A stretch of 45,757 bases of DNA from Desulfurellaceae bacterium (lineage in GTDB: Bacteria; Campylobacterota_A; Desulfurellia; Desulfurellales; Hippeaceae). Below the pieces are notes generated by a model, which saw nothing but the letters and a program-made list of their open reading frames with translations, searched no databases and was not told the origin of the DNA. Where the stretch lies: the NCBI GenBank assembly GCA_015486965.1, contig WFQQ01000067.1:1-45757 (forward strand). Direction: 5' to 3'. Below, in pieces: positions 1 to 45,757 of the stretch. Numbering within the stretch: the stretch's first letter is position 1; each line of letters opens with the position of its first letter. A program made the translations under genes and the position numbers.

Positions 1-1
1 G

Positions 2-1132
2 TGTGAAGATATTCTATCAGAGGATGAAGAGATTAAAAGACAGAAGGACGAGAATCTCGTTCCACTAACACCAGAAGAGATAAAAAAGAGGCTCGATGAA
101 TACATAGTCTCTCAGGATGATGCAAAAAAGATACTGGCAGTTGCGGCATATAACCACTATAAAAGGGTCAATGCTGCAAGCAGCACAAAAAAGAAAAAGG
201 ACGATGTCGAGCTTGAAAAGAGCAATATTCTGCTTATAGGACCAACAGGAACAGGTAAAACACTCATAGCCAAAACGCTTGCAAAAATACTCGATGTTCC
301 CTTTGCCATTGCAGATGCCACAAGTTTAACAGAGGCTGGTTATGTGGGTGAGGATGTTGAAAACATATTGGTAAGACTGCTTCAGGCTGCAGACTACAAT
401 GTGGCTCTGGCACAAAAGGGAATTGTCTATATAGACGAAATAGATAAAATCTCAAGAAAAAGTGAAAATCCATCGATAACAAGGGATGTCTCAGGCGAGG
501 GTGTACAGCAAGCTTTACTAAAACTCATAGAGGGAAGTGTGGTAAATGTACCACCTTATGGCGGTAGAAAACACCCGCAACAGGAGTTCATTCAGGTTGA
601 TACAACAAATATACTGTTTATCTGCGGCGGTGCATTTGAAGGGCTCGAGAACATAATAGCAAGAAGAATAAGCAAAAAGAGCATTGGCTTCACAAACCCC
701 ATAGAGGTTGACAAAAAGGAAAAGTACAACCTGTTAAAGCAGGTCACACCTGAAGACCTGATGAAATACGGACTTATACCAGAGCTCATAGGTAGGCTCC
801 ATGTGGTCGCAACCCTGCAGGAGCTGTCCGAGGACGAGCTTGTAAGGATATTGACGGAGCCCAAAAACGCACTTGTAAAGCAGTATCAAAAGATGCTGAA
901 GCTCGATAATGTAAAACTAACAATTACCGACGAAGCGCTCCATGCAATAGCCAAAAAAGCCATAGAGAGAAAGGTTGGAGCAAGGGGTTTGAGAAGCATA
1001 ATGGAACAGATAATGGTTGATTTAATGTATAAGATTCCATCCATGAAGGGCATAACCGAGTGCATCATCAATGAAGATGTCGTGGAAAAAGGGAAACCCC
1101 CTATCCTCAAAAAGAACAAGAAGAGCGCATAG
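2..1132 (+). CDS. clpX: ATP-dependent Clp protease ATP-binding subunit ClpX (5' truncated by window)
   Basis: Frame is open from base 2 ([55 protein letters not shown]...), Walker [30 protein letters not shown]; the listed ORF 344-1132 is only the part after the first internal Met. Confidence 0.97.
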
Positions 1133-1669
1133 ATGGAGTTCAAGGGCACAACTATAATATGTGTTAAAAAAGATGGCAAGGTTGCGCTTGGGGGAGATGG
1201 GCAGGTAACCTTAGGTAGTACTGTTGTTAAATCGAAAGCAAAAAAAATCAGGAAGCTATACAACGATAAAGTGGTGGTAGGCTTTGCTGGTGCAACCGCT
1301 GATGCCTTTACACTGTTTGAGAAACTTGAGGACAAACTAAACGAATATGCAGGCAACCTAACAAGAGCTGCTGTAGAACTCGCAAAGGAGTGGAGAACGG
1401 ACAAAATCCTGAGGCGTCTTGAAGCTCTGCTTATCGCTGCTGACTCAAGTTCCATATACCTGATTAGTGGCAACGGCGATGTTCTATCACCAGACGAAGA
1501 TATCTGTGCCATAGGCTCTGGCGGGAATTACGCCTATGCTGCGGCAAAAGCATTGCTGAAATACTCAAACCTTACTGCAGAAGAGGTGGTGAAAGAGTCC
1601 CTCAATATAGCTTCCTCAATCTGCATATATACAAACAGCAATATAACTATAGAAACACTGGGAGAATAA
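1133..1669 (+). CDS. hslV: ATP-dependent protease subunit HslV (ClpQ)
   Basis: [28 protein letters not shown], threonine protease N-terminus; followed by hslU. Confidence 0.97.
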
Positions 1670-1672
1670 TAT

Positions 1673-3025
1673 ATGGAAGATAGGCTTACACCAAAAAAGA
1701 TAGTAGAGCTTCTGGATAAATATATAGTTGGACAATCGGATGCCAAAAAAGCCATAGCCATAGCCTTGAGAACGAGATATAGAAGGCACAAGGTCAAAGG
1801 AGAGATAAAAGATGAAATAATGCCCAAAAACATCTTAATGATAGGCCCAACAGGCGTAGGTAAAACGGAGATAGCGAGGCGTATTGCAAAAATAACAAAT
1901 GCTCCCTTCGTTAAAGTGGAGGCAAGCAAGTTCACTGAAGTTGGGTATGTTGGAAGGGATGTGGAATCAATTATCAGAGACCTGGCAAGAATAAGTTATG
2001 AGATGGTAAAGCAGGAAGAGTTAAAGAAGGTTGAAGATAAAGCAAAAAAGGAAGCTGAGGAGAGAATCCTCGATATTCTTGTGCCTCCCTTGAAAAAGCG
2101 CTCCATCTACGACACAGAGGAGCAGGAGAGAATCCAAAAAACGAGGGAGAAGTTTAGGCAGAAGTTAAAAAATGGAGAGCTTGACGATAAAATAGTTGAG
2201 ATAACCATAAACCCCCAGAGGAGCGACCAGATGGTTCCGTTCATTGAGGTGGCAGCAGCTCCAATAGATGAGATAGATTCAAGTCTAAAGGATATGCTGG
2301 ACAACCTGCTTCCAGGTAGAAAGAAAACAAGAAAGGTTACAATAAAGGAAGCCTTAAGGATATTCCAAGACGAAGAAGCCCAAAAGCTAATAGATAAGGA
2401 TAAGGTTAAGGAAAAAGCAGTTGAGAAAGCCTCCAACGATGGTATTGTTTTCATAGATGAGATAGACAAAATTGTTACAAAATCTGGAGCAAGCCACGGT
2501 CCAGATGTTTCAAGGGAAGGTGTTCAGAGAGACCTTTTGCCCATTGTAGAGGGCTCAACTGTAAACACCCGCTATGGCTCAATAAAAACCGACCACATCC
2601 TGTTCATTGCTGCTGGAGCCTTCCATCAGGTTAAACCAAGCGATATGATCCCAGAGTTGCAAGGAAGATTTCCCATAAGAGTAGAGCTTCAACCACTTAA
2701 GAAAGAGGAGTTTGTAAGAATCCTGAAAGAGCCAAAAAACGCACTCATAAAGCAGTACAAGGCTCTGCTTGAGACAGAGGAAGTGATAATCGAATTCACC
2801 GAGGACGCCATAGAGAAAATAGCCGAAATTGCAGAGAAAATTAACAAAGAAACAGAAAATATAGGTGCAAGAAGGCTGCATACGCTGCTTGAAAAACTGC
2901 TTGAAGAGATCTCCTTTGAGGCTCCAGATATAGAGGAAAAAGAAATTACAATCGACTCCGGCTATGTCCAGAGCAAGCTTTCAGACATAGTGGAAGACAG
3001 GGATTTAAGTAGATATATCCTATAG
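1673..3025 (+). CDS. hslU: ATP-dependent protease ATPase subunit HslU (ClpY)
   Basis: [48 protein letters not shown]-terminal LSRYIL. Confidence 0.97.
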
Positions 3026-3661
3026 TGTTGCCCTCTCAAGTATAAAACTGCACAGTTTATCCAAACCCCTTCTCTTATGAGAGGATGTAAGAAAGTAATC
3101 AAAATCCCCTATTGTTTCTTTTAAATATTTCAGGTTTTTAGAGATAGTTTTCTGGGTTGAACTGTCTGTTTTGGTTAGCACCACGCTGAACTCCCTTTGG
3201 TAATATTTTAGCCACTCAATAAACATAATATCACTCTCCATCGGTAAGTGCCTCGAATCGATGAGGACAAACACATGATATAGAAGGTTCGCATTTTTCA
3301 AATAGTCTTCGATAATCTTCCTCCATTTCTGCCTCATACTTTTTGGCCTCTTTGCATACCCATAGCCAGGCAGATCAACAAGAAAAAACATATCGTTTAC
3401 CTTAAAAAAATTTATCAGAACCGTTTTTCCTGGCGTTTTACTTACCCTTGCTATTTTTCTATTTAAGATTGCATTTATCAGTGAAGATTTCCCAACATTG
3501 CTCCTGCCAGCAAAGGCAAACTGGGGAAGTGGAAAAAGGCGGGCAGCCTCGAAACTACCCTCAAAAGAAACCTTTTTTATTAAGGAACAGTCGTTAGAAC
3601 TGCCCTGTTCTCTTTTGTATTCAGGATTACCGCTGTTCTCTTTTTCGTTAAACATCCACAC
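3020..3661 (-). CDS. engB: Ribosome biogenesis GTP-binding protein YsxC/EngB
   Basis: [52 protein letters not shown]; start codon uncertain because of overlap with upstream gene. Confidence 0.93.
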
Positions 3662-4056
3662 AACTCACCGGGGTTGATGATGTATCCCCTCTCTGTCTCC
3701 CTTAAATCCACCCTGTGCAGATGCCCATACAGAACATAGTCGTACTCCTTCGCAAGTTTGTTAAGACCAAAAGGCTCATGCATCAGGATAAACTCTTTTC
3801 CATCCAGTTCAACTTCATAGGGAGGTTTGTGCAACTTACCCTCACTCTTTTGCTGCAAAAACAAAACCTCACCGTCGTTATTACCAAAAATACCCAAAAA
3901 CGGGCTTTTTAGTTTGTTAAAATAATCAAAACAGAAGGGAGAGACTATGTCTCCCAGATGTATTGTAAGGTCAACACCTTCCCTGTTAAACAGTTCAACT
4001 ACATATCTTATAGCCTCTATGTTATCGTGGGAATCGGAAATAATCCCAAGTTTCAT
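3580..4056 (-). CDS. YfcE/MJ0936-family metallophosphoesterase
   Basis: MKLGIISDSHDN, IHLGDIVSP, GNNDGE, YGHLHR motifs. Confidence 0.9.
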   Translation of the reverse strand: MKLGIISDSHDNIEAIRYVVELFNREGVDLTIHLGDIVSPFCFDYFNKLKSPFLGIFGNNDGEVLFLQQKSEGKLHKPPYEVELDGKEFILMHEPFGLNKLAKEYDYVLYGHLHRVDLRETERGYIINPGELCGCLTKKRTAVILNTKENRAVLTTVP

Positions 4057-5148
4057 CTACACATCTCCCACTGCCTTTGCAATCAGGTCTCCCATCTGCT
4101 GGGTGTTTACCCTCTTCTTTCCCTCACTCATAATATCTGGTGTCCTGTATCCCATTTTCAGTACAAGGTCAACCGCTCTCTCTATAACCTCAGCCTCTTC
4201 GTCAAGTTTTAACCCATACTTCAACATCATGGCAGCCGACTCTATCTGTGCAATGGGATTTGCTATGCCCTTCCCTGCTATATCGGGCGCTGAACCGTGG
4301 ATGGGCTCAAACATTCCAACTTTGCCACCAATAGAAGCAGAAGGTAGCATTCCTATAGAACCGGTCAACATGCTCGCCTCATCCGACAGAATATCACCAA
4401 ATATGTTACCAGTAACAATCACATCAAACTGCTTTGGATCCCTTACAAGCTGCATTGCAGCATTGTCCACAAGCAGGTGATTATACTCAACATCTGGGTA
4501 ATCTCTGGCAATGCGATCAACAATATCTCTCCAAAACTGGGATACATCCAGAACATTTGCCTTATCAACGCTTGTAACCTTTCCTCTCCTCTGTCTTGCA
4601 AGCTCAAAGGCAAGTCTGACAATGCGCTCCACCTCTGGCTCTGTATAAACCATAGTATTAACAGCCTTCTTTACACCATCTTCCTCAAATATTCCTCTTG
4701 GTTCTCCAAAATAGATACCTCCTGTTAACTCTCTAACAACCAAAATATCTATACCTCTAATTACTTCGGGCTTCAGTGTACTTGCATCGATAAGTTCATC
4801 AAAAACCTTGGCTGGCCTTAAATTAGCAAAAGCACCAAGAGCTTTTCTTATACCCAAAAGACCCGCTTCGGGTTTTTTATCCTGCGGAAGATTATCCCAC
4901 TTGGGACCCCCTACAGCTCCAAAAAATAGAGCATCACACTTTAAAATTTTGTCAACCTCACTTTTGGGCAGAGGCTCACCGAATTTATCTATAGCGCACC
5001 CACCAACATATACCTTCTCATATTCAAATTCATGGTTAAATCTTCGTGCCACCTCATTCAGAACCTTCAAACCTTCTGCAACAATCTCAGGTCCTATACC
5101 ATCACCCTCCATAACGGCTATTTTAAACCTTCCCATTTTACACCTCAA
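4057..5148 (-). CDS. leuB: 3-isopropylmalate dehydrogenase
   Basis: [61 protein letters not shown]; adjacent to leuD/leuC. Confidence 0.97.
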
Positions 5149-5636
5149 ACACCTAAAAGTTCTTTCGCATAGTTAAACAAACCACCGCTCTCAATGAGCC
5201 TCTGCATAAATTCAGGTATCACGCTTGAAGAGTAAACTTTACCGCTCTTCAACACCTTTATTTTGCCTCTCTCTGTATCCACCTCAATCTCGTCAAATTT
5301 TTCAAGCTCGTCAACCACTCTGCTTTCAAGTATGGGTAAGCCTATATTAAAAGCATTTCTGTAAAAAATCCTCGAAAAAGATTTCGCTACAACGCACGCC
5401 ACCCCGCTTGCCTTAATGGCTATGGGTGCATGCTCTCTGCTTGAACCGCTGCCGAAGTTAAAACCAGCTACTATAATATCACCCTCTTTAACCTCTTTCG
5501 TAAAGCTCTCGTCAATATCCTCCATGCAGTGTTTGGCAAGCTCCTTTGGGTCTGAAGTATTCAAATACCTCGCAGGTATAATCACATCTGTATCCACATT
5601 GTCTGGATAGACCCAGACCCTTCCTCTAAATATCAT
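5145..5636 (-). CDS. leuD: 3-isopropylmalate dehydratase small subunit
   Basis: [45 protein letters not shown]. Confidence 0.97.
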
Positions 5637-6904
5637 TTTATCACCTCATCCGGATGAACAATTTTGCCCGCAACAGCACTGGCAGCGGCTACTGCAGGGG
5701 ATGAAAGATAGACAAACGCCTTTTTAGAGCCCATTCTACCAACAAAATTTCTATTAGAGGTAGAAACACATACCTCACCATCTGCCAAAATACCCATATA
5801 ACCCCCAAGACAAGGACCGCAGGTGGGTGTTGAAATTACCGCACCAGCATCCAGAAATATGTCGAAAAGCCCCTCTTTCAAAGCCTCTCTGTAAACTTCA
5901 ACAGTTGCAGGTATAACTATCAACCTCACATACTTTGCAACCTTATTCCCCTTTAAAACCTTCGCCGCTTCCCTTAAATCGGACAACCTACCATTTGTGC
6001 AAGAACCTATGAATGCCTGGTCAATCTTTATATCTTCCTTTATCTCAGAAATCCCTTTAGTGTTGGATGGAAGGTGGGGAAAAGCCACCTGAGGCTCTAT
6101 GTTTGAGACATTTATCTCAACAATATCTGAATACTCAGCATCGGTGTCACTTGCTAACATCTCATACTCGGAAGGCTCAACCCCCCTGCTCTTTAAATAG
6201 TCAACTGTAACTCCATCTGGAGGAACTATACCGTTCTTAGCCCCGGCTTCAACCGCCATATTGCACATGGTAAGCCTATCTTCCATGGGAAGCTCAAAAA
6301 TGGCATCCCCAGTAAACTCCATCGATTTATATAAAGCACCTGCAACACCAATTTTTCCTATTGTGTATAAAATTAAATCCTTCCCCACAACCCATCTATT
6401 TCTCTTGCCCCTATAAACAAACTTTATGCTCTCTGGCACCCTGAACCAGCTTTTTCCCGTGGCAAAAGCAAAACCCACATCTGTTGAACCCATGCCCGTT
6501 GCAAATGCTCCCAAAGCGCCATGTGTGCAAGTATGGGAATCTGCACCAACAATGAGCATCCCCGGCTTAACATAACCCTGTTCTGGCAAAAGGGCATGCT
6601 CGATGCCAACCTCCCCCGTCTCCCAGTAGTTGGGTAAGCCCCTTTCTTTAACGAAATCCCTCATGATTTTGCACTGATTGGCTGAGTTTATATCCTTGTT
6701 GGGCGTAAAGTGGTCTGGAATTAAGGCAATCCTGCTCTCATCAAAAACATTAACTCCCAGCTTTCTAACAAAATCTATGGCAATGGGTGCTGTTATATCG
6801 TTTGCAAACGCCAAATCCACATCAGCCATCACAATCTCGCCAGGCTTCACCTCATCCCTATTCGACTTTTTAGCCAAAATCTTCTGAGAAATGGTCATAC
6901 CCAT
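5633..6904 (-). CDS. leuC: 3-isopropylmalate dehydratase large subunit
   Basis: [30 protein letters not shown]..., [36 protein letters not shown]. Start set to 6904 because AAGGGGGGAG lies just upstream of that ATG; the track ORF begins at 6949. Confidence 0.95.
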
Positions 6905-6920
6905 ATCGCCTTCTCCCCCC

Positions 6921-8126
6921 TTAAATATTAAAGATGGACACGGTATCAAGCAGTTGCTTTATATGCTCATCCAGTGAATCCACATTCTCCTTCAAGGACT
7001 TTATCGCCTCCACAAGCTGCTTCGACTCTTCCGAGTTAAAATTTATCTTCTCAATCATATCATAAGAGCTCTTTTCAATGGCTCTAATAGCATCAGATAT
7101 ATCACCTGTTGCCCTCTGGCTCTTCTCCGCCAAATTCCTAACCTCATCAGCAACAACTGCAAAGCCCCTTCCAGCCTCTCCTGCACGGGCTGCCTCAATG
7201 GCAGCATTCAGCGCAAGCAGATTGGTCTGTTCTGCAATATCTCTAATTAAATTAACTATTCCCTCGATATTTTTCGTAGCATCTCCAAGCTCTTTAGCGA
7301 GTTTCACCAGCTCATCCTGAGATCTCTGGAATACGCTCTCATTCCAATTTGCAACATCTTCAACACTCTTGGCTGTTTCACCAGATATTTCATCTGCAAC
7401 CCTTGCGGATTCTTGAATCCCCTTAACAACATTCTGCAAATTCTCTATTATCGCATTAATCGGAGCTTCAAGATCGTGAAGCTCATTATCCTCAGGTATC
7501 TCAATCCGCTCAGCTATATCACCATTTGCCACCCTAATCAAAGCGTCCTTTATCAGGGCAACATTCTCCTCAAGAAACCTTTTCTTTTCCTCTATCTCTC
7601 TCCTCAAATCCCTCAAAATCACATACACATAAATAACCTTGCCATTCCTCACTATCGGCATGACATTTACCATAACGGGAATCTTCTCACCAAATTTGTT
7701 CATAATCGTCGCTTCATCTATCAAAACCTTCTTTTCTCTCATTGACCTAGCAACCAATTTACACACGCTGCACTCTGCAGGGTTTTCAGGCCACAAAACT
7801 TTGGCTGCGGAGTTAACACTCAACAAACTGTTCCTATCCCATCCTGTTATCTCTTCAAAAGCCCTGTTGAAATAAATAAATCTCCTCTCTGGGCTGACGG
7901 CAAAAACCACGAAGAAATTCTCTCTGAAGAACCTCCAGCAATAGGCATCTATTGAGTAAATTTCACAAATAATTTCAGCCTTGGTTAAAGGGTCGGCAGA
8001 CTTTAGCTTATCTTTTATCTCCTCACTCAGCTCCTTCTCTTTATCCCTTAAAACCTCTTCTGCTAAAGCCTCAATCTTTTCAGATCTCAAAATCTCTCTT
8101 TTCTGTTCCTTGCTTTTAAAAAACAT
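6921..8126 (-). CDS. Soluble PAS-domain methyl-accepting chemotaxis protein
   Basis: PAS region ([32 protein letters not shown]) followed by MCP hairpin [40 protein letters not shown]; no transmembrane segment visible. Confidence 0.9.
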
Positions 8127-8139
8127 TTTTTTCTCCTTT

Positions 8140-8517
8140 TCATTTCACAGTGAAAATCTTCTCCCTCAGCAGATTTCCATTACTGTCCAACACCTCAAGC
8201 TTCCAAACTCCCATCATTGATGGATAAATAGTTTTATAAGACCAGGTTCTAAACCTTTTATAGGGCTTGACTTTCAGCTTAACATCAAAATGTCTGTCGT
8301 CTAAAACCCATCTGTGGATAATGTATGTTGGCTTTTTTATATCTGTCAAAACCGTCAAACAGTAAACCTTCTCTCCCACTTTAAACTCACTTTTAGGGCT
8401 CATAATTTTTCTATTCTTCACTCCTGTTCCACACTGGATGCTCTGAACTGTCAAAGAAAAACCCACCAAATAAAACACAAAGACAAACAGTGGGGCAAGA
8501 AGAATTGCTCTCTTCAT
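8140..8517 (-). CDS. Secreted/membrane-anchored DUF2914-like protein
   Basis: Hydrophobic signal [25 protein letters not shown], then [75 protein letters not shown] supports start at 8517 instead of 8535. Confidence 0.7.
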
Positions 8518-8531
8518 TTTGAGCACCTCCA

Positions 8532-9008
8532 TCACTTATTTCTCTCAAATTTTCCGCTTTTCCCTCCCTCCTTGTAAAGAAGGCAGATTTTCCTTATCTC
8601 TATTGCTCTATCGATTGCTTTGCACATATCGTAAATGGTAAGAGCAGCTAAACTGACAGCGGTCAGTGCCTCCATCTCAACACCCGTTTTATGTGTAACC
8701 TTAACCTCTGAGTATATCTTAATTAAGTGGTTCTCATCGTCCATTTCGAAGTTGATGTCTATCCCCTCCAGATTTAAAGGATGACACATGGGTATCAAAT
8801 ATGGTGTGTTCTTAGCTCCCATTATTCCACCAACCTGAGCCACAGCCAAAACATCACCCTTTTTCACCCTGCCCTCTTTAACAGCAATATAAGCTTCCTT
8901 AGATAAAACAACCTCTCCATACCCCCTTGCAACCCTTACAGTAATATCTTTACCACTAACATCAACCATTTTAGCCCGTTTCTGCTCATTGAAGTGGGTA
9001 AAATCCAT
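8532..9008 (-). CDS. moaC: Cyclic pyranopterin monophosphate synthase MoaC
   Basis: FTHFNEQKRAKMVDVSGKDITVRVA..., IPMCHPLNLEGIDI, EVKVTHKTGVEMEALTAVSLAALTIYDMCKA. Confidence 0.96.
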   Translation of the reverse strand: MDFTHFNEQKRAKMVDVSGKDITVRVARGYGEVVLSKEAYIAVKEGRVKKGDVLAVAQVGGIMGAKNTPYLIPMCHPLNLEGIDINFEMDDENHLIKIYSEVKVTHKTGVEMEALTAVSLAALTIYDMCKAIDRAIEIRKICLLYKEGGKSGKFERNK

Positions 9009-9010
9009 TG

Positions 9011-9976
9011 CTATCCTCCAACACTTGCCATACTCGAGTGTATGTTTTCACTTAAAAGCTCATGCTCTTTCGGTTTCTTGAAAACGGCAAGTTTTATCAA
9101 TCTCTCAAGCTCCTCCCTATCTCCTTTTCTGATAGCATCCCTAACGCCAACCCTGTCCGAATGTCCAAGGCAGGTTAAAATAAAACCATCACTTGTAAGC
9201 CTTATTCTATTACAAGCGTTACAGAAAGCAGATGACAGAGGCGTTATAAACCCAACATGAATTCCACCAATCCTGTAGTAAACAGCGGGACCGTTTGTCT
9301 TTTTATCATCCTTTTCAAGCTTAAATTCTTTTTCTATCAAAGACCTTATCTCATTTATGGGTATAAAATGGCGCTTCCAGTTTTTTATTAAATCTGTTGG
9401 CATGAGCTCTATAAACCTAATATCAAAGCCCAGATCCATGGAAAACTTTATTAAATCAACCACCTCATCATCATTTATATGCCTCATAACAACCGTATTG
9501 ATTTTAGAGTTTTTAAAGTCCACCCTATTCAACGCTTTCGCCCCCTCAACGACATCATCTAAAGAGCCAAAGCGGGTGATTTCTCTAAATTTATCTCTAT
9601 TCAGGGTATCAATACTGATAGTAATCCTATCAAGTCCAGCTCTCTTTAAATCTTCAGCGTAAAGCTTTAAAAGGCTACCGTTCGTAGTTAAAGAGATTTC
9701 ATCGATGCCTCGAATGCTTTTTAACATAGAAACAAGATTGCTCAAACCCCTTCTGACCAGCGGCTCTCCACCTGTAAGCTTAATCTTTCTTATACCCAAA
9801 CCCGCTGCCACATCAACAAAAGCTGCAATCTCTTCATAGGTTAGAATCTCCTCCATCGGTTTCCACTTGATGCCCTCTTTCGGCATACAGTACACACACC
9901 TGTAGTTGCACCTGTCAGTAACAGATATTCTAAGATAGTAAATTTCCCTTCCAAATCTATCTACGAGTCGTTCCAT
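9011..9976 (-). CDS. moaA: GTP 3',8-cyclase MoaA
   Basis: LRISVTDRCNYRCVYCMP, KLTGGEPLVRR, C-terminal CNACNRIRLTSDG, terminal GG (MASVGG). Confidence 0.96.
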   Translation of the reverse strand: MERLVDRFGREIYYLRISVTDRCNYRCVYCMPKEGIKWKPMEEILTYEEIAAFVDVAAGLGIRKIKLTGGEPLVRRGLSNLVSMLKSIRGIDEISLTTNGSLLKLYAEDLKRAGLDRITISIDTLNRDKFREITRFGSLDDVVEGAKALNRVDFKNSKINTVVMRHINDDEVVDLIKFSMDLGFDIRFIELMPTDLIKNWKRHFIPINEIRSLIEKEFKLEKDDKKTNGPAVYYRIGGIHVGFITPLSSAFCNACNRIRLTSDGFILTCLGHSDRVGVRDAIRKGDREELERLIKLAVFKKPKEHELLSENIHSSMASVGG

Positions 9977-10563
9977 AGCCTCATCATCCTCTCAAAATGC
10001 TCTTTATCGTTACTTAAAACATCCCTAACGCTCGCAAACCCCCAAGCTTTAATATCTTTAATCCTGTCTATATTATCAAGCCCTATACCACCAATAAGGA
10101 ATGCTGGGTATTTAGACTTCTCAACCATTTTCTTAGCCAGCTCCACACCAAGTGTCGGGTGGGGCTTATCCTTTGTGGTTGTTGGAAAGACAGGACCAAC
10201 CCCAATGTAATTGCAACACTCTGCTTTTTTTACATCTTCCAAAGAGTGAGTACTTAAGCCAATAATAAATTTATCTCTCACAAGTCTCCTTATTCGACAT
10301 GGCGGAATATCTTTATCCCCCACATGGACACCATCTGCACCACTCATAAGAGCTATATCGACTCTATCATCAACAATAAACAAAGCACCTTTTGAGCTTG
10401 TAAGCTCTCTAACTCTGTCTGCAAGCTCAAGAAACTCCCTATCTGTCAATTTCTTACACCTAAGCTGCAAAATTTTCACACCAAAGCTTAACAACTTCAC
10501 TGCAGACTCTATGCAACCAAATCTATCGTCTGTTATGCCATAAAATCCCTTCGGCAAATCCAC
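9961..10563 (-). CDS. thiE: Thiamine phosphate synthase (ThiE/TenI family)
   Basis: YGITDDRFG, ILQLRCKKLTDREFLELA, FIVDDRVDIALMSGADGVHVGDKDIP, IGVGPVFPTTTKDKP, IGGI. Confidence 0.88.
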   Translation of the reverse strand: MDLPKGFYGITDDRFGCIESAVKLLSFGVKILQLRCKKLTDREFLELADRVRELTSSKGALFIVDDRVDIALMSGADGVHVGDKDIPPCRIRRLVRDKFIIGLSTHSLEDVKKAECCNYIGVGPVFPTTTKDKPHPTLGVELAKKMVEKSKYPAFLIGGIGLDNIDRIKDIKAWGFASVRDVLSNDKEHFERMMRLWNDS

Positions 10564-11066
10564 ATTGCCACCTCATAAATATTTGAGAAAAACGCCCTGG
10601 CTTTAGTGTTTTCAAGGAGATGGGCATTATCTTTATTTATTACAAGCAGGGGCGTGATACCAGCATTCAAACCCAACTCAACATCTGTCTCCTTATCCCC
10701 CACAACAAAGGATTTTTCCCTGTCTATACCAAAATCACCAATTGCCTGCTCTATCATTCCGGGCTTTGGCTTTCTACAGGAGCAGTTATCCTCAGGTTTA
10801 TGGGGGCAAAAATAGAAAGCATCAATCATGTTATCAAGCATATCGTTCAGAACCTCGTGCGTTTTTTTAACAAACTCCTCACTAAAATAGCCCCTGCCTA
10901 TGCCAGACTGATTGGTAACAACTATGAGCTTATAACCACACTCCTTCAAAAGTGCCAGACCCTCTTTGGCAAGAGGCATGAGCTTTATATCCTCAAGCCT
11001 GCTTAAATAGTGAACATCCTCTATGATTGTCCCATCCCTGTCTAAGAAAACTGCCTTTACTTCCAT
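10533..11066 (-). CDS. gmhB: D-glycero-beta-D-manno-heptose-1,7-bisphosphate 7-phosphatase
   Basis: VKAVFLDRDGTIIEDVHYLSRLEDIKLMP, VVTNQSGIGRGYF, CPHKPEDNCSCRKPKPGM; start at Met 11066 places the DRDGT motif at the normal N-terminus (track ORF begins 11111). Confidence 0.93.
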   Translation of the reverse strand: MEVKAVFLDRDGTIIEDVHYLSRLEDIKLMPLAKEGLALLKECGYKLIVVTNQSGIGRGYFSEEFVKKTHEVLNDMLDNMIDAFYFCPHKPEDNCSCRKPKPGMIEQAIGDFGIDREKSFVVGDKETDVELGLNAGITPLLVINKDNAHLLENTKARAFFSNIYEVAMWICRRDFMA

Positions 11067-11875
11067 CTGTTGTGCATCCAGAAATATTTGTGCGGTTCTT
11101 TCCTTATCCACTCCTCAAACCTACTATACACCTTTTTCATAATTTCTTCTACATCCTCTTTAAAACTTTTGCTCGGGTCGGGCAGGATTGGTTCTTCTAT
11201 AACAACTTCATAACCCCTACCGTTCTCTTTCATATATGCAGGTAAAATAGGCACCCCGAGCCTGTGGGAAAACACCGCTATCCCCTCGTTGACCCTTGCT
11301 TTTCTACCAAAAAAATCGAGCTTAAAGGTGTTATCACTTGAAGCCTGGTCAACCAAAACACCCAAAACCCCACCACCTCTCAAAAGCTCTATAAATTTAA
11401 AAGCACTTAACCTTTTGGACAAAATTTTATTACCACAGGATGAGCGAACCTCATTAACCAACCTATCAACACTTCTATTATCCAGAGGCCTGACCATAAC
11501 ATAGATAGGCTCATGGAGAAAGGCAAATGCACATACCATCATCTCCCAATTACCAAAGTGTGCGGTGGTAAAAATAACTCCCTTACCAAGAGATTTTGCA
11601 AAACGGTAATTCTCTATACCGGTGATTTTTACATGCCTCTCAACAAAGCTCCTATCCCCTAAATACTTTATGTTCACTGCCAGCATCCTGGCAAAATAGA
11701 GATAGGTTTTAAAGGCTGTCCTTTTCCAATCTCCTCCGATGGCAAATTTAATATTCTCTTCAGCCAACCTTCTTCTCTTTGGAAGAGCAATATATACAGC
11801 AACTAAAGATGAGGATGTAATCAGATTTAAAATGGGAAGGGGTAAACTTCTTAAAGCTTTAAATAAAAACTTCAT
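11057..11875 (-). CDS. Lysophospholipid/lipid A biosynthesis acyltransferase (LpxL/HtrB family)
   Basis: TTAHFGNWEMM, GVLGVLVDQASS, ARVNEGIAVFSHRLGVPILPAYM, MHNRWK. Confidence 0.9.
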   Translation of the reverse strand: MKFLFKALRSLPLPILNLITSSSLVAVYIALPKRRRLAEENIKFAIGGDWKRTAFKTYLYFARMLAVNIKYLGDRSFVERHVKITGIENYRFAKSLGKGVIFTTAHFGNWEMMVCAFAFLHEPIYVMVRPLDNRSVDRLVNEVRSSCGNKILSKRLSAFKFIELLRGGGVLGVLVDQASSDNTFKLDFFGRKARVNEGIAVFSHRLGVPILPAYMKENGRGYEVVIEEPILPDPSKSFKEDVEEIMKKVYSRFEEWIRKEPHKYFWMHNRWK

Positions 11876-12927
11876 TTTGAAAGCAAGCTACTGTAAATCT
11901 CCTCAAGCTTATCCACCTTTTTCTCAATGGTTAAGTTCTCCTTGGCAAACCTGTATGCCCTTTCTGCCATCTCCTCTCTTTTATCGTAGTTATACACGGT
12001 AAGCATTAAGCCTTTCAACGAATCAACATTCGGCTCACAAACAAATCCCCGGCCATCATCAAGAAGCTCAGGCACGCCACCCACATTAGTCCCAGCCACA
12101 ACAGTTTTAGAAAAAAAAGCCTCAACGGCAACATTGGGAAAACTCTCACCCTCCTTGGATGGAATGACAAGGCAATCAAATCCCTTTATAATCTTGGGAG
12201 CATCGTCTCTAAACCCAAATGCCCTAACCCTATCCCCAACTCCAAGCTCCCTTGCTCTATCTTCCAACAACTCTGTATTTTTCCCCACAAAAACAAGCAT
12301 AACATTGCCTCTGTTCTTTATGCCTGCGAACGCCTCAAGGAGCATATCCTGACCTTTCCATTTTGAATAGTTACCAACAACACCAAACACAAACCTACCT
12401 TCAAACCCAAACTTATGCCTTATTTCATCCCTATTGTATCCAGAGACCCTGTTTTCATCAATAGCAGAGTAAACTACAACTATCTTTTTCCTGCTCACAA
12501 AAGATTTAACAAGCCTCTCCTTAACCACATTTGAGTTGGCAACAAAGAGATTAACTCTGGGGTTTAAGTACTTAAAGGGGTTTTTTGCAGGAAATATCAC
12601 ACCCCTTTGAACAACCAACCTCTCCCTTTTTCTAAACATCAAAGATAGAAGGCCTATTGTATGCCCTTTGGAGTGGTGAGTATGAACAATATCAACACGG
12701 TGTTTTTCTAAAAAAGAGCTGACACACTTTGCAGACTGAATAAACCTCTCATTGTCAATAAAAACAAACTCAACACCAAAATCCTTGAGCTTTTCGTGAA
12801 CAGGTGAGCCCTTAACACATGCAAGGTAAACCTTATGCCCCCTTTTTTTCAGTTCAAGTGTATTTAAAATGGTTTGGTTAACCCCGCCAGAAAAGTTTGT
12901 AGCAGGCTCTATATTAAGAATTACCAT
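11872..12927 (-). CDS. Glycosyltransferase family 4 (GT-B) protein
   Basis: ATNFSGGVNQTILNTLELKKRGHKVYLAC, IVHTHHSKGHTIGL, VGNYSKWKGQDMLLEAFA, IPSKEGESFPNVAVEAFFSKTVVAGTNVGGVPELL. Confidence 0.92.
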   Translation of the reverse strand: MVILNIEPATNFSGGVNQTILNTLELKKRGHKVYLACVKGSPVHEKLKDFGVEFVFIDNERFIQSAKCVSSFLEKHRVDIVHTHHSKGHTIGLLSLMFRKRERLVVQRGVIFPAKNPFKYLNPRVNLFVANSNVVKERLVKSFVSRKKIVVVYSAIDENRVSGYNRDEIRHKFGFEGRFVFGVVGNYSKWKGQDMLLEAFAGIKNRGNVMLVFVGKNTELLEDRARELGVGDRVRAFGFRDDAPKIIKGFDCLVIPSKEGESFPNVAVEAFFSKTVVAGTNVGGVPELLDDGRGFVCEPNVDSLKGLMLTVYNYDKREEMAERAYRFAKENLTIEKKVDKLEEIYSSLLSK

Positions 12928-13420
12928 GTATTTTAAAAAGTCGCTCTAAGAAAAGGGCAATTCCCTCAAAATCATCTATCCTCAAGGTTGGAACATCAGC
13001 ATTAATATCTCTGTCTGTAACGATAAGGATAATATTTTTTATACCCTTCCTAAATAGATAATCACCACCAACACCACTCCTGTGCACTTCCACTTTGGGT
13101 AAATCCTCAAGCTTATAGCCCTCAACAAATACAATATCACAATCATCAAACAGCTTCTTAATCTCGTCCAGAGGCAATTCACTATCCCTATCCTCAACAA
13201 GTGCGAGCTTACTCTTGGATGATAAAACCACACGCTTTGCTCCTGAATGTTTCATTCTGTATGAGTCTTTACCCGGATAGTCTATCTCAAAGTTGTGGGC
13301 ATCGTGCTTGACCGCCCCCACCCTATAACCCTTTGAAGAAAACCTCTCTATCAATTTCTCGATTAAAGTGGTTTTACCACTACCAGAATACCCAACAAAA
13401 CCTATGAAAAGCGTCTTCAT
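12914..13420 (-). CDS. mobB: Molybdopterin-guanine dinucleotide biosynthesis protein B
   Basis: FIGFVGYSGSGKTTLIEKLIERFSSKGYRVGAVKHDAHNFEIDYPGKDSYRMKHSGA. Confidence 0.94.
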   Translation of the reverse strand: MKTLFIGFVGYSGSGKTTLIEKLIERFSSKGYRVGAVKHDAHNFEIDYPGKDSYRMKHSGAKRVVLSSKSKLALVEDRDSELPLDEIKKLFDDCDIVFVEGYKLEDLPKVEVHRSGVGGDYLFRKGIKNIILIVTDRDINADVPTLRIDDFEGIALFLERLFKIHGNS

Positions 13421-14817
13421 CTCTTAACAAGCTCACATACAAACTCATAAACCCTTATAAATGACTCTATATTGAGTTTCTCATCGGGCGAGTGTATCCC
13501 TTCCATATCAGGTCCAATGGAGAGCATATCAGCACTGTCAAGTTTAGAAGCAAATATACCACATTCAAGACCAGCGTGAATAACCTTAGTCCTGGGTTCC
13601 CTGCTAAACATTTCAAAATATAGACTCTTTGCATCCTCAACCAATTCAGAGTTTTCATCAGGCGTCCAGGCAGGATACCTGCTGTGTCTGTTCACGCTAC
13701 ATCCAAAATCATTCGCTATGTCCTCAATAATTAAACAAATTTTATCGAGTCCATCCTCTGTTAAGCTTCTCTGGTTTGTTGAAAGGTTAAATTTGTCAAT
13801 GTCAAGGTTAACGATAGCCAAATTATTAGAGATTTTGGGTGTCTCGCTGTCATACATTTCGTAAACACCGTGGGGGAGCTTATTTATTAAATCAACAATC
13901 TTTCCGAAACTCTCCCTATCAACAGCATCCATAGAAGCCTCTTCATCCTTTATTTCAATATTTATACTATCCTCTCCCGTGAACAAAGCCCGTGCATAGT
14001 TTTCAACCTTCTTTGCCACTTCAACAATTTCATTGGGAGAATCTGTATAAACAACTGCCCTCGCAAAATCGGGTATGGCGTTTCTTGCTTTACCACCGCT
14101 AAAATGAACAAGCTCAACGGAACTAAACGACCTGTACAAAACCTCATTGAGCAATTTTACTGCATTAGCCCTGTTGCTGTTTATCTCTGTACCAGAGTGT
14201 CCACCTTTCAAGCCAGAAACAGTTATGGAAAGAGGCCTACTGAATCTCCTTGTTTGCCTTCTCAAGGGAAGTGAAATATCGATATCCTCTCCACCTGCAC
14301 AGCCTACAACAAACACACCCTCTTTCTCTGAATCTATGTTTATCAGCCGCTTTGACTTTATGAAGTTCCTCTCAAGATGCGATGCTCCCACAAGTCCTAT
14401 CTCTTCATCTGCCGTAAATACAAGTTCAAGTTCAGGATGCTCTTTGGTTTCATCTTCAGATAAAGCCATTGCAATGGCAATGGCAACACCATCGTCAGCA
14501 CCAAGAGTGGTTCCTTTAGCCTTAAGCCATCCATTCTCTTCATAAATATCTATAGGGTCTTTTGAAAAATCGTGCTCTACACCTTCAGCCCTCACACAGA
14601 CCATGTCCATGTGGCCTTGAAGAGCATAGGAGCCTCTGTTCTCATATCCATCTGTAGCAGGCACTTTAACAATAACATTACCGTATGAGTCCCTTTTACA
14701 CCTAAAACCATTATTAGAAGCCCAATCGCATATCCACTCTGCTATTCTTTCACAGTGTCTGGAGCACCTGGGAATCCTGGAAATTTCCTTAAAAATTTCT
14801 ACAACTCTATGGCTCAT
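13417..14817 (-). CDS. pepD: Aminoacyl-histidine dipeptidase (PepD-type M20 peptidase)
   Basis: GHMDMVCVRAEGVEHDFSKDPI, GTTLGADDGVAIAIAMAL, FTADEEIGLVGA, IHAGLECGIFASK, IGPDMEGIHSPDEKL. Confidence 0.93.
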   Translation of the reverse strand: MSHRVVEIFKEISRIPRCSRHCERIAEWICDWASNNGFRCKRDSYGNVIVKVPATDGYENRGSYALQGHMDMVCVRAEGVEHDFSKDPIDIYEENGWLKAKGTTLGADDGVAIAIAMALSEDETKEHPELELVFTADEEIGLVGASHLERNFIKSKRLINIDSEKEGVFVVGCAGGEDIDISLPLRRQTRRFSRPLSITVSGLKGGHSGTEINSNRANAVKLLNEVLYRSFSSVELVHFSGGKARNAIPDFARAVVYTDSPNEIVEVAKKVENYARALFTGEDSINIEIKDEEASMDAVDRESFGKIVDLINKLPHGVYEMYDSETPKISNNLAIVNLDIDKFNLSTNQRSLTEDGLDKICLIIEDIANDFGCSVNRHSRYPAWTPDENSELVEDAKSLYFEMFSREPRTKVIHAGLECGIFASKLDSADMLSIGPDMEGIHSPDEKLNIESFIRVYEFVCELVKR

Positions 14818-16916
14818 ATCAGCAACTCCTCAATCTCCTTTTTAGCCTGCTTGCATTCATACATCATATCCTCTGCGGTCTTGCCCGGCATAAACTCAGA
14901 GAATGAAACATAGTAATCTATAACCCTTTTCCAGCTCTCAAGACCCATCTCCTCTTTCTCAAGCCTTTCAACCACACTATCTTTCACAAGTTTTTTAATG
15001 AAATATACAAATAAACCCGCCTCTGTGCTCCCCTCATAAACAAAATAGAAAGCATCTGGCTCTGTCCTTGCAAGAAGCTCAACACCCTCTACTTTCTTTA
15101 AAGCCTCGGCTGTAAAGAGTATAACCTTATCTCCTACCTCCATAGAATACCTGTGGTTTATCATAGAAAGGTTCTTTATATCAAAGTAAAACATAACAAA
15201 ACGCCTATACTGTGCAATAATCTTTTGCACCTCTTCCAAAAACTTCCTTCTGTTCAACAGTCCTGTCATATAATCTTTATCAAACATTGCCCTTCTAATC
15301 AAATCAATCTCTTCGGGTAAAAAGTTTCTATGCTCAAACGAGTTTTTCAAAAATGTGTAAGACTCACCTAAAACCTCCATCGACCTTCCCACTATGCTCT
15401 GATCCAGCTCTTCTTCCATATCAGCAATAAACCCTAAAGCATCATCTAAAGAGAGTCTCTTTCTGTAAGGTCTGTCTGTGGTGATGGCATCGAACACATC
15501 TGCTATGGCAAGAATCCTTGCTCGTAATGGTATATCTTCGCACTTTAGCCCCTTCGGATATCCACTACCATCACACCGCTCGTGATGAAACCGAACACAA
15601 TCTCTCACATCCCTTAAGCTCTCTATATCCTTAATAATCTGATAGGAAAACTCGGCATGGTACTTCACTACCTCAAACTCATAAGGGGTAAGTTTTCCCG
15701 GTTTCATTAGTATGCTATCTGGAATACCTATCTTCCCTATATCATGCAACAGCCCGGCAATATAACACCTCTTCTGCTCATCCATAGGTTTTCCCAAAGC
15801 TTCGGCTATTCTTTTGGCATAGTATGCAACCCTCAAAGAGTGCCCTTTTGTATATACATCCCTCGCCTCAATCAAATGGATAAAAGACTCAAGAAAACTC
15901 TCCTCCACATCGATAAGTTTGCTGTTTACCAAAGAGAGATTTTTTGCTGCAAGAAGCATAAATGTTAAATGGGTTGCACAATTCTGAAGGGCAAGTCTAT
16001 AGTCATCATCAATATCGATTTTCCTGTTGTATCCAAAGCCAACAACAACTTTAATCTCCCTGTTATATTTAACAGGAACAAAGAGAGCCGATTTAATCCC
16101 TGCCTCCTTAGAAACAAAGGAGGGCTCTATTCCCCACTCCTTAAGCATTTCAAAGCTCAAGATTCTTCCTATGGATTTCTCCCAAATCTTGTAGTGCTCT
16201 AAGCCTTTTACCTCACCCGTTAATCTCGTATAAAAGTTCTCTATGATTTTATCTCTATCCTTAATTAGAACTGCAAATATATTCTCCTCTGGAAACACAA
16301 AGCCAACCAGGGAAGCGTCTGTTATCTCAACAATATTCCTCAAATACTCAACCACCCACCTTTTTAGACTCCCTCTATCAAAGAAATCGGGGAGTTTCCT
16401 TGAATAAAAGAACTCAAACTCCTTTACCATCAAAGTAAGTACTTTCTCTGAAGACTCGGTTTTTTTCCTGTAATAGAGAACAAAGGATATAATCTTGGAA
16501 AGCGCTTCAAGAACATCTACATCACTATCTTTTATCTCTCGTTCCGACACAGAAATAATCTGGAGAGCACCAAAAACCTTACCATCAAACATTACAGGAA
16601 CACTTGCAACCCTTTTTATGCCTTTGTCCAACCAATATTGTTGGGCAAATCTGTAGTTTGAGTAATCGTTTATTATGATAGGTTTTCTGGAGTGGACTGT
16701 GGTGAAAGCTAAAGAACTCTCGATTTCATATTCTGGAGGGTCGTAATCTTCAGAATTAAAACATCTAATACTATCTTCGTGCAAAAGCTCAGCAAAGAAA
16801 ACACCGTCAACTTTGAGAAACTTTTTAATTTTCTTTAGTATGTAGCTCCACCCTCTTTTTAAATCCTCCCCATTATGAAGGTCATTAATTATCTCTAATA
16901 GTTCGCTTTGTATCAT
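14814..16916 (-). CDS. GAF-GAF-HD-GYP protein with a degenerate C-terminal GGDEF-like domain
   Basis: GAF-like N-terminal segments; ARDVYTKGHSLRVAYYAKRIAE, GLLHDIGKIGIPD, FHHERCDGSGYPKGL, ILAIADVFDAITTDRPYR; C-terminal DYMTGLLNRRKFLEEV with EPDAF in place of GGDEF. Confidence 0.92.
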   Translation of the reverse strand: MIQSELLEIINDLHNGEDLKRGWSYILKKIKKFLKVDGVFFAELLHEDSIRCFNSEDYDPPEYEIESSLAFTTVHSRKPIIINDYSNYRFAQQYWLDKGIKRVASVPVMFDGKVFGALQIISVSEREIKDSDVDVLEALSKIISFVLYYRKKTESSEKVLTLMVKEFEFFYSRKLPDFFDRGSLKRWVVEYLRNIVEITDASLVGFVFPEENIFAVLIKDRDKIIENFYTRLTGEVKGLEHYKIWEKSIGRILSFEMLKEWGIEPSFVSKEAGIKSALFVPVKYNREIKVVVGFGYNRKIDIDDDYRLALQNCATHLTFMLLAAKNLSLVNSKLIDVEESFLESFIHLIEARDVYTKGHSLRVAYYAKRIAEALGKPMDEQKRCYIAGLLHDIGKIGIPDSILMKPGKLTPYEFEVVKYHAEFSYQIIKDIESLRDVRDCVRFHHERCDGSGYPKGLKCEDIPLRARILAIADVFDAITTDRPYRKRLSLDDALGFIADMEEELDQSIVGRSMEVLGESYTFLKNSFEHRNFLPEEIDLIRRAMFDKDYMTGLLNRRKFLEEVQKIIAQYRRFVMFYFDIKNLSMINHRYSMEVGDKVILFTAEALKKVEGVELLARTEPDAFYFVYEGSTEAGLFVYFIKKLVKDSVVERLEKEEMGLESWKRVIDYYVSFSEFMPGKTAEDMMYECKQAKKEIEELLI

Positions 16917-18278
16917 CTACTCGCTTTCATAGAAAGCCCTGTAAGCTTTAAAGGTCTCAAACAGATCCAGCTTTGAAGCTATCTCAAACGGTGAGTGCAT
17001 AGAAATAAGAGCGGGTCCACAGTCCACAACATCCATATTCCAGGCAGCCAGGTATTTTGCTATTGTTCCCCCGCCACCTTCATCAACCTTGCCAAGCTCG
17101 CCTATCTGCCACTTAACACCAGCATCGTTGAAAATTCTTCTTATTTTCCCCACAAACTCTGCAGAGGCATCATTAGCCATATATTTACCACCATGCCCAG
17201 TGAATTTCGTGAGGACAACCCCATGATTCAGGTAGCTTGCGTTATCCTTCTCGTGCACCTCTTTGTACATGGGATTTAAAGCTCCATTGACATCTGCACT
17301 GAGCACCTCTGATTTTTTCAAAAATTCGCTCACGCTAATAAAATCCAGAGATTCACCTTTCCTTTTCAGTATCTCCACAACTACATCGAGTAAAAACCTC
17401 GATTTTGCCCCAGTATTTCCGTCTGAGCCAATCTCCTCTTTGTCAACCATTAAGGCAACAATAGTCCTTTTAGAATCGGCCTCAAAGAAAGCCTCTTTGG
17501 AGCAAAATGCACATATTCTATCGTCATGCCCGTATGCTGCAATTAAACCTCTATCAAACCCAACATCTTTGGGTTCCATGGCTGGAACAACGGTTATCTC
17601 GGCAGATATAAAGTCTTCCTCAATAATTCCGTATCTCTCGTTTAACATCTTTAGAACATTCAACTTTACAGCTTCCTTCTCATCACTATTTAAAGGAGTA
17701 CTGCCCATAATAAGGTTCATCTTTTCGGCTTCAAGCGCCTCTTTAACCTTCTTTTCATCCTGAATTTTATGGGAGAGGTGTGGGAGAAGGTCTGGTATAA
17801 CAAATACTGGGTCTTGCTCATCCTCACCTATATTTACTTGTATAACATCACCATTCCCTTTAACTATTACACCGTGCAACGCAAGTGGAATATTAAACCA
17901 CTGATACTTCTTTATGCCTCCGTAGTAGTGTGTGTGTAAAAGGGCAAGCTCTTCATCTTCAAATAGAGGGTTCTGCTTCAGGTCAATCCTTGGTGCATCT
18001 ATGTGGCTTGCTATTAGTTTCATGCCATCGCCTTCACCCAGCCTTACGAGTGCAATACACTTACCCCTATTTACAACAAAAAAGTCTCCATCCTTCGCTC
18101 TGTCTTTGAACTCCTCTCTAACGAAATCTACTGTCTCCCTCTCTGTTTTACACTTGCCTATAAACTGCTTATAGGTTTCGGCAAAATTGAATATCGTATC
18201 TCTTTCTGCCTGCAACCATCCATTTTTATTTTCATAAATTAGCTTGTCCTTAAGCTCTTTTATCTCTTCCTTTTTCAT
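16917..18278 (-). CDS. apeB: M18 family aspartyl aminopeptidase-like protein
   Basis: KLIASHIDAPRIDLKQNPLFEDEELALLHTHYYGGIKKYQW, AAYGHDDRICAF, VDKEEIGSDGNTGAKS, GGGGTIAKYLA. Confidence 0.88.
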   Translation of the reverse strand: MKKEEIKELKDKLIYENKNGWLQAERDTIFNFAETYKQFIGKCKTERETVDFVREEFKDRAKDGDFFVVNRGKCIALVRLGEGDGMKLIASHIDAPRIDLKQNPLFEDEELALLHTHYYGGIKKYQWFNIPLALHGVIVKGNGDVIQVNIGEDEQDPVFVIPDLLPHLSHKIQDEKKVKEALEAEKMNLIMGSTPLNSDEKEAVKLNVLKMLNERYGIIEEDFISAEITVVPAMEPKDVGFDRGLIAAYGHDDRICAFCSKEAFFEADSKRTIVALMVDKEEIGSDGNTGAKSRFLLDVVVEILKRKGESLDFISVSEFLKKSEVLSADVNGALNPMYKEVHEKDNASYLNHGVVLTKFTGHGGKYMANDASAEFVGKIRRIFNDAGVKWQIGELGKVDEGGGGTIAKYLAAWNMDVVDCGPALISMHSPFEIASKLDLFETFKAYRAFYESE

Positions 18279-20008
18279 CTCCTAACCTCCTCAAGCTCCC
18301 TGTAAAGTTTATCTCTCAGCTCTTTCACTCTATCCAGAACGCTATTTTTATCTATTTTCTCTTTATTCCTATCTCGACGGAGAGATAGCTCGACCTTTCC
18401 TTCCTCAAAAGATTTTTTACCAACGATTACCCTGATGGGTATGCCTATTAAATCCATATCGTTTAACTTAACTCCCGCTCGCTCATCCCTGTCATCGTAT
18501 AAAACATCCAAACCCTCTTTTTCAAAAAGCTCATACAGACTATCGCAGTAGTTTCTAATCTCTTCACTTCTTGTATCGAGACTAACAATCTCTATCTCAA
18601 ATGGAGCAATGGAAATAGGCCAGATAATCCCGAACTCATCGTGGTTCTGCTCTATTGCAGCCTGAGCTGTTCTACCTATTCCAATACCATAACAACCCAT
18701 ATAAAACGGCACGGCTCTTCCATTTTCATCCAAAAAAACTGCATTCATTGCTTTAGAGTACTTCTGACCAAGCTTGAAAATATGTCCAACCTCGATGCCC
18801 CTCATCTTTTTCAGTCTCCCCTTCTTGCATTTGGGGCAAATCTCACCCTCTTTGACCATCCTCAAATCGGCAAGCTCACACTCAAAATCCCGACCATATT
18901 TAGCACCAACAAGGTGAAAACCGTGCTCATTAGCTCCAACCACAAGATTATTCCTTTTTGTTATTCTATAATCACATAATACCTTTACATCTCTATTGGG
19001 AAAGTTCACAGGTCCTATATACCCTTTCTCGAGCCCCAAATTCTCAAGCTCCTCATCCGAAACCATCTCAATCTCTATAGAGCCTGTCGCCCTCATCGCT
19101 TTAATCAGATTCAGCTCATCATCACCCTCAACAAAGAAGCAAAAATAGTTCCCTTCATCGTTTCTATAAACGAGAGCCTTAGCCGAGAATTTAGGATCGG
19201 CTCCCAGGAACTCACAAACATCGCTTATTGTTTCCTTACCGGGCGTTGCAACCTTTTTAAGCTCCATCTCTTCACCGGGTTCATCCTCTGTTATACTTGT
19301 TGCCCTCTCAACATTGGATGCATAATCACATCTATCGCAAACAACTATTTCGTCCTCTCCCGTTTTACTTAAAACCATAAACTCTTCAGAATCCTTTCCA
19401 CCAATTGACCCTGTGTCTGCCTCAACACTTCTAAAGTTCAAGCCACACCGCCTGAAAATGTTGTTATAGGCATCTCTCATCTTCTGATAACTCAAATCCA
19501 TTCCCTGTTCATCTTTATCAAAGCTATAGGCATCCTTCATTATAAACTCTCTACCGCGCATCAAACCAAACCTTGGCCTGAGCTCATCCCTGAACTTGGT
19601 CTGAATTTGATAGAGGTTCACGGGAAGCTGCTTATAGCCTTTAATAAATTTTCTTACGATGTCCGTAACCACCTCTTCGTGGGTTGGGCCAAAAACAAAG
19701 TCTCTACCGCCCCTGTCTTTTATCCTTAAAAGCTCTTTGCCGTACTCATGCCACCTTCCAGACTCTTTCCACAACTCTGCAGGCTGGATAGCTGCCATCA
19801 AAATCTCTATGGCTCCAGCCCTATCCATCTCCTCCCTTACAATTTGGGACACCTTCTTTATAACCTTGAGTCCCAGAGGCAGGTAGTTATAAATCCCGCT
19901 TGCAAGTTTAACCATAAAACCGCCCCTGAGCAGCAGATTGTGGCTAACTATAGTTGCCTCTTTTTGTTCTTCCTTTAATGTATAGATAAAGCTCCTTGAG
20001 TATCTCAT
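18275..20008 (-). CDS. proS: Prolyl-tRNA synthetase (bacterial type)
   Basis: MRYSRSFIYTLKEEQKEATIVSHNLLLRGGFMVKLASGIYNYLPLGLKV, GPTHEEVVTD, RFGLMRGREFIMKDAYSFD, insertion domain, GCYGIGIGRT. Confidence 0.97.
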   Translation of the reverse strand: MRYSRSFIYTLKEEQKEATIVSHNLLLRGGFMVKLASGIYNYLPLGLKVIKKVSQIVREEMDRAGAIEILMAAIQPAELWKESGRWHEYGKELLRIKDRGGRDFVFGPTHEEVVTDIVRKFIKGYKQLPVNLYQIQTKFRDELRPRFGLMRGREFIMKDAYSFDKDEQGMDLSYQKMRDAYNNIFRRCGLNFRSVEADTGSIGGKDSEEFMVLSKTGEDEIVVCDRCDYASNVERATSITEDEPGEEMELKKVATPGKETISDVCEFLGADPKFSAKALVYRNDEGNYFCFFVEGDDELNLIKAMRATGSIEIEMVSDEELENLGLEKGYIGPVNFPNRDVKVLCDYRITKRNNLVVGANEHGFHLVGAKYGRDFECELADLRMVKEGEICPKCKKGRLKKMRGIEVGHIFKLGQKYSKAMNAVFLDENGRAVPFYMGCYGIGIGRTAQAAIEQNHDEFGIIWPISIAPFEIEIVSLDTRSEEIRNYCDSLYELFEKEGLDVLYDDRDERAGVKLNDMDLIGIPIRVIVGKKSFEEGKVELSLRRDRNKEKIDKNSVLDRVKELRDKLYRELEEVRR

Positions 20009-20016
20009 AAAACCCC

Positions 20017-20442
20017 CTATCTTCTTCTAATCTTTCTCTCCCGCTCTGGTGTGTACAGTATAGTCAAGGTTCTGATTACGATGATGGCTATCATAACAAA
20101 GGAGTAAGCTAAAGCCATTTTAAACTCTAATTTATGGTAAAATGTGGAAATCATAACCTCCCTCAACACAAAGACCAGCGCTGCATCTGTTATGTATGAG
20201 AGTTTAATCCTCTCAAAGTCAAAGTAAGACATGGCACCCCTGAAGAACTCAATTAATACAAACAGGTTCAGAACCTCCTCAACCGATTTTGACATGCTTT
20301 CGTTTGAGGGTGGGAAGTGGATGATTATGTCTTTTAGCTCCCATACAAGTTTCATCAAATATATTATTATTATAACAAGGATTAAGACCGATAGCATATA
20401 GAGAATAAAGTCCATAGCCTTCTTAACAATGTCAACCTTCAT
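20017..20442 (-). CDS. PsiE-like (phosphate-starvation-inducible) membrane protein
   Basis: Four hydrophobic segments; FVLIEFFRGAMSYFDFERIKLSYITDAALVFVLREVMISTF resembles PsiE family. Start placed at internal ATG 20442 because a promoter-like element overlaps the track start 20478. Confidence 0.7.
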   Translation of the reverse strand: MKVDIVKKAMDFILYMLSVLILVIIIIYLMKLVWELKDIIIHFPPSNESMSKSVEEVLNLFVLIEFFRGAMSYFDFERIKLSYITDAALVFVLREVMISTFYHKLEFKMALAYSFVMIAIIVIRTLTILYTPERERKIRRR

Positions 20443-20449
20443 CACCGTG

Positions 20450-20478
20450 AGGATATATAAAAATGTTTTATTGGTCAA
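20450..20478 (-). promoter_or_regulatory. Sigma70-like promoter candidate for the psiE-proS-... run
   Basis: Minus strand TTGACC (20478-20473), 17-nt spacer, TATCCT (20455-20450). Confidence 0.4.
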
Positions 20479-20500
20479 GGAGTTAAACTTGACAAAAACA

Positions 20501-20528
20501 TGGACAGAACACTAAGGTTTCGTATAAT
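20501..20528 (+). promoter_or_regulatory. Sigma70-like promoter for mqnD
   Basis: TGGACA (20501-20506), 16-nt spacer, perfect TATAAT (20523-20528), followed by GAGGAGG and ATG 20557. Confidence 0.65.
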
Positions 20529-20556
20529 GAAACAAGTTTTTTCGAGGAGGTTTCCG

Positions 20557-21393
20557 ATGGAAAAGAAGAGATTAACACTTGGGCACAGTCCAGACCCAGA
20601 CGATGCATTTATGTTCTACGGACTTAACATAGAGGGTGGAGTTGATACAAACGGCTATGAATTTGAACAGATTTTAAAGGACATTCAGACACTTAATGAG
20701 ATGGCAATTGATGAAAAGTTGGATATCACAGCCATTTCACTTGCAGCCTACCCCACAATATCAGATAAATACGCAATCCTTTCAAGTGGCGCAAGCATGG
20801 GCTATAAATATGGACCCCTCGTGGTTGCAAAAGAAAGATTTCCCCTTGAAGAGCTCAAAAAAAAGCTCATAGCCATACCGGGGAAGCTCACAAGCGCTTA
20901 TCTTGAACTGAGGCTACTTTTAGGCAAGGAGTTAAACACAACCGTTATACCATTTGACAAAATACTTGACGCCGTCAAAAACGGAGAGGTTGATGCAGGT
21001 CTGATTATACACGAAGGCCAGTTAACCTATTCCAAATACAACCTTGAAAAAATAGTTGATCTGGGTGAATGGTGGTATGAGAAAACCAGACTGCCCCTGC
21101 CACTCGGCGTTAACGCTATCCATAGAAAGTTTGGCGATGAGATGAAAAAAATATCGAACATCTTAAAGGAGAGTATTCTGTTCTCTTTAAATCACAGGGA
21201 TGAGGCTGTAAAATACGCCCTTAACTTTGCAAGGGGAATGGATAGAGATTTAGCAGATAAATTTGTTGGCATGTATGTTAATGAGTTAACTGTGGATATG
21301 GGTGAGAAAGGAGTTGAAGCATGCAGGCTTCTCCTCAAGGAAGCCTACGACAAAGGATTGATTGAAAAACTACCTGAAATAGACCTTGTCTAA
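20557..21393 (+). CDS. mqnD: 1,4-dihydroxy-6-naphthoate synthase (MqnD; futalosine pathway)
   Basis: LTLGHSPDPDDAFMFYGL, ITAISLAAYPTISDKYAILSSGASMGYKYGPLVVAK, GEVDAGLIIHEGQLTY, LPLPLGVNAIHRKFG; GGAGG 7 nt upstream of ATG 20557. Confidence 0.93.
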   Translation: MEKKRLTLGHSPDPDDAFMFYGLNIEGGVDTNGYEFEQILKDIQTLNEMAIDEKLDITAISLAAYPTISDKYAILSSGASMGYKYGPLVVAKERFPLEELKKKLIAIPGKLTSAYLELRLLLGKELNTTVIPFDKILDAVKNGEVDAGLIIHEGQLTYSKYNLEKIVDLGEWWYEKTRLPLPLGVNAIHRKFGDEMKKISNILKESILFSLNHRDEAVKYALNFARGMDRDLADKFVGMYVNELTVDMGEKGVEACRLLLKEAYDKGLIEKLPEIDLV

Positions 21394-22570
21394 GCTATTT
21401 TATGTGGCAATAGTGGGCGCAGGAGCAAGTGGCCTTGCCTGCGCCTATTTTCTTAAAAACAGAAACATAATAATATTTGATAAATACGAGGGGGCAAGGA
21501 AGTTATCAATCACGGGAAACAACAGATGCAACATAACAAATATGCTGCCCCTTGAAGAATTCCTTGAACAATACGGTAAAAACGGAAGATTTTTGAGAGA
21601 CACATTTAACAACTTCTTTAGAGAAGAGCTTATTGAATGGCTCGAAGACCTCGGTGTAAAAACCACTACAGAAAATGGCAGGGTGTTTTTAAAAAACAAA
21701 AGCTCGGAACAATTTTCGGAACTTTTGAAATCAAAAGTGGAACATAAAGTTTCACTGTTTAAAAAATTCGAGCCAGTTGTGGATATAGCAAATGATAGAA
21801 AAGTATTTCTGATTAGAACACAAAAAGGCATATATAAATCCAAGGTCGTGGTGTTAACCTGTGGAGGCATGAGCTTCCCTAAAACAGGTTCTCGTGGCTC
21901 CTGCTACAAACTTGCAAGGAAATTAGGGCATACAATAACAGATTTAGAACCGATGGAAACACCGTTTTGTGCTAAAAACTGCTGCAGCTCATTAAAAGGC
22001 ACAACCCTATCCAATGTAAAGGTAACACTTACTGTCAACAATAAAAATATTACAGAAAGAGGAGACCTTATATTTACACACTTCGGGGTCAGTGGACCCG
22101 TAATTTTTAAACTGTCAGGTAATAGTTTCCAGCAAGCAATCTTGAGAATTGAACTTTTAGAAAACAGCAAAGAGATTATTAAAAAGCTGCACTTTTACAG
22201 GGGGAAGGTCAGAAATTTTCTTTCCCAATTCATACCAGCAAGACTCTCACAAATTGCCCCATATTCAGAAGAACTTGCCGCCAACCTCAATAAAAGTCAG
22301 CTAAACCTGATAAAAGAGTTTCTATCAAACTTTACATTGGAAGTTAAAAAATGTGGATTTGACAGAGCTTTCGTTACAAAAGGTGGAGTGAGCCTAAAAG
22401 AGGTAAACCCTAAAACCTTTGAGTCAAAACTCATCAAAAACCTATTTTTCGGCGGTGAGGTACTTGATATTCAGGGAAACATCGGCGGTTTTAACCTACA
22501 GTTCGCATTCTCAAGTGGCTACACAATAGCAAAATCAATCAACGAAAGATTCGGTCAGATAATCGCTTAG
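21386..22570 (+). CDS. NAD(P)/FAD-dependent oxidoreductase, HI0933/BaiN/YhiN family
   Basis: TTG start; VAIVGAGASGLACAYFLKN, KLSITGNNRCNITNM, LTCGGMSFPKTGSRGSCYKLARKLGHTI, TKGGVSLKEVNPKTFESKLIKNLFFGGEVLDIQGNIGGFNLQFAFSSGYTIAKSI. Confidence 0.94.
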   Translation: MSKLFYVAIVGAGASGLACAYFLKNRNIIIFDKYEGARKLSITGNNRCNITNMLPLEEFLEQYGKNGRFLRDTFNNFFREELIEWLEDLGVKTTTENGRVFLKNKSSEQFSELLKSKVEHKVSLFKKFEPVVDIANDRKVFLIRTQKGIYKSKVVVLTCGGMSFPKTGSRGSCYKLARKLGHTITDLEPMETPFCAKNCCSSLKGTTLSNVKVTLTVNNKNITERGDLIFTHFGVSGPVIFKLSGNSFQQAILRIELLENSKEIIKKLHFYRGKVRNFLSQFIPARLSQIAPYSEELAANLNKSQLNLIKEFLSNFTLEVKKCGFDRAFVTKGGVSLKEVNPKTFESKLIKNLFFGGEVLDIQGNIGGFNLQFAFSSGYTIAKSINERFGQIIA

Positions 22571-23680
22571 AGCATCTGCAACCTTTTCAGGTTCTATAAC
22601 ATGTTGATATATTTTGGTTATTGGTTTAAACTTCGCATTATGATAATAAATAGAGTCCTGTATTATATCCTCAAGCAGATTTATGGAAAACAACGCATAT
22701 CTCGTTTCTTCTAAAGGACTTTCATCTATCGAAGATGTGTACAATCCCTTCTCAGGGCTATAATAAGATGTTATTAAGTTCATCAATGCATTAATTTTGT
22801 TTGTAAGCTCATTTAACTCATTTTCTTCAAATTGCTGAATTTTTGAATAAACAAAATCAATGGAATAAACAAGCTTTGCTATCTCTTTTAACTTTAAATT
22901 CATATTGGCATAGCTTAAAAGATAAATTAGCCATAGTTTTGAATTTTCAGGTACTTTCTTCAAATGGTCTAAAATAAAACAAACTTTGAAAAACCCACCC
23001 AGCGTTTTAGGAACTATTTTAACTAACTTTTCTTCATCAATAACGCTCTGCAATTCTTTGGAGAGTTTATTCTCCCATATATTTAAAAGCTCATGCTGAA
23101 AATTTAAAATTTTTATTTTTACATCCATCCTATTTATAACGGGCTTCAAACTTTTGTCTTCTTTCAAAATGCTTTCAAAAATATCTCTTGGTACTCTATA
23201 GGCCTGCCGACTTCCCCACGCAGGTACAACACCAATTTTTCCATGCTCTACTATCCACTTTGGTTTTATTAAAGCATATCTTAGAGATTTTTTAAGGATG
23301 TATAAAAATAATCTGTCATCATAAGGCACTCTTTCACCCTTAACTTTCTTAGCCACTTTAGAAATTTTGAAATCAAAAAATGGTAAATCTTCCCTATCAG
23401 CATATTGAAACTCAATGAGGAGCTTTTCATCATTTCCAATCTTTACTATAAAATCTGGCTCTCGTGTAACTCCGCCTTTTCTTAAAAACCATAAAAATTT
23501 ATCGCCTCCGTATTTTTCAACCGAAATATCTTCTCTTTTGTATTCTTCTTTTAATTTTTTCTCAAGCCAATCCTTAATTTCTAACTCGGCAATAGCTTTC
23601 TTTTTCATATCCCGTCTATATTCAATATATGTTCTGGCTTTTATATCACTAGATTGTGCATACATTAACTTTGCATTCAT
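22535..23680 (-). CDS. Predicted type II restriction endonuclease (PD-(D/E)XK-like, E-x-Q variant)
   Basis: Adjacent to the DNA methyltransferase; VTREPDFIVKIGNDEKLLIEFQYADRED fits PD-x(n)-E-x-Q nuclease core; AT-rich; function inferred from context. Confidence 0.6.
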   Translation of the reverse strand: MNAKLMYAQSSDIKARTYIEYRRDMKKKAIAELEIKDWLEKKLKEEYKREDISVEKYGGDKFLWFLRKGGVTREPDFIVKIGNDEKLLIEFQYADREDLPFFDFKISKVAKKVKGERVPYDDRLFLYILKKSLRYALIKPKWIVEHGKIGVVPAWGSRQAYRVPRDIFESILKEDKSLKPVINRMDVKIKILNFQHELLNIWENKLSKELQSVIDEEKLVKIVPKTLGGFFKVCFILDHLKKVPENSKLWLIYLLSYANMNLKLKEIAKLVYSIDFVYSKIQQFEENELNELTNKINALMNLITSYYSPEKGLYTSSIDESPLEETRYALFSINLLEDIIQDSIYYHNAKFKPITKIYQHVIEPEKVADALSDYLTESFVD

Positions 23681-23691
23681 CTATACCCACC

Positions 23692-24741
23692 TCATAATAG
23701 CCTTCTTTGATAATTCTTTATTCTTTTTATCGCTTCATTTGCTAATTCTGGGTTTATTTCATAACCAATACCATTCCTTTTTAGATCCTTTGCAGCTACT
23801 AATGTCGTACCTGATCCTAAAAACGGATCTAATACCGTTTCTCCAACAAAGCTATATGCTTTTATTAATCTATATGGCAACTCATAAGGGAACGGCGCTG
23901 GATGATTTCTATTATTTCCACTTTTCTCTGGCTTCATTACCCAAACATCAGATTTTTTAATTTCTATCCAGAAATCCTTATCTATCTTTGATTCTTCTCT
24001 TTGCTCTTTTGTCAGATGAGCATATTTTTTATAATTCTTGGGTGCGGGTTTTTCAAATTCCAGTATAAACTCATGAGCATAGTTTATGAGAATGTTTCCT
24101 GGATAAGGATATGTTCCAAAATGCGCTCTAACAGAGTTTGTCTTTTGCCATATTATCTCTCTACGAAATACAAAACCTATATCCTCGCATAAATCAATGG
24201 TTTTACCTACTATATTCAAACTTCTAAAACCATTTTCGGTTCTTACAGGTAAATTCATAATGTTGATAAACGCCTTTCTTCCGGGCTGTAAAACCCTAAA
24301 AACCTCTTTCCATACTTTACCTATTTCTACAAACCATTCATCTAAATTATGTATATTTCCCAAATCACCCTCTATGGGCTCTTTAGAATAAAGTTTTGCA
24401 TCAAAATATGGTGGTGAAGTAATCATTAAATGGATTGAGTTATCTTCTAACTCACTCATATCTCTTGCATCTTTAATAAACACTGTTTGGCAAAATTCAC
24501 CTTTGCAAAGATCAACCTTATCTAAAAAAGTCTTCGATTTCACACTGTTCGTGTGGCTTAAAACAAAGCTATTCTCAACTTTCTTTACATCCCTAATATC
24601 AAACCTATACTGCCCGCTTGCTGACTTAAAACCTGCCAACCTTCCAGATTTCAACAGATTATGCACATCCTTAACACCTATTCCTAAGTAGCGGGCAACC
24701 TCAATTGCAGATAGATACTTTCTTTTTTTATAATCGTCCAT
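23692..24741 (-). CDS. DNA methyltransferase (beta-class, N4-cytosine/N6-adenine type) with N-terminal excisionase/MerR-like HTH
   Basis: N-terminal YLSAIEVARYLGIGVKDVHNLLKSGRLAGFKSASGQYRFDIRDVKK; catalytic motif ITSPPYFDAKLY; SAM motif VLDPFLGSGTTLVAAKDLKRNGIGYEINPE. Confidence 0.92.
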   Translation of the reverse strand: MDDYKKRKYLSAIEVARYLGIGVKDVHNLLKSGRLAGFKSASGQYRFDIRDVKKVENSFVLSHTNSVKSKTFLDKVDLCKGEFCQTVFIKDARDMSELEDNSIHLMITSPPYFDAKLYSKEPIEGDLGNIHNLDEWFVEIGKVWKEVFRVLQPGRKAFINIMNLPVRTENGFRSLNIVGKTIDLCEDIGFVFRREIIWQKTNSVRAHFGTYPYPGNILINYAHEFILEFEKPAPKNYKKYAHLTKEQREESKIDKDFWIEIKKSDVWVMKPEKSGNNRNHPAPFPYELPYRLIKAYSFVGETVLDPFLGSGTTLVAAKDLKRNGIGYEINPELANEAIKRIKNYQRRLL

Positions 24742-24795
24742 CTCTCTCCTTCCCCAACTCCTTTAGAGTATGAAACAAAAAATACTTAGTCAAAT

Positions 24796-24819
24796 TATTG
24801 CTTTTAATATTGCTCTTGA
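24796..24819. repeat. Two tandem 12-bp imperfect direct repeats in the divergent promoter region
   Basis: TATTGCTTTTAA (24796-24807) directly followed by TATTGCTCTTGA (24808-24819), 10/12 identical. Confidence 0.6.
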
Positions 24820-24844
24820 TTTTTTCAGGATTAAATTAAATAAT
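24816..24844 (+). promoter_or_regulatory. Sigma70-like promoter candidate for the SIMPL-hemG pair
   Basis: TTGATT (24816-24821), 17-nt spacer, AATAAT (24839-24844), then GGGAGG and ATG 24865. Confidence 0.45.
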
Positions 24845-24864
24845 TACCAAAAAGGGAGGTAGAC

Positions 24865-25560
24865 ATGAAGGGCAGAAAATTTCTGATTGCAGTATTTATA
24901 TTAACAATTTTTCCTCGTCTTGTTTTCTCAAAAGAGCTCTACTCGACAATCTCAACATCGTTTCAGCTCAAAAAGAGGGTAAGTTGCGATAGACTGATAA
25001 TGAAATTCAGGGTGTGGGCTAACGGCAACACCTTTCCCGAAGCCCTAAAAAGGTTGAAACCTATAAACAATGAATTTCTTGCATTCCTTAAGAAAATCTA
25101 TCCCCTGGAGCAGATAAAAACACAGATGGGCTACGGAGGGGAGCGTAGCGCAGCAATAATCATAACAATTGATACAAACATGGTGAACTCAGCGGGAAGG
25201 GTTTTAAAGTTTATATCCAACAAACACTTTCCATATCAGACAGGAATAAACATTTCTAAACTAACATACACCGTATCAAATAAAAAAATGGCAAGAGTCA
25301 AAGCCCTTATTTTCAAAGAGGCGCTCCTTAGGTGCAAACAGCTACTCAAGATTACAAATAGCATCCTGAAAAGAACCTATTATGTCTCATCAATCAACAT
25401 AAGCTATGGTGGAGTAAGGGCAATCTACAACGAACCGCAAAGAAACATACTCTTTAAAGCCTCATCCAAACCCATAGGAAATGGCGGCATAAAAACCAAT
25501 CCGGGTCAAAAGCTCATTAAAGCAACGGTTAGCTTCTCGGCAATATCAAAAATAGAATGA
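24865..25560 (+). CDS. SIMPL-domain (DUF541) periplasmic protein
   Basis: Signal peptide MKGRKFLIAVFILTIFPRLVFS; C-terminal INISYGGVRAIYNEP...NPGQKLIKATVSFSAISKIE typical of SIMPL proteins; RBS AAGGGAGG. Confidence 0.7.
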   Translation: MKGRKFLIAVFILTIFPRLVFSKELYSTISTSFQLKKRVSCDRLIMKFRVWANGNTFPEALKRLKPINNEFLAFLKKIYPLEQIKTQMGYGGERSAAIIITIDTNMVNSAGRVLKFISNKHFPYQTGINISKLTYTVSNKKMARVKALIFKEALLRCKQLLKITNSILKRTYYVSSINISYGGVRAIYNEPQRNILFKASSKPIGNGGIKTNPGQKLIKATVSFSAISKIE

Positions 25561-26894
25561 AAATAGCTGTAGTTGGTGGCGGCATCTCTGGAGTTTCAAC
25601 TGCATACTTACTAAAAAAGCACACAAAGCACGATATAATTCTCATAGAAAAAGAGAAAATAGGTGGCAAAGCTCTATCTGAAAAAAGGGATGGATACCTC
25701 ATTGAGACAGGACCTAATGGTTTCCTTTCGAACAAAGAGGAGATTAAAAAACTTATAACGGAGAGTGGCTTTGATAGTGAAGTAATTGAAAGCAGAGACG
25801 AGTCTAACAGAAAATTTATATTTTCAAATGGCAGATTATGGGAGATACCAAAAAACCCTGCGAAAATCATGTTTAATGGGTTTTTAAGCTCAAAAGCAAA
25901 GCTAAAAATACTGAAAGAACCATTCATAAAACCCGTATTCCGAGACGAAACCGTTGAGGGTTTTGTCAAAAGAAGGCTGGGGCAAGAGTTTCTCGATAAA
26001 ATTATAGGTCCCATGGTGTGCGGCGTTTTCGCTGGAGATCCAAAAATTATGAGTATGGAATCGAACTTTCCTCGCATTAAAGAGATAGAAAGGAGGTACG
26101 GCTCACTTATTAAGGGTTTAATTGGCATGATGAAAGAAAAACGGGCTGGTGCAAACTCAATCAGTGGCGGCTTTTCATCAAAACTCCTATCGTTTAAAAA
26201 CGGCGTGGGCAGTTTTATAAAACATCTTTCAAAAAGCATAGAAATAGTAAAGGATGAGGTGCTTTCCATAGAAACGATAAATGGAAAACAGAGACTGTTG
26301 GGGAGATTAAATCACTACACAGCTGACATCGTAATATTTTCCCTGCCAGCTTACTCCTTAAAAAAAATTATAGAAAACTACAACAGAGAGTTTGCCGCCC
26401 ATTTAAATAATATCCCTTATGCACCTATGGCAGTTTTAGCTTTGGGTTTTGAAAGCTCAAAGCTACCGGAAATAACAAACTCCTTTGGCTACCTATTCGA
26501 TTTAAACGAAATAGAAGACACAATAGGTGTACTCTTTGACTCATCCATCTTTGGGGGTCGAGCAAAAGCGGGAAAAACCTTGATAAGGATAATGGTAGGA
26601 GGGCAACTTGCCAAAGAATCACCCTTTAAAAGCAACCTTATAACATTAGCAATGAAAGAGCTAAATAGGAGTGCAAACATACACTATCCGTTTGAGTTTG
26701 CTTATAAAAAAGTACACCACAAGGCTATTCCAGTATACACATTAAATCACAAAAAAGTAAAAGAAGAGCTGTTAGAGTTTGAAAGGAAACATAGAGGAAT
26801 ATTTATAACTGGAAATGCCTTCTTTGGAATAAGCCTAAACGACTGTGTAAAAACTGCCTATAACACGCTTGAGAAAATAAAAAGCGGGCTATAA
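25557..26894 (+). CDS. hemG: HemY/HemG-type flavin protoporphyrinogen oxidase
   Basis: MKIAVVGGGISGVSTAYLLKKH, LIETGPNGFLSNKEEIKKLITESGF, DKIIGPMVCGVFAGDPKIMSMESNFPRIKEIERRYGSLIKGLIGMMKE, FITGNAFFGISLNDCVKTAY. Confidence 0.9.
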   Translation: MKIAVVGGGISGVSTAYLLKKHTKHDIILIEKEKIGGKALSEKRDGYLIETGPNGFLSNKEEIKKLITESGFDSEVIESRDESNRKFIFSNGRLWEIPKNPAKIMFNGFLSSKAKLKILKEPFIKPVFRDETVEGFVKRRLGQEFLDKIIGPMVCGVFAGDPKIMSMESNFPRIKEIERRYGSLIKGLIGMMKEKRAGANSISGGFSSKLLSFKNGVGSFIKHLSKSIEIVKDEVLSIETINGKQRLLGRLNHYTADIVIFSLPAYSLKKIIENYNREFAAHLNNIPYAPMAVLALGFESSKLPEITNSFGYLFDLNEIEDTIGVLFDSSIFGGRAKAGKTLIRIMVGGQLAKESPFKSNLITLAMKELNRSANIHYPFEFAYKKVHHKAIPVYTLNHKKVKEELLEFERKHRGIFITGNAFFGISLNDCVKTAYNTLEKIKSGL

Positions 26895-26902
26895 GCCCGC
26901 TT
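26882..26902 (-). terminator. Rho-independent terminator of glnA overlapping the hemG 3' end
   Basis: AAGCGGGCT-ATA-AGCCCGCTT, 9-bp perfect stem; on the minus strand the stem is followed by TTTATTTTCTC, giving a CTTTTTATTTT tail. Confidence 0.85.
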
Positions 26903-26909
26903 AAAGTGT

Positions 26910-28331
26910 TTAAACATCGAAATAGAGGTAAAACTCTGCAGGATGCGGAATAGAGTTCACAAACTTTATCTCGTTTTCCCTCTTGTAATCTATCCAGGTT
27001 CTTATTAAATCCTCTGTGAACACATCACCCCTTAGCAAGAATTCATAGTCTTTCTCAAGTTCATCCAGTGCTTCTTCTAAGTTTTTGGGCATCTTCTCAA
27101 CCTTGGCAAGCTCTTCCGGTGGCAGGTCATAGATATTTTTATCCATAGGCTCACCAGGGTCTATCTTGTTGATTATTCCGTCTATACCAGCCATCAGCAT
27201 GGCAGCAAAAGCCAGATATGGATTTGCTGTCGGGTCTGGGAATCTAACCTCGATCCTCTTGGCTTTTGGAGAGGGTGAATACATTGGAATTCTTATAGCC
27301 GCAGACCTGTTTCTCGATGAGTATGCAAGGTTGATAGGCGCTTCAAATCCCGGAACAAGCCTCTTGTACGATACGGTGGTTGGATTCGTAAAGGCAGCAA
27401 GTGCCTTTCCGTGTTTCAGGATTCCACCTATGTAGTAAAGCCCTATCTCACTAAGGCCAGCATAACCACTGCCAGCAAATAGTGGTTTTCCATCCTTCCA
27501 GAGACTCTGGTGGGTATGCATACCCGTTCCATTATCACCAGAAAGTGGCTTTGGCATGAATGTTACAGTCTTACCATACATGAATGCTACATTCTTTGCC
27601 AGATATTTATACTTGAGTACATTGTCAGCCTGCTTAAGGAGTGGTGCATATTTAATATCTATCTCAGCCTGACCGGCAGTGGCAACCTCATGGTGGTGTG
27701 CCTCAACCTCAACGCCTGCCTTCTCAAGCTCAAGCACAATCTCGCTTCTCAAATCCTGTAAACTATCCAGTGGAGGAACAGGGAAATAACCCTCTTTATG
27801 TCTCACCTTGTAGCCAAGATTGGGCTCCTCCTCCCTTGCCGTGTTCCAAATACCCTCAACCGAATCAACTTCGTAGTATGCAACATTGGACTCTATCTGG
27901 TATTTAACATCGTCAAGTATGAAAAACTCAAGCTCAGGACCAAAATAGGCAACATCAGCAATACCTGAAGACTTCAAAAACTCCTCTGCTTTTTTGGCAA
28001 CACCCCTTGGGTGTCTCTCATAAGGCTCACGGGTAATGGGGTCTATTACATCGCAAATAATGTTGAGCGTCCCAACCTCGGCAAACGGGTCAACAAAAGC
28101 TGTATCGGGGTCTGGCACAACAAGCATATCGCTTTCGTTAATGGTTTTCCATCCTCTGATAGAAGAGCCGTCGAACCCTATACCCTCCTCAAAAACCTCC
28201 TCAGTTATGACATGTGCAGGCACACTAAAATGCTGCCAGGTGCCAAGCAGATCAACAAATCTCACATCAACAATCTTAATGTCCTCTTCTTGAATCTTTT
28301 TTACAACATCTTCAGGTGTCATCATTCCCAT
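26910..28331 (-). CDS. glnA: Glutamine synthetase type I
   Basis: [86 protein letters not shown] (adenylylation-site region); GGAGG before ATG. Confidence 0.97.
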
Positions 28332-28347
28332 ACCTCCAAAAATAGAT

Positions 28348-28364
28348 TTGGCGTTTGTTTAGCA
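28348..28364 (+). promoter_or_regulatory. Sigma-54-like promoter candidate upstream of the NifA-like regulator
   Basis: TTGGCGTTTGTTTAGCA: GG at 28350-28351 and GC at 28362-28363, the 12-nt spacing of -24/-12 promoters. Confidence 0.4.
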
Positions 28365-28439
28365 ACATGAGTTCCCTTACTATTTAAACAGGTAAAACAA
28401 ATAATTTAATAAAATCAGACAAACCCAGCTTGAATTTTT

Positions 28440-28457
28440 GTTTACAATTTTGTAAAC
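28440..28457. promoter_or_regulatory. Inverted-repeat operator candidate next to the NifA-like gene start
   Basis: GTTTACAA-TT-TTGTAAAC, perfect 8-bp arms with 2-nt centre. Confidence 0.55.
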
Positions 28458-30011
28458 TTGCTGACAATGATTGGGCAGCAGATTAACATCAAAGAGGGAT
28501 ACCTTTCTATAATCCATGAAACAAGCAAGATACTGAGTAAAAAGAACACATTGAATGAGTCCTTAAAAGAGATTTTAAAAATTCTATACTCATATTGGGA
28601 TGCTCCCATATCCTTTGTCGCACTTTACGATAACCAGTTGGGAAACCTAAGGATAGTTGAAAGCTTTGGTATGACGAAAAAGGAAGCGGCAAAGGGAATA
28701 TTTAAAAAGGGAGAGGGTGTTGTTGGCAGCATATTTAAAAACGAAGTACCTGCCATAATTTACGATATAAAAAATGAGCCCAAATATCTCAATAAAACAA
28801 GATTGACAAAGAGAATAGGGAGCGAACTTGTTTTTTTAGGTGTTCCTATAAAAGTAGGAGGGGAAAAGTTCGGTGTTCTGTGCACATACAAGGAGAAAAC
28901 AAGGAGCTTCTCCCACGATGACGCCATAAAAATGTTATCAACTCTTGCCACCTTAATCGGTCTAACCAAAAAGATGTATGAAAGGATGGAAGAAGAAAGA
29001 AAATTCTGGCAGGAAGAGAAAGAGATACTCTTAAACACCATAAGTAAAGAGGCAATCGCCCTGAACGATATAATAGGAGTGTCAGATGCCATATCCAATT
29101 TAAAAAAGATTCTCCTAAAAGTAGCAATGGCAGACTCAACCATTCTGATCACGGGTGAAAGCGGAACGGGAAAGAGCCTCATTGCCAAAACAATACACAA
29201 ACTGAGTCCGAGGAGGGATAAACCGTTTGCAACGATTAACTGTGCCGCTATTCCCGAAAATCTACTTGAGAGCGAGCTCTTTGGTTACGAAAAGGGTGCA
29301 TTTACTGGAGCATCATCAAGAAAAAGAGGTAAGTTTGAACTTGCCAACGGAGGTACTCTATTTTTGGACGAGATAGGCGATATGCCACTGACACTACAGG
29401 CAAAACTACTCAATGTACTTCAGGACAAAGAGATATCAAGACTTGGCAGCGAACAGACCATACCAATAGATGTAAGAATTATAGCGGCAACAAACAAAAA
29501 TATAGAAAAGCTTGTAAGTTTGGGGCACTTCAGGGAAGATTTGTATTACAGACTCAATGTGATACCTATACATGTTCCAGCGTTAAGAGAAAGAAGGGAA
29601 GATATCCCCATTTTGATAGACTACTTTTTAAAGAAATTTAACAAAATTTACAAAAAACGACTGACAATAGAAAAAGATGCCGTTAAGGCTATGGTCAACT
29701 ACAGGTGGGGTGGAAATATAAGGGAGCTTGAAAATACAATAGAGAGACTTGTAATAATGAACGATTACACAATAGGGCTAAAAGACCTGCCACTCTACAT
29801 AAGGGAAGAAGAGCCAGAAATCAACTTGGAAAATGAAAAGACACTAAAAGATATGCCGATGACCATAGAGAACATCGAAAAGCAACAAATTCAGGAAGCC
29901 TTGAAAAAGACAGGATATGTAAAATCAAAAGCGGCACGACTGCTTGGATATACAATAAGACAGTTGGATTACAGGATTAAAAAGTACGACATAAAAATTC
30001 ATAAACTGTAG
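28458..30011 (+). CDS. Sigma-54-dependent Fis-family regulator with N-terminal GAF (NifA-like)
   Basis: GAF segment, [48 protein letters not shown]-type motif, C-terminal [27 protein letters not shown]; start is TTG 28458 or ATG 28467. Confidence 0.94.
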
Positions 30012-30250
30012 ATGTAGGCTAAAATCTTGGCAACCGCTTCGTAAAGCTCCTCTGGTATCTCTTCATCGAGTTTGAGCCTGTAAAGGCTATCTGCAAGCTC
30101 TGCGTCCCTTTCAATATGTATATCATACTCTTTGGCTATTCTTTCAATGCTTTCTGCAATATAGCCCCTTCCCTTTGCCACCACTTTAGGAGCATTGTCT
30201 TCATTAATCTTATATTTTAAAGCAACTGCCTTTTTATCCTCATCCATCAA
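29999..30250 (-). CDS. Standalone FlhB C-terminal-like protein (FlhX/EscU-YscU cytoplasmic domain family)
   Basis: [76 protein letters not shown]; no transmembrane region and no NPTH autocleavage motif. Confidence 0.88.
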   Translation of the reverse strand: MMDEDKKAVALKYKINEDNAPKVVAKGRGYIAESIERIAKEYDIHIERDAELADSLYRLKLDEEIPEELYEAVAKILAYIYSL

Positions 30251-32349
30251 TACTCCCTCTTTATACTGAAAAGCCCTGTAAGGTTTAGTGTTAGCCAGAA
30301 ACCCCTATCAAGCCGCGTTTGGTAACTCCCATCGTCCTGTTCCTCGGGAGATCTTGTTAGGTAAAAATCAAGACCCACACTCCAGCAATCCTCGCTATAC
30401 AGAAAACCAAACTTCCGTGATGGGTAGTACGAGTAGTGCAAACTCCTCTCGAAAGAGGCATAAACATACAAACCCTTTAAAGGGTATCCATAAATCTTTG
30501 CATTTACACTCTCGTCATTCAGGTTGTAATCACTATCCCTTGACATATTATAACCAGCCGTAAACCCGACCTTGCTATTGCCTACATCCAAGCTTTCAGA
30601 AGAGTCTAAAAACATGTGTTTTTTAAAAAAGTAGTGGGCTTTGCTTGTAAGCTTTAGAAAGTCAAATGGCTTAATTGTAGTCTCCTCGTAAATGGGTGGA
30701 AACGGTGTATGGTACTCTTTTGCAAAATCGTAATATGCAGTAATTCTGTTGTAAAAAATCTGCCTGTATGAGGCTTTACCGTTATCTATATACTTAGCCG
30801 TGAAAATATTTTCCAAATCCAATGTTATCTTATTCGTCTTTGAGTAAATCGGGACAAAATCTGGAAACTTCTGGTTTCTTTCAGGTATGTATTGATATGA
30901 AAGCGTTGGCTTTATCGTATGCTTCAAACCTTCAAAACCCTGCTCACTGTTATTGAGAAAAATACCGTACAGAGAAGTACTTAAAGACAGGTCATATTCT
31001 GGAATAAACGCCCTTCTTGTGTAGTCTTTGCTATCTGGAGCAATCTCCCATCTTGAGTAAATCTGATGGGCTCCAACCTTGGGTGTAATACTAAAGTGAG
31101 AGAGCTTAAACGGATATGAAAGAAAACCCGTGGAGTCGGTGTAAAAACCTCTCTTTCCCTCTATTCTGAAGTCGTTTGAGACCGTCTGTTTAAAGTCAAG
31201 AGTCAGATTGCGATAGAGCTTCTTATTTATAACACCAAACTTGACAACGGGCATCTCCTGCAGGGTGGCTCGGTTGTTTTGAGATATCAAATCTTGATAG
31301 AACTGGGCGTAAGCGTTAAAGAAATACTCTTTGTAATTTAGATAATAGGACGCCTTGGATGTTGTGTATCTATCTGAAGATGTCTCGATATTACTCATAT
31401 CTATAACCCGCAGGTTATTTCTATTATTAACAATGTTTACATCGTAAGTTAAATACCCATATCTACCCAGATCTGCATACTGTTTTGCCTTAAAATTAAC
31501 CCTCGTCATTCTATGGGCTGATGTAATGTAGGGAATTTTCTCTTTGTAAACTGTAATATCCCACTTTCCCTTTGAGTATTTAGTCCAGTAAAACCTATAT
31601 TGACTCCTTATACCCCTTCCCCTTTGTGTGTAAATAAACGGATAAAAAGTTATATCCTGAGACGGTCCCAGATTTAAGAAGAAGGGCTGTATGTACTTAA
31701 AACCATAGTATGAGGAGAGCCCTATATGAGGCATTAAGAAACCAGTCTTCCTTTTTTTGTTAAGATTTCTATGAATAAAGGGTAAGAAAAACACAGGAAC
31801 AGACCTTACCTTCATTATGACTGGATAGGCATTCAAGAACCTGTCCTTGACAACATAGGTATTCCAAGCCTCTATTGACCATTTTGGGTGGGAATTACCC
31901 TTTAAATTAACGAAGTCAGGACAGTAACAGCTGGTTATAGCGCCTTTTTTAATAAAATATCGCTCCTTACCCAACACTATAATCCTTTTTGCCCGTGCAT
32001 ATAGATGGTTGCTCTTTATAAAAAGTACTGCGTTTTCTATATAACCTGAGTAAGTAGAGTAGTTAAATATTGCGTAGCTTCCTTTAACCCAATTACCCGC
32101 CTTGTCTTTTATAAACACATGTCCTTTAGCCTCTGCTTCTGAGTTGGTCTCATTGTAGCTGACCTTGTCCGCCTTCAACACATAGTTGACATCGTAAATT
32201 GTGCAGTTTCCGTAAGCATAATAGGTCGAAAGCTTTTTGTTGTAAGAGACATGATCGGCTTTTATATGTATAAAAGTCTCTTGAGCTTTTGCTGTAAAAC
32301 AGTATAGAGTAGCTATAATAACGAAGGCAATAAGTTTCAGCCTGTTCAT
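30247..32349 (-). CDS. lptD: LPS-assembly protein LptD (OstA/Imp)
   Basis: Signal peptide MNRLKLIAFVIIATLYCFTAKA, IKADHVSYNKKLSTYYAYGNCTIYDVNYVLKADKVSYNETNSEAEAKGHVFI, VPVFFLPFIHRNLNKKRKTGFLMPHIGLSSYYGFKYIQPFFLNL. Confidence 0.92.
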   Translation of the reverse strand: MNRLKLIAFVIIATLYCFTAKAQETFIHIKADHVSYNKKLSTYYAYGNCTIYDVNYVLKADKVSYNETNSEAEAKGHVFIKDKAGNWVKGSYAIFNYSTYSGYIENAVLFIKSNHLYARAKRIIVLGKERYFIKKGAITSCYCPDFVNLKGNSHPKWSIEAWNTYVVKDRFLNAYPVIMKVRSVPVFFLPFIHRNLNKKRKTGFLMPHIGLSSYYGFKYIQPFFLNLGPSQDITFYPFIYTQRGRGIRSQYRFYWTKYSKGKWDITVYKEKIPYITSAHRMTRVNFKAKQYADLGRYGYLTYDVNIVNNRNNLRVIDMSNIETSSDRYTTSKASYYLNYKEYFFNAYAQFYQDLISQNNRATLQEMPVVKFGVINKKLYRNLTLDFKQTVSNDFRIEGKRGFYTDSTGFLSYPFKLSHFSITPKVGAHQIYSRWEIAPDSKDYTRRAFIPEYDLSLSTSLYGIFLNNSEQGFEGLKHTIKPTLSYQYIPERNQKFPDFVPIYSKTNKITLDLENIFTAKYIDNGKASYRQIFYNRITAYYDFAKEYHTPFPPIYEETTIKPFDFLKLTSKAHYFFKKHMFLDSSESLDVGNSKVGFTAGYNMSRDSDYNLNDESVNAKIYGYPLKGLYVYASFERSLHYSYYPSRKFGFLYSEDCWSVGLDFYLTRSPEEQDDGSYQTRLDRGFWLTLNLTGLFSIKREY

Positions 32350-32357
32350 TTAGGAAA

Positions 32358-32386
32358 AATATATTAAAAATATTAACGATTGGCAA
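32358..32386 (-). promoter_or_regulatory. Sigma70-like promoter candidate for lptD
   Basis: Minus strand TTGCCA (32386-32381), 17-nt spacer, TATATT (32363-32358). Confidence 0.6.
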
Positions 32387-32394
32387 TAAATAAA

Positions 32395-32422
32395 TTGATA
32401 AAAAGCGGGATTTAATTATACT
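32395..32422 (+). promoter_or_regulatory. Sigma70-like promoter candidate for the DUF302 gene
   Basis: TTGATA (32395-32400), 16-nt spacer, TATACT (32417-32422), then AAGGAGGG and ATG 32456. Confidence 0.65.
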
Positions 32423-32455
32423 GTTTTTAAATTAAATGTTTAAGGAGGGCAGAAG

Positions 32456-32944
32456 ATGAGCAAAACCGTCAGTTTTATTGGAGGATTGCTTGCAGGAGCT
32501 GGGGCTCTTGGTGTTGCTGGAATGAAACTGTTTCAATCAAAAATGGTTGTAGAGATAGAAAGTCCCAAAAGCTTTGAAGAGACATGTGAGGCTATAGAGA
32601 AAACGATACCTGAGTTCGCAGATGAAGGTTGGGGATTTCCTTTTGACAAGTGGAACTTCTATAAAGTTTTTGAGAAAAATAACATAGAGGTACCCGACAT
32701 AAGAAAACTTACGGTGTATTTTATCTGCAACGCCAGACTATCCGCTAAGGTAATAAACGAGAACAACGCAATGGCTGGCATAATGCCGTGCTCCTGGGCT
32801 GTTATGGAAAAGACAGACGGAAAAACCTATATTGCAAAAATGAACATAGGCTTAATGTCAAAAATGTTCACGGGAACCATAAAAGAGACCATGGAAATCG
32901 TGGAAGAAACAGAGAAAAGGATGTTTGAAAAGATTTTTTCGTAA
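32456..32944 (+). CDS. DUF302-family protein with N-terminal hydrophobic anchor
   Basis: SFIGGLLAGAGALGVAGMKLF anchor; ESPKSFEETCEAIEKTIPEFADEGWGFPFDKWNFYKVFEKNNI...VYFICNARLSAKVINENNAMAGIMPCSWAVMEKTDGKTYIAKMNIGLMSKMF. Confidence 0.82.
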   Translation: MSKTVSFIGGLLAGAGALGVAGMKLFQSKMVVEIESPKSFEETCEAIEKTIPEFADEGWGFPFDKWNFYKVFEKNNIEVPDIRKLTVYFICNARLSAKVINENNAMAGIMPCSWAVMEKTDGKTYIAKMNIGLMSKMFTGTIKETMEIVEETEKRMFEKIFS

Positions 32945-32950
32945 TCTATT

Positions 32951-34276
32951 TCAGGGGCCGTCTGCCTCTTTTTCTTTTTGAACTACTTTTCCCATAAGGT
33001 CAAATGGATTCATAAGCTTTTCTACATAAACGGGGACAATCTCTCCTTTTTTGAGATTTTTACCCTCAACAAATACAGCACCGTCAATCTCTATGGCACT
33101 TCTGTAGCTTCTACCTATATAATAGCCATCGAGCTCCTTAGCCTCCCCATCCACCATAACATCAACTGTTTTACCGATAAACCGAGAGTTTATCTCCTCA
33201 CTTACGGAGGATGCTAAAGCCTCTATCTCCATAAGCCTCATTTCTTTGATTCTACTGTCCATGTCTTCAAACCGCTTAAAAGAAAGAGTTCCATCTTCAT
33301 GGTAGTATTTGAAAAATCCCGCCCAATCCAACTTAAACTCACCAACAAAGTCCACAAGCTCCTCAAAATCCTCATCGGTTTCGGTAGGAAATCCGATTAT
33401 AAATGTAGAGCGGATAGCTATATCATCTATTTTTTCTTTGAGTTTATACAAAAGCTTTTCAATATCCCGTTTAGAATACAGCCTACCCATATCCTTTAAA
33501 ACCTTGTCAGAAACATGCTGCAGGGGTATATCGAGATAGTGCACAACCCTTTTTGAGCTTGAAATAAAATCTATAAGCTCATCCGTAATAAAGCTCGGGT
33601 ATGTGTACATTACCCTAATCCAGTCAATACCGTTAACATCCTCAAGCTTCTCAAGCAACCTGACAAGCTGGTTATTCTTTCCCCTCTCAAACATGTAAGC
33701 AGTTGTATCCTGCGCAACAATGTAAAGCTCTTTGGCTCCTTTTTCTGCAAGAATCCATGTTTCATCAACAAGCTCATCCATATCTCTACTTCGAAATCCA
33801 CCTTTTATTAAAGGGATGGAGCAGAATGTACAGCCGTTGGAACAGCCGTCTGCTATCTTCAGGTATCCAATGTGGGGCTCTTCAATCAACTCACGATATC
33901 TATAGGGCTTTTCCTCTTCAAAGCTCCTATCCAAAACCACATCTGTAATTTTATCAAGCTCATTAACACCCAAAAAAGCATCAACCTCGGGAAATTCCTC
34001 TTTCAACTCATTCTTATAGCGCTCATAGAGACAACCGCATACAACAAGCTTTCTCAGACCTTCTTTTTTTAATTCAAGAAGCTCAAGTATTGTTTCTATG
34101 GACTCTTCCTTTGCTGGCTCAATAAAACCACATGTGTTAACTAAAACAACATCCGCTTTTTCTGGGGTTTTTACAATTTCACAGCCACCAAACTTCAAAA
34201 GTCCAGCCATAAACTCACTATCTGCTGTGTTCTTGGGACAGCCCAAGCTCTCAATATAAACTTTAGGCTCTTCCAT
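32951..34276 (-). CDS. rimO: Ribosomal protein S12 methylthiotransferase RimO
   Basis: VYIESLGCPKNTADSEFMAGLL, ADVVLVNTCGFIEPAKEESIETILEL, LKIADGCSNGCTFCSIPLIKGGFRSR, C-terminal TRAM-like region. Confidence 0.96.
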   Translation of the reverse strand: MEEPKVYIESLGCPKNTADSEFMAGLLKFGGCEIVKTPEKADVVLVNTCGFIEPAKEESIETILELLELKKEGLRKLVVCGCLYERYKNELKEEFPEVDAFLGVNELDKITDVVLDRSFEEEKPYRYRELIEEPHIGYLKIADGCSNGCTFCSIPLIKGGFRSRDMDELVDETWILAEKGAKELYIVAQDTTAYMFERGKNNQLVRLLEKLEDVNGIDWIRVMYTYPSFITDELIDFISSSKRVVHYLDIPLQHVSDKVLKDMGRLYSKRDIEKLLYKLKEKIDDIAIRSTFIIGFPTETDEDFEELVDFVGEFKLDWAGFFKYYHEDGTLSFKRFEDMDSRIKEMRLMEIEALASSVSEEINSRFIGKTVDVMVDGEAKELDGYYIGRSYRSAIEIDGAVFVEGKNLKKGEIVPVYVEKLMNPFDLMGKVVQKEKEADGP

Positions 34277-36086
34277 GTTTTATCATTCTCCTTTTCTGGG
34301 CAGAAAGTATTACCTTCCTCAAGCGGACAGAAAGTGGTGTTACCTCAACACACTCATCCTCTCTGATGAAATTAACTGCACGCTGCAGATTCATTGGCAG
34401 AACTGGAGCAAGAATTATGTTATCATCTCTACCCGCAGCCCTCATGTTGGACAACTTTTTCTCCTTGGTTGGGTTAACATCCAAATCGTTCTCCCTGTTG
34501 TGCTCACCTATAATCATACCCTCATATACCTTTTCTCCTGGCTTTATAAACAGCCTTCCCCTTGGCTCAAGGTTAAAAAGCGCGTAAGGCGTGGCAACAC
34601 CCTCTCTGTCAGAAACAAGGGAACCGCTGAATCTACTTTTAATGTCTCCCAAAAACTCCTCATAACCCTCAAGGTAGCTGTTCATAATTCCACTTCCCTT
34701 TGTGTCAGTCAAAAACTCATCCCTAAAACCTATCAAAGCCCTTGTGGGGACAATAAACTCAAGCCTCACCCTTCCAGAGCCCTTATTGGTCAGGTTTACA
34801 AGTTTAGCCCTTCTCGTCTGCAGTTTGCTTGTAATGACACCGACAAACTCCTCACTGCAATCTATAAAAAGGTGCTCTATAGGCTCAAGCAATTTTCCGC
34901 CTTCCTCTTTAAAAATCACCTGAGGCCTTCCAACGGTCAATTCAAACCCCTCTTTTCTCATAGCTTCTATTAATATCACAAGTTGCAGCTCACCTCGAGC
35001 TTTAACAAGCAGTTTTTCTGGGTCGTCCGTTTCCTCAACCCTTATGGAAACATTCCTCTTCTCTTCAAGGAAAAGCCTATCTTTAATCCTGTTCATCTGC
35101 ACAATCGAACCCTCTTTACCCGCAAAAGGCGATGTATTTATACCAAACATCATAGACACTGTAGGTTCGTCTATCTTCATTGTTGGGAGAGGGTATGGGT
35201 AATCCTTTCGCGTTATAGTGTCCCCTATTGTAATTGATGGAATATCCCCAGCAACAACGGCTATATCGCCAGCTTTCACACTGTGCACCTCTTTCACTCC
35301 CAGACCTTCATAAACCTGAAGTTTATTAATCCTGAATGCAGTCTTTTTGCCCTCTCTATCAATCAACAGCAGTTCATCATCCTTCTTAAGTTCGCTATTT
35401 AAAATCTTGCCTATGGCAAGTCTCCCAAGGTAATCTGAGTACGATACATCGCTAACCTGCATCTGCGGCGGTTTTGAGCCTTCTACCACTGGAGCATCCA
35501 CACGACTGACAATGGCTTCAAACAGAGGTTTTAAATCCTTTGAATTATCATCAAGTGACTTTTTTGCCACACCTTCTTTTGCAACGCAGTAAAAATAATC
35601 AAAGTCGAGCTGCTCATCACTGGCATCCAAATCTATGAAAAGGTCGTATATTTCATCTAACACCTCGTCTGGTCTTGCATCTTTTCTATCTATCTTGTTC
35701 AAAACCACAATTATCGGCAACCTTTTCTCAAGCGCTTTCTTTAACACAAAACGGGTCTGCGGCAAAACACCTTCAGCGGCATCCACAAGCAATAAAGCTC
35801 CATCAACCATGGATAGAGCTCGCTCCACCTCTCCTCCAAAGTCGGCATGTCCTGGTGTATCGACAATGTTTATCTTAACCCCGTTGAAATTAACCGAACA
35901 GTTCTTAGCCCTTATGGTTATTCCATGCTCACGCTCAAGCTCCATAGAATCCAGCACCCTATCCCTAACAACCTGATTGTCCCGAAATAGACCACTCTGC
36001 TTGAGCATAGCATCAACAAGGGTGGTTTTTCCGTGATCCACATGCGCTATGATAGCAATGTTTCTAATACTTGCATTTCTTTCCAT
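34263..36086 (-). CDS. typA: Translational GTPase TypA/BipA
   Basis: IRNIAIIAHVDHGKTTLVDAMLKQSGLFR, EREHGITIRAKN, VDTPGHADFGGEVERALSMVDGALLLVDAAEG, MQVSDVSYSDYLGRLAIG. Confidence 0.97.
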   Translation of the reverse strand: MERNASIRNIAIIAHVDHGKTTLVDAMLKQSGLFRDNQVVRDRVLDSMELEREHGITIRAKNCSVNFNGVKINIVDTPGHADFGGEVERALSMVDGALLLVDAAEGVLPQTRFVLKKALEKRLPIIVVLNKIDRKDARPDEVLDEIYDLFIDLDASDEQLDFDYFYCVAKEGVAKKSLDDNSKDLKPLFEAIVSRVDAPVVEGSKPPQMQVSDVSYSDYLGRLAIGKILNSELKKDDELLLIDREGKKTAFRINKLQVYEGLGVKEVHSVKAGDIAVVAGDIPSITIGDTITRKDYPYPLPTMKIDEPTVSMMFGINTSPFAGKEGSIVQMNRIKDRLFLEEKRNVSIRVEETDDPEKLLVKARGELQLVILIEAMRKEGFELTVGRPQVIFKEEGGKLLEPIEHLFIDCSEEFVGVITSKLQTRRAKLVNLTNKGSGRVRLEFIVPTRALIGFRDEFLTDTKGSGIMNSYLEGYEEFLGDIKSRFSGSLVSDREGVATPYALFNLEPRGRLFIKPGEKVYEGMIIGEHNRENDLDVNPTKEKKLSNMRAAGRDDNIILAPVLPMNLQRAVNFIREDECVEVTPLSVRLRKVILSAQKRRMIKHGRA

Positions 36087-36120
36087 TAAATCTCCCTATG
36101 TTTTAGTAGATTTTTAACTA

Positions 36121-37218
36121 TTAGCGGTGGGTTTCTGATGCCTTAATATAGCCTCCAACAAGCTCGTCCATTAACTCCTGAACAGAAACAATTTTATCAA
36201 CCCTGTAAACATTTGCACCCGCAAAGGCAAATCCACCCGCAAACCTGCCCTTCTTTGCATTCACCAAAGCCTGCGTTATGCAGTACGGTGCTTTCCTATA
36301 ATCACACCCTTTGAGACACTGCCAAATACATTTAAAAGGCTGGCGTTTACCGAGCCACACATCCTCTAAAAATTTATTCTTTATCGCCCTTCCGGGTAGT
36401 CCGACAGGGCTTTTTATAATAACAACATCTTCCTTCTTTGCTTTTATATAGGCTTCTTTGAACTTTATATCGGCATCACACTCATGAGTCGCAACAAATC
36501 GGGTTGCCATCTGTACGCCATCCGTTCCTATTTCATTCATAAAGTAATAAATGTCTTCTCCCGTGTATATACCTCCTGCAGCCACAACTGGAACTTTTTT
36601 AGAGTATTTCTTCTCAAACGGCTTAATAGCCTCAATAACGGGGGGTGTAATCTTTTCAAGCGTAAAGTTGGGGTCGTCAATCTCTTCAAGTTTAAAGCCA
36701 AGATGCCCACCTGCCTTGGGTCCCTCAACAACAACCATGTCTGGAATATCTTTATAGTGCCTGTCCCAGTACCTAAAAATTAAAGTTGTAGCCCTTGCAG
36801 AGGAAACTATAACGCTAAACTTCGTATGGGAACCTCTCAGTTTTTCAAAAGGAACACCAAGCGGAAGGCCAGCTCCAGCAAAAATAATATCTGCCTTTGC
36901 CTCTATAGCAACCTCACACAACTCATAAAACTCGGTCATGGCAACCATTATATTCACGCCTATAACACCTTCAGGCGCCTTCTGTCGTGCCCTCTCTATC
37001 TCGTCAATTAAAGCCCTCCTGTTTGTCTCTTGGGGATTCTTCATAAAATCGTTCTCGTAAATCATACCTATCTCGGCTGCAGAAATAACACCCACACCCC
37101 CAGCATTGGCGACAGCACTTGCAAGGCCAGAAAGGGATATGCCAACACCCATTCCACCCTGAATTATGGGGAGCTTTACCTCAAGCTCCTGTATCTTTAA
37201 AGGCGGTATACTCGTCAT
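36121..37218 (-). CDS. Nitronate monooxygenase/NPD-like flavoprotein with C-terminal Cys motif
   Basis: PIIQGGMGVGISLSGLASAVANAGGVGVISAAE, GVNIMVAMTEF, VVAAGGIYTGEDIYYFMNEIGTDGVQMATRFVATHECDA; CIWQCLKGCDYRKAPYC. Confidence 0.87.
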   Translation of the reverse strand: MTSIPPLKIQELEVKLPIIQGGMGVGISLSGLASAVANAGGVGVISAAEIGMIYENDFMKNPQETNRRALIDEIERARQKAPEGVIGVNIMVAMTEFYELCEVAIEAKADIIFAGAGLPLGVPFEKLRGSHTKFSVIVSSARATTLIFRYWDRHYKDIPDMVVVEGPKAGGHLGFKLEEIDDPNFTLEKITPPVIEAIKPFEKKYSKKVPVVAAGGIYTGEDIYYFMNEIGTDGVQMATRFVATHECDADIKFKEAYIKAKKEDVVIIKSPVGLPGRAIKNKFLEDVWLGKRQPFKCIWQCLKGCDYRKAPYCITQALVNAKKGRFAGGFAFAGANVYRVDKIVSVQELMDELVGGYIKASETHR

Positions 37219-37565
37219 GCTTCACTCCCGCTGCTTACGAATATATTCAACAAAAAGCTCACTATACTCATCAGAATAGATGCTGTAAAAGCTGCCCAAA
37301 AACCACTAACATCAAATCCCCTTACGATCTGTGAGGCAATCAAAATCATAACTGTGTTTATAACAAGTGTAAACATACCCATCGTGAGCAGATTTAAGGG
37401 AAGTGTAAGAACAAGCATAATGGGCTTCAAAGATGCATTGAGAAAGCCAATAACCAAACTCGCAATAACTAAAGAAAATATGCTTTTCACAACAACACCT
37501 TTAACTATTATAACTGCAACACCCAGGGCAATAGTGTTTATCGCCCACTTTACCAAGAAAATCAT
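37215..37565 (-). CDS. Phage-holin-4-like small membrane protein (YvlD-type)
   Basis: WAINTIALGVAVIIVKGVVVKSIFSLVIASLVIGFLNASLKPIMLVLTLPLNLLTMGMFTLVINTVMILIASQIV with four hydrophobic segments. Confidence 0.85.
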   Translation of the reverse strand: MIFLVKWAINTIALGVAVIIVKGVVVKSIFSLVIASLVIGFLNASLKPIMLVLTLPLNLLTMGMFTLVINTVMILIASQIVRGFDVSGFWAAFTASILMSIVSFLLNIFVSSGSEA

Positions 37566-37566
37566 T

Positions 37567-38073
37567 TTAGAAATTTATAAACAGTGCATCCCTTATCTTC
37601 AAAGCAAGGTCTTTCAAAACATCCTTAGATATTTCGCTGCGTGCCTTCTCTGTGGCACTAACCTCGTCTTTAGCATTGTAATCCCTGTAGCTCTCCACCG
37701 TCTTCTCTTCTACAACCTTCCCGTTTCTATCCAAAAGCTTAACCTTGACCTCAATAACACACCGATACCTGTTTGCAAAACCTGAGGCATTATACGATAT
37801 AGGATTTACAGAGTAATCGCTGATTTCAACTTTTAGAATACCATCAGCTAACTCCTTAGACTGAACTACAACAACCCTTCTGTCCAGATCAAATGTATCA
37901 ACGAGATCACTTTTCAAATATATCTGAAGATTGGGCTCATCGGTGGAGTTTACCACATTTGCTATGTAAAGTTTCTTTATACCACCTGGCAGAGAGTTAC
38001 TTTCACCAACAAAGTTATAGCTGCATCCAAAAAGGACAAACAGGAAAATAACAAATATATATCTTTTCATCAC
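37567..38073 (-). CDS. lptE: LptE-like LPS-assembly lipoprotein
   Basis: Lipobox signal MMKRYIFVIFLFVLFGCSYNF; GGIKKLYIANVVNSTDEPNLQIYLKSDLVDTFDLDRRVVVV; next to leuS, a common lptE neighbour. Confidence 0.82.
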   Translation of the reverse strand: MMKRYIFVIFLFVLFGCSYNFVGESNSLPGGIKKLYIANVVNSTDEPNLQIYLKSDLVDTFDLDRRVVVVQSKELADGILKVEISDYSVNPISYNASGFANRYRCVIEVKVKLLDRNGKVVEEKTVESYRDYNAKDEVSATEKARSEISKDVLKDLALKIRDALFINF

Positions 38074-40514
38074 TTCACCACAATATTCAACAGTTTGTCT
38101 TTAACAAAGATCTTTTTCACAATTTCCTTACCTTCAATATGCCTCTTAACCTTCGGACTTTCAAGGGCTTTTTCAAAAACTTCGCCTTCTTGAACGCCAC
38201 GGGGAAACTCCAATGTATCCCTCAGTTTTCCGTTGACCGTTATTGCAATGGTAGTGATATCCTTAACGGTAAAAGCTTCATCGTATTCAGGCCAGCTTTC
38301 CTCAAGTAAAAAGCTTTCATGCCCTGTTAAAGACCAGAGCTCCTCTGTGATGTGTGGAGCAATGGGGCTCAAAAGTTTCAACAGCTCCTCTAACGCCTTC
38401 GCATAGAGTTTCTTCTCATCCTCTGTCTTGGGTTCAAAATCGTAAAGGTAGTTTACAAACTCCATGCAGGCTGCTATGGCTGTATTGAAATGGTAAGCCT
38501 CAAAGTCGTTGCTAACCTTTTTAATTGTGGAGTGTATCTGGTAGTTTAAATCCTTGAGCCTTTCGTTTTTTACCTCAACACTGCCAGACTTTAAATCTCT
38601 ATATTTGTAAACAAGTCTCCAAAGCCTATTAAGAAACCTAAACGCACCCTCTACACCCTCGTCAGACCACTCAAGGTCTTTCTCAGGCGGAGCAGCAAAT
38701 AGAATGAAAAGTCTTGCCGTATCGGCACCGTATTGCTCTATTATGTCGTCTGGATCGACCACATTACCCTTGGATTTACTCATCTTAGCGCCGTCTTTTA
38801 TGACCATTCCCTGGGTAAGCAATCTCTTGAAAGGCTCTGTAGAGTTAATGTAGCCTAAATCCCTTAAAACCTTTGTGAAATAGCGGGCATAGAGTAGATG
38901 CATAACAGCGTGCTCTATCCCACCTACATACTGGTCAACATCCATCCAGTATTCAGCCCTTTTTCGCTCAAAAATGTCTTTATCGTATTTAGGCGAGCAA
39001 TACCTCAAAAAGTACCAGGAGGACTCAACGAATGTGTCAAATGTATCTGTTTCCCTTTTCGCATCTGCACCACATATAGGGCACTTTGTATTAACAAACT
39101 CATCTACCTTACTTAAAGGGGAGCCACCCTCACCAGTTATCTCCACATTCTCAGGGAGTCTAACTGGAAGGTTCTCTATTTTCTCAGGCACAATCCCACA
39201 GTGTGGGCAGTAAACTACAGGAATAGGCGCTCCCCAGTACCTCTGCCTTGAAACATTCCAATCCCTCAATCTGTATTGATAGCCTATTCGAGCCAAACCC
39301 TTTTTCTCAAGCCACTTAACTATCTCCCACTTTGCCGTCTCATTGTCGAGCCCATCAAACTGGGCTGAGTTAACGAGAACACCAGGCTCTGTGTATGCTT
39401 CACTCCACTTGCCTACATCATCTGAAAGCCCGTCTGTATGTATAACTTTCCTTATGGGCAGATTGTATTTTTTGGCAAACTCAAAATCCCTCTGATCATG
39501 ACCAGGAACAGCCATTACAACACCTGTTCCATACTCCATCAAAACAAAGTTTGCAGCATAGAGAGGCACCTCTTCACCATTAACGGGATTTATGAGGTAA
39601 ACACCAGTAAATACACCCTCCTTTTCCTTCGAGAAATCCCTGCCTCCCTTCTTAAACTCTTTGACAAACTTTTCAATCTCATCCTTATACTTATCATCAA
39701 CCAACTCAAGTAGCTTCGGATGGTCTGGAGCAATACTAACAAAAGTTACACCAAACAGTGTATCTGGCCTGGTTGTGAAGACCTCTAAACACTCATCTCT
39801 GCCCTTTATCTTAAACTTTACAAACGCTCCCTTAGACTTACCTATCCAGTTCCTCTGCTGAACCAATACACGTTCTGGCCATCCCTCCTCAATCAACTTC
39901 ATATCATCAAGCAGTTGGTCTGCATAGTCTGTTATCTTTAAAAACCACTCGTCCATCTCTTTCTGTATTACTTCACTGCCACAGCGCCAGCATTTGCCGT
40001 CCTCAACCTGCTCATTTGCAAGAACCGTCTTGCACGATGGACAGTAGTTAACTGTGCTCTTTGCACGGTACACCATGCCCCGCTCTAACATCTCTATGAA
40101 AACCTTCTGCTCCCATTTGTAGTAATCTGGATCGCATGTTATAACGAGCCTATCCCAATCGTATGAAAAGCCTAACCTCTTTAACTCCTTTATCATGTAC
40201 TCAATGTTTGAATATGTCCACTTAGCGGGGTGGGTGTTGTTGTTTATAGCTGCATTTTCAGCGGGCAAACCAAAAGCATCAAATCCCATTGGATGAAGTA
40301 CATTGTAGCCTTTTGCCTTTTTGTAGCGAGCAATGGCATCACCTATTGTGTAGTTTCGCACATGACCCATGTGTATCCTTCCAGAGGGATATGGAAACAT
40401 CTCAAGTTGATAGAACTTTGGCTTTTTATCAAAATCTAAAGCCTTAAACAGCCCTTTCTCTTCCCACCTTTTTTGCCACTTAACCTCAATTTCGGCTGGA
40501 TTGTACTTCTCCAA
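38070..40514 (-). CDS. leuS: Leucyl-tRNA synthetase
   Basis: MEKYNPAEIEVKWQKRWEE, MFPYPSGRIHMGHVRNYTIGDAIARYK, YWGAPIPVVYC, DGAKMSKSKGNVVDPDDII. Confidence 0.97.
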   Translation of the reverse strand: MEKYNPAEIEVKWQKRWEEKGLFKALDFDKKPKFYQLEMFPYPSGRIHMGHVRNYTIGDAIARYKKAKGYNVLHPMGFDAFGLPAENAAINNNTHPAKWTYSNIEYMIKELKRLGFSYDWDRLVITCDPDYYKWEQKVFIEMLERGMVYRAKSTVNYCPSCKTVLANEQVEDGKCWRCGSEVIQKEMDEWFLKITDYADQLLDDMKLIEEGWPERVLVQQRNWIGKSKGAFVKFKIKGRDECLEVFTTRPDTLFGVTFVSIAPDHPKLLELVDDKYKDEIEKFVKEFKKGGRDFSKEKEGVFTGVYLINPVNGEEVPLYAANFVLMEYGTGVVMAVPGHDQRDFEFAKKYNLPIRKVIHTDGLSDDVGKWSEAYTEPGVLVNSAQFDGLDNETAKWEIVKWLEKKGLARIGYQYRLRDWNVSRQRYWGAPIPVVYCPHCGIVPEKIENLPVRLPENVEITGEGGSPLSKVDEFVNTKCPICGADAKRETDTFDTFVESSWYFLRYCSPKYDKDIFERKRAEYWMDVDQYVGGIEHAVMHLLYARYFTKVLRDLGYINSTEPFKRLLTQGMVIKDGAKMSKSKGNVVDPDDIIEQYGADTARLFILFAAPPEKDLEWSDEGVEGAFRFLNRLWRLVYKYRDLKSGSVEVKNERLKDLNYQIHSTIKKVSNDFEAYHFNTAIAACMEFVNYLYDFEPKTEDEKKLYAKALEELLKLLSPIAPHITEELWSLTGHESFLLEESWPEYDEAFTVKDITTIAITVNGKLRDTLEFPRGVQEGEVFEKALESPKVKRHIEGKEIVKKIFVKDKLLNIVVK

Positions 40515-40531
40515 TTTTTCCTCCCTCCAAG

Positions 40532-42217
40532 CTAATCTTCAAATACTGCACCCTTGGATGCAGGACCTACCAACTTTGCATACCTTTTCAGCCAACCACT
40601 GTTTATCTTTGGAGGCTTTGGTTTAAAGTTCTTTCTTCTCTCCTCTATCGTTTTCTCATCAACAAGCAGGTTCATGCTCTTCTTCTCAACATTAAACTCA
40701 ATCTTATCACCCTCCTCAATAAGACCTATCAAGCCACCCCTTGCAGCTTCGGGTGATATATGTCCGACGGACAAACCCCTTGTAGCTCCCGAAAACCTGC
40801 CATCTGTAATCAGTGCAACATCCTTGTCAAGCCCCATTCCAGCAATGGCACTCGTGGGCTGCAACATCTCTTTCATTCCAGGTCCTCCAGCGGGACCCTC
40901 GTATCGTATCACAACAACATCTCCCTTATTAATCTCCTTTGCAAAAATAGCCTTAAGCGCATCCTCTTCACTGTTAAAAACCCTTGCCCTTCCCACAAAC
41001 TCATTCATCGATGTATCAACGCCAGACTGCTTTAAAACAGCCCCATCTGGAGCAAGGTTGCCCTTTAATATTGTCAAACCGCCTTTGGGATAATAAGGTT
41101 TATCGAGCGGTCTTATCACATCATCCCTGTAGACACGGGAATTTTTGTAGTTTTCATATATCGTTTTTCCCGTTACAGTTATACAATCCCTGTTTAAAAC
41201 ACCGAGAGGGTCTAACCTATTCAAAAGAGCCATCATGCCGCCAGCCTCATCCAAATCTTGCAGATGGTAGGGACCAACAGGAGAAAAGGCACAAAGGTCT
41301 GGCACCTTATCCGTCATCTTGTCAAAATCATCAAGAGTCAAATCTACCTTCGCCTCCTGTGCAATAGCAAGCAGATGGAGAACGGTATTTGTGGAGCATC
41401 CCATAGCCATATCGGCAGCAATGGCATTTAAGAAAGCCTCTTTAGTGAGTATATCCCTCGGTTTTAACCCTTTATCAACAAGCTCTACTATCTTCATCCC
41501 AGCAAGTTTTGCAAGCCTTACACGGGCTGCCATAGGAGCAGGAATCGTACCGTTGCCCGGCAGAGAGAGTCCCAATACCTCACTAATACAGTTTATCGAG
41601 TTAGCAGAGTACATACCAGAACAGGAACCACACGACGGACAACCCGCTTCTTCAATCTCTTTGAGCTCCTCCTCTGATATCTCACCGTTTAAATATCTAC
41701 CAACAGCCTCAAAAACCTGAGCCACATCGATATCAGTACCTGAAAACCTGCCAGCCAGCATGGGACCGCCAGAAATCATAATAGTAGGAATATTTACCCT
41801 TGCTGCTGCCATCATCATACCGGGAACAATCTTATCGCATGCAGGCAAAATCACAAGACCATCCACTGGATGGGCATTGACCATGGTCTCCACAGAATCA
41901 GCAATCAACTCCCTTGAAGGCAGAGAGTAGTGCATGCCCAAATGACCCATGGCTATACCATCATCAACACCAATAACATTGAACTCTATTGGCGTTCCAC
42001 CAGCCAGATATATTCCATACTTAACAGCCTCAACAAGCTGCTGCAGGTGAACATGGCCTGGAACTATCGTATTGTATGAATTGGCTATTGCAATTATAGG
42101 CCTGTTTAACTCAATATCCGTATATCCATCCGCCTTAAACAAAGACCTGTGTGGTGCCCTTTCGGGACCCCTTAGCATTACATCGCTTCTTCTTGCCATC
42201 ATACTCCCCCTAAACAA
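40532..42217 (-). CDS. ilvD: Dihydroxy-acid dehydratase
   Basis: [104 protein letters not shown]. Confidence 0.97.
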
Positions 42218-42246
42218 ATTTAACCGATTATTTTAAAAATTCTCAT

Positions 42247-42636
42247 CTATGTCAATAAATTGGATACACATTCTGGCAGTTTCACTATATTACCATTCCC
42301 ATCTGTAGAAACCGAAAGAATCTCCCCCGTAAAAACCGCCTCACTTCCATCTGTAATCTCAAACTCAAGCAGTACGCTCGCCTTTCTTAACTTTTTCACA
42401 CCCACATAAACCTCGAACTTATCTCCAAGCCTCAAACTCTTTTTATAATTAGCTTTAACTTCCTTGACAACCAAATAGACACCTTCATAGTGTAATTTAA
42501 AGAGATCGCAACCGTGCTCTATAAAAAACTCCTGCTTCGCCCTCTCGCAGTATTTTAGATAGTTCGCATAATACACAACACCACCAGCATCGGTGTCATC
42601 GTAATAAACAACGCCTTCATAAGATTTCTCAAGCAT
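42247..42636 (-). CDS. Acyl-CoA thioesterase, YbgC/4HBT family
   Basis: VYYDDTDAGGVVYYANYLKYCERAKQEFFIEHG. Confidence 0.92.
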   Translation of the reverse strand: MLEKSYEGVVYYDDTDAGGVVYYANYLKYCERAKQEFFIEHGCDLFKLHYEGVYLVVKEVKANYKKSLRLGDKFEVYVGVKKLRKASVLLEFEITDGSEAVFTGEILSVSTDGNGNIVKLPECVSNLLT

Positions 42637-43822
42637 TCTTCAAAGCCTCTCTTGTAAACCTTTTACTCAACTCAACCCCTGGCTGGTCAAATGGATTAAC
42701 CCCTAAAACCTCTCCAGCCTTGGCTGTTGCAATCATAAACGATATCAGAAAATTGCCAAGGGTAAACTCGTCAGCTTTCTTGATAAAAATCTCGCATACA
42801 GGAATTCCTGAACTCCTTAGCGCCTCTTTAGTTGAACGCTTCTCTATATCCATGAGTGTTGCCGTGTCTATCCTGTCAAATAGAGCAGCCCCATAATCGT
42901 TTTTAACTTCAAAATTGCAGCACGATGGCATATCAATAAATAAAAACGCCTTGTCTTTTTTCCCATCTTGATACAGTTGCAGTTGGGAGTGCTGATCCTT
43001 AACCCCCAAAGCCAAAACAGGTGTTTGTCCTTTCCCCTCTTTACCAAGGCTTTCAGCCCAGAGCTGTCTAATCCACTCCCCTATACCAAAGAGTCTATCC
43101 TTATAGGGAAAAATTACCAGCATCTCCTTTCCTGCGATATAGTTTCCAATGGTAAACTCAACAAGCCTATTGGGGAAACTCCAGCCATTCCTGTAAGCCC
43201 TTACACCGTTTTTCCCACCCTCTACAAATGCATCTATATCAAAACCAAAAAACCCTAAAGCTAAAAGTCCCACAGGCGTAAAAACACTAAACCTTCCCAC
43301 AACCTCATCGGGTATGTAGAACCTCTCTATACCAAGCTTTTCACCAAGTCTATCCAAAAAACTTCCCTTCGAAGTCGTTATTATAAAATTCTCCCTTTTT
43401 ACACCTACCCTGTCCATGATGACAAAAAACTGAACGAGCGTCTCTGTAGTTGTGCCGCTTTTTGAGACAACATGGAACAAAGTCTTATCCAGATCAAAGG
43501 AAAAAATAAGAGCAAGCCTCTCTGGATCTAAGTTATCCAGTGCAAAGTACTTCTTTCCCTCAAGCAGGTTAAAAAAACCGCCCTTTAAAAAAGAGAGGGA
43601 GGCTGAAGCACCCAAAGCTGAGCCACCTATCCCAACCTGAACGAAATTCTCAAAACCTCTCCGTTTTTCAAGAAGTTCTTTAACGGAGCTTGTCAAGCTT
43701 CTGCTGCACAAACTCCTTATAAACCCATAATGGGCTGTGTGGTTTAGCTTGAACCTATCCTCTTCCTTGTAATCATAATCTATTAAATCTTCTGCTAAAA
43801 GAACCTCTTTTACCTTTCTCAT
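42629..43822 (-). CDS. pgi: Glucose-6-phosphate isomerase
   Basis: VGIGGSALGASASLSFL, HVVSKSGTTTETLVQF, WIRQLWAESLGKEGKGQTPVLALGVKDQHSQLQLYQDG, NPFDQPGVELSK. Confidence 0.94.
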   Translation of the reverse strand: MRKVKEVLLAEDLIDYDYKEEDRFKLNHTAHYGFIRSLCSRSLTSSVKELLEKRRGFENFVQVGIGGSALGASASLSFLKGGFFNLLEGKKYFALDNLDPERLALIFSFDLDKTLFHVVSKSGTTTETLVQFFVIMDRVGVKRENFIITTSKGSFLDRLGEKLGIERFYIPDEVVGRFSVFTPVGLLALGFFGFDIDAFVEGGKNGVRAYRNGWSFPNRLVEFTIGNYIAGKEMLVIFPYKDRLFGIGEWIRQLWAESLGKEGKGQTPVLALGVKDQHSQLQLYQDGKKDKAFLFIDMPSCCNFEVKNDYGAALFDRIDTATLMDIEKRSTKEALRSSGIPVCEIFIKKADEFTLGNFLISFMIATAKAGEVLGVNPFDQPGVELSKRFTREALKNA

Positions 43823-44818
43823 CTATTTAACCCTATCTGCACTCCCCAGCACCTCTCTGTTCTTCCTCATGTACATCTTTATCAGCTCTTCCCTTGCAGG
43901 ACCTAAATACTTCCTTGGGTCAAACTCCTTAGGCTGAGTCCAGAGAACCTCCCTGACCTTGGCCGTCATTGCAAGCCTTCCATCGGAGTCTATGTTTATC
44001 TTACAAACAGCACTCTTTGCAGCCCTTCTCAACTGCTCCTCAGGCACACCGACAGCACCCTCTAAATTGCCGCCATACTTATTGATTATATCCACATACT
44101 CCTTAAGCACACTGGATGCACCATGTAATACTATTGGGAAACCTGGAATCCTTCTCTCTATCTCCTCTAAAATATCGAACCTCAATGGTGGTGGCTGCTC
44201 ACCCGGTTTCACCTTAAACTTATACGCCCCGTGGCTTGTGCCTATGGCTATTGCCAATGAGTCTACTCCCGTCCTTTTTACGAAATCCTCAACATCATCA
44301 GGGTTTGTGTAAATGCTTTTTTCGGCCTGAACATCCTCTTCAATGCCTGCCAGAACACCAAGTTCACCCTCAACGGTTACATCGTATCTGTGGGCATACT
44401 CAACAACCTTTGCCGTTATCTCAACATTCTCCTCATAGGGTAGATGACTCCCATCAATCATAACGGAAGAAAAACCCATCTCTATACAGCTCTTGCACAG
44501 TTCAAAGCTATCGCCATGGTCTAAGTGAAGAGCTATTGGTATCTCTTTCAAATTGTTCTCAGCCGCTATCTCTTTCATAAGCTCAACAGCACCCTGAGCC
44601 ATCCATCTCAACAGCGTCTGATTGGCATACTTTCTTGCTCCTTTGGAAACCTGCAATATAACAGGAGACTGTGTCAGTGTACATGCTGTAATTATAGCCT
44701 GCAACTGCTCCATGTTGTTGAAATTATAGGCAGGGACAGCGTATTGATTTTCCATAGCATCCTTAAACATCTCTTTAGTATTGACAAACCCCAACTCACT
44801 ATAGTGAACCATAGCCAA
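43823..44818 (-). CDS. fba: Class II fructose-bisphosphate aldolase
   Basis: AVPAYNFNNMEQLQAIITAC, IALHLDHGDSFELCKSCIEMGFSSVMIDGSHLPYEENVEIT, VDSLAIAIGTSHGAYKF, LHGASSV. Confidence 0.95.
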   Translation of the reverse strand: MAMVHYSELGFVNTKEMFKDAMENQYAVPAYNFNNMEQLQAIITACTLTQSPVILQVSKGARKYANQTLLRWMAQGAVELMKEIAAENNLKEIPIALHLDHGDSFELCKSCIEMGFSSVMIDGSHLPYEENVEITAKVVEYAHRYDVTVEGELGVLAGIEEDVQAEKSIYTNPDDVEDFVKRTGVDSLAIAIGTSHGAYKFKVKPGEQPPPLRFDILEEIERRIPGFPIVLHGASSVLKEYVDIINKYGGNLEGAVGVPEEQLRRAAKSAVCKINIDSDGRLAMTAKVREVLWTQPKEFDPRKYLGPAREELIKMYMRKNREVLGSADRVK

Positions 44819-44824
44819 CCTCCC

Positions 44825-45757
44825 TTACACCGTTCTCTTTTTAACCATAGACCTATTGCCAACAATAAAGCGTTTCCCACCAAAATAATACTCAAAGGCC
44901 TGCCCATTTTCAAAAAGTTTCATTAGCTTCTCCTTCAAAGCCCTTTCGGTCAGGCTAAATATCCTTTTTAAATCGGTTTCAGTACACGGTCTAATATTTA
45001 TAAGTTTAACTATAGCCCGCTCCACATCCTCATAAAATCTATAATTTTCCTTATTAAAGCCACCTATCAACTCAACATCCATATCAAGATGGGCACTCAT
45101 GTATGTATATATATCCATCATCTCCCTATCACTCAGCTTTTCAACCCAACCATAGGCTGGTGGCCTATCAACACTTCCTATCTGAACCTTGGAGGGTCTT
45201 ATACGATTTATTGCCTCGACCAAAGCCTCCACATCATCTTTCCCGTCGTTTAAACCCTTAACAAACAGGACTTCAAGCCAAACCTCGCCCTTAAAACTAT
45301 GTGTAAAATCAGCTATGCCTTCAATAATCCTCTCCAGACTCAAACCTCTATGCGGTCTATTAATCTTTAAGAAAGTTTCTTTTCTTGCGCTATCCAAACT
45401 CGGTATTACAACATCTGCTTCCATTAAATCCTCTTTTACCCCGCCCAAAAAAAGCAAACTCCCATTGGTAAGCACAGATGTTTTATAACCCCTACTTTTA
45501 ACAAACCTTATAAGCTCACCAATATCTTTATTCAAAGTTGGTTCACCACTCCCAGAAAATGTAACATAATCGACATTTCCCAATCTATCTATATTTTCAA
45601 GAAACTCTCTCTTTATTGCCTCAGGGTCGTAGAAGCTCTTTCTCTCAACCGTCAAATCTGTGGTTTTTCCAACCTCGCAATAAACGCAGTTATAAGAGCA
45701 GGTTTTGTGAGGAACAATATTTATCCCCAGACTCAACCCCAACCTCCTTGAAGGAAC
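44825..45757 (-). CDS. Radical SAM protein (COG0731/TYW1-like family), 5' end beyond the window
   Basis: Frame is open to window end: VPSRRLGLSLGINIVPHKTCSYNCVYCEVGKTTDLT..., FSGSGEPTLNKDI; the TTG at 45742 lies inside the conserved PSRRLGxSLG motif so is unlikely to be the start. Confidence 0.9.
   Translation of the reverse strand, partial: VPSRRLGLSLGINIVPHKTCSYNCVYCEVGKTTDLTVERKSFYDPEAIKREFLENIDRLGNVDYVTFSGSGEPTLNKDIGELIRFVKSRGYKTSVLTNGSLLFLGGVKEDLMEADVVIPSLDSARKETFLKINRPHRGLSLERIIEGIADFTHSFKGEVWLEVLFVKGLNDGKDDVEALVEAINRIRPSKVQIGSVDRPPAYGWVEKLSDREMMDIYTYMSAHLDMDVELIGGFNKENYRFYEDVERAIVKLINIRPCTETDLKRIFSLTERALKEKLMKLFENGQAFEYYFGGKRFIVGNRSMVKKRTV

Follow-up and report, generated by a model that had tools for sequence, protein, structure and literature searches.

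A candidate type II restriction-modification gene pair with a Gln-containing PD-(D/E)XK-like nuclease and ACGT as its predicted recognition site

Two neighbouring genes lie on the minus strand of the window, i.e., the whole stretch of 45,757 nucleotides that was analysed: a methyltransferase (methylase) gene, read first (24741..23692), and the gene of a 381-aa predicted nuclease downstream of it (23680..22535). Both open reading frames were found at the coordinates and on the strand given in the original prediction, with the spacing between them corrected from ten bases to 11 nt (23691-23681). At its 3' end the nuclease gene shares 36 bp with the gene that flanks it. The features of the locus are collected in Table 1.

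Table 1. Positions of the gene pair and its features in the window.
Feature	Position	Strand	Basis
Methyltransferase gene, 349 aa, beta-class N6A/N4C with N-terminal HTH	23692..24741	-	ORF; Pfam N6_N4_Mtase E 1.9e-44; PADLOC MTase_II E 2.4e-63; 64% homologue in G023 without nuclease
HTH_17 (excisionase/MerR-like), residues 9-53	24583..24717	-	Pfam E 2.6e-7; kept in paired as well as solitary homologues
TSPPY catalytic motif IV, residues 108-112	24406..24420	-	sequence; conserved with G023 homologue
DPFLGSGTT AdoMet-binding motif, residues 305-313	23803..23829	-	sequence; largely conserved
GAGGTG, likely RBS of nuclease gene; overlaps the TGA stop of the methylase	23688..23693	-	junction sequence
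Predicted nuclease gene, 381 aa, uncatalogued PD-(D/E)XQ family	22535..23680	-	ORF; no library match; methylase-linked homologues in 36 loci; AlphaFold2 pLDDT 87.7
Catalytic N-domain, PD-(D/E)XK-like, residues 15-176	23153..23638	-	domain model; Foldseek matches Hjc, RecU, I-Ssp6803I, NhoI, EcoRV, MspI
Core PDFIVKIGNDEKLLIEFQ; D76, E90, Q92 invariant	23405..23458	-	alignment of homologues
All-helical C-terminal domain, residues 178-380	22541..23149	-	model secondary structure; absent from remote L081 homologue
Stretch between two conserved flanking genes; 58-78 bp instead in siblings G007, G010, G011, G012	22571..24864	.	sibling comparison

Both genes proved to be AT-rich, as had been claimed, with a GC content of 0.34 for the methylase and 0.31 for the nuclease (GC3 about 0.27), whereas the window's remaining long ORFs average 0.412 (sd 0.023) and go no lower than 0.375. 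The pair is flanked by a putative FAD-oxidoreductase gene and a gene for a 231-aa protein. These neighbours are adjacent in four siblings, and the pair thus fills a site that these relatives leave unoccupied; a search of 24 other genomes from the phylum detected no nuclease. Horizontal transfer of the putative restriction-modification (R-M) pair, also part of the original prediction, is supported at the sequence level by this empty site, by the low GC content and by a methylase clade that spans archaea and bacteria (see below), and linked pairs were found elsewhere.

The methylase was typed as a type II methyltransferase by PADLOC, and its N6_N4_Mtase domain covers residues 103-338. The TSPPYFD and DPFLGSGTT motifs noted earlier were both recovered, and TSPPY precedes DPFLGSGTT, as expected together with this domain for the beta class. 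The N-terminal excisionase/MerR-like HTH described with them corresponds to Pfam HTH_17. The target of the enzyme is probably N4-cytosine, a prediction drawn from the TSPPY motif and from the relation to m4C enzymes acting at CTAG.

The predicted nuclease fits no family in Pfam, NCBIfam, PADLOC or the PDB, although REBASE may hold predicted or characterised relatives. No match to the 381-aa protein was found in the first three libraries, nor by sequence in the PDB, where a 32-member nuclease profile also returned no match. Library scans of individual family members yielded scattered weak matches only.

It was evident from the alignment that the E-x-Q core, originally read as PD-(D/E)XK-like, is strongly conserved. 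Residues D76, E90, Q92, D103, K105, S107 and K108 were invariant in 32 of 32 aligned homologues, and E32 was nearly so. The third active-site position of PD-(D/E)XK enzymes is Lys, with Gln or Glu as known variants; in every aligned homologue it is taken by Gln 92, which is followed by the invariant K105 and K108. The core is also kept in a remote 216-aa homologue (L081:6034-6681, minus strand; hhalign probability 97 to the nuclease N-domain), which retains PDYF...EFQFG...YDVKKNKV and lacks the C-terminal domain. This protein, possibly a second, smaller version of the predicted cutter, is encoded on the strand opposite to an adjoining, solitary-looking HTH-methylase of the same type.

The AlphaFold2 model of the 381-aa protein was confident and comprised two domains, the N-terminal one alpha/beta and the C-terminal one entirely helical. 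When the full-length model was compared with the PDB by Foldseek, chance matches only were obtained, mostly helical, because the C-terminal domain dominates such a search; the N-domain had to be used alone. The list then obtained was headed mainly by PD-(D/E)XK enzymes, with a best E-value of 0.0077 and none at 0.001 or better in the PDB: Hjc (probability 0.93-0.98), I-Ssp6803I, RecU, NhoI, EcoRV, MspI, DpnI and HinP1I. A search of BFVD (E 7.9e-4) matched a NO VEIN C-terminal protein as well as RecU proteins.

The order of elements, helix-Glu, Asp and Glu-x-Gln, agrees with the PD-(D/E)XK superfamily, as do the core alpha/beta fold of the model, the conserved D76 and E90, and Gln 92 at the third position. 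Assignment of the modelled N-domain as PD-(D/E)XK-like is supported by the consistent match list and the invariant residues together, no single E-value being decisive. The helical C-terminal domain may serve specificity or dimerisation.

Gln also replaces the catalytic Lys in BglII and NotI (PMC4081073), but no sequence relation of these enzymes to the 381-aa protein was found, and neither was among the 50 fold matches listed. Archaeal Hjc, RecU and I-Ssp6803I, which the catalytic domain matches best in fold, share only 5-16% sequence identity with it. Unlike the 381-aa protein, these resolvases (Hjc, RecU) and this homing enzyme (I-Ssp6803I) have no methylase partner.

When contigs were scanned with an alignment of two methylase sequences, 65 loci from bacteria and archaea were obtained, of which 64 encoded methylases 50-79% identical to that of the window. 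The closest relatives, from a Methanoxibalbensis archaeon (79%), Thermotogaceae (74%) and Planctomycetota (74%), formed a well-supported mixed archaeal and bacterial clade in the methylase tree. A nuclease homologue was encoded downstream on the same strand in 36 loci, mostly a few bases away or overlapping. Since homologues of both genes recur in the same order in 36 contigs of many phyla, the gene pair is more than a chance arrangement, and the separate, linked genes are as expected for a type II system. These linked homologues, along with the invariant residues and the PD-(D/E)XK-like fold, support the core of the original prediction, in which an E-x-Q nuclease forms part of a type II R-M system.

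In three paired loci another gene was inserted between methylase and nuclease, namely a TPR-protein gene in L033 and L034 (6053-7183 in L034) and a gene for an unrelated 203-aa protein in L077 (3744-4355). The methylases of L033 and L034 are identical even though the records are titled TA06 and WOR-3; a single lineage may have been given two names, or there may be contamination.

A further 26 loci carried the methylase without a nuclease neighbour, and no nuclease copy was found in the whole genomes of these 26 hosts. Genome G023 carries a 64% identical methylase homologue and no nuclease. In no genome was the nuclease seen at a great distance from the methylase, and no nuclease relative was found in the viral contigs, phages and plasmids searched. 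Paired and solitary forms were interleaved in the methylase tree; the best tree has 12 changes, of which strongly supported branches force at least three. A broken nuclease adjoined an intact methylase in L022, L026 and L036, which is consistent with solitary methylases arising by nuclease loss. Only L082 showed the reverse, a broken methylase next to an intact nuclease, for which an error in the MAG sequence may be responsible.

In L085, a HARE-HTH and PDDEXK_5-like protein (4214-4957, plus strand) is encoded upstream of a truncated HTH-methylase. The nuclease in that genome is reduced to a 32-aa match, possibly through a swap of one nuclease for another.

The recognition site, called unknown in the original prediction, became predictable from sequence depletion, with exceptions among the hosts. 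Palindromes avoided near paired but not solitary methylases were sought in an exploratory scan. ACGT was observed 108 times versus 395 expected near paired loci (330 kb, O/E 0.27) and 346 times versus 440 expected near solitary loci (217 kb, O/E 0.79). The resulting ratio of 0.35 corresponded to z -8.7 among 136 4-mers, the next being TCGA at z -2.7, and the contrast was reached in 0 of 20,000 trials of label shuffling, relatedness of the hosts being ignored in both tests. Depletion persisted whichever of the tried bases flanked ACGT; a site of four bases only is therefore probable.

The window itself contained one ACGT versus 60 expected. In samples of 49-400 kb, O/E was 0.13 for the window genome versus 0.76-0.80 for its siblings G010, G011 and G012; samples of 20-100 kb were used for other genomes. 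Two newly found paired genomes gave 0.23 (G785, depleted) and 0.87 (G684, not depleted). Avoidance of ACGT thus tracks the presence of the nuclease, with exceptions on both sides: siblings G008 (0.03) and G007 (0.46) and the unpaired G453 (0.39) were depleted, and the paired L058 and L028, like G684, were not. In a tree-based independent-pairs test an average of 2.4 of the 3 pairs ran in the expected direction, three supported pairs being too few for significance. On this evidence, ACGT is predicted as the recognition site with good confidence.

Other sites were considered and set aside. CTAG was strongly depleted in the window genome (0.05), but the siblings were depleted as well. GGCC, GATC and CATATG, candidates in a first comparison within the genus, were outdone by ACGT across phyla.

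The exceptions lend some weight to the alternative that this is a genuine type II system with a site other than ACGT, the depletion being caused by other R-M systems or a common host lifestyle: ACGT is avoided in G008 and G007, which lack the pair, and not in the paired G684. TCGA, GATC and GGCC were also avoided more in paired hosts (ratios 0.71-0.74), so that these hosts may carry more R-M systems. This alternative is nevertheless considered unlikely, as ACGT is far outlying across many phyla and the closest pairless siblings show no avoidance of it.

Far less probable is a different role for the second protein, as a nuclease acting on methylated or damaged DNA or guided by the methylase rather than as a classical R-M cutter. 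Holliday-junction resolvases among the fold neighbours of the N-domain and the lack of any assignment for the C-terminal domain would fit such a role. Against it, ACGT is avoided in nuclease hosts and not in methylase-only hosts, the pattern that cutting of unmodified ACGT by the nuclease would leave; a nuclease directed at modified sites would be incompatible with a methylase active on those sites, and in no genome was the nuclease seen at a great distance from the methylase.

The preferred reading, held at a probability of roughly 0.78, is a horizontally acquired two-gene type II (type IIP) R-M system with ACGT as its site, an N4C-type methylase and a PD-(D/E)XK nuclease with Gln. The HTH-fused beta-class methylase would mark host DNA at ACGT, most likely as N4-methylcytosine, and the 381-aa PD-(D/E)XK-family protein, with Gln for the catalytic Lys, would cut unmodified ACGT in incoming DNA, its C-terminal helical domain presumably giving specificity or dimerisation. 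In its working the pair would resemble a type IIP system, linkage being observed and both shared specificity and cleavage being predicted.

It had also been proposed that the methylase may regulate its own transcription. By repressing its own operon through the HTH, the methylase would time expression of the nuclease after entry into a new host. The methylases of Ecl18kI and MspI are 5-methylcytosine enzymes. Self-repression of their own genes by their N-terminal HTH is established (PMC3874152), and the HTH of the window methylase, likewise N-terminal and highly conserved, differs in being an HTH_17 on an amino-methylase. No inverted repeat that could serve as an operator was found upstream in the window, and none was common to homologues. 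Moreover, solitary methylases keep the HTH as well as paired ones do, and the HTH was not visible in the alignment for the paired L077 and L079, for which reason it may be dispensable for pairing. Autoregulation, so far without support from these comparisons, is thus a rather doubtful part of the picture; the HTH could equally help the methylase to hold its target. A literature search found nothing specific on HTH-fused amino-methylases.

When known systems are considered, HpyCH4IV and TaiI are ACGT isoschizomers, and the likeness of these enzymes and of MaeII to the pair lies in ACGT, predicted here from depletion. MaeII cuts A^CGT and M.MaeII makes 5-methylcytosine (PMC10113651). The pair would be a MaeII isoschizomer, although its modification half differs, being a beta-class amino-methylase (N6_N4_Mtase) and not an m5C enzyme. 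The MjaI, MthZI and MaeI systems (CTAG, m4C) have a related beta-class methylase, that of the MthZI plasmid being 34.7% identical to the window's, but they have no HTH, a short unrelated nuclease of about 200 aa and another site.

There is an even chance that the 381-aa protein stands as prototype for a PD-(D/E)XQ restriction endonuclease family not described before, with a helical C-domain and ACGT as its site, and that it travels between archaeal and bacterial hosts together with an N4-cytosine methylase fused to an HTH, a methylase that repeatedly loses the nuclease and persists alone as a possible epigenetic regulator. If true, a widespread endonuclease family with a concrete predicted specificity has been missed by standard annotation libraries. 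The paired and solitary forms of one methylase would then offer a natural contrast for the passage from R-M system to orphan methylase, which bears as well on the role of the fused DNA-binding domain, and homologues from thermophiles may be a source of heat-stable enzymes that cut ACGT and of an N4-type methylase for this site.

Two siblings of the window genome carry MjaI-like two-gene pairs, composed of a methylase 44% identical to the window methylase and a protein of about 200 aa (L005 in G008, L004 in G011), and CTAG was strongly depleted in both. In G008 (loci L128-L147), where ACGT is nearly absent without the pair, CGCG was depleted as well (O/E 0.12), and another ACGT-cutting system may exist there.
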